Shown piece by piece: positions 1 to 64,000 of a DNA stretch of 64,000 nt. Origin of the DNA: Anthopleura xanthogrammica. Its lineage: Eukaryota > Cnidaria > Anthozoa > Actiniaria > Actiniidae. The notes beneath the pieces were generated by a model. It saw only the letters and a program-made list of their open reading frames with translations. It did not search any database and had not been told where the DNA came from. Both the position numbers and the translations under genes were made by a program. The stretch is from contig OZ025214.1 in NCBI GenBank assembly GCA_964019055.1, positions 13,106,163 through 13,170,162 on the forward strand, written 5' to 3'. The first letter of the stretch is position 1; each line of letters starts with the position of its first letter.

Positions 1-255
1 GGAGGGAATGAACAACGGGTCGAAGTAAACAAGGAAGGATGTAAGGGACGGATGGAAGGGAAGAGGGAGAGAGAAAGAGAGGAAGCTAGAAACAAAGGAA
101 GGAAAAGGACGGACGGGCAGATGGACAGACTGGGACAGATGGACGGAAACAAGGAAGGAAGAAAGGAGGCAGGTAGCTTGCAGGCAAGGATGTACGTAGG
201 AAAGCAACGAAATAAAGGGACGTAAAGAGGGACGAGGAGAAGCAGGGGAATGGGA
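1..255 (+). repeat. GGAAGG purine-rich tract, intron 13 of ODC copy A
   Basis: Purine-rich degenerate repeat that opens the window, aligned with 23028-23225 in copy C (both begin ggagggaatgaacaa). This places the window edge inside intron 13 of copy A. Confidence 0.75.
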
Positions 256-340
256 AAATTTGAAGAAGAATATGTGTTGCTTTGAGAAAAACATTCTCGA
301 CCAACATGTTGACCAAACGTAGTATTCCTTTCTTCTTCAG

Positions 341-795
341 CTTTCTGTTGGTGACTGGCTGTATTTCGAGAATATGGGTGGTTATACCCGTACTTTATGT
401 ACAGGCTTCAACGGCTTCCCCATCGAAAGATACACCTATTACTATGTCACACCCAAGACTTGGTGAGTATTTTTTTATTATTATTTTTATTTAAGATTTG
501 CCCGCAGGCTGGTGCTGTACAACAGAACACGAGGTCCCCTTCGAGGTACATTGCACCAATTCCCAACCCCTTAAAACTCCCATTCCCATCCTGCAATCAA
601 CCCATTAAGAAATTATTAGTAAAGGCCAGACACTGAGGGTGTCACTGCCAGGGTTTCTTTACGTCCTCAGTGGTTCTTTTACGTCCCTCCGATGCAGGGT
701 TAGGTAGTGTGGAGAGACGGGACCGCCATTTTACGTGGTCATCCGAGCCACGGGAAGGTCTAACCATTTGTAGATGTAATTACAAAGGCAGCACC

Positions 796-834
<39 letters not shown>

Positions 835-2601
835 CCGTGGCTTGAACCCACGACCTCCCGCACGAAAGTCAGTTATACAGTTATACAAGCTTTCTAACAC
901 AGTCTGGTAATAAATCAGTATTTTAAAGCCACAGTAGTGGTCACTTTGCGGTCCGGGGCTCAATGTATAGGCTGGCACGTCATGGGTGAACATAAATAGT
1001 GTCTTTGGGACTATATGTTCTAATGACAAAATAAGGCAATAGAGGCTTTGCACCATCACGTGACTCACGTAGCGTCGGTTAGCAACGGTAACTACGCCGC
1101 CATGACAGGAGGCATGTAAACCATAACAAAGTATAGTAACGAACGCGATTAGAAACGTTTTTTGTGTTGTTGGGTGTTGAAAACGCTCTGAAAGAGACAC
1201 AAATGTCAGAATTTTAAACGTTCCGAAGCAGATCAAGCATTAAAGCTAAAAAACAAGATGGATTTTAAAGCGAAGACGAAAAAAAAGGCTTGGAAACATA
1301 CGACGAGAGGCTGTTTCGAAAGGGCAAGTTAAGAACCCAATGGTTTGCTCGCTTCATTTTCACCAAGTTGTTTTCAAAGTGCAGCTAGCTTATTCCTTCA
1401 AATAAATTGAGTGGTACAAATTATTCGAGATCGATGTTTTTTTGCTTTGTTTATCTAGGAGAACCAGCAAAAGCCTACGACGAAACTCACTGGACTCCTA
1501 AATCGATCGCGATGGGTCACGCGCATCTTGTTCTGTTTCTCAATCAGCCAAAGTGTCTTCGCTAAAAAGGCACAACCGTTCGATGGAAAGATCTTTGAAA
1601 AATGCGAATGCACACTTTGAAAGAAGAAAATCTATGTTGCAATCAGTTGCAGATTCGAGTTGTCCGAACTCCATCTCTGTCTCTTGCACGTGTTTCTTTG
1701 GGAAAGTTTGTATGAATATTTTATGTATTACTGTTAACTAGGGCTTGTTCAAAGCGCAGTCGCCTTTTCAAAGATCTTTCCATCGAACGGTTGTGCCTTT
1801 TTGTCCTTTTTTGCAAAGGAACTTTGGCTGATTGAGAAACAGAACAAGATGTGTGACCCATCGCGATCGATTTAGGAGCCCAGTCTGGATGAGTTTCGTC
1901 GTAGGCTTTTGCTGGTTCTCCTAGATAAACAAAGCAAAAAAACATCGATCTCGAATTGTACCACTCAATTTATTTGAAGGAATAAGCTAGTTGCACTTTG
2001 AAAACAACTTGGTAAAAATGAAGCGAGCAAACCATTGGGTTCTTAACTTGCCCTTTCGAAACAGCCTCTCGTCGTATGTTTCCAAGCTATTTTTTTCATC
2101 TTCGCTTTAAAACCTCTCTTGTTTTTTCGTCTTGATGCTTGAACTGCTTCGGAATGATAAAAAATCTTACATTTGTATCTCTTTCAGAGCGTTTTCAACA
2201 TCCAACAACACAAAAAACTTTTCTAATCGCGTTCGTTACTATACTTTGTTATGGTTTACATGCCTCCTGTCATGGCGGCGTAGTTACCGTTGCTAACCGA
2301 CGCTACGCGAGTCACGTGATGGTGCAAAGCCTCTATACTTCATTTCTTTGCTTCCAGGATTTGTTACCGAAGAATGCATGCACCTTCATTTAACATGTTT
2401 TCCCATAGTAGACCTCTGTTACCATGTATTAAATATTTTAGTAAATGTCGTTAAAACTCATTTAATTTTGTTTTTTATTTTTAATTTTGGAATCTCAAAA
2501 CTTTGCAACCTTTATTTTTACAATGAAAAACTATTTTGATTTTCAGGGAAACAGTCAAGCCGGACATGGAGAAATTCGGTTATGATATTTTAAAGGTCTA
2601 G
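341..2601 (+). CDS. ODC1-like: ODC-family decarboxylase, copy A (3' end only)
   Basis: These are the last two coding exons of an ornithine-decarboxylase family gene whose upstream exons lie outside the window. The exons are 341-462 and 2547-2601 (stop TAG). They match exons 14 and 15 of copies B and C in length (122 and 55 nt) and phase, and encode the C-terminal barrel starting [16 protein letters not shown]. The tyrosine of MGGYT corresponds to PLP-contacting Tyr389 of mammalian ODC. The protein ends about 17 residues after the YYYVTPKTW motif, so the roughly 37-residue proteasome-targeting tail of vertebrate ODC is absent. Sequence before 341 is a purine-rich GGAAGG tract homologous to intron 13 of copy C. 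The intron 463-2546 carries a large inverted-repeat insertion. Whether this copy is intact upstream cannot be told; in the visible part nothing is broken. Confidence 0.85.
476..900. repeat. Dispersed SINE-like repeat in intron 14 of copy A
   Basis: The block 660-890 (gggttaggtagtgtggagag ... ggcttgaacccacgacctcc) recurs at 10680-10870 in ODC-B intron 6, in part at 60840-61110 in NAGK intron 4, and reversed near 34150-34260. The GAACCCACGACCTCC part looks like a tRNA T-arm (B-box) region. It is absent from the matching intron of copy C. Confidence 0.55.
900..1039 (+). other. Ancestral intron-14 segment shared by copies A and C
   Basis: Sequence from about 900 to 1039 is nearly identical to 23521-23655 in copy C and is missing from copy B, whose intron 14 is only 127 bp. 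It shows that A and C are the closer pair in the array. Confidence 0.75.
1040..2335. mobile_element. 1.3-kb foldback element in intron 14 of ODC copy A
   Basis: Two arms of roughly 590 bp (1040-1625 and about 1745-2335) are inverted copies of each other around a spacer of about 120 bp. Both ends read TAGAGGCTTTGCACCATCAC inward. The corresponding intron of copy C (around 23655) is uninterrupted (gacaaaataagtcaatactt), giving a natural empty site and implying a 2-3 bp TA/ATA target duplication. Open frames at 811-1236 and 2139-2393 are mirror images within or overlapping the arms and show no protein family, so I treat it as non-coding. Confidence 0.8.
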
Positions 2602-3534
2602 TTTCACTGGGCTATTGACTCATAGACCTAGACGGCGAGAGGTCTAACTGTTTTAGTATAAACCTACTAATCGGTCTAATAAATGATTGTTTTCAGTTGC
2701 CATTAAATAATTGTTTTTGCCATTGTTTTGGCTTTCAAAACCGGTCTTTTTCGCTACTAGTGGTCTATCACTAATACACCAATAGTACCTCAGCTAATCA
2801 GAGCGCAGAATTTGTGATAGTGTGAGTTTTTTTATTTTAAAAATGATTATAAGCTGTAAAGCAAAAAGGCTGCTTTTTACTCTTCTTAGCGATGGGTCAT
2901 TAGCAGGGGCTGGTACATGTTGGGGGGAGGGGTGGGGGTCGTAGAAGAGGTTGACCAACCAAGGGTCAAATTACTATGTGCAATGGCTAAATCTAAACTT
3001 GAAATTTGCCGCATAAAATACCCATGAAAACTAAAGTATGAGATTAAACACTTGTGCTATGGTTACAGCATACGGTTATAGTTACTGCCAACTTATGTCG
3101 CCTGCGATCATATCGCTAGGTATCAGCGGTTGCGTGCATGCGCATGCAAATTTCCCTCCTGTTGGCTAGGACAAAAAAAGGTTGGTGAAAGTTTTGTTGC
3201 ATGTTGCATGTTGCTTGTTGTAATTCAAGCCTGAAATGCACGACGGGCAATATAAATTCAAGCAGCGAAAAGTCACAACAATATGGAATTTTCCCAGACT
3301 TTATCTGCCCTTTTTACCAGCATATTTTCTTATGTGTTGACAATATTTGCATATGATTATAGTGCATTTCAAGCTTGGTAAGCGACATGCAACGACGAGG
3401 ACGACGACAACAACAACAAGAATAAAATTAGAACAATTAGTTAATGATTAATTAAGTAATTTCTCAGGCAATCGCTCGTGAATAGCTTCTTTCGGAAGTA
3501 TTATGGGAATGTGAAAGTGGTGAATATTTGATTA
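2602..3534. other. Spacer between ODC copies A and B
   Basis: AT-rich spacer with no supportable gene. It holds a purine/CAA microsatellite near 3385-3425 and a fragment around 2790-2825 (gctaatcagagcgcagaatt) that recurs near 17110, probably an end of a dispersed element. Confidence 0.5.
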
Positions 3535-3992
3535 GGGACCTTAAGCACCAGGACGGGAGGACGAGGACGGCGACGTAAAGTCTGAGAAAGGAGTAGGTCG
3601 AGATCGCCGTCGGTTTTCACACAACGTAACACTTAAGCACCAGGACGGGAAAAAAAGCAAAAGTTCACCAAATCAAAATACTAACAAGGTGACGCCAGCA
3701 CGTTTTCAAGACGGGTTTTCGTGCGCGCGCCGTCGTCCTTGCTGCTGCAGTCCTCGCTAGAACGTGAAAAAGCGTTCAGGAGAGGACGGCAACGGCAAGG
3801 ACGACGGCGCGCACACGAAAAACCGTTTTGAAAACGTGCTGGCATTATCGTCGGCCGTCGCCGTCCGCTCCCGTCGTGGATCTTAAGGTCTCTACTGTTA
3901 CGTCACGAAAGGACCGACGGCGTTCTCGATCTAGTCCTTTCTTAGACTTTACGTCGCCGTCCTCGTCCTCCCGTCCTGGTGCTTAAGGTCCC
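3535..3992. mobile_element. 458-bp inverted-repeat element (MITE-like) upstream of ODC copy B
   Basis: Ends read GGGACCTTAAGCACCAGGAC at left and the reverse complement at right. The complementarity continues for at least 80 bp (GACGAGGACGGCGACGTAAAG and onward) and the interior is also largely self-complementary. GC-rich against an AT-rich background. No ORF. It lies 117 bp before the first coding exon of copy B. Confidence 0.75.
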
Positions 3993-4108
3993 TATTGTCT
4001 TCATGGTTGACGTCCCTCAGTATTTCTTTATTCATGAGTAGAAATATCCGATGTCACGCAAGATACTTATATTGCTGTGACTTCTCACCATCACCACTAC
4101 TGCTTGCA

Positions 4109-7100
4109 ATGTCAACTTCAGGTAAGATTTCACCAATTATGACTAGTTCACTGTAATTTATATAATGTTATTTAGGATATATTATTAAAACCTAAAAAAA
4201 AAAACGTAATAAAAACGAACATTCGATAACAGATCACATCAGAAAGTTAACTTGAATTTGCATATAATAAGTCGAACATTAAACTAGAAAGAGCGTTCGA
4301 AGTTTAGTTGCTTTTTAGCCATTAACAAGTGTAACTAGTCTTAACATGTTGCAAGTGAGTTAAGGCGGGTTCCTTTTTGCTATTGACATAAATAATCTTT
4401 ATTTAAAATATATACAACAACACACGTGTTATAGTGTTAACCGAAGACGTTCAATATCGATATCTCGTCTCATTTTGTTCAGCTTAGTTGGAAGCCTCAA
4501 CGATTTACTAGTTATTTATTTTCTCAAAACAAAGTCATTTTCTTCGTTTTCTCGTTTGACTGATCTAATGTCTTAAGGAAGCTCGGAATGGTTTTCCTTG
4601 AACGAGCGCGCGCGTGCTCTAAATGACGTAGCACTGAATCATTTGAAATGTAAATAGGAAAATTTTGTCCCAAAAAACCTCATACTTAAACTAAAATAAC
4701 TCAAAAACTGGACGGTAAAATATCTTAAAACTTTGCATGTGGTTTTTATTTAATGGTTCGTAAGTGCTAAGAAAAAGTTAAAACAATTTGTAATGGGGAA
4801 CGTTCTGAAATAAATTTCATTGATTTTTGAGAATTCCTCATTACAGAATTTTTTCTTTCTCGGTATAATCAAAGATTGGATCATGAAGTTCAAACATTCC
4901 AATTTTAAAGGATTTTCACCGTGCGGTTTTTGAGTTATGATTTCTTAAATGAAAAATTTTGCACACATTTGAAGTGTTCTATCGTTGTCATAGCAACGTG
5001 TTACGTCATATTTTTCTTTCCATTCCAACCTTTACTTTATGGTCTTTCGTCTTCTGGGTCAACTTACGGTCATATATTGGCCATATAAAGTTTTTCAGGG
5101 TTATTTTTGTTAGTCTATATGCAAGTTCCAAAACCCTTTATAGCCTCCTTAACTGTCTATACGATTGCTTTAATATGCAAATGTCACAAAATCATAGCTG
5201 GCCAAACGCGTGACTGACTGATCGACTGTTCCACCAACCGACTAGAGTTTGTGTTGTTTGTTCTTGTTTGACTCAGTTATCTTTTTTTTTTTTTTTTAGG
5301 AGCAATAGTAATTTCTGACAATGTCAATGTCGGGGACATTCTTGATTTCTTGGTGACTGCACCTGGGCGAGAGGTAAATACCACCTGCATTATTCTTTGG
5401 GTGAGCAACTAGTATTGTAAACCTGATATCCTAATCCTTAGACCTTCTTGCTTTTTCTTCATTCAGGACTGCGATGATGGGTTTTATGCAATGGATATCA
5501 ATAAAGTGGCTGAAAGATATCAAAAGGTATTATAAAAAATATATTTCACTGCTTATACTATCAAAACTGAAATGTGTATATGATCGTACCATACTGTGAA
5601 ATGTACTCAGAAAAAACTTCTGAGCCCCAGATGGGAATCGAACCCACGACCCTCCGTATATTAGTCGGACGCTCTATCAAAACTACCATTACCAACCAAT
5701 CATATTACCAACAACTGCCTCTACCCATCGTATGACCACTACCACCATCAAGCACTAGTACTAGTGATGTTAGCAACACTACCATTACCAACCAATACCA
5801 TAATCAACAACTACCTCTACCCATCCTATGACCACTACCACCATCAAGCACTAGTACTAGTGCTAGCAACACTACCATTACCAACCAATACCATTATCAA
5901 CAACTACCTCTACCCATCCTATGACCACTACCACCATCAAGCATTAGTACTAGTGCTAGTAACACTACCATTACCAACCAATACCATAATCAACAACTAC
6001 CTCTACCCATCCTATGACCACTACCACCATCAAGCACTAGTACTAGTGATGCTAGCAACACTACCATTACCAACCAATACCATTATCAACAACTACCTCT
6101 ACCCATCCTATGACCACTACCACCATCAAGCACTAGTACTAGTGATGTTAGCAACACTACCATTACCAACCAATACCATTATCAACAACTACCTCTACCC
6201 ATTGTATGACCACTACCACCATCAAGCACTAGTACTAGTGATGTTAGCAACACTACCATTACCAACCAATACCATAATCAACAACTACCTCTACCCATTG
6301 TATGACCACTACCACCATCAAGCACTAGTACTAGTGATGCTAGCAACACTACCATTACCAACCAATACCATTATCAACAATTACAACTGCCTCTACCCAT
6401 CGTATGACCACTACCACTAAAGTTGTTTTCCTCTCGCCACCAATTATAAAATCAACTAATAGCCTTAATTTCTTCGTTTCCAGTGGGTAGAACTTCTCCC
6501 GAGGATACGTCCATTTTATGGTAAGTTGTTTAAAACATTTTACTATCCATATCACTTTTTTCGCAACCTTTTTCAAGCATTAAGCTGCCACACTCAGTTG
6601 ACAAAATACGCCCCTAGCGGAGAACGTGCACTCAGTTGATGGAGTATTGCACTTTTGGAGAAACATATAGAATCAGAAGAGAGTGCCATCAAACAACTCT
6701 TCTAACCTACCAGCTGAGTTGACCTTCAGAACAAACTCAATGTCAACTAATCAGAATTGAGGATTTGACATCGTATTTTGATTAGCATTTCCTATTATTC
6801 TGCCAAGAGAATTTATGAAATACGAGTTCTCCCTTCTCTATATTAATCGTAAACGCTAGTCGAACTCATGGCGGAATTTAATTTCAGTCAACAAGAAATG
6901 TCTACATTGTATACTCGGAAAATGCTCGAAAAATGCTAACCAAAAATAGTGAACCATAATTCTTTTCGGGGAAGGTGATCAACTCAGCTGGATAAAATCG
7001 AGCACAAGAATTGAACCCAGGCCACATTGGTGTAAGGCGGCGCATTAGCCAGGCACAACACCCTTACTCAGTACCCTGGTGCAAATCTTGGACAGGATCC

Positions 7101-10100
7101 TGTCAGGATCCTACCAGGATCTTACCAGGATCCTACTCAGGATCTTGAACAGGATCTTGTACAAGATCCTACAGGATCCTACAACATCTTCTACAAGATC
7201 CTACCAAGATCCTACAGGATCCTGTAGGAGCTTACAGGATCTTGTACAAGATCCTGCCAGGATCCAACAGGATCTTACCAGGATCCTACTAAGGATCTTG
7301 GACAGGATCCTGTATCAAGATTCTACAGGATCTTGTACAATATCCTACAGGATCCTTCAGGATCTTATACAAGATCCTACAGGATGTTGTTAGGATCCTA
7401 GACTAATCCTGTATACATTGCAGTAATTAATTTATAATTTTCTAATTTGCAATATTGTAAAAAGGTTTTATTTTTTTATTTAAAAAAAATTAGAAATTCC
7501 AAAAAAAAACAAAAAAAACGAAAGAGTACAAACCCAACATTTTTTTTTGGCCTCACCCTCCCCTCCCTTGTGCTCTTCTATTTCCCTACCTCCTTCTACT
7601 CTACCACCCCTCCCATTCAATGCTTGCACCCCTCCCCACTCTGTTTTAATAGTTATTATTATTGTCTCATTATTTTATTTTTTACTTACCTCAGTGGGGC
7701 TTGAACCTCCAACCTTTGGCTTACAAGCCCAACACTTTACCAACTTGACCATTGAAGAATTATTAAAAGAATCACCATACATTTGCATTTTATTTATGAC
7801 TTTCAATTCCATGATGTCATTGAAGTGATTGAAATTCATGCATGCTTTGTAGTAGCAAGATATTACCCCTGGATCCTACAGGATCCTACCCAGGATCTTC
7901 CCTGGTGCAAATCTTACACAGGATCCTGTAGGATATTGATACAGGATCCTGTACAAGATCCTTAGTAGGATCCTGGTAAGATCCTGGTAGGATCCTGACA
8001 GGATCCTGTCCAAGATTTGCACCAGGGTTGTTCACACTCAATTAGGATCTTATCAGGATCCTAATTAGGATGTTGTTCAGGATCCTACCCAGGATCTTTT
8101 TCACACTCAATTAGGATCTTATCAGGATCCTAATTAGGATCTTTTACAGGATCCTACCCAGGATCTTGTTCACACTCAATTAGGATCTTATTCAGGATCC
8201 TAATTAGGATCTTTTACAGGATCCTACCCAGGATCTTGTTCACACTCAATTAGGATCTTATTCAGGATCCTAATTAGGATGTTGTTCAGGATCCTACCCA
8301 GGATCTTGTTCATACTCAATTAGGATCTTATCCAGTATCCTAATTAGGATGTTGTTCAGGATCCTACCCAGGATCTTGTTCATACTCAATTAGGATCTTA
8401 TTCAGGATCCTAATTAGGATGTTGTTCAGGATCCTACCCAGGATCTTGTTCACACTCAATTAGGATCTTATCCAGGATCCTAATTAGGATGTTGTTCAGG
8501 ATCCTACCCAGGATCTTGTTCACACTCAATTAGGATCTTATCCAGTATCCTAATTAGGATGTTGTTCAGGATCCTACCCAGGATCTTGTTCATACTCAAT
8601 TAGGATCTTATTCAGGATCCTAATTAGGATGTTGTTCAGGATCCTACCCAGGATCTTGTTCATACTCAATTAGGATCTTATTCAGGATCCTAATTAGGAT
8701 GTTGTTCAGGATCCTACCCAGGATCTTGTTCATACTCAATTAGGATCTTATTCAGGATCCTAATTAGGATGTTGTTCAGGATCCTACCCAGGATCTTGTT
8801 CACACTCAATTAGGATCTTATCCAGGATCCTAATTAGGATGTTGTTCAGGATCCTACCCAGGATCTTGTTCATACTCAATTAGGATCTTATTCAGGATCC
8901 TAATTAGGATGTTGTTCAGGATCCTACCCAGGATCTTGTTCATACTCAATTAGGATCTTATTCAGGATCCTAATTAGGATCTTTTACAGGATCCTGATGC
9001 TATATTTTAAGATCTTACATAGGATCCTGCTAGGATCTTATTTAGGATCCTAATTCTTCTTAGGATATTACATAGGAATGTAATCCTGTGCAAGATCCTA
9101 TTCTTATGCAGGATCCTACCTAGGATCCTAACTAGAATCCTGTTCCTAAGCAAGATCAGTCCTACTCAGGATCCTATTTCTAAACAAGATCCTATAGGAT
9201 CCTACAGGATCTTACAGGATCCTGTAGGATCCTGTGTAAGATTTGCATCAGGGTAGTCGCTGGTTTTTGTACCTTAGCTTACCTTACCATATTTTTGATT
9301 TCAATTCAGTGGTCAAGTGCAATCCTGATCCAGTTCTTTTACGTCTTTTATCCAAGCTGGGATCTGGTTTTGACTGTTCTAGCAAGGTAGGTATGTCGAT
9401 AAAGGAATAAGCATCATTTTAATCCATTGGAGCAATATGCAATGTTATATTTGTCTGGACAATTTGGCTGAATGGGTTGATTGAATGATTACATGATGGA
9501 ATGGATAAATAAGATTGATAGATGAATGGCAGGGATTGGATGAATTTAAGGATTGGCGGGATGGGATGGTATGTGTGGATTATCTACGAAATGTTGAGCT
9601 CCGTGCATGCAATACTTAAAGAGATATTACCTTTCAAATGTTTGAGTGGCAAAAGCTCTAATGAGCCTTTACATCTATGTAAAAGTTAAGAGTTTTTAAA
9701 GCTGCCTCAAGCAAACAGTATTTCATGTGTCGACTTAACATTGCAGGGAAGAACTACTTTTGTCATGCTTTTAATGTTGATTTTGCGGTAGTTTGATTAA
9801 AAATATAAATGCTTATGCTAATGGAGCATAATGTATAAACATTGACGTCAGCAAGCATCCTCCTGTAGATGGTGTCATATGCGCAAAGAATAAATTAAAT
9901 TATATTACAATTTTTCAAGTGGTGTTCTTTTTGTGTATAGGGAGAGATTAGATTAGTCATCGAGCAGGGAGTCAATCCACAAGATATAATCTACGCCCAC
10001 ACATGCAAAAAACTCTCTCACATCAGGTAAGACCTTTCTGCATGCATATAGGTATATCCAATTGATACGCGTCCTCCTATCTACCTATGGCATTCATTGC

Positions 10101-13100
10101 GTTGCATCAGTTTTTGCTTCCTTTTCCCTTGCCAAATCTGCGTGCAGCAACGTTTTTCTCGAATATCTTAAAATTCTGACATAATGTTAGAGCTTTAGTT
10201 AAATATCCTTTACCCAATAGACCGAATGCCAATATGGCCGCCATTGACTTTCAGAAATAAAAACCTTATCTTAAAAAATAAGCACCACCATCAGAAAGAG
10301 CAGGCAAAAATATATTTTTGGAAAGTTTTATTGCTAAAAAAAGAATTCAAGTGAAGCTATTTCGAATCAAAATTACAGAGATTTGTATGTGTTCAGTGAT
10401 CTGTTTCCTTGATAGCCTCGTTGTGGTGTTTTTAACATTTTAAAATTCTTATGACTTCTCAAGAATTTAATATTTTTGTCTCAAACTTTGTAACTTTGTT
10501 TATATCATTCTAATCCGCTATAATTTTAATGTGGTGGTCAACTAAAATATGAATTTAAAAAATTATGATAATGAAGTGGCGGCCATATTGGCATTCGGTC
10601 AATACCAATCCCACAATCAACCTATTAAGATACAGGCTAGAGGTTTCTGACGTTCTCAGTGCTTCTTTTACCACACGTTCTTGCGATGCAGGGTTAGGTA
10701 GTGTGGAGAGACGGGACTGCCATTAACTTGGTCATCCGAGAAAGTCTAACCCTTTGCAGATGTTAATACAATGACAGCACCAACTCTTCAGTTATTTTAA
10801 GACCCTGATAGTTAGTGCTGCTGGAGATTGAGCCAATGACCTCCCGCGTGGAAGTCCAATGCTCAACCATCTCAGCCAACCGAATAGCGATATCTAATAT
10901 ATTAAGCTCTGACTTGATGCCATAGGCTTTACTCAAATGTTAATTTATATTATGGTTCAAAGACATGATTTCTAAATATAAACTATTGATGTGTGGATTA
11001 GGTTTGCAAAACAATGTGGAGTGTCGATGATGACCTTTGACTGCGAGGCAGAGCTGCACAAGATAAAGGAAACACATCCAGAATCCGAGTGAGTCGTAAC
11101 ATATTAATTAATCCTATAGCATCCCATCTATCTTTACATCCATCCCATCTATCTTTACATCCAACTATCCTTTTCATCCATCCTATTCCGTTCATCCTTA
11201 TCATCATCCTGAAATTTCTCCTGTATTGGGTACACAAAATGATCTTTATCTAAAATAAATAACACTTATTCTTTCGATTGCAGAATTCTCCTTCGATTCC
11301 AACCATCTAATGTCAGCGCTCGATACGAAACGGTAAAGATGGATAATAATTTTCAATAATCTTGAATTACAGAGAGCCTGTATTCATTGTTTGCGTTCAC
11401 ACTAACATTATGCATGTATCGACATGCAGCATCGTTATGTACGTGGGCTCCCTGCATAGGTCCATGTGCCCGGATTGAATTGTCAAGATGATGGCATCAT
11501 TAAAAACCCTATTACTGGTCTATATCTCTCATAGAATGCACTTAAGTTTGGCGTTCCTCTGCGTGATTGCAAAGATCTTCTCATGATTGCGAAGAGCCTG
11601 GGGTTGAATGTCGTTGGTGTAAGGTCAGAGTCATAAACCTTATTAACAAAATTGCCCCTTTTTGGCTACATTGTCATTTTCTTACGGGCTGACGTCACGT
11701 CCTGTCATTTTTTATAGTTTTCACGTGGGCTCCGACAACATTGATGCAAAACCTTATAGCGATGCTGTTAAAGGGGCTAAAACCATATTTGACATTGGGG
11801 TAAGATGATGGATGATCGGCTCTTTCTTGGTGTTGCAGGACACCTGAAGCATGAACACAATAAAACAATAGCCAAGAACAAAGAACTTAGAACGAAACAA
11901 TACTCTGCAATACAAAGAACCCTAACCTTGAATACAATACTTCCTGCAACACCAAGAGAGTAGACCCGAATGAATGTCATAAATATTTCATGATTTTATT
12001 GACAAATATACTGTGTTTTACATGTATGGCATTTGAAATATATCAGCCAAATAAGTTTCACCTATCAAGCGACAAAAAATCCGCTATTTACTTCTCTATT
12101 CACACTAATTGTCGTAACTTTACTTCAAGGAGAAGGTTGGTTTTTCTTTCAACATCCTGAACATTGGTGGAGGATTTCCAGGGAAAGAGAGCGAGTATCC
12201 TTTTGAAAAGGTAAACAATTTCCCCTGCCCAATGCAAGTAGTCTATTTACGCAGCCGCTGTTAGAGTCATCTCTACGTTCTTTACCAATGCAAGATACTC
12301 GCGTATATTATACATCTAAGATATCTGCAATAAAACAATCAATGTTCGACTACACCGTGTGAGACGTTCCCTGATGGTGTGATTTCAATGCCAAGAGAAG
12401 AATGTTTCACAAATTTTATGTAACTCACCAACTTTAAGATATCTTTCCTAGATATGTGATGTGGTCAATTCTGCTCTTGACAAATACTTTCCCGTCGGGT
12501 GTGGTGTGAGGATAATTGCTGAGCCCGGGAGGTATTTTGCTTGTTCGCCTTACACTCTTGTGACGAATGTTACGACTGTCAAAGAGATTAAAAAGCACCA
12601 ACTACAAGAGAACGAGAAGGAGAATTCTCCTGTCCCACTCACTGAAGAAGGCCAAGAAACGGTAAGTCGTTGAGGCCCATACACAAAGAGGAACCGAAAA
12701 GAAGCACCGCGTGGGCCCGTTTACACTAGGAATTGCCCTATTTCACTATGACGTCACATCAAAGCAATCTATTGTTTTAACGCTAAGGATCATGGTCGCC
12801 AGAGGGGGCAAAATAGCAGCAAAACAAATTAAATTACAATAAAATTTGGTTTATGATATAGTTGAAAGTGAGAGCAGCAAACTTTTGCACTAAATATCCC
12901 GATCAAAAGAAAAGTTAGCCTAAATTTCTATTATTCTTGCTCATGTAAACAAGCTGTGACGTCATAGTAAAATAGGGCACTTGAGCAGCAATTTCAATAG
13001 GAGGATTTTATCGCAACCCCACTGAAATGTGTAAAAGCGAGTCCATTGAATGGTGATTTTACGACAACAGATCCCACGTGTAAAAGAAGCGAGTCGCCTT

Positions 13101-14608
13101 TATGGTGATTTTACGACAACAGATCGCTGCCAAGTCGCCACAAATTCGAACATACTCCAGATTAAGAGAAAGTCATAGCGATTTTAACATGAATAGTATT
13201 AAGAAACGCTGTTTCATTTTAGAGAAAAAAAATCAATATGGATGACCACGTTACCTCTTATTCGAGTATTGCTAGGTAAACCTTAACGCACGTTTACACC
13301 AGCAATTTTGTCGCGTGACTAGAGTTGCGATTTCAACGACGATTTTATTGCAATCTCGATCGCGAGTGTAAACGGCCGACGATTTTATTGCAACTTTCAG
13401 ATATATTTTCTAAAAAACAGTAAGTTTTTTTACCAACGGCCAACGGATAGAATGTTTTTTTTTGTGTGTATCACTGGTGGTCATCCTCGATCGCCAGATT
13501 TACTTTCGTGGGATGGCAGTATTTTTGGTATTTTTCAAGTGAAAATCGCCGCAGGTTGCACTAAATTTTGAGCATGTTCGAATTGGTGGCGACTTGGCTG
13601 CGATCTGTCGCTGCGATTTTACACTTGCGATTTGGGGTTGCGATAAAATCGCCGTTCAAATCGCCGCTCAAGTCGCGCGATACAATTACTAATGTAACCG
13701 TAACTCAGGAAGAAAACGTAGGCCCCTAGTTATCCGGTTCCAATTATTGAAATTCTCTCCACACTGCTTAAATGTTTACTAATTTGCGCGCAATCTTTTT
13801 AAAGGTGCACAATCGTGACAACGTTGCACCCAACAATTGCAGAGGTGGATTCCAATTTTTATTCATGGTTTGTTTTCCTCTAGGGATACATGTATTACGT
13901 AGACGATGGGGTATTTGGTTCATTTATAGAAGTTCTGTACATGTTTGATGATCTTGAGTATATTCCAAAACCACTCGGAGAAACAGACGACATTCTCTTT
14001 TCTTCTTACATTTGGGGACAGACCCTTGACACCCTAGTGGATAGGATCAGCAAGATTTGTATGTTACCAAAGGTAAAGGAATTAACGTTGAAGGGACTAA
14101 GCAAACAAGGATGGATGGGTATAAGTATGCAAGGTTGAAAGAAGGGACGTGTGGAGGGGAATGAGAAAAGGGGGAAAGTAGAGAAAAATTAAAGCAACCA
14201 ATAAATCAACAGAGAAAAATGGATGAAGAATTATTTGAAAAAAGAAAATGTGCTACTTTATACGACCAAGATTTTGAACGAGTGTTTATCACTTTCGTCC
14301 TCAGCTTTCTGTTGGTGACTGGCTGTATTTCGAGAATATGGGTGCTTATACCCTTGCACTTTCCACAAACTTCAACGGCTTCCCCATGGAACGATATACT
14401 TATTACTATGTCACACCCAAGACTTGGTGAGTATGAAATTATATATATACAAGCTTTCTCTAGCACACTGCCTGACTTTGCTTTTAAGAAAGTAAAAGGA
14501 AATAGCAAGGGAAAAGTACAGAGAACATATTTCTCGATTTCTATCATTTTCAGGGAAACTATCAAAACAGACATGGAAGAATTCGATTTTGATATTTTGA
14601 AGTTTTAG
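4109..14608 (+). CDS. ODC1-like: ODC-family decarboxylase, copy B (lacks the active-site cysteine)
   Basis: Fold-type III PLP decarboxylase, ODC family, 436 aa from 15 exons: 4109-4121, 5300-5373, 5467-5526, 6484-6520, 9310-9386, 9941-10026, 11002-11088, 11284-11332, 11535-11623, 11718-11799, 12130-12210, 12452-12661, 13884-14072, 14305-14426, 14554-14608. All junctions are GT/AG and phases close. Visible motifs: [11 protein letters not shown] (K64, equivalent to PLP-lysine 69), [35 protein letters not shown] (D323, equivalent to Asp332), and ENMGAYT. The segment that is WGPTCDGLDRI in human ODC reads [12 protein letters not shown]. Leu363 replaces catalytic Cys360, and one residue is inserted. 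No vertebrate-type C-terminal degron follows. Known ODC converts ornithine to putrescine; with this substitution, catalysis, altered chemistry or an antizyme-binding role are all possible (inference). The start is the ATG whose tiny exon splices in phase to GAIVIS. Confidence 0.88.
4423..4428. promoter_or_regulatory. CACGTG E-box in intron 1 of ODC copy B
   Basis: A CACGTG hexamer inside ACACGTGT lies about 300 bp into intron 1. Mammalian ODC1 has functional Myc/Max E-boxes in intron 1, so the position is suggestive. I saw no equivalent in intron 1 of copy C. A single hexamer can occur by chance. Confidence 0.25.
5565..5690 (-). repeat. tRNA-derived SINE in intron 3 of ODC copy B
   Basis: Nearly identical to 51086-51225. 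Read on the minus strand it carries a B-box-like GTGGGTTCGATTCCCA and the start of a tRNA-like head. Truncated at its tRNA end by the minisatellite that follows. Confidence 0.65.
5690..6418 (+). repeat. 96-bp minisatellite in intron 3 of ODC copy B
   Basis: About 7.5 tandem units of about 96 bp (some 93), each with ctctacccatcctatgacca and the palindrome ACTAGTACTAGT. Unit lengths are multiples of three and stop-free in one frame, which creates a spurious 218-codon ORF. The same array sits in intron 3 of copy C, so it predates that duplication. Confidence 0.9.
7074..9253. mobile_element. Composite GGATCC-rich inverted-repeat element in intron 4 of ODC copy B
   Basis: Outer ends are CCCTGGTGCAAATCTTGGAC at 7074 and the inverted relative (gtaagatttgcatcaggg) ending at 9253. 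Two more inverted ends lie inside: right-facing at 7900, left-facing ending at 8027. The two elements therefore overlap or nest (7074-8027 and 7900-9253). Flanks agree with a TA target duplication. The body is dense in the palindrome AGGATCCT. A tRNA-like stretch occupies about 7692-7758 on the minus strand (A box TGGTCAAGTTGG, B box GGTTCAAGCCC, anticodon-loop CTTGTAA), so a SINE head seems embedded. Intron 4 of copy C lacks the element. Confidence 0.75.
8028..8990 (+). repeat. 70-bp minisatellite with GGATCC palindromes
   Basis: About 14 tandem 70-bp units, each with cactcaattaggatcttat, TCAGGATCCTAATTAGGATG and CAGGATCCTACCCAGGATCT. The period is exact between 8451 and 8521. It lies inside the composite element above and has evidently expanded by unequal exchange or slippage. 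Confidence 0.9.
10216..10604. mobile_element. Inverted-repeat element in intron 6 of ODC copy B
   Basis: Left end AATAGACCGAATGCCAATAT with ggccgcca continuing; right end is its near-perfect inverse (tggcggccatattggcattc, ggtcaata). About 390 bp, no ORF, followed within 30 bp by the SINE-like repeat at 10640-10880. Confidence 0.75.
10630..10880. repeat. SINE-like repeat, second copy
   Basis: Shares gggttaggtagtgtggagag and the ctcttcagttattttaagac block with 660-890. It ends in a tRNA-like GACCTCCCGCGTGGAAGTCC and ctcaaccatctcagccaac stretch. Confidence 0.6.
12715..13690. mobile_element. Inverted-repeat elements in intron 12 of ODC copy B
   Basis: An inner pair (gccctatttcactatgacgt at about 12733 and its inverse ending about 12982) marks one element of about 250 bp. 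From about 13000 to 13690 there are further inverted blocks: TCGCAAC / GTTGCGA, GATTTTATTGCAA, and gtgtaaacgg opposite cgtttacac. The boundaries of the second element are unclear. No ORF. Confidence 0.55.
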
Positions 14609-15082
14609 TTCCAATTACTTCACTTTGTGGCAGGAAAAGAAGAAGTTTCTACAAGTTTATCACATTATGCAGTTATACAGGTGACATTAGCTTTATACTT
14701 AACATAATCTAAGGTGCAGTGCTAGTTAGTGTATTAATCAAAAATAATCAATATTAAAATGGGTGTAATTTAAACTTTAGTAGTAAAAGAGAATTGTTGT
14801 TGGCTAGAAAAAAAATGGCGTGATAGCATAAGTATTTCGGGAAAAAAGAAAACAGTAAGTGAATATTTTGTGTGTTAGATCTGTTATCCGAAGTTTGGGA
14901 AGTGGGGAGGTGAGGTGGCTGTCGTTTGGGGGAGGTGTAATTCTAATGCAGGCTAATTTTCGACAAAAGCATCTGTCCTATCAAAAAGTACCATTAGGCT
15001 GTTGTTTTACGGAAACGTCGATGTATGGGCATATAACCAAGCCGACCTGGTCTAAATGTATAAATGTAGCCCTCTAGCACCA

Positions 15083-15290
15083 AGCAATAGACCTTTTCGG
15101 CTTGGGTGTAATGTTTTCCTATTTCAGACCACGTGTCATTCTCTTGAGAATAAGATTTTTTGTTTGAGTTGTATCCATATTCATGTTTCTTCTCATGCGC
15201 AACCGTTAAACAATGATAATACTCTGGGGAATGACACGTGGTCTGAAATGGGAAAACATTACGCCCAAGCCGATTAGGTCTATTCCAATT
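15083..15290. mobile_element. MITE family 1 copy (TTCAGACCACGTGTCATTC ends)
   Basis: Inverted arms ctattTCAGACCACGTGTCA near 15120 and TGACACGTGGTCTGAAATGG near 15232, with outer flanks gcttgggtgtaatgtttt and its inverse. Relatives at 32400-32545, 58760-58950 and 60610-60795. Confidence 0.75.
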
Positions 15291-15339
15291 AGGTCAATGC
15301 ATGCAATTCCCAAGTGGATCCTCTTAAGAGAGAGGTGCA

Positions 15340-15525
15340 ATACTCCATGCATTTTCCAGTTCTCTGTTTCTCAAGGTTATCCTCGACTTTGTGTAGAATA
15401 TTCACGTATTCCAGTGATGGTTTGTGGAATTTCAAAGCATTTGCATTCTTTACTTTACCGTTGGCATTTGTGAATATTTAGACGCTGAAATGAGGCTAAC
15501 CCTGAGACTGTAATCAAGGAACGCA
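15340..15525. mobile_element. MITE family 2 copy (CTCAGGGTTAGCCTCA ends)
   Basis: Recurs with the same internal gaatattcacgtattccagt block at 46780-46980. In both, the ends form an inverted pair (ctcaaggttatcctcga / tgaggctaaccctgag here). Abuts the LINE remnant. Confidence 0.6.
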
Positions 15526-15549
15526 GCGGTATTTCATAACAAGGAACTT

Positions 15550-16035
15550 ATGAATAAAACGAGCTTATTAAACACATCAGGAACTGAAATTGAGAACATG
15601 AAAGAATTCAAGTACCTTGGACATATGTTTTATAGTGATCAGAAAGATACTTTTGTTGACAACAGGATACTGAGTGCTACAGGGAAATTTAATGAGCTAA
15701 AGAATGTACTAACTGATCACAAAGTATCAATAGGTACCCGAAGAAAACTCTTGGAGTCTTGTATTAGATCCAGACTCACTTACTGCACTGAGGCACAATT
15801 ACCAACTGTAGTTGAATTGAGGAAGTTAGAATCCTGTTGGTTTGGTTTTCTGAGAAGAATGGTACGAAAAATTTGGAAAAGGAAAACGAACAATGACGGA
15901 GAAGACACATTTGCCTTCAGATATAGCAACGCAGACTTGGAGGAAATAGTGGGAACTCTTGCATTACGTGATTATATTATATACAGTCATTTGAAAAAAC
16001 GTTGTCGTCGACCGGCTCCGCGACTACGCAACTAG
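15550..16035 (+). mobile_element. LINE reverse-transcriptase remnant
   Basis: An open frame of 161 codons encodes the segment just after the RT catalytic core of non-LTR retrotransposons. It has the EFKYLGHMF block, then a helix-rich stretch with RRKLLESCIRSRLTYC and a Leu/Trp-rich FLRRMVRKIW region. The YADD catalytic box, an endonuclease and the 5' part are missing, so this is a 5'-truncated dead copy. The frame ends at a TAG soon after CRRPAPRLRN, probably foreign sequence. It lies in the spacer between ODC copies B and C. The clade is not resolved (CR1/Jockey-like is a guess). Confidence 0.7.
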
Positions 16036-16040
16036 CCCGA

Positions 16041-16762
16041 ACGGGAGTATGGGTAAAACTCACTGAAGCGGTTGAATTCTTCACTGATTTTATTTTAAAA
16101 TATGCGCCGGGCTTACAGTACCAAAATTCGCTGGCGAAATAGTATTTTAATGACTTAACAGTTTCAAAATTGGGAACATCTTTGACTGAATATTAGTCAT
16201 ATAGACTTTTGTCTTCCTTTCGCAAAACCCGAAGACAAACGTTGAAAGGGTTGCTGCTTGTGTTATCTCATTAGTAAGCAAAAACAACTACTTCAGAGCG
16301 AATAATTAAGCGCTTCAGCGATTTCTAGAGATCCTTGGATCAAGATAAATCAACTTCTAATGTTGACAAAGAACAGGCTCAAAAATCTAGAAGACAAGAA
16401 GACAGAAACTAAGACAGAACTTTGGTTCATCATAGTCCCCACTGTTCAACTGATAGTTTCTTTTATTATATGTATAACTAGAATTCTATATCATAAACCC
16501 CAAAATCAAAGTCTCAATGCTATATAAAAAGCAATACGTCCAATCAGCGTCGCGCATAGCACTTTTCACATGTGAAAAATATAACTTCGATTGGCTTTTT
16601 GTCTTTTCTGATCCGTCAATCATTTTGGGCTTATGCAAATAAGTCTATTAACACCCTCAATTTGCTTCAAATTCTTCAATATTGTGAATATTTTGAACTA
16701 ATATTTGACGTGATCACGCAGCATTTTAACTACGTGAATTCTCAACAGTACGGCTTCTAACA
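16041..16762. other. Spacer upstream of ODC copy C
   Basis: AT-rich; no gene or recognisable repeat apart from short homology. The promoter of copy C should be here, but I see no clear TATA or other element that I would defend. Confidence 0.4.
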
Positions 16763-19700
16763 ATGTCAACAACATGTAATATATCTTCAGGTAAGGTAAT
16801 TCATCCTTAATGCTGCAATATTTAGTTTTCTAATAAAGCTATCTATTTAACAATTAGAAGACGAACTCGAGATTTCTATCGGCTGATAGTTGACGAGGGG
16901 CTCCGGCCCCGAGTCAACTATCAAAGCCGATAGAAATCGAGAGTTCGTCTTCTAATTGTTTTAGTAAAAATCTCAACTAAACTATACTATACTAAACTAA
17001 ACTAAACTAAACTAAACTTCACAAAAGCGCGAAGGAAAAGCCGCCATTTTTTCAAAACAAGTCCGGCTTTCTCTACCCACTATCTATCGGCTGATAGATA
17101 GTGAGTACGTTAGCCAATCAGAATGCAGGATTTGCAATAGTATAGTAGTAGAATTTTACTAAATATATATATTTAGATTAATATATAGTTTACTCACTAA
17201 AATATTTTAGCTTAGCTTTACAATATATTCTCCAAAATAAGAATGGAAAAAACAATCAATAAAATATACACATATCCCAAAAATATAGTTAAAATAAGAC
17301 AACAATTATATATAAAACCATTTATAATAATAAAATATAGACCTTGTTTGAATAGACCAATTCACGGTTTTCGGCGGCCAAATGGGGCAAACCCGGCAAA
17401 ATATATAGAAATCTGGATCACTTTGATTCCCGTAACTCCGCTCAATTTTGTTGGATTTTCAAAATTTACACTTCAATAACCAGCAGGCATGAACAGCAGC
17501 TGTCGGACTGAAAATAAGATTAATATAAGTATTTTAACTGCCCTTTACGAGTCACTCGTTTTCTATAATTTCCATAACTCATTCATGCATTTCCTTCTCG
17601 TTTGACTGATCTATTGTTTTCCACTACTGCTGATCTAAACCTCATTGAGCTTTTGTGTTTTTTTTTTTGTTTTGTTTGACTCGGTTATCTGTTGTTGTTT
17701 TTTAGGAGCAATAGTAATTTCTGAGAATGTCAATGTCCGTGACATTGTGGATTACTTGGTAACTGTACCTGGGCGAGAGGTAAATCCCATGATTATAGTG
17801 GCAATTCTGGTCATTCTGATCAATCTACTGATCAGGATGCCTTACATGGATGCACGACTATTTCCCTCCCCTACACAATCCCCCCCTCCCCCACCCCCCA
17901 CCACCACACACACAAACCAACAAAGCAAATGTTTATATTGGAGATATTTTACTCTTTTCCTTCTGTTTTTCCTATCTCTTCTAAGGACAACGACGATGGG
18001 TTTTACGCAATGAGCATCGATAATGTGGCTGAAAGATATCAAAAGGTATTATTGGGGAAAAACAAATTCACTACTGATAGTATCAAAACTAATACTACCA
18101 ATCAATACCATTACCAACATCTGCCTCTACCCATCGTACGACCAATAACACCTCTACCCATCGTACGACCAATAACACCTCTACCCATCGTACGACCAAT
18201 AACACCTCTACCCATCGTACGACCAATAACACCTCTACCCATCGTACGACCAATAACACCTCTACCCATCGTACGACCAATAACACCTCTACTCATCGTA
18301 CGACCACTACCAGCATCAAGCACTAGTACTAGTGATAAACACGATTTGCGTATGATGATGGGATATGAAAAATATTCACACTACTATAGTGATGCTAGCA
18401 AAACTACCATTACCAACCAATACCATAATCAACAACTACCTCTACCCATCCTATGACCACTACCACCATCAAGCACTAGTACTAGTGATGTTAGCAACAC
18501 TACCATTACCAACCAATATCATAATCAACAACTACCTCTACCCATCCTATGACCACTACCACCATCAAGCACTAGTACTAGTGCTAGCAACACTACCATT
18601 ACCAACCAATACCATTATCAACAACTACCTCTACCCATTGTATGACCACTACCACCATCAAGCACTAGTACTAGTGATGCTAGCAACACTACCATTACCA
18701 ACCAATACCATTATCAACAACTACCTCTACCCATCCTATGACCACTACCACCATCAAGCACTAGTACTAGTGATGTTAGCAACACTACCATTACCAACCA
18801 ATACCATAATCAACAACTACCTCTACCCATTGTATGACCACTACCACCATCAAGCACTAGTACTAGTGATGCTAGCAACACTACCATTACCAACCAATAC
18901 CATTATCAACAATTACAACTGCCTCTACCCATGGTATGACCACTACCGCAGATGTTTTCCCCTCCACTATCAATACTACACAGACCATCACATATAAAAC
19001 ATTATAATTATAGAATTTAATCCCGTCAATTTCTTCGTTACCAGTGGGTAGAGCTTCTCCCTAGGATACGTCCCTTTTATGGTAAGTTGTTTAAAACATT
19101 TTAAACTAATCCATATAACTTTTTTCGAAACCTTTTTGAAGCACTAAATAAGCTACCACACTCAGTCGATTTAATACGGCCCTAGTGGAGCCCGGAACGT
19201 GCACTCAGTTGATGGAGTATGACACTAGTGGAGAACGTGCACTCAATTGAAGGAGTATGACACTAGTGGAGAACGTGCACTCATTTGATGGAGTATGACA
19301 CTAGTGGAGAACGTGCACTCATTTGATGGAGTATGACACTAGTGGAGAACGTGCACTCAGTTGATGGAGTATGACACTAGTGAAATAGAAATGAAGAAGA
19401 GAAGCATCAAGCAACTCTTTTATCCTATGACACCGAACCTGAGAATTGAACCCAGGAGACATAGGTGACAGGCAGCGCATTAGCGGATACACCATTTTTA
19501 CTAGACGCTGCTTGTGTATCTTAACAGACAAAATTTATTATTTTTTTGTCTGAATTCAGCGGTCAAGTGTAATCCTGATCCAGTTCTGGTAAATCTTTTA
19601 TCCAAGCTGGGCACTGGCTTTGACTGTGCTAGTAAGGTAGGTATGTTGAGAAAGGAATAATCATCATTTTAATCCAGTGGAACACTCGGCAAAGTTTTCT

Positions 19701-22700
19701 TCTCTTTACACTTATTGCAATAAAAGTTATATTTGTCTGGGCAATTTGGCTGAATGGGTTGATTGAATGACTACATGATAGAATGTATAAATAAGATGGA
19801 TAGATGAATGGCAAGGATTGGATGAATATAAATATTGACGGGATGAGATGGTATGTGTGCATTAGATTAATAAAAAGTTTGGATTGATTGGAGAATAAGT
19901 CGGGAACATTACGAACTGAGTTCGTTTTGTGTAACTTTTCTTATTCGAGGGAGAGATTAGATTAGCCATCGAGCAGGGAGTCAGTCCACAAGATATAATC
20001 TACGCCCACACCTGCAAAAAACTCTCTCACATCAGGTAAGACTTTTCTGCATGCATATAGGTATATCCTGTCTACCTTTGAATGTCATCGATCTCTTATT
20101 CGAGGGAGAGATTAGATTAGCCTTCGAGCAGGGAGTCAGTCCACAAGATATAATCTACGCCCACACCTGCAAAAAACTGTCCCACATCAGGTAAAGCCTT
20201 TCTGCATGCATATAGGTATATCCTGTCTACCTTTGAATGTCATCGATCTCTTATTCGAGGGAGAGATTAGATTAGCCTTCGAGCAGGGAGTCAGTCCACA
20301 AGATATAATCTACGCCCACACCTGCAAAAAACTCTCTCACATCAGGTAAAGCGTTTCTGCATGCATATAGGTATATCCTATTGATATGCGTTCTCCTGCC
20401 TACCTTGCGTTGCTTTGCGGTTTCTAGAATGCAGCGCAGTGCTCCGGGCGGTGACAATAACTGGGAGTAACTTTGTGTAATAAATTCTGACTTGATGCAA
20501 ATTGAAGGCGTTCGTTGCATTTTACTTTATGCTTGGTATAGAGATATGATCCCTAAATATAAATTTTGATGTGTGGATTAGGTTTGCAAAACAATGTGGA
20601 GTGTCGATGATGACCTTTGACTGCGAGGCAGAGCTGCACAAGATAAAGGAAACATATCCAGAATCCGAGTGAGTTACAACATCTATCAACTAATACTATT
20701 CCATCCCATCTATCTTTAAATCCATCCATCCTATTCCATTCATCCGTATCATTTTCCTGAAACTTCTCCTATATTGGTTACACAAAATGATCTTTATCTA
20801 ACATAAATAACACTTATTCTTGTGATTGCAGAATCCTCATTCGATTCCGACCATCTAATCTCAGCGCTCGATTTGAAACGGTAAAGATGGATAAAGATTT
20901 CCAATCACCTTGAATTACAGAGAGCCCAGAGAGCCCGTATTCATTGTTTGCGTTAACGCTGACATTATGCATGTATCGATTTTATTGATTAAGACTGCAG
21001 CATCGTTATGTACCTGGGCTTCCTGCGTAAAATCTTACCCAAAACACCCAAGGTCCATGTGTCCTGAGTGAATTGTTTAGTTGCGGGTATCATTTAAAAT
21101 CCTATTACTGGTCTATATCTCTCATAGAATGGATTTAAGTTTGGCGTTCCTCTGCGTGACTGCAAAGATCTTCTCATGAATGCGAAGAGCCTGGGACTGA
21201 ATGTCGTTGGTGTAAGGTAAGAGTCATCAACCTTATTTACAAAATTGCCCCTTTTTATCTACATTGTCATTTTCTTACGGGCTGACGTCACGTCCTGTCA
21301 TTTTTTTAGTTTTCACGTGGGCTCCGAAAGCACTGATGCAAAACCTTATGGAGAGGCTATTAAAATGGCTAAAACCATATTTGGTATTGGGGTAAGATTG
21401 ATGGATATCTTAGATAGATCATGAACTTATTGATAAAATTATACTTATTCTTCTGGGTTAAGTCTTACTCATAACCATCAAGTATTTTACATGTATGGCA
21501 TTTGAAATATATTAACTTTATAAAGTTCCTACTATTCGAGGTCACTCACATCACTGTTCACTTCCAATTGTCGTAACATTACTTCAAGGGAAAGGTTGGT
21601 TTTACCTTCAGGATCCTGGACATTGGTGGAGGATTTCCAGGGAAAGAGAACGAATTTCCTTTTGAAAAGGTAAACAAGTTCCCACGGATACTCTCGTACA
21701 TTATACATCTAAGATATCTGCAATGAAACAATCAATGTTCGACTACACCGTGTGAGACGTTCCCTAATGGTGTGATTTCAATGCCACGACAAGATGTTTT
21801 GCCAATTTTATAGACCCCTTTCACGTGACGTCAAAGCAGCTAGCTCAATTTGGAGGACAAAACAAAAGAATTTCAATCTCCTGAGAATTGGAACCTATTG
21901 TCTTGTCCTCCAAACTGAGCTGCATCCCGACATGCTTCAAGGAGTTTATATAGCTACCAACTTTAAAACGCTTTTCCTAGATATGCGATGTGGTCAACTT
22001 GGCTCTTGACAAATACTTTCCCGTCGGGTGTGGTGTGAGCATTATTGCTGAGCCCGGGAGGTATTTTGCTTGTTCGCCTTACACTCTTGTGACGAATGTT
22101 ACGACTGTCAAAGAGATCAAAAAGCACCATATACAAGAGAACGAGAAGGAGAATTCTCCTGTCCCATTCACTGAAGAAGGCCAAGAAACGGTAAGTTGTT
22201 GAGTTTCAAGCATTGCAAAACAATGCATCGTACCAATTCTCTCCACACTGCTTAGGTTAGTTATAGTCCAGTCCCGGATTCCCTTTCTGTCCGCTCCGAC
22301 AGGCTGAGGTCGCGGAGGAAAGAGAGTACACAAAAACATGGTGATCGCGCGGTTACGATTCCTGTGTGATAATCAAAATGGCGGAAGCGAATGAAGGTGA
22401 ACTTGTGTATACACGATATCAGTCTCATTTCGGAAAGCAATTTATTGATTCAGTGAAATATGCACTTGGAAAAACCAACTATTGTTTTATACCGAAGTTT
22501 GAACAGTTACAGGCGATTTACGGATTGACAGTTGGAAAGGATGTATTTGTGAATTTAAGTTTTCTTCGATACTTTTTTTTTGACAGCTCCGATCCACGTG
22601 AGGTAAACAAAACACTGACCCCAACATATTGCAGGCTCTTTAAAAAGAACTTTAATCTGATTGGCTCATTCTGCACATGCGCATGCAAATAATACTGGAC

Positions 22701-23924
22701 TCTCTTTCCTCAGCGACCTCAGCCTGTCGGAACGGACAGAAAGGGAGTCCGGGACTGGACTACATTAGTTATTGCTCGAGTTTTATTTATGCTTTGTTTT
22801 CCTCTAGGGATACATGTATTACGTAGACGATGGGGTATTTGGTTCATTTATAAAAATTGTGCATTATGATATTGACTTTGGTCCAAAAGCACTTGGAACC
22901 ACCGACAGTATTCTCTTTCCTTCTTGCATTTGGGGACAGACCTGTGCCACCTTGGATAGGATTAGCAAGAATAGTATGCTACCAAAGGTAAAGAATTTAT
23001 GTTGAAGGGTAGGAAAGAAGGTACGAATTGGAGGGAATGAACAAAGGGACGCAGCAAACAAGGATGGATGAATTCACGGAAGGATGGAAGGGACGGATGG
23101 AAGGGAGAGAGGGAGAAAGGAAGCTAGAAAGAAAGGAAGGAAAGGGACGGACGGAAGCAAGGAAGGAAGAAGGGAGACAGGCAGCTTGCAGGCAGGGATG
23201 TTGGAAAGCAACGAGATAAAATGCTTTGAGAAAAACATTCTCGACCAACATGTTGACCGAGTGTAGAATTCCTTTCTTCTTCAGCTTTCTGTTGGTGACT
23301 GGCTGTATTTCGAGAATATGGGTGGTTATACCCGTGCAGTATCCACAAACTTCAACGGCTTCCCCATGGAACCATATACATATTACTATGTCACACCCAA
23401 GACTTGGTGAGTATGAAATTATACAAGCTTTCTAGTACGCTGCCTGACTTTGTTGCTAAGAAACGGTTATAAACTGATATAAAGAGAGTAAAATTCCAAA
23501 ATAACTTAATTCAGGGCAAGTCTGGTAATAAATCAGTATTTTAAAGCCACAGTAGTGGTCACTTTGCGGTCCGGGGCTCAATGTATAGGCTGGCATGTCA
23601 TGGGTGAACATAAATAGTGTCTTTGGGACTATATGTTCTAATGACAAAATAAGTCAATACTTCATTTCTTTGCTTCCAGGATTTGTTATCGACGAATGCA
23701 TGCACCTTCATTTAACATGTTTTCCCATAGTAGACCTCTGTTACCATGTATTAAATATTTTAGTAAATGTCGTTAAAACTCATTTAATTTATACTTTTTA
23801 TTTTTATTTTCGGAATCTCAAAACTTTGCAACCTTTATTTTTACAATGAAAAACTATTTTGATTTTCAGGGAAACAGTCAAACCGGACATGGAGAAATTC
23901 GGTTATGATATTTTAAAGTTCTAG
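16763..23924 (+). CDS. ODC1-like: ODC-family decarboxylase, copy C (triplicated exon 6)
   Basis: Complete paralogue of copy B, 438 aa when one exon 6 is used. Exons: 16763-16790, 17706-17779, 17986-18045, 19045-19081, 19560-19636, one of 19950-20035 / 20105-20190 / 20260-20345, 20582-20668, 20832-20880, 21128-21216, 21310-21391, 21589-21669, 21981-22190, 22808-22987, 23285-23406, 23870-23924. Motifs: [11 protein letters not shown] (K69), [36 protein letters not shown] (D328), ENMGGYT. The active-site segment reads [11 protein letters not shown]. Cys366 (human Cys360) is kept, but the adjacent Asp361, which holds the substrate's distal amino group in ODC, is Ala367. Substrate choice may therefore differ from ornithine (inference). 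It also lacks the C-terminal degron. An ATTAAA hexamer at 23949 could be the poly(A) signal. Confidence 0.9.
16850..16960. mobile_element. Near-perfect 110-bp hairpin in intron 1 of ODC copy C
   Basis: ACAATTAGAAGACGAACTCG at left is the inverse of the right end, and the arms run inward through ctatcggctgatagttgac to a loop around gaggggctccggccccg. A related ctatcggctgatagatagtg block sits at 17085-17105, followed by tagccaatcagaatgcagga, so the two may be ends or fragments of one MITE family. Confidence 0.7.
18119..18310 (+). repeat. 27-bp satellite in intron 3 of ODC copy C
   Basis: About seven units of CCTCTACCCATCGTACGACC plus aataaca. The unit is a shortened piece of the neighbouring 96-bp unit (ctctacccatcgtatgacca), so a part of that repeat expanded separately. 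Copy B lacks this sub-array. Apparent ORFs on both strands here are repeat artefacts. Confidence 0.85.
18385..18950 (+). repeat. 96-bp minisatellite in intron 3 of ODC copy C
   Basis: About six units of the same repeat as 5690-6418, in the same intron and orientation of the paralogue, with a final variant unit caattacaactgcctctacc present in both arrays. Confidence 0.9.
19190..19385 (+). repeat. 38-bp satellite in intron 4 of ODC copy C
   Basis: About five units of ACGTGCACTCAGTTGATGGA plus gtatgacactagtggaga. Intron 4 of copy B has only one to two degenerate units (6615-6660), so the expansion is specific to copy C or was lost in B. Confidence 0.85.
19950..20345 (+). other. Tandemly triplicated exon 6 of ODC copy C (mutually exclusive by frame)
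   Basis: Exon 6 occurs three times, at 19950-20035, 20105-20190 and 20260-20345, with an exact 155-bp period (86-bp exon plus 69-bp intron). Each copy has its own AG acceptor (ending ttcgag) and GTAAGA or GTAAAG donor. Each encodes [20 protein letters not shown] and onward, with x = Ile in the first and Phe in the other two. The second copy carries extra silent changes, so the copies are not simple assembly stutter. The exon is 86 nt, entered in phase 0 and left in phase 2. Joining two copies in series puts the second in another frame and gives a TAG after five codons. Only one copy can be used in a productive mRNA. Copy B has a single exon 6 (9941-10026). Confidence 0.85.
21807..21958. mobile_element. 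MITE family 3 copy in ODC copy C intron 11
   Basis: Ends TATAGACCCCTTTCACGTGA and the inverse (tgcttcaaggagtttata). Arms carry AGCTCAATTTGGAGGACAAA and gacaagacaata. The same element occurs at 32259-32397 and, in inverted orientation, at 47009-47152. Confidence 0.8.
22264..22762 (+). mobile_element. 499-bp TIR element carrying a helicase-like gene fragment (ODC copy C intron 12)
   Basis: Terminal inverted repeats of about 70 bp (TAGTCCAGTCCCGGATTCCC and onward; inverse ends at 22762). Flanking ggttagtta / cattagtta agree in seven of nine bases, a candidate target duplication. Between them is a 108-codon frame (22366-22692). Its stretch [20 protein letters not shown] resembles the segment just before the Walker A motif in RecQ-like helicases (usual pattern EQ..AI..L..GKDVFVxLPTGxGKS). 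The frame then diverges without the GKS loop, so no active helicase is encoded. The matching intron of copy B lacks the element. Helicase similarity is from memory of the family. Confidence 0.55.
23000..23225 (+). repeat. GGAAGG purine-rich tract, intron 13 of ODC copy C
   Basis: Degenerate GGAAGGRR/GGACGGA repeat; homologous to positions 1-255, which is intron 13 of copy A. Intron 13 of copy B has only a weak counterpart (14070-14230). Long frames on both strands are low-complexity artefacts. Confidence 0.8.
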
Positions 23925-24097
23925 CTCAACTTCACATCACGGTAGGAAATTAAAAGACGTTTTATTGCCATGCATTTTTACCGAAGACACTAGCTTTATA
24001 TTCAAGATAGCCCAAGTTTTCTCAGGCTTTGTCTAAACCAATCTGTCCAATCAGAAGCAAGCAGCACTCTGCTGTTGTTGTTTGCACAAGACTTCCA

Positions 24098-24180
24098 ACA
24101 ACAACAACAACAGCAACAACAACAACAACTGCAACAACAACAGCAACAACAACAACAACAGCAACAACAACAACAACAGC

Positions 24181-24214
<34 letters not shown>

Positions 24215-24232
24215 GCAACAACAGCAATATTC
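24098..24232 (+). repeat. (CAA)n microsatellite downstream of ODC copy C
   Basis: About 130 bp of CAA/CAG triplets. It gives a poly-Gln frame and antisense poly-Val frames, with no splice or homology support for coding. Confidence 0.95.
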
Positions 24233-24417
24233 ATTTTACATAATTTTTATTTCTCTTTGAAAACCACTATTTAAAGTTCTACGAGATAAATGCAAGTCTT
24301 TCAAGGTATTCAAGAGTAAATACTTTTTCTTAGTTGAGAGATAAGTACATTAAAAAAATTGCAAATGCTGTACAAAACCTCTATTATTTAGGTTGTTAAG
24401 CACATGAGAGTACAAAC

Positions 24418-24625
24418 CTGCTTCAAAAAGGTTGTCTGATTCAATATTGCTATAACCACGTTTCGTTGCCTTGTTAAGGACAAAGCAAAGAAAAGTACTC
24501 TCTGTGTATTTCTACAAAAAGAGATGTATTGTTTAGCCTGGTTTTAGCTTCTAAATGACTCTCGACCTGCATTTCACTATGCAATATTCAATATTCATAA
24601 GACAACCTTTTTGAAATAGCTACAT
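24418..24625. mobile_element. Degenerate inverted-repeat element
   Basis: cttcaaaaaggttgtctgat with caatattgc at left is inverted at right (gcaatattcaat ... agacaacctttttgaaatag). About 200 bp, no ORF. Confidence 0.55.
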
Positions 24626-25891
24626 TCTGTAGAATAAAAATGAATAAATATAGAGTTAATTTTCACGTTTATAAAACGCTTTCTTCGTCTTTAGACTCTC
24701 TCAGAGAGTAGCGATAAAATATTTTTTGGTATCCAAGTTTATACGGTACACGCCTGATATATATTGTTTTGGTAAAAAAAGGAAAAAAAGCTTCAAAAGA
24801 TTCCAGAAAAAATGTCAGTTCAAAATTTTTCGTTCCGAATAAGAATAGAAAACTAGTAATAGAAAAACTAGTAAAAGAATTATTGACCTTGTTTCCATAC
24901 AGGTTTTTCTGGTTTTTATCAAGTTTTAAACAAGTTTTTCTAGCTTTTTTTGTTGCTTTTCCCCAAGCTTCCATTTGTTTTTCTCATCTTTTTCTGCGCT
25001 AATTTGCTTTTAGTGTTTTCACTGTGACGTTTTGACTTTAACATAATGATAATTTAAAAAAAACCATACTAAAAACCAGACAAAATCAGGTCATTGAAAA
25101 CAGGTTTTAGAACACGATATTCTTGGTTTGCAATAATTTCAAAGAGAATGGAAAAAACCCAAAAGACAAGGCAGCCATGTTGGATAAAATTTCAAAAGAA
25201 ATCACTAAAAAAATCATCTTGTCAAATTCTTCCAATATGGCGGCAATGGCATCACACGAAAACGAAGAATTTAAAAAAGATTTCAAGCCGACTAATTTCC
25301 TTTTTCATAAATCACAAAAATGTCACAAACGTTTTGAGTATGTTTTCGAACGAAATGAGTAGATAGATATGATAAATAAGTTAAATATCTAAGAAGTTTC
25401 AGACCACGTATGTAGACGGATTTTCGCGTACAGTATTCGAAAGACACGCTTCGAAAACCGACAAAATGTCTACGAATGTGTATTATTGATGCTGCAAGCA
25501 CAAACAGAGTTTTCTATGAAAATAAATACAAGTACGAGTAAAAATTGCGAGGAGTTTTCTTGCTTCCAGCTAAAAACCGTGAGTTGAGAAATATATAACT
25601 ATATGAATAACTTCTTTTCCACAAAAGTGATATTTGAAGAAGTGGTTCTTACTTTTAATACACTAGGGACTAAGGAGCTTGCAAATGCAGTACGTTTCTT
25701 ATTGTAAAATAGCATTCTCAGTCTAATTTTTCTAATAAGCCACTATAGCCTTCATACAGTACATCATTTGTTCAAGCTTCCCGTGATAATAGCCTGAAGT
25801 CTCTGAAAAAGCAGAGATGAAAGTCACGCAAGGTGGTAAATCTAGGTCACGCTAGATTAGCCAAGGAGGACGTAACGTCACGCTGGACTTG

Positions 25892-28800
25892 TTAGGCTGC
25901 ATATCTTTTCTTCAAGGTTTCCCGTACACGCTGGAAAATCACAAAATTACAATTACAACTTAGCTTACTAAAAAAACCAAGCAGCTTGCTTATAATCTTT
26001 CAATTTTAGAGTCTTGCACGGAACTGAAGAAGTATGGAAGTCAAGGAAGTATGATGTATGATGGTGATGATGATGATGATGATGATGATGAAGATAATAG
26101 TGAAGATGATTGTGGTGGTAATGATGATGGTGATGCTAAATGATGATTGTGATGGCGAAGATGATGGTGATGATATTGATGATGATGATGGTGGTGATGA
26201 TGGTAATGATGATGATGATGGTGGTGGTGATGATGATGGATGATGTTGAAAGTGATGAATGATGGTGATGATATTTGAAAATGATAGTGCATGTGATAAT
26301 GACAATGATGATGATGATGACGACAGTGGTGACTGCCACACCTACAAAAGAGAAACCCTAGTGACTTCTACTATGGGTCATTGTTTTCTCCATGGTAGAC
26401 ACTCGAACGACTCACCTTGTCATACAGCTTTGCTCTCAATCTGTTTGTCTTGTAAAAGGCAGTACGTCGATCTTCGGCTTTCTGTGCCTTCACTTCCGGT
26501 AAGTTATTGTAGAGTCTAAGGGAACAGGATGAAAGTAAGTGGACCGGTAGCAGAGTGAAATATAGAAATAATCAAAGCTAAATTGTAATGCCAGAAATAC
26601 CCAGAGAGATTACACTGACAATTATGGCACTTTAGGTTTACCTTAGATTCATCTCTTTGATTTCTTTCTTGCTCAATTGTCTTGGTTTTGGGCGATGAAG
26701 TTTCTCTGGGAAGAAGAAATACATACCCGAATGTCAAGCTCTGATTTTTTCCCCATAACAATGGCACACTCCTCTTCTCCACTGCTTTTCTAGACCTTCC
26801 CTTAGACTAACTTTGTTGTGGTCTTCACATAACTCTTTTATCATTTGTTATAAATAATTGGTTGGTCCCGGTTTTCGGGCATTAGCCCGTGGTGGGGAAG
26901 GCCGTGGGTTCAATCCCAGAATCACCCCCACTCCATTCAAATACAAAGATTTTAGATGACACCACCATCCTCCACCTTTTTGGCCGCTTTTGGTAGACCG
27001 TCTCCCTTACAGGGACTCTTTCTCATGCCTTCCTTAAGTTTCCCTTAATGCTATGGTGCCTTAATGCTATGCCATAAATTTTAACAGGCCCTCCCCTCTC
27101 CTGTATTTGCCCCTTCCCTAACCTGGAACATCCCTATCTCATCAAATATGTCGTCAATTCAAACTATATAGCCATTTGATGTCGACCTTCGTTATCCATA
27201 CCTGTTTTGGGGTTGACAATTTTCTTGCTCACAGAAGGCTTTGCAGCTGGGATTTCCATCTTGGACACACGTTCTTCTCCTTTAGTCTTGGTCTCTCCAG
27301 TCTCACGTACTGTTCTATTGTAATCGATCCTCGACAGACGGGCTCGAGATCGTTTGACAAAATCAGGCTTGGCAAAGCAGAAGGCTTCTTGTAGGCTGAG
27401 TTTTTGCATGGACGTTGATGGGGCTGCAGCAGGAGGGCTGAAAGCTTTCGTTGTGTGTTCATCAAATCGTAGTCTATCTGGCATGACTACACTAGTTTGA
27501 AAACTCGGTTTACTGTGTTTAATCGCTACACTAGAAGACCGTGCTGGATGACTATAGTGCCGATTTGTCATCGGATAAAACCAGCTTGGCCCGGACGGGG
27601 AATGCTGAGATTCGGAATTCGATTTGGCAACTGAGGAATTCTGGCTTGCAAGAAGACGATCTTTATGTTGCTTGCTTCTGGATTTTTCTTTTTTACTCGT
27701 ATTTTCTAGACGCGATTCTTCTTGGGTCGTGTTGTGTAAGTCTTCAGGCGACCTTAAGCTTGAATCGAGACTGCGAACATGTTTTTGTATGGGAGAGTTC
27801 TGGCTTGCTATATGGCGGTCTTTCCGCTTTGGTGTTGAAGCACCCGTAGCTGTTGCCTTGTCAGAATGCTTTTTACTTCTTCCTTTGGTATGAACATTTT
27901 GTCCATAAAGTTCTTCATCACTATCTCTGGTCGTCTGCACCCCAACATCAACAAACCCTTCCTTTTTGCGTACTCGTCTAGGTGTCTTCGGTGAAGGTAC
28001 ATTGACAGCCGCATCCAATGTTCGCGGCCTTTGTATGTGTTGTTTATCTTTAACAACAGGACCAGCTCGAACCGGTTCAGCAGGTTTATCTTTATGAATA
28101 GCACAAATACATTTTGGTCCCGAGGTGTCATGTTCTGTTGGTCGCCTGGATTGACTCGAGGGTACAAGGACGGGTGTCTTCGAGACTTTCCTAAGTCCTC
28201 GATTTGAACGTGGTAAAGTGACATGAGAGGTATTTCGACTTTCTGGTGCCTCAGAAAAAGAGGTGTCACTCATCGTACTACTCGTGGTGGTAGTAGTAGT
28301 AGTGGTATCCCTGTGTCGCAGCCGCGGAAATGTCGGAACATCGGCAACATTGACCGTTTCAAGTAATTTTCTAAGTTTAATCTGACGTGAAAGAGAAGAA
28401 CTTTTGGGGTATTCATTGTACAGTTGGTCCGATTCTGTGGATACTTCACTGGATGAGCTAGCATACGAGTGTGAGCGTGGCTTTCTAAAACGTTCTCCGT
28501 CGAATTCAGTTTCAGAACTTGTGGCTGCCGTGTCCAGTGGCTTGGACAGTAATGCAGAAAGCCGGCTTAAGTGAGAAGAGACGCTGTCAGTCCTGGCATA
28601 TCGAGGACTTGATCTCAGACTTTCTTGAAAGCGTTCCCACATTTGATTAAGATCTGCATTTTTTGTTGAAGTGGAATATTCCTTTAGGGAAGGACTTTCG
28701 TCTGAATGAGTGTCATCTTTAGATCTGCTTTTCGCATTACGGGTTTTTCCATGCTGAACAAGTTTTCGACCTCCAATGTAGTCATCAATGACTTTGGCTT

Positions 28801-31800
28801 CTTCAAAACTACTTCCTCTACTGCGGCTTCGGGAGCTTTCGTCCTTGTCTCTAGAGGGCTTCTTCTTGTGCAATTCACGATCTTCTGCAGAATGCCTGCT
28901 GCTGTTTCTGTCTCGTGACCCCGTTCGATGTGTTTCCTTTGAGCTGTATCGGTGCGAAGTTGAATGCTTGTCTTGTAGGTCACTCTTTGATTTATTCCTC
29001 GACTGACTGGTCAAAGTGTCATCTTTGGATGACTTCTCATCCGTACTAACATCTTCTTGCATGCTGCTATGCATAGTTGAAGACTCAGGGGATACATACA
29101 CCACACCATTAATTGGTTTGGACACTCTTCCTGGAATTGGTGTCAGACCCATGGCCTTTCTTCTCCTGTTGGTACTTCCTGGACCAGAAGAGTTTCTTAT
29201 GTCATACACTCCATATGTCGAAGATGAGTTGCCTGTAACTTCTGAATCTCGTTCGGCAGAAGCAGGTTTTCGAACTGCAATTGGTATATAAGGCTGGTAC
29301 GTGCTGGAAGAAGAGGAGTCAGTTGTTGGACTTTCCCTTACACTTGGATGGAGAACTTCTTCTTGCTCCTCTTGTTCTTCAATGTCTTCAATTTCGATTC
29401 CATCAGAGGACAGCTGTACATCGTCGTCATCATCATACGAATGTTCTTCTGGGCTTCCTTTTTCATTTTCGCTCTCTACAACTGGACTCACAAGACCCGC
29501 ACCAAGAGACAAGTGGAATCGCCTGGTCTCTTCCTCAATGCTTGGAAAATCAGAACCGCTAGAAGCAACAGACATTGGAAACCGTGTTAAAGGATCGCGG
29601 TCTACACTACCATTAACAGAAGAGAGTTCTCCCTGGCCTGGTGTTATTTGTGGTGTCAGACTTGATTTGCTGTTGACACTACTTGAATGGAAATGCATTT
29701 CACTGGAAGTTTCTTGAGGTTTTGTTTCTTGCTTGCCATCTTTAAGTCGCCTTATATACTTTATATCTCCTTCTAAAGCCGCTTCATAGCTTAACAAGTC
29801 ATCAGTGTCCTCAGCTTCGTCATGTGAAGACATCAAACTGTTAGATTCCGTTGAGTACAATGTTCTTTTATTAACAGCATTACGACCAACATCTTGGGCC
29901 CAAGCTTTCTCATCAGTCTGTAAGCTGCTCAAAGGTGTTTCGTACCGGGACAAACTATCTTGCAACCCATGTACACCTTCATTCTTACTTGTAGGAAAAG
30001 AATTAACTTGGGAATATTTCAAGTAAGAATCTTTAGCAGATTTACGATCAGTTGAAGCAGTACTTGGTGTAGTTTTATCATAAGGAGAATAGGATGTTGA
30101 GTGAACATCTCGAGTATAGAAACTCGTGGAAATATCTTTCCCTTTGCTCATTGTTTCATGTTCAAAAGAAAGGGACTGTTGTTTAAGACTTTCGTCTTTA
30201 TCTTTCCCCATTCTATCGCTACGAGAGTCTAACAGATCACTTGAATTAACTGACCACGCTTGCTTGGACTCCAGTCTTCTTTCATAACTATTATTAGACA
30301 ACGAACTTGTGGAAAATTTTGAAGAAACCTCTTTGGAAAATTCTCGCTGTCTCAAGCTGTTGTCAAAAGGTTTTTCTCTATGACTTTCTAAGGGAACTCG
30401 AGATTCGCTGTCTGATGAACCAGTGCTTTTAAAGCTACTTGCTTCAAGTCTTTCATTTCTGAGTTTATTGAGATAATCTTGCGTTGCCTTGAACTTTGGT
30501 CCAAGTAGCTTAGACACAGGACTTTGTTCATCATCTTCGCTGTTCAGAAGACCACTTTTTATATGGTCTAACGCTGACGGCCGAGAGAAGACATCTTTTT
30601 GAGTCCTTGAGCGTCCAGGATCTTCTAACACAGAAGACCGAGAGATGATATTTTGAGCAGAACTTTGTGTTGCCACTCTTCCATTAACTTCTTCAGCTGA
30701 TTTCCCTGTAAGAGTTGACGAAGGAAAACTTCGCGTAGTAGTATAGCTGTATGCATTATAAGATCCTGGTAGTTCACTATGAGTTGTCTGTCTGTCCACT
30801 TGACTTGAGAAAATGGGGTGGCGGTTGAAAGTTGTCTGTCTGTCTCCTTGTGCCATGGGACCAAATGACGTAGCGATAGCTTGAGTTGTTGTAGGAAAAA
30901 CACCTGGAGGAGTATCTGATAAACTATGGTAAGAACGTGCAGGGATAGGAGGTATATTACCTAATTGTGCTACCTGGCCATTACCAACAAAACGAGCGTC
31001 CAAGTCACCATATGTTCCACTGATATCTGTGGGCTTTGACCAGGAAAAGGATGTCTCCGTTGGTATCTTTGGCTCTTCTTTACTCCCGAAATCTGTTATT
31101 TGGGTGTGAGCGTCAATTCTCTGCATTACAGCATCGCGAATTTCATTCTGAGCAAAACTACCCATACCTTGGTTCGATGGTCCTGTTGGGAGTTCGATGA
31201 GTGCTTGAGAAGTTGGGCTGACCCCTCCTGACAACCAACTAGTATTAGTAATAGGAGTAGCATTAGTAGTATGTGTTATAGCAGACTGATCTTCAGTTAG
31301 ACTTGCACCATGTTGCCTTGGTAACGAGGCTACCTGTGAACCCTTAAGTTGCTCTGGTGAAAAGTTCGATTGCAGACTCGAGTTGACGCTGCTTTTCGAT
31401 CCAAATTGATTAGAGTCTTCTGTACCAATACCATTTGGCAACTGAGGGCCAATCCCAAGACTAGAATTGTCCATGACGTTACTTAAAGGTAACCCAACAG
31501 AGTTGTTGCTATGGAGACTCATTCTTAGGGCCCCGGATGTTACAGGAATAGAGCCTGATATTTGAGATGTCGAATAGGGTGAGCTTTGTGCTGCATCACC
31601 AACCAAGAGTTGACCAACTTGGCTTAAATTACTAGATTTTGAGCTGTCAAGATCACTGTTTCCCACTGAAGGCTGAGGACCTGGTGTGTTGTCAGATGAT
31701 GACCCAGCACTCAGTGGATAGCTAACAAGACTAGGAACAACTTGCACTGTCTTGGGAGCTGCAAGAACATCAGGTCCATCTCGTCCATCAGGTTGTAGCC

Positions 31801-34800
31801 TCTCCCTAGCTGACATAGGTGCTTTAGACAACAAGGTGTCACTGCCTTCAGACATCAATGCAACATCAGTATCACTGCCACTAAAAGTCGAAGGCACGCA
31901 GATGATATTTTGAGATGTGTTGACTTGGATGTTCATAGGTTGTAGAGGTATCCCAGTTATCCCAAATGGTGAAGTATTGGCTGCTTCACTTGCACCGTAG
32001 TTGCCAATAGTTGCGGGTCGGTTTGGAAGATCAGCAAAGCCGAGATTTTCACTCTCCAAGCTCAAGTCAGAGGAAGTATTTTGGGCGGGGTTGACGTCAC
32101 TTGCAATGGCTGTCCCTTGGTAAAGACTTGATGGAGCAGTTCTGGATTGTTGGTCATGGTAACCCGAGGTTTGTGTTAGCTGTACTGGAAGTGAGGTATT
32201 GCCAACTGAAGACAAAGAAAACCCAACACTCTAGTTAAGTATAAGCTCAACTTCAGTATAGACCCTTTGTACGTGACGTCAAAGCAGCTCAATTTGGAGG
32301 ACAAAACAAAAGAATTTCAATCTCCTGAGAATTGAAAACCTATTGTTTTGTCCTACAAATTGAGCTGCATTGTGAAGTGCTGCAAGGAGTCCATAGGTGC
32401 TTTTAATGACAGAACCCCTACGTTTTCCCCCACAATTTAGAACATGTGTCATTCCCTTGAGAATAATTCTTCTTTTAACAGTAATGCTTCAGAAGATGCT
32501 CAAAAGTCTCATTCTCAAGGGGATGACATGTGGTTTGACATGCAACAAGGTTCAAGTCCCAACAGGCTTGCTGTCATATGTGAGTTAAGTTGTTTGTTGG
32601 TTCTTTCCTGTGCTTCAAGGGTTTTTCTCTGGGTTCTCCTTCCTCTTAAAAATCAACTTCTCAATTCCAATTTCTAATGCAGTGGAAGGAAAGCCACTCT
32701 GTGAAAACCACTGCTAATTCTCATCAATTTTTTTTATTTTATTCTTTAAAGAGGAACAGTAGAACTTACCTGACTGATTTGTATGTGACCCAGCTGATTC
32801 TGATGGCACACCACTACGAAAACTACTTTCATCATCTGTATTTCCAAAGCTGCTTACTGACCCACTGACCAGGTTGCTTTTGGTAACAGGTGATCTCTTG
32901 GGAGGCTCTGCAAAGTCGTCTATCTTGGAGCTGCTTCTTGAGGGTGAGGCTTGGCGAGACACGTCAAAGGATGAGTCAGAGGCATTTGAGTTCCATTGCA
33001 TGGCTTTGACGCTGGCTTTAAGTTCCTCCAGTACATGCCACTGTTCTTGGTAAGGGTCATTCTGGGGGAAAATGAATTAAACATTGTATACCTGTTATAT
33101 GGTAGAAATTTTATATGAAACTTGAATGCAACAGCTTTGAGGAACAAGCTAAGTCCTATAGGGTGTCTTGGTGAAACCTTTAGCAGAAGCTTGTTACTTG
33201 ATACTTCCTTCCTCCCTTCCATTCTCCTTTTCTTCCTTCCATCCTTTCTTCCTTCCTTTGTTCTTCCTTCCTTTGTTCTTCCCTACTGACTTTATTTCTC
33301 CCTAGCTGCTTCACTCTTTCCCCTTTCTCTATGAGTCAGTTATGTGTGGCCTTAAGTATACCACATTTTTCCTACTCATACTTGGTTCCATTGCTTCCCT
33401 TCCTCCCAACTTTCCTCCTCTTCTCTCTTTCACTCTCTGCCCTTCCTTTGTCATGTTCTTCCCCCCTCTCCCTTTCTCTATTAGTCAGTATGTGTGGCAA
33501 AAACTGTACCTCATTTTTCTTCTCCATGCTTGGTTCCTTTATTTTTGCAGAAGAGCTTGGTGTAGTCCTGTTACTGCTGTGAGAATAACTTTCCTCATTT
33601 CTCAAGTCACTGATTTCCAAGGCAGAATCACTTCCTGCATCTGATGTATGACCACTGGATGGAGCATCTGGTAGAATGAACCATTCTTTTTCTGTCTTCT
33701 GGGAAACAATCAAACAACCTTAGCTTTGGTTTTAATATCATGTTATGAAAAGCTTAAACAAGGAGCATTAGTGTAGCTAAATTAACTTAATCAAACTTAT
33801 AGTGCTTTGCAATCACATGCGCAAATTGACAGTGTTTCCATGACATTGTTGGAAAACACAAAGTTATCAAGGCATGTGCCACATGGAAATTTTGTGGAAA
33901 CGCCTTGATTGACGTCCACCAGAACCAGCTTTGTCGCAACAGCAAATTGTACGATTTCACACGTGTGGTTGGAAAGCGCTGTAAACAAAAATTTTAAAAA
34001 GTGCTTCAAGCAAAGTAAGCAGTCTGTAGTTCATTAAATCCTGAGACAATTGCCTCCTTGTTTGGCTCAGTTGTCTTATTTGGTTTGGCACTGTCCTGTA
34101 AATGTGTAGTGTGCAGGAGGGCTTCAAGCAATGGCCATACCAATACTTATGGTCTTAAAATATCTAATAAGAAGGTGCTGCCATCACTCTTAAAATATCT
34201 ACAAATGGTTAGACCTTTGCCATGGATCTGATGACCAATGGATGAAAAATGGCAGTTCCTTCTCTTTTAGAAATATTAAAAATTGAGATCCAATTGAGAT
34301 CACCCTCTCTAATAAAGACTAAATTTCATGATGATGATGATCATCATCATCAACTTAATAGCTTGATTTTCCTTTGAGCTTGAACATTTATAAGTTAAAA
34401 TTAAAATTCACTATATTTTGGGAAGATATCTAATTGGTTTATAATACCTTTAGACAGTGGAATTAAAGCAGGATTCATAAAACCAATTATACTAGTTAGA
34501 AGTACTTTAAGGAGGATTTAAATTGCAAAATCAGTCACTTCTCCAGGATCATACAAAGCTTCAAATTAGTGATGTTTTACTGTACACTAGTGCCTTATCA
34601 AAATTAATATGTTCAAGTGCTGGACAGCCAAACCACAACAAACTACTTCTATATATTGTAATTTTCAAGATTAATCAAGAAATATTATTGGTCAATTATT
34701 ACTTCAAGGACTTTTCAAGTGCTCTTGAAACAGGATTTCAAATTCTAGGAGCTTTAAAGGCATTTAAGAAGCTGCAAGTAGGATGCCAACGTAACTGGGA

Positions 34801-36021
34801 TTTAGAATATTAATTGTTTTACAAACTGATGAATCAAAACAAGAAAATAAATAATAATATAAATCTGCAAGAAAAGAGCTGATTACTTTTTCAAAATCAT
34901 GAACTTTTTCATATCAACATAAAATGTTATTAATACTGACATTAAAAAATAAATAAAACACTCCTAGTAAGTAAGTTACTCCATTGACTAAAAAAGAATA
35001 ACATAAATTAAAGATCATTTGCAGTACTTGCACTAAAACTGTTAACCATAATAAATTAGTAACTATGAAGTAAAAAGAACTAAATAGCACAAAAAGCCTT
35101 TTCTATTGCTTAATTAAAGCTATTTAGACTGAATTAGAATGTATACGGGTTTAGTGCAAGCACTCTAAATAGGCTTTGCTTAAATGTAATGTGTTTTGTT
35201 GACATAGAGTTAAATTCTGCTGAGTCTAACCTTGGTTTCATCTGTCTCAGCATCACCATTTTTAGCAGTACTTTCTTGATCAGAATTGTTTCTTGGACCA
35301 ACAGATTCCCTTGAACTTTTACTTGTATCAGCCAAGGGATCTACAACAGCTACACTTGACTTCAGTTGTTCTAGTATATGCCATTGACTTGAATATTCCT
35401 TAATAGATATTATGTTATAAATTATAAAAACAATAGGTGGCATGTGCTGCTACGGTGTTGTTGCTGTCTCTCACCAAAGTGTAGTTCAAGCCTGAGGTTA
35501 CTGGTTTAATGCTCAAATGAAATGCAATGTGAGTTGGGTTTGTTTGATGTGTTGTTCTCTCCCTTGCCACGAGGGTTTTTCTCCAGGTTCTCTGGTTTTC
35601 CTCCCTCCATAAAAATCAACATGTGAGTTGAGTTTGTTTGATGTGTTGTTCTCTCCCTTGCCACGAGGGTTTTTCTCCAGGTTCTCTGGTTTTCCTCCCT
35701 CCATAAAAATCAACATGTGAGTTGCCTAAAATGTGTGTTCATGACTCTGTTCTGTACTGTGATACAGTACTATTAACATCCTAAGCACTTCATTAAAGGC
35801 AAGTGAAACCTGATATGCCCTGTGTTCCTAAGCTTCCTTCTCTTGTGCTCTACAGCTCCTAGCATGTTTATGACACAGTACAGAGACCTGTATGCATGTT
35901 TGATATCGCTTAAGCACATATATTATATTGTACAGTACTGTACCTGTGCAATCCCTTGTGCCACAGCATCAGACGGTGACCACTGGTTATGCTCAGGTGC
36001 AATAGTTGCCGATGATGCCAT
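25892..36021 (-). CDS. ALMS1: ALMS1-like centrosomal/basal-body protein (ALMS motif)
   Basis: Eight minus-strand exons give 1,977 aa: 36021-35944, 35398-35231, 33698-33510, 33061-32770, 32205-27202 (one 5-kb exon), 26705-26642, 26515-26416, 25930-25892 (stop). The C-terminus (about 1842-1977) matches the ALMS motif shared by ALMS1, CEP295 and C10orf90: LQEAF..KPDFVKRSRARL, then LYNNLPEVKAQKAEDRR, YKTNRLRAKLYDKRV and a short tail. ALMS1 sits at centrosomes and ciliary basal bodies. The rest is Ser/Thr-rich and looks disordered, with a poly-Thr run and a VGVQT sequence resembling LC8-binding sites. N-terminal exons 2 and 4 repeat a QWHxLExLKxSV module. The large open tandem repeats of human ALMS1 are not seen. 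The start ATG has an in-frame TGA upstream. A noncoding first exon ending near 37440 is possible but unproven. The open frame past 27202 was replaced by splicing because the downstream exons complete the motif. Confidence 0.85.
26042..26330 (+). repeat. (GAT)n microsatellite in the last intron of the ALMS1-like gene
   Basis: Degenerate GATGATGGTGAT repeat, with poly-Ser/His frames on the opposite strand that are artefacts. It lies between exons 7 and 8. Confidence 0.9.
26850..26990 (+). repeat. tRNA-like SINE fragment in intron 5 of the ALMS1-like gene
   Basis: Contains ggccgtgggttcaatccc, a B-box-like sequence, preceded by a short hairpin (cgggcattagcccg). The A box is not convincing. Confidence 0.35.
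32259..32397. mobile_element. MITE family 3 copy in ALMS1-like intron 4
   Basis: tatagaccctttgtacgtga at left, AATTTGGAGGACAAAACAAA arm, and the inverse arm gttttgtcctacaaattgag; ends near tccatagg. Same family as 21807-21958. Confidence 0.75.
32400..32545. mobile_element. MITE family 1 copy in ALMS1-like intron 4
   Basis: gaacatgtgtcattcccttg at left, opposite tctcaaggggatgacatgtg at right. Diverged relative of 15083-15290. Confidence 0.6.
32545..32740 (+). repeat. Core-SINE copy in ALMS1-like intron 4
   Basis: Has ggttcaagtccc (B box), then gtgagttaagttgtttgttg, tttttctctgggttctcctt and aaaatcaacttctcaattcc. This order is shared by the family in SMC3 and NAGK introns. Confidence 0.7.
33222..33300 (-). 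repeat. Pyrimidine-rich low-complexity tract in ALMS1-like intron 3
   Basis: Degenerate TTCCTTCC repeat between exons 3 and 4. The nearby 33400-33490 stretch is also CT-rich. Confidence 0.7.
33699..35230. other. Intron 2 of the ALMS1-like gene
   Basis: AT-rich. A reversed fragment of the SINE-like repeat lies at about 34130-34265 (ggtgctgccatcactcttaa, aatggttagacctttgccat). Otherwise I see nothing in it. Confidence 0.5.
35460..35720 (+). repeat. Tandemly doubled core-SINE segment in ALMS1-like intron 1
   Basis: A block of about 94 bp with gagtttgtttgatgtgttgt, TTTTTCTCCAGGTTCTCTGG and ttttcctccctccataaaaa occurs twice in a row (about 35528 and 35622), nearly identical. It is the conserved core of the dispersed SINE, here duplicated. 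A decayed third piece is at 36080-36175. Confidence 0.75.
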
Positions 36022-38131
36022 TGACAACACAGCATGTGCTTTTCAAAACCAATCACCTATAAATCCAATAACAATATTAACTTTTTTGATGTGTTTTTCT
36101 TTTCCTTTTCACAAGGTTTTTATTCAGGTTTGCAGTTTTCATCCCTCCATAAAATCAACATGTGAGTTGAGAGTTGTGTGCTTAGAACAAAATCATAGTG
36201 GTAGTTAGTATAGAGTATGTCGTATACATAAACATTTTAGCATCTGGCTAAGGACACTCGGCAATGACTCTCCTGATATTACGAAGTAAATAAATATCAA
36301 TAACATATAATAACAAAGATATAAATTAAATTAAATGCAATCTACAGTAGAATTTCTATTAAATAGCCAACCCATATTTATCAGCCTGTTGTCAAATTGT
36401 CCAGAAGATTATTTATTTACTAGTTCACACTATTTTAGGTTAGAATTTAAAGTGGATCTGAACTCTATATTTAGTGTCAATCTTGAAAATGTTATTGTTC
36501 TGCCGTTGAAACAAAAATTACAAAAAGATTAGGTCATCATCTGAGTCTCACAACGTCCTGTTCCTTAAGATAAAGAAAGTAATATTGAAGCCCTAAATGA
36601 CACTAAAATATAATGCAATAAAAAAGCTTACACTTTGTGATATAATTTCACTTATGTTTAGTGTATCAGCTTTGGTTTTAGGGATTTTGGTATAATTATT
36701 ACTTAAAAAATAAAATAAGTTTGAAGTTTATAAGTTTATTTCACACTCTGTAGGAAGTCTATTACCATTCCCATGTCAGTGAGATTTTCAGAACACATTT
36801 ATTAAATTTATGTAACTATGTAAATATTAAAGAATTATGCAAGTATCCTAAATATTCGGAAAAAAAATTGATATCAAAATACAACCCAAAAAATCGAATT
36901 ATAACGTCGCAGCTCAAAGACTGACAAGAAACTACAATCAACGCTTGATCTTTGAGGTTTGTAGATTTCAGATCTTTAAATTCGCGCCCAAAATTATCTT
37001 CATTTCCAAGTTAAAAATAAACATTTCTTCAAATATAGCTGGGATTGTATTTACTCGAAGGCAAGATAAGATAGGGTAGGGTGTTTTTGATTTAATTTGG
37101 GCTGTTTTTATGGTGTAGAAGTCGTAGTCAAAGGAAAGATGGCAAGTGGATGTTGTAGATGACTGGTACACGTATAGTACGGATTTTCTCGTTTCTTTGT
37201 CTTATGATCGCACGTTTGTTCTCTTGAAAAACCCTATTATGTACAACTTAAACTCAACTTAACCCTACTCATTAACAGAAAACATCGTTTTTGAAGAGAT
37301 CAGGGACGCAAATTAGTTGAAAAATATCATATTTTACAAATTATTTCCCCAAAAATCAGTCAATCAATTGACAAACACAATCCACTCTGCCATGTTTGTA
37401 TTCAAGAAACGCTAATTTTACACAGAATTTGTGACTTACCAGGATTTGTGATCTTACTAGTAGAGGTCTTGGAAGACTCAGGAGTCGAATTGGAGGTTCA
37501 TTTACTTGATCATTTGTGAATACGAAAAGAAAAAATGGAAATTAAATCTTACTATTTTTCAGTTGTAGACAAGCTGGAGTGAAATCTAACGATCGCCTGT
37601 TGTTGATGTCCGAAGGATTGGGGCGAGCACCACAGGCAACCCAATCTTAACTAACACTTTCTTTACTTATAATGTTCAAAAATTTCTCAAAAATACAAGA
37701 ATAAATTGTAATAACCTTTAAGTCATTTTTGAGAACAATTTTTTTATGCTTTCCAAAAATATTTTTTAAAAGAAAAGCCCTATATGTATGTAAATGCAAA
37801 ATAGAATAAATCAACCAAAATTCAACAAAATTAGCTGAAAATTCGTATGTGAATAAGCGGTGTACTAATAGGAATATTAAATAAAATTTTGGCCATTTAA
37901 AAACAATATTTCTTAAATAAAAATAAAAATTGAAGTTGGATTTTTACAATAATGATTGATGGGCTCCCTGTGTTGCGTTTCGACCAATCACAGGGAAGAC
38001 GAATCTCTCCCGCCAAAAACACCAAAGGAGTCCATGAGATGAGTCGACAAGCAAAAGAAACCTTCTTCACTTTAAACATCTTTTTTTACCATTTTTACAC
38101 TTCAAAATAAACCCAAATCATACCCAGAACA
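36022..38131. promoter_or_regulatory. Divergent upstream region of the ALMS1-like gene and SMC3
   Basis: 2.1 kb separates the two start codons, transcribed outward. Near the ALMS1 side, an acceptor-like tttatag at 36057 on the minus strand and a donor-like CTG/GTAAGT near 37439 could define a noncoding first exon. The rest is AT-rich and I see no gene. The SMC3 core promoter motifs are listed separately. Confidence 0.5.
37984..38017 (+). promoter_or_regulatory. CCAAT box and E2F-like site upstream of SMC3
   Basis: GACCAATCAC (CCAAT at 37984-37988) is followed by TCTCCCGCCAAA (38006-38017), one base from the E2F consensus TTTCCCGCCAAA. It lies about 115 bp before the SMC3 ATG. Paired NF-Y and E2F sites are typical of S-phase genes, which fits a cohesin subunit (inference). 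Confidence 0.5.
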
Positions 38132-56285
<18,154 letters not shown>

Positions 56286-57891
56286 AGGTCATCAGATGGA
56301 CACAATTAATGATCAGCAACAAAATACAATTCAACGTGGTAGTATGACACATCAGTGCAAGTAAAAAAGTTGTGCGATATTTTGTGAGTTGAACAACGAA
56401 TATTGTAAGTAACCCCATATTCCTCAAGACAAAATGTCTTTGTGAGAGCTTCTGGGTGACATGGAGTGGTAATGTACATGTAAGCAACCTTACTGTGCAA
56501 GTTGCATTTTGACATAATTGCGTATTTTAATACCACTTGCTCGTGACAAAACTTCTTCTTTGCGAGAGTTCCTGGAAGTTGCAGCAATTAAAATCTGATG
56601 CACATGTAATGGTAATGTACAACCTTTGCTGTGCAATTTGCATTGTAACATCATTGCGTATTATACTACAGCTACTTTCATCTTTGCGAGAACTTCTGGT
56701 TTTAAGCAACCTTGTGTAACTTGTGCAACTTGTATTGCTTCGTCATTGCGCAAAAAGTTACATGATACTGTCCCCAAACTATCACACATTTAATGACCGT
56801 TCGACTTTCATAACTGTACAAACGAATTTGGCCAACGTTTGGCCAGCAACTATTAACACTTAAACTTGTATTATCCGTTCTTGTTTACGAACATTCAAAT
56901 TTTAAAATCACTTTGTTGGATATAAGGGCTTGTCTTTTTAGGTAATCAATTCACCACATGTACATGCGTCTTTGGTAGATTATGTACTTTGCTTTTCCTA
57001 TTTTACAATAAAATGGGTTTGTATGTTGGGTTGGTAAACTCAGACGTTTGTAAGGAAAGCTGGTGCTGCACAGATCATAATTACCAAAGATGTTTTCTTC
57101 CTTTCATCATTTTTCATCTTGTCAATGAGCTCTGATTTGTGTAAAATAATTTATCTTTTCATTCAACTATCTTAATAAAAAAAACTTAGTTTAAAAATGT
57201 TTCAAAGTTTGGTGGTTGTGCACTCACACCTCACCTCTGGGATCTCAGGATCGATTCCTGGCTTCATCATCACACATGAATAGAGTTTGTTAGGTCTCTC
57301 CCTTGATTCAAGGGTTTTTCTCTGGGTACTCTGGTTTTCCTCCAGGTATTCTTGTTTTCCTCCCTCTGCAAAACCTAACATGCTAAATCCCAACTCGATC
57401 TGTGAGTAAAATTTGAAGGCAACAAAACATTACACATACATATTAAGCAATTCAATATTTTATCATCGCTATTTTGCCTATCAAAAATCATCAAAAAATT
57501 AAATGTAAAATATATGTACTTTTACTAAGTTACAAACTATAACCCTGCTTACAATCTTATTAATTTTGCATTTTCTATAATCATTATTATGTTTCTTATT
57601 TAGGATGGTTATCAGGTATTAATCATTTGATAATGCATTTGTATTTTGTGTGCATACTAACGTATATGTATACACAGGCATTGGTAGTGATGTATTTAGT
57701 TATTTTGTATTTTAGTGTGTTCAAATCTATGCAAATTTACTAAATCATTCAAAATTAATGCATTTTGCATGCATACACATACATGACAGCATTCAGGGTT
57801 TCAAAACATTTCTAAACTACCGTTGAACATATGACTGTGCCGATAGCAGCATATATATTATGTGGTACATTAAAATTATGAAATTGGTACT
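56286..57891. other. Convergent 3' spacer between SMC3 and NAGK
   Basis: AATAAA hexamers on the + strand at 57007 and 57174 are candidate SMC3 poly(A) signals. A core-SINE fragment lies at 57200-57415 (tttttctctgggtactctgg, tttcctccctctgcaaaacc). The block 56330-56720 has weakly repeated tgacaaaacttcttctttgc units. No gene seen. Confidence 0.5.
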
Positions 57892-60800
57892 TTAACATTG
57901 ACAAGGAAAGAATTTATAGACCATCTTGTCATAGTCTATTTTCAAGCTATGTGTTGTGTTCTTTGCCCCAAGAGCTGCAGCGCCCACAGCACAGGTTTGA
58001 GTCAGGTTAAACAGACTAACAGACTTGATGATCTTGGGCTTGCCTTCTTCTATTGCTTGAATGAATCCTGACAAAAATAATATACATAGAGTATTCATAT
58101 GACTATGAAAAAACTTACACACAGGCTGCACATTGCCATGACCAGTGCCATGCTGTGTATGAAGGCATTTGATGCCATGTCTGTGCCATGCCGTAACCTT
58201 TCTGTGAACCATAACTTTTCACACTCGTAGGAAATCTGCTTTAACATCAAGGCATTGTAATCTGTCTAGCCTCTGGGTATTCAGTTTGATTCCTATTCTT
58301 GGCATTGCATGTGAGTAGAGTTCAATATATCTTGCTTTCTTATTGGGATTTTTTCAGGTTCTCCGGTTTTCCTCCCTCCACAAAGCCCAACGACTCCAAT
58401 TCTAATTTGATCTGTGTGTTGGCTGTACTGTGACTTAGATCTTAGGTTCTACCTGTGAGTTAGCAGTGCCCTGACTTAGATCAGACCAAAAGTTGTTCCA
58501 AGGCATGGTATACATGATCATCCCCTATCACTCTCTTCAGCATTTACTCATAATTTATTACTCAGCTGTCTTGAATAAATACCTTCTTTGAGGAGTTCCC
58601 AGCTCTTCCACACTGATCCAACACATACTACATGCAGACCTCCAGGCCTTTCTAAAAGTGACTAAACAATAGAGAACTGGGAATAATTATCTATACTGTA
58701 CATATGCCTCAAAATTATATATCTTTCTTCCACAAAACGTAAGCATTCAATTCCAATTCAATCTGTCTCGAGTGGTGTAAGGCTTACTCATTTCAGACCA
58801 CGTCATTCCCTAGAGTATCATTTCTTTGTTTAACGGTTGCACACAAGAAGACACAAACCATGATACAACCAAACAATCTTTTTCTCAAGAGAATGACGTG
58901 GTCTGAAGTGGGAAAACATTGCACCAAGACAAATTAGGCCTATTAGTGAAGTGTACTATAATAGTGTTTATTACACATCTAGGGTTGATATCTGTGAAAT
59001 AAAGCCGTGAATAAAAACCATATCGGTGAATTGATACGATATCACTTCACGGCAAACTGTCCAATAAAATCTCGCGATTTATTATAATACATAATCGACC
59101 CTAAATGTGTAATAAACATGTTACGAGCTAATATCATTTTTATTCACTCGTTTTTCTTATCATATCCCTTGCTTGTTCGCAATGTGATACGGGAAACTTG
59201 TGAATAAAAAAACGATATCAGGCTCTTTTAAAACATGTGATAATCTCTATGTATTGCATACCTTGTGCATTTTGGGTGCTAATGCTATTAAGTGCTTCCC
59301 AAGATCAATACCAGCTAACTTGAAAATATGCTTACACAATGGATCATCATTGTCCTTGGCACCTTGAGAAAACAAAATTATGTTCAAAATTTGGCTAAAT
59401 CACGTCTGCTTGGAATCAAAAATCATTTAAGCTCTGCATAATGATAATTATTAGTAATAAATTAATTATGGTAAGAATTATAATGAAGTGATGATGATAA
59501 TTTATATAATAAGCTTGATTTACTCACCATCGGCAACTACTTTACAGAATTTAGCAAATTCTGACTTGTCAAAGCGTTGATATGCATGTGCCAGGAGTCC
59601 ATACTTGTCTTGAATCTAAAGATAATATCAAAATCAAACACTAAAGATACATACTAACCAGCTATTGGACTTGATGCCATCGATGCCATGTTCATATACA
59701 TCATATTAATGCAGAAAACATAAATTTTTTAGCCAAAAAAATGCATTTTCATAATTTTGACGTGTCTGATATTGGATGCCTCACTTCACTTGTGTTGACA
59801 AGGGCTTCCTAAATATTGATTGGCACCCACAACACAATGCTTGAGACCCAAGTGCATCCCAGGAATCGCTTCACTTGTGTTGACAAGTGCTTCCCAAACA
59901 CTGATTGGCACAATGCTTGGGACCCAAATGTGAACAGACTAAAAACAGGTTATGCGACATTGATTTGTTGATGCAAGTTATGCCAGTTACTGTTACCTCA
60001 AAGAAACTGAGCATCGCTTGTTTTACATATGTGATATCAAAGGGAGGAGCAGCTAGGCCGTCATCAGCATCAAACACTGTCTTGATAGCTTTATGGGCAA
60101 TCCAGTATGCTGTAGATGGACAACAAGAGTAAAAGATATGAATAAATAAATGTTGGTTTGCCAGACTAATTGACTAACAGATGGCAAATGAATGGAATGA
60201 TCAAAGCCATGAGAACCCACAAACTGAATGAATGAATAGACGAATGGATGGATGGATGGAGGCATTCATTAACATGGATGGATGTATGAACTGACCTGAC
60301 AAACTGAATGAGAGTAAATGAATAGAAAAAAATATTATTAAATGTTACAGAATAGGGATGTAACCCATTTTTAAATGATTCTCGATAGTGTTCTTATTAC
60401 TGTAGTTAAATTCAAAGTCCCACAGAACTTTGTATCAACGTACCACTACCCTCGTCCCCAAGCAGATGACCCCAGCCTCCACAATGAAACGTCTCTCCAT
60501 TAGGATTCAATAACTGGCAGTTTGACCCTGTACCGGCAATAAGAACTACACCACCTATAACGAAAAATAACAAGACCATGTTAACCAGTATGGACACCTG
60601 ATAGTAGACAATATACCCTTTAAGCTTGGGTGTTCCCATTTCAGACCACATGTCATTCTCTTGAGAATAAGATTCTTTGTTTGAGTTGTATCCATATTCA
60701 TGTGTCTTCTCATGCACAACCATGAAACAAAGAAATGATACTCTAGGGAATGACACATGGTCTGAAATGGCAAAACATTACAGCTGACCTAAGGAGGTCT

Positions 60801-62429
60801 AGATCTGTAAAGTGGCAAATACCATTTCCAGATGGGACTGCTATTTTATCTGGTCATCCAAGCCATGGCAAAGGTCTAACCATTTGCAGATATTTTTAGA
60901 GTAAAGGAATCACCTACTCGGATACATTACAGCTATTCTGCAAACTCGAACGTTTCAACAGCTTGTGGTGAAATTCCCATTGGCAACTCACAACTACCGA
61001 GTTCGCAGGATAATATTGAGAATCGACGTAAGAACCCGAGTGTTGGTCCAGCCAGGGCTTGAACCCATGACATCCTGCACAACAGGCATGGCCAACCAAC
61101 TGAGCAAACTGGCATGCAGCTTAGCTAGTGTAAAACCCATGGTAAAGACACAGGGATTGTTAACATACCTGAATCAGACGCTGTCGATATTGCACCCAGA
61201 GTGTCCACGCACATGTGATAACTCATACTACAATTAGGATAGACAGATTTCATTGTGGCCATCGCCTCATCTTGCTGTTTTTTCTGCTCTAAGCCACTTA
61301 GAGAAAGTCCCTAAGAACAGACAGAGCAGTCACTAACTATAAAATTTCTATGGTATTTGGCAGAGGTATAAAACGTTCATCATTCTTGATTTTTTTCAAC
61401 AATGTTAAGTTGCTAATAGAAAAGACTTTCTCCATTTTTTTTCTTGTCAAGAAATAATCTATAGAGTGGAAGCCAGAATTTTAAAAGGTATGCACAGGCC
61501 TCACTCCCATGGCCCTACTACCCTTATATGATACCAATATGAATTTTTTGATGTGAGCACCTACCAGTGATAAAAGCTTGGTCGTCACGTCTATTCCTGC
61601 ATTTTTTTTAGCTTCTTCTACCATCTGATTTATTCTCTTTAAACATTCTTCCATTCCAATCAGCTGAAATGAAAATGAAAATGGTTATATGAATAATAAC
61701 AGGAAATAAGGGACTGTTAGTTAATTATGCCTAATGGGGACCAGTGTTCAGAAATCTCCTGAGGCACCTTACAAATGTACCCTCACAAACCTGAAATATA
61801 CTAAAATTTTACCCTCCTTTTTCATTAGGAGATACAAATTTTACCCCACCCCCTACTTTGAGTACCTTTTAAAATTTTACCCCCCCCCCCCCCCCCCCCC
61901 CCATAGGCATGAACAACGAACAGTCTCTAAAAACCTAACAATTCTAAAAATACAGAACTAAATTACATTTTTTTTATACTTATTTATTTTTCGACAAATT
62001 GAATATATGTTAAAAAATTGTTAAGCCTTTGAGAGAAGTCACGAGAATAAGGTAGTTTACAATAACGGTAACTCAATCTTTCAAGAATCTCACTACACAG
62101 CGCCATCAAAACCCTTCTCTTCCCGGCTTGCTGAATTTACTCGGAATTATTCAATTAGAATTCTTATTCTATATTATGGATTATTGTAATTACATCACGA
62201 TAATTATTGAATAATATTAGCATAAAATACCCAATGATTGGTTCCTTGGCCTGTACTTCGACCTACGATCTTGCCATCCTGGGATAGAATCACTGCCATA
62301 GAATGAGTCCCGCCACTGGAAAAGTAAATATATTTTATCAAAATACAAGAATTTCAAGATTTTAAGTGATTTTTTAACAATTTTTTACCCTTCGATCCCA
62401 CCAAAGTAAACTTGACTTGAGTCCGCCAT
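57892..62429 (-). CDS. NAGK: N-acetyl-D-glucosamine kinase
   Basis: Complete 344-aa protein, the same length as human NAGK, from ten minus-strand exons: 62429-62389, 62315-62231, 61663-61565, 61310-61169, 60554-60444, 60109-59997, 59615-59528, 59362-59262, 58661-58583, 58067-57892. It phosphorylates GlcNAc to GlcNAc-6-phosphate in the cytosol, salvaging amino sugars from glycan breakdown. ASKHA-fold motifs are all visible: phosphate-1 loop GGGTHS (residues about 14-19), substrate-contact TNHW, LGLSLSG, catalytic Asp111 in VDTLGAIS (human Asp107), phosphate-2 loop GTGSN (130-134), [20 protein letters not shown], and [13 protein letters not shown] near the end. The start is the ATG directly followed by [10 protein letters not shown]; the frame is open further upstream, but similarity to the family begins here. 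Its 3' end faces that of SMC3, 1.6 kb away. Confidence 0.95.
58250..58480 (+). repeat. Core-SINE copy in NAGK intron 9
   Basis: tctgggtattcagtttgatt (decayed head), gtgagtagagttcaatatat, tttttcaggttctccggttt, tcctccctccacaaagccca, and the tgtgagttagcagtgccctg tail. Confidence 0.65.
58760..58950. mobile_element. MITE family 1 copy in NAGK intron 8
   Basis: tcatttcagaccacgtcatt at left, gaatgacgtggtctgaagtg at right; middle tttgtttaacggttgcacac as in 15083-15290. Confidence 0.7.
58960..59115. mobile_element. Inverted-repeat element in NAGK intron 8
   Basis: gtttattacacatctagggt at left against ccctaaatgtgtaataaac at right; internal gaattgatacgatatcactt. About 155 bp. Confidence 0.6.
60610..60795. 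mobile_element. MITE family 1 copy in NAGK intron 4
   Basis: CATTTCAGACCACATGTCAT and its inverse gacacatggtctgaaatggc, outer flank gcttgggtgttccc. About 85 percent like 15083-15290 by eye. Confidence 0.75.
60840..61110. repeat. SINE-like repeat in NAGK intron 4
   Basis: Shares tggtcatccaagccatggca, gtctaaccatttgcagat, and gagtgttggtccagccaggg with gcttgaacccatgacatcct with the blocks at 660-890 and 10630-10880. An insertion near 60900-61010 splits it. Confidence 0.55.
61875..61903 (+). repeat. Poly-C run in NAGK intron 2
   Basis: Uninterrupted C tract of more than 25 bases. Length is unlikely to be exact. Confidence 0.85.
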
Positions 62430-64000
62430 TTTGGATAAGCTGAGTCTCTCTCTCAATCCGATAACACAGGAAGACCAATTTAACAAGACGCTATTAGAGC
62501 GCGAACTGGGTTTCCTGTCATGTGCACCGGCTCTAAGTGGACAACCTACTATACGACAGCTTACAAAAAAGATTTGTATTTTGGAAAATAGATAAGTAGT
62601 AGAATAAAGGCGCAACTGTCTTGGAGCTTTTAAAGTTATGTTTCCGCTAACAAGTAGCGTTGCATTACGCGTGTTTTAAAGTTACTCCTCATCTTGACCC
62701 TTGGGGCACGGCGGGGCGACAGCTGACTGGCTGGCGAAATATCTAAGCTTTATTACTTTATCATGATTTATTTTAGCCTGCGTAGCGGCCCATATTGGGA
62801 GAAGAGGGTAGGGGAGGGTTGGGGGGCCTGTGGAGGAGAGCCCCCTATCCCAAAACCCTCCCCAGCCCTTCCCCAGCCCTTCCCCAGCCCTTCCCCAGCC
62901 CCGGCCCCCACCAAAATGCGCCGATACGCAGGCTAGATTTATTTAGGTTGGCGAGAAAAGCTGATTTTCTTCAAAATTGGTATTCGATAATTTTCTAAAG
63001 TTTTCTGTCATTCATTCGTTTATTTTTTCCTGAAGAAAACCGAATTTCCGAAGACGAAGACCCCTGAGTACTATTGCGCAATTTTTGCGTTTTCTTAAAC
63101 AGGAAGAAAAGACAAAAACGCGTAGCATTTTTAGACGGGTTTGCCACAGGCAACCCAGTAATGAAGCAACAAGACCGAAAATTGATCTCAATGATTTAAC
63201 CTTCACCTGAAACAATTAGAGCTTTGGACAACATATCCTGCCATGAAGAAAAAGTAAGAAAAATTTTTATAGAAGAGTTTTTGCATTTTGGATCTGGAAG
63301 TCATTTTTCCATACGATATTAACGTTACACTACTACGAGATGCCAAGTTGTAATTTCATATACTGCTCATAAAGGTAAACAACCGCTCATATTCCCATAC
63401 AATTGTTATCCACCATCGTTGTCTAATGTTTCTCATTTTTGTTTATATTTCTATTTTTACTTGAATACCACATTTTTTCATGAGATATATCGATCGATGC
63501 CGGCATCAGCAATTCACATATTACATGCATTTTGTATTAGTTTTGTATTAGTATTACAATTCTTTACCTCAATGGTCATTTTAGGTCCTTTATTAGTTCC
63601 AATTCAAACCTTTCAAGTCAATCCCTGTGGTAAACCAAACGAAGATAATAATGGTTATAAAATCCCCCCTCTTGAGTGAACTGACTGATACGAACCAAGC
63701 CCTGGAAACCATAACCTATAAATTTGTATACTCGTATTAAATTTAGCAATCGCCTCCTATCTATAGATATAAAAGATGTCGTTACTTTTTCCAAATGGAA
63801 ATTAAAATAATTATCTTACGACTCGCCTCAAGGATGTAAAACTAAAAGCCCGCATTTGCATAGAGGCAGCTGGGGAAAAATACCATTTCAGTGTTAACGA
63901 ATGCGCGCGAGTTCACAGACACAAACCATCTGTCAGAACTGAAAAGGAAGCTATACACGAGGTTGACTTCTAAATGATCTGAACAAAATGGCAGAAAATA
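62430..64000. other. Upstream flank of NAGK and right edge of window
   Basis: The NAGK promoter must lie in the first few hundred bases, but I see no decisive element. After the MITE, 62940-64000 is AT-rich. An 87-codon frame at 63419-63679 is hydrophobic but matches no family I know and has no splice context, so it is not called. Confidence 0.45.
62774..62936. mobile_element. 163-bp MITE upstream of NAGK with 9-bp target duplication
   Basis: Ends TAGCCTGCGTAGCGGC and the inverse gccgatacgcaggcta. Flanked on both sides by GATTTATTT, a nine-base direct repeat. The interior is very GC-rich with cccttccccag repeats. It lies about 345 bp before the NAGK start codon. Confidence 0.8.

What the first reader, a model, noticed from the sequence alone, without database searches (positions are those of the whole stretch)
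19950..20345. Triplicated ODC exon that the reading frame forces to be mutually exclusive
Three exon-6 copies at an exact 155-bp period all keep usable splice sites and full coding potential. The exon is 86 nt, so any two joined in series hit a TAG after five codons; a productive mRNA uses exactly one. The copies differ by one amino acid (Ile/Phe in RLAxEQGV) and silent changes. The exon covers the segment after the GTGFDCxS loop, including the Glu that lines the PLP pocket in ODC (Glu94 region). It could be a newborn mutually exclusive exon cluster, or a passive triplication that throttles ODC output because mis-splicing yields nonsense mRNA.
Basis: partly seen in the sequence, partly recalled or inferred. 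Interest (0 to 1): 0.85.

Follow-up and report, generated by a model that had tools for sequence, protein, structure and literature searches.

The report
Recent triplicated exon in anemone gene
In one member of a tandem family of ornithine-decarboxylase-like genes of what is probably a sea anemone, one exon has recently been copied into three nearly identical pieces; only one of them can be used per message, but the copies look like a by-product of repeat-prone DNA rather than a built switch.

Summary
Exon 6 of an intact 15-exon ODC-like gene (gene 3, window 16763-23924, +) is present three times at 19950-20035, 20105-20190 and 20260-20345, period 155 bp, with 69-nt introns between copies. mRNAs with none, two or three copies hit a stop; each single copy gives a 438-aa frame. 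The copies differ by one residue (Ile99/Phe99) and two silent bases.

Two neighbouring paralogues have a single exon 6. The middle copy reads like copy 3 at its 5' side and copy 1 at its 3' side, the mark of unequal crossing-over from two copies to three. The repeat unit carries only 11 nt of intron 5, joined at a 5-nt microhomology (TCTTA), so copies 2 and 3 lost the native acceptor context and score weaker than copy 1. The copies are too young to show constraint, Phe is absent at that site in 113 homologues, and gene 3 holds three other minisatellites. Gene 3 is not canonical ODC: Asp361 is Ala and Asp332 is replaced or displaced; a canonical gene lies on another contig.

Most likely a passive tandem exon duplication with copy 1 used by default. 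No RNA was available. New member of a known kind.

The parts
16763..23924 (+). Gene 3, ODC-like paralogue: 15 exons, 438-aa frame with any single exon 6
   Evidence: gene model with GT/AG at every intron
19560..19636 (+). Exon 5, ends in phase 0 (...FDCASK)
19950..20035 (+). Exon 6 copy 1 (6a), Ile at residue 99; native intron-5 acceptor context; donor CAG|GTAAGA
20036..20104 (+). 69-nt intron between copies 1 and 2; follows gene 1 intron 6 up to the joint, with one difference at +8
20105..20190 (+). Exon 6 copy 2 (6b), Phe at 99, two silent changes; hybrid of copy 3 (5' side) and copy 1 (3' side)
20191..20259 (+). 69-nt intron between copies 2 and 3; differs from the first only at +5, +6 and +8
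20260..20345 (+). Exon 6 copy 3 (6c), Phe at 99; followed by a gene-2-like intron 6
19939..19949 (+). The 11 nt of intron 5 (TCTTATTCGAG) that are part of the repeat unit; TCTTA is the microhomology at the joint
20582..20668 (+). Exon 7; needs the two-base overhang of exactly one exon 6
4109..14608 (+). Gene 2, neighbouring paralogue, 15 exons, single exon 6 at 9941-10026 (Ile)
1..2601 (+). 3' end of gene 1 (15 exons, starts about 9.8 kb upstream of the window, in L007); single exon 6 (Ile)
18124..18306 (+). 27-bp minisatellite, 6.8 copies, intron 3 of gene 3
18379..18916 (+). 96-bp minisatellite, 5.6 copies, intron 3 of gene 3
19195..19382 (+). 38-bp minisatellite, 4.9 copies, intron 4 of gene 3

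Best explanation
A young, passive tandem exon duplication. Inferred history: (1) on one allele, the exon 6/intron 6 region of gene 3 received gene-1-type intron sequence by exchange with the upstream paralogue; (2) that copy was joined in front of an unconverted copy at a 5-nt microhomology (TCTTA), giving two copies; (3) an unequal crossover in the identical stretch of intron 6 gave three, with a hybrid middle copy. Inferred function: pre-mRNA is spliced mainly 5-6a-7, because 6a alone keeps the native branch-point and pyrimidine context of intron 5. The 69-nt introns are probably too short for two copies to be joined efficiently, and joined, triple or skipped forms carry premature stops and would be removed. 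If 6b or 6c is used, the protein changes only at residue 99. Shown: sequence, frames, paralogue comparison, hybrid structure, acceptor scores. Inferred: the order of events and all splicing behaviour.
For: Genes 1 and 2 have one exon 6, both with Ile: Ile and one copy are taken as ancestral. Of the four sites where 6a and 6c differ up to intron position +8, 6b matches 6c at three (exon base 19, intron +5 and +6) and neither at +8; beyond that 6b equals 6a at all 18 sites where 6a and 6c differ in the 155-bp comparison (these 18 sit in one diverged stretch and may be few events). The intron after 6a and 6b follows gene 1, that after 6c follows gene 2. Exon is no more conserved than intron: 6a/6b 3 of 86 exon versus 3 of 69 intron; 6b/6c 2 of 86 versus 1 of the first 34 intron bases (small numbers). 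Only 14 of 258 possible substitutions in the exon make a stop, so open copies are expected at this age. Acceptor score, leave-exon-group-out: 6a 8.1 (32 of 41 real acceptors lower), 6b and 6c 2.1 (11 of 41 lower; 241 of 1260 decoy AGs score as high; 31 of 1260 for 6a). Shortest of 42 family introns is 93 nt against 69. Residue 99: Leu 73, Gln 32, Thr 4, Ile 2, Met 2, Phe 0 of 113 homologues. Three further minisatellites in introns 3-4 of the same gene.
Against: No transcript data. The acceptor model rests on 41 sites from one gene family, and 6b/6c lie inside the range of real acceptors; a first scoring without leave-out put them below all 41, which one search showed to be overstated. The Phe shared by 6b and 6c is also what early divergence would look like. 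All three copies are free of stops, as a selected cluster would be. The 42 introns come from three related genes, so the rarity of 69-nt introns in this genome is untested.
Confidence: 0.74

Rival explanations
1. Newborn mutually exclusive exon cluster: the spliceosome picks one of three copies, 69-nt introns block joining by steric interference, and frame-based decay removes errors, yielding Ile99 and Phe99 isoforms.
For: Frame incompatibility for all multi-copy and no-copy forms. One branch-point candidate is 46 nt from the donor and 23 nt from the acceptor, under the ~50-nt steric threshold cited in PMC7969005 and used in PMC5740500 (passages). Each copy has GT/AG ends.
Against: Isoforms differ at one residue; weaker acceptors for 6b/6c; no inverted repeats of 10 nt or more found at 19560-20700 that could act as competing RNA structures; a second branch-point candidate lies 52 nt away, just over the threshold; more than 90% of the human tandem exon duplication events have orthologues in bony fish (PMC9741552, passages), so a very young one is untypical of functional cases.
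Confidence: 0.12
2. Passive triplication that lowers output: decoy copies divert splicing into nonsense mRNA and throttle gene 3.
For: 5 of 8 exon combinations are unproductive.
Against: Combination counts say nothing of rates; short introns and weaker inner acceptors would limit double inclusion; a canonical ODC is a different gene, so this is not ODC output.
Confidence: 0.08
3. Assembly artefact: the array is a stutter or a chimera of gene 1 and gene 3 reads.
For: Gene-1-like introns inside gene 3; near-identical copies; no reads available.
Against: Copies differ at 3 exon sites plus intron sites; the gene-3 acceptor joint stands before all three copies, and the other three places that one search returned match only up to query base 149, 119 and 91, short of spanning the first inner joint (one search scores best candidates only); the genome is in 125 contigs, this one 13.5 Mb.
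Confidence: 0.06

Closest known systems
Tandem duplicated exons / mutually exclusive exon clusters (human set in PMC5740500, passages; OGDH in PMC7969005, passages; U2AF1 PMC5224494, SNAP25 PMC2581893, Dscam PMC1397879, abstracts in listings only)
   Same: Adjacent homologous exons of equal length and phase; combined inclusion unproductive; short intervening introns in some
   Different: Copies here are 96.5-98.8% identical in the exon and differ by one residue; no evidence of regulated choice; not shared by paralogues; human cases are mostly ancient (PMC9741552, passages)
Disease-type exon duplications (e.g. dystrophin, PMC7350004; seen only as title and start of abstract)
   Same: Extra exon copies within a gene, where skipping of copies bears on the product
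   Different: Here three copies lie within 400 bp and the frame is recovered by using one of them
ODC paralogues with altered key residues (antizyme inhibitors; planarian ODC-like, PMC5574924, passages)
   Same: Extra ODC-like genes beside a canonical ODC, with changes at key residues
   Different: Here a tandem cluster with Asp361 changed to Ala (gene 3) or Cys360 to Leu (gene 2)

Membership tests
Mutually exclusive exon cluster | Tandem homologous exons, same length and phase, with splice sites | tested here: met
Mutually exclusive exon cluster | Combined inclusion gives no functional product | tested here: met
   all four multi-copy combinations stop at codon 126
Mutually exclusive exon cluster | Junction reads from every copy to flanking exons, none between copies | not testable with these tools
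   no RNA data
Mutually exclusive exon cluster | Donor to branch point under about 50 nt in the intervening intron (steric mechanism, one of several) | tested here: inconclusive
   candidates at 46 and 52 nt, a third at 63 nt too near the acceptor; branch point not mapped; threshold from vertebrate work
Mutually exclusive exon cluster | Competing RNA pairing (docking mechanism, one of several) | tested here: not met
   no inverted repeat of 10 nt or more with an exact seed of 9 at 19560-20700
Mutually exclusive exon cluster | Array kept by descent in relatives or paralogues | tested here: not met
   one exon 6 in genes 1 and 2, one hit for it in gene 0; other species could not be examined at DNA level
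Ornithine decarboxylase (catalytic, canonical) | 18 key residues as listed in PMC5574924 | tested here: not met
   17 of 18 kept in gene 3; Asp361 is Ala. Of the two substrate-contacting Asp named in PMC2217671, 361 is lost and 332 is Tyr or displaced by one residue
ODC/DAP/Arg decarboxylase superfamily | Profile and sequence similarity to ODC | tested here: met
   PF00278 match over cut-off at C9:13128973-13129155; human ODC structure 1d7k, E 1.2e-106

The most novel reading that the evidence does not exclude
A mutually exclusive exon cluster caught at birth in a cnidarian enzyme-family gene: reading frame and 69-nt introns enforce single-copy use at once, unequal crossing-over sets copy number, and Phe99 is the first step of divergence, with copy number perhaps variable between individuals.
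Probability: 0.12. Interest if true: 0.6.

Novelty: new member of a known kind. Interest (0 to 1): 0.36.

Why it matters
Human tandem-duplicated exon events are mostly ancient (PMC9741552, passages), so how such arrays start is seldom seen. This one is young enough that the exchanges that built it can still be read: microhomology joint, paralogue-type intron, hybrid middle copy. It offers a testable starting point: is single-copy use automatic when copies are out of frame and separated by very short introns?

Tried and rejected
Acceptor strength. A first position matrix put 6b and 6c below all 41 real acceptors; with each exon group left out in turn they rank above 11 of 41. I use the second result. 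The donor scores were not re-done with leave-out; the exon-6 donors of genes 1 and 2, which are the same as that of 6a, were in the training set.

Gene model. The first gene 3 model had a wrong acceptor for exon 11 and read into stops; one search mended the model using the gene 1 exon. The gene 2 model failed on a wrong end string and was made.

Label error. In one search the column called D332 was the Asp of the VDDG motif, not residue 332., numbered on guinea pig ODC, corrects this: gene 3 has Tyr there, or the Asp displaced by one residue.

Competing RNA structure: none found. Genome-wide count of ODC-like N-terminal domains (PF02784): not completed, so the count rests on PF00278 (5 matches, which miss gene 2) and on reading the cluster. 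A wider intron-length survey (PF00118) did not complete either; the 42 introns come from three paralogues and are not independent. A protein of this species was not recognised among the 120 listed of 7742 hits: apart from three long predictions (718-765 aa, 40-41% identity) the best is an Actinostola protein at 52%. Literature searches gave little of use. Structure prediction was not run. Taxon is inferred from protein similarity only.

Full report
What was examined. The window is G000:C9:13106163-13170162 of a 290-Mb genome in 125 contigs. Apart from three long predictions at 40-41% identity, the closest listed protein is from the sea anemone Actinostola at 52%, and a canonical ODC of this genome (partial, from exon matches) is 85% identical to an Actinostola protein over 351 residues. 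So the animal is most likely a sea anemone; that is inference.

The gene. Three ODC-like genes lie head to tail on the + strand, each with 15 exons and an intact frame: gene 1 (433 aa, from about 9.8 kb upstream of the window to 2601), gene 2 (436 aa, 4109-14608) and gene 3 (438 aa, 16763-23924). A fourth, gene 0, lies upstream on the other strand. Genes 2 and 3 differ by dN 0.086, dS 0.182 (ratio 0.47), genes 1 and 3 by dN 0.104, dS 0.271 (0.38): moderate constraint, which speaks against pseudogenes.

The array. Exon 6 (86 nt, phase 0 at its start, two bases over at its end) is present at 19950-20035, 20105-20190 and 20260-20345. Copies 1 and 2 differ at 3 exon and 3 intron sites; copies 2 and 3 differ at 2 exon sites and 1 of the first 34 intron sites. 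Products differ only at residue 99, Ile in copy 1, Phe in copies 2 and 3. All eight combinations were translated: single copies are open for 438 codons; skipping stops at codon 105; each of the four multi-copy forms stops at codon 126. In this gene 8 of 13 internal exons have lengths not divisible by three, so most of its exons would also shift the frame if doubled. [quoted passage not shown]

How it arose. Exon 6 is single in genes 1 and 2, with Ile in both. The repeat unit takes in only the last 11 nt of intron 5 (TCTTATTCGAG) and 58 nt of intron 6. Gene 1 intron 6 reads GATCTCTTAAAATT where the array reads GATCTCTTATTCGAG, and upstream of copy 1 stands TTTTCTTATTCGAG, so TCTTA is a 5-nt microhomology at the joint. 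The introns after copies 1 and 2 follow gene 1; the intron after copy 3 follows gene 2. Other stretches of gene 3 are also unusually close to gene 1, such as 98.6% over 141 bp and 96.3% over 271 bp in intron 14 to exon 15, which points to exchange between these genes. The middle copy is a hybrid: it shares Phe and donor positions +5 and +6 with copy 3, and all 18 downstream sites at which copies 1 and 3 differ with copy 1; at +8 all three copies differ. That is what unequal crossing-over of a two-copy array produces. The 18 sites lie in one diverged stretch and may stand for few events. Gene 3 also carries minisatellites of 27, 96 and 38 bp in introns 3 and 4.

How it probably behaves. With scores trained on the other exon groups, the acceptor of copy 1 scores 8.1 (above 32 of 41 real acceptors), those of copies 2 and 3 score 2.1 (above 11 of 41), and 241 of 1260 decoy AGs reach the latter score. 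All three have G at -3, seen in none of the other 41 (C 20, T 17, A 4). The donor of copy 1 scores higher than those of copies 2 and 3 (11.3 against 9.4, without leave-out). The 69-nt introns are shorter than all 42 introns of the three gene models, the array counted as part of intron 6 (shortest 93), and below the 76 bp taken as the likely vertebrate minimum in PMC9438311 (passages), which also gives about 50 bp as the typical short intron of C. elegans. Branch-point candidates lie 46 and 52 nt from the donor, around the ~50-nt steric threshold cited in PMC7969005 (passages). So 5-6a-7 is the expected main product, and joining of copies should be poor. None of this was seen in RNA.

Is there selection on the array? 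Nothing shows it. Only 14 of 258 exon substitutions (5.4%) make a stop, so three open copies with a handful of changes are expected. Phe at residue 99 occurs in 0 of 113 homologues (7 of the 120 listed, of 520 aa or more, were left out), which fits relaxed constraint on copies 2 and 3, though one residue cannot prove it. Glu94 is the same in all copies and in 113 of 113 homologues.

What the protein is. The C4 gene groups with the ODCs of Oculina, Nematostella and Actinostola (100/99 support; 20-row tree with 14 of the 120 listed homologues, three full and three partial proteins of this genome) and has Cys-Asp at 360-361. Genes 0-3 group with four other Actinostola proteins (97/94). Gene 3 keeps 17 of the 18 key residues listed in PMC5574924 (passages) but has Ala at 361, and Tyr or a one-residue shift at 332; gene 2 has Leu at 360; gene 1 keeps both 360 and 361 but is changed at 332. 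Of 113 homologues 109 have Asp at 361, 3 Ala and 1 Cys. [quoted passage not shown] A changed substrate or a non-enzymatic role is therefore likely, and the phrase 'ODC output' should be dropped.

Verdict. A regulated exclusive cluster is not excluded.

Noticed in passing
window 4109-14608 and 16763-23924; L005; L014: Cluster of ODC-like paralogues with altered active sites: gene 3 Asp361 to Ala, gene 2 Cys360 to Leu plus three extra residues in exon 13, gene 0 Cys at 361; the C10 gene also shows Cys-Ala instead of Cys-Asp. Residue 332 is changed in genes 1-3.
   Followed up: partly
window 5674-6417 and 18379-18916: The same 96-bp minisatellite sits in intron 3 of both gene 2 and gene 3, so it predates their split or was exchanged.
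   Followed up: no
window 8028-8995: 70-bp minisatellite, 13.9 copies, 96% match, in intron 4 of gene 2, within a longer stretch rich in AGGATCCT motifs.
   Followed up: no
window 55781-55936: Exon of an SMC3-like protein on the + strand downstream of the cluster; seen as a chance tblastn row, named from a recalled motif (FDEIDQALDP), not tested.
   Followed up: no
window 38918-39563: 91-bp tandem array, 7.1 copies, 97% match; not checked for coding content.
   Followed up: no
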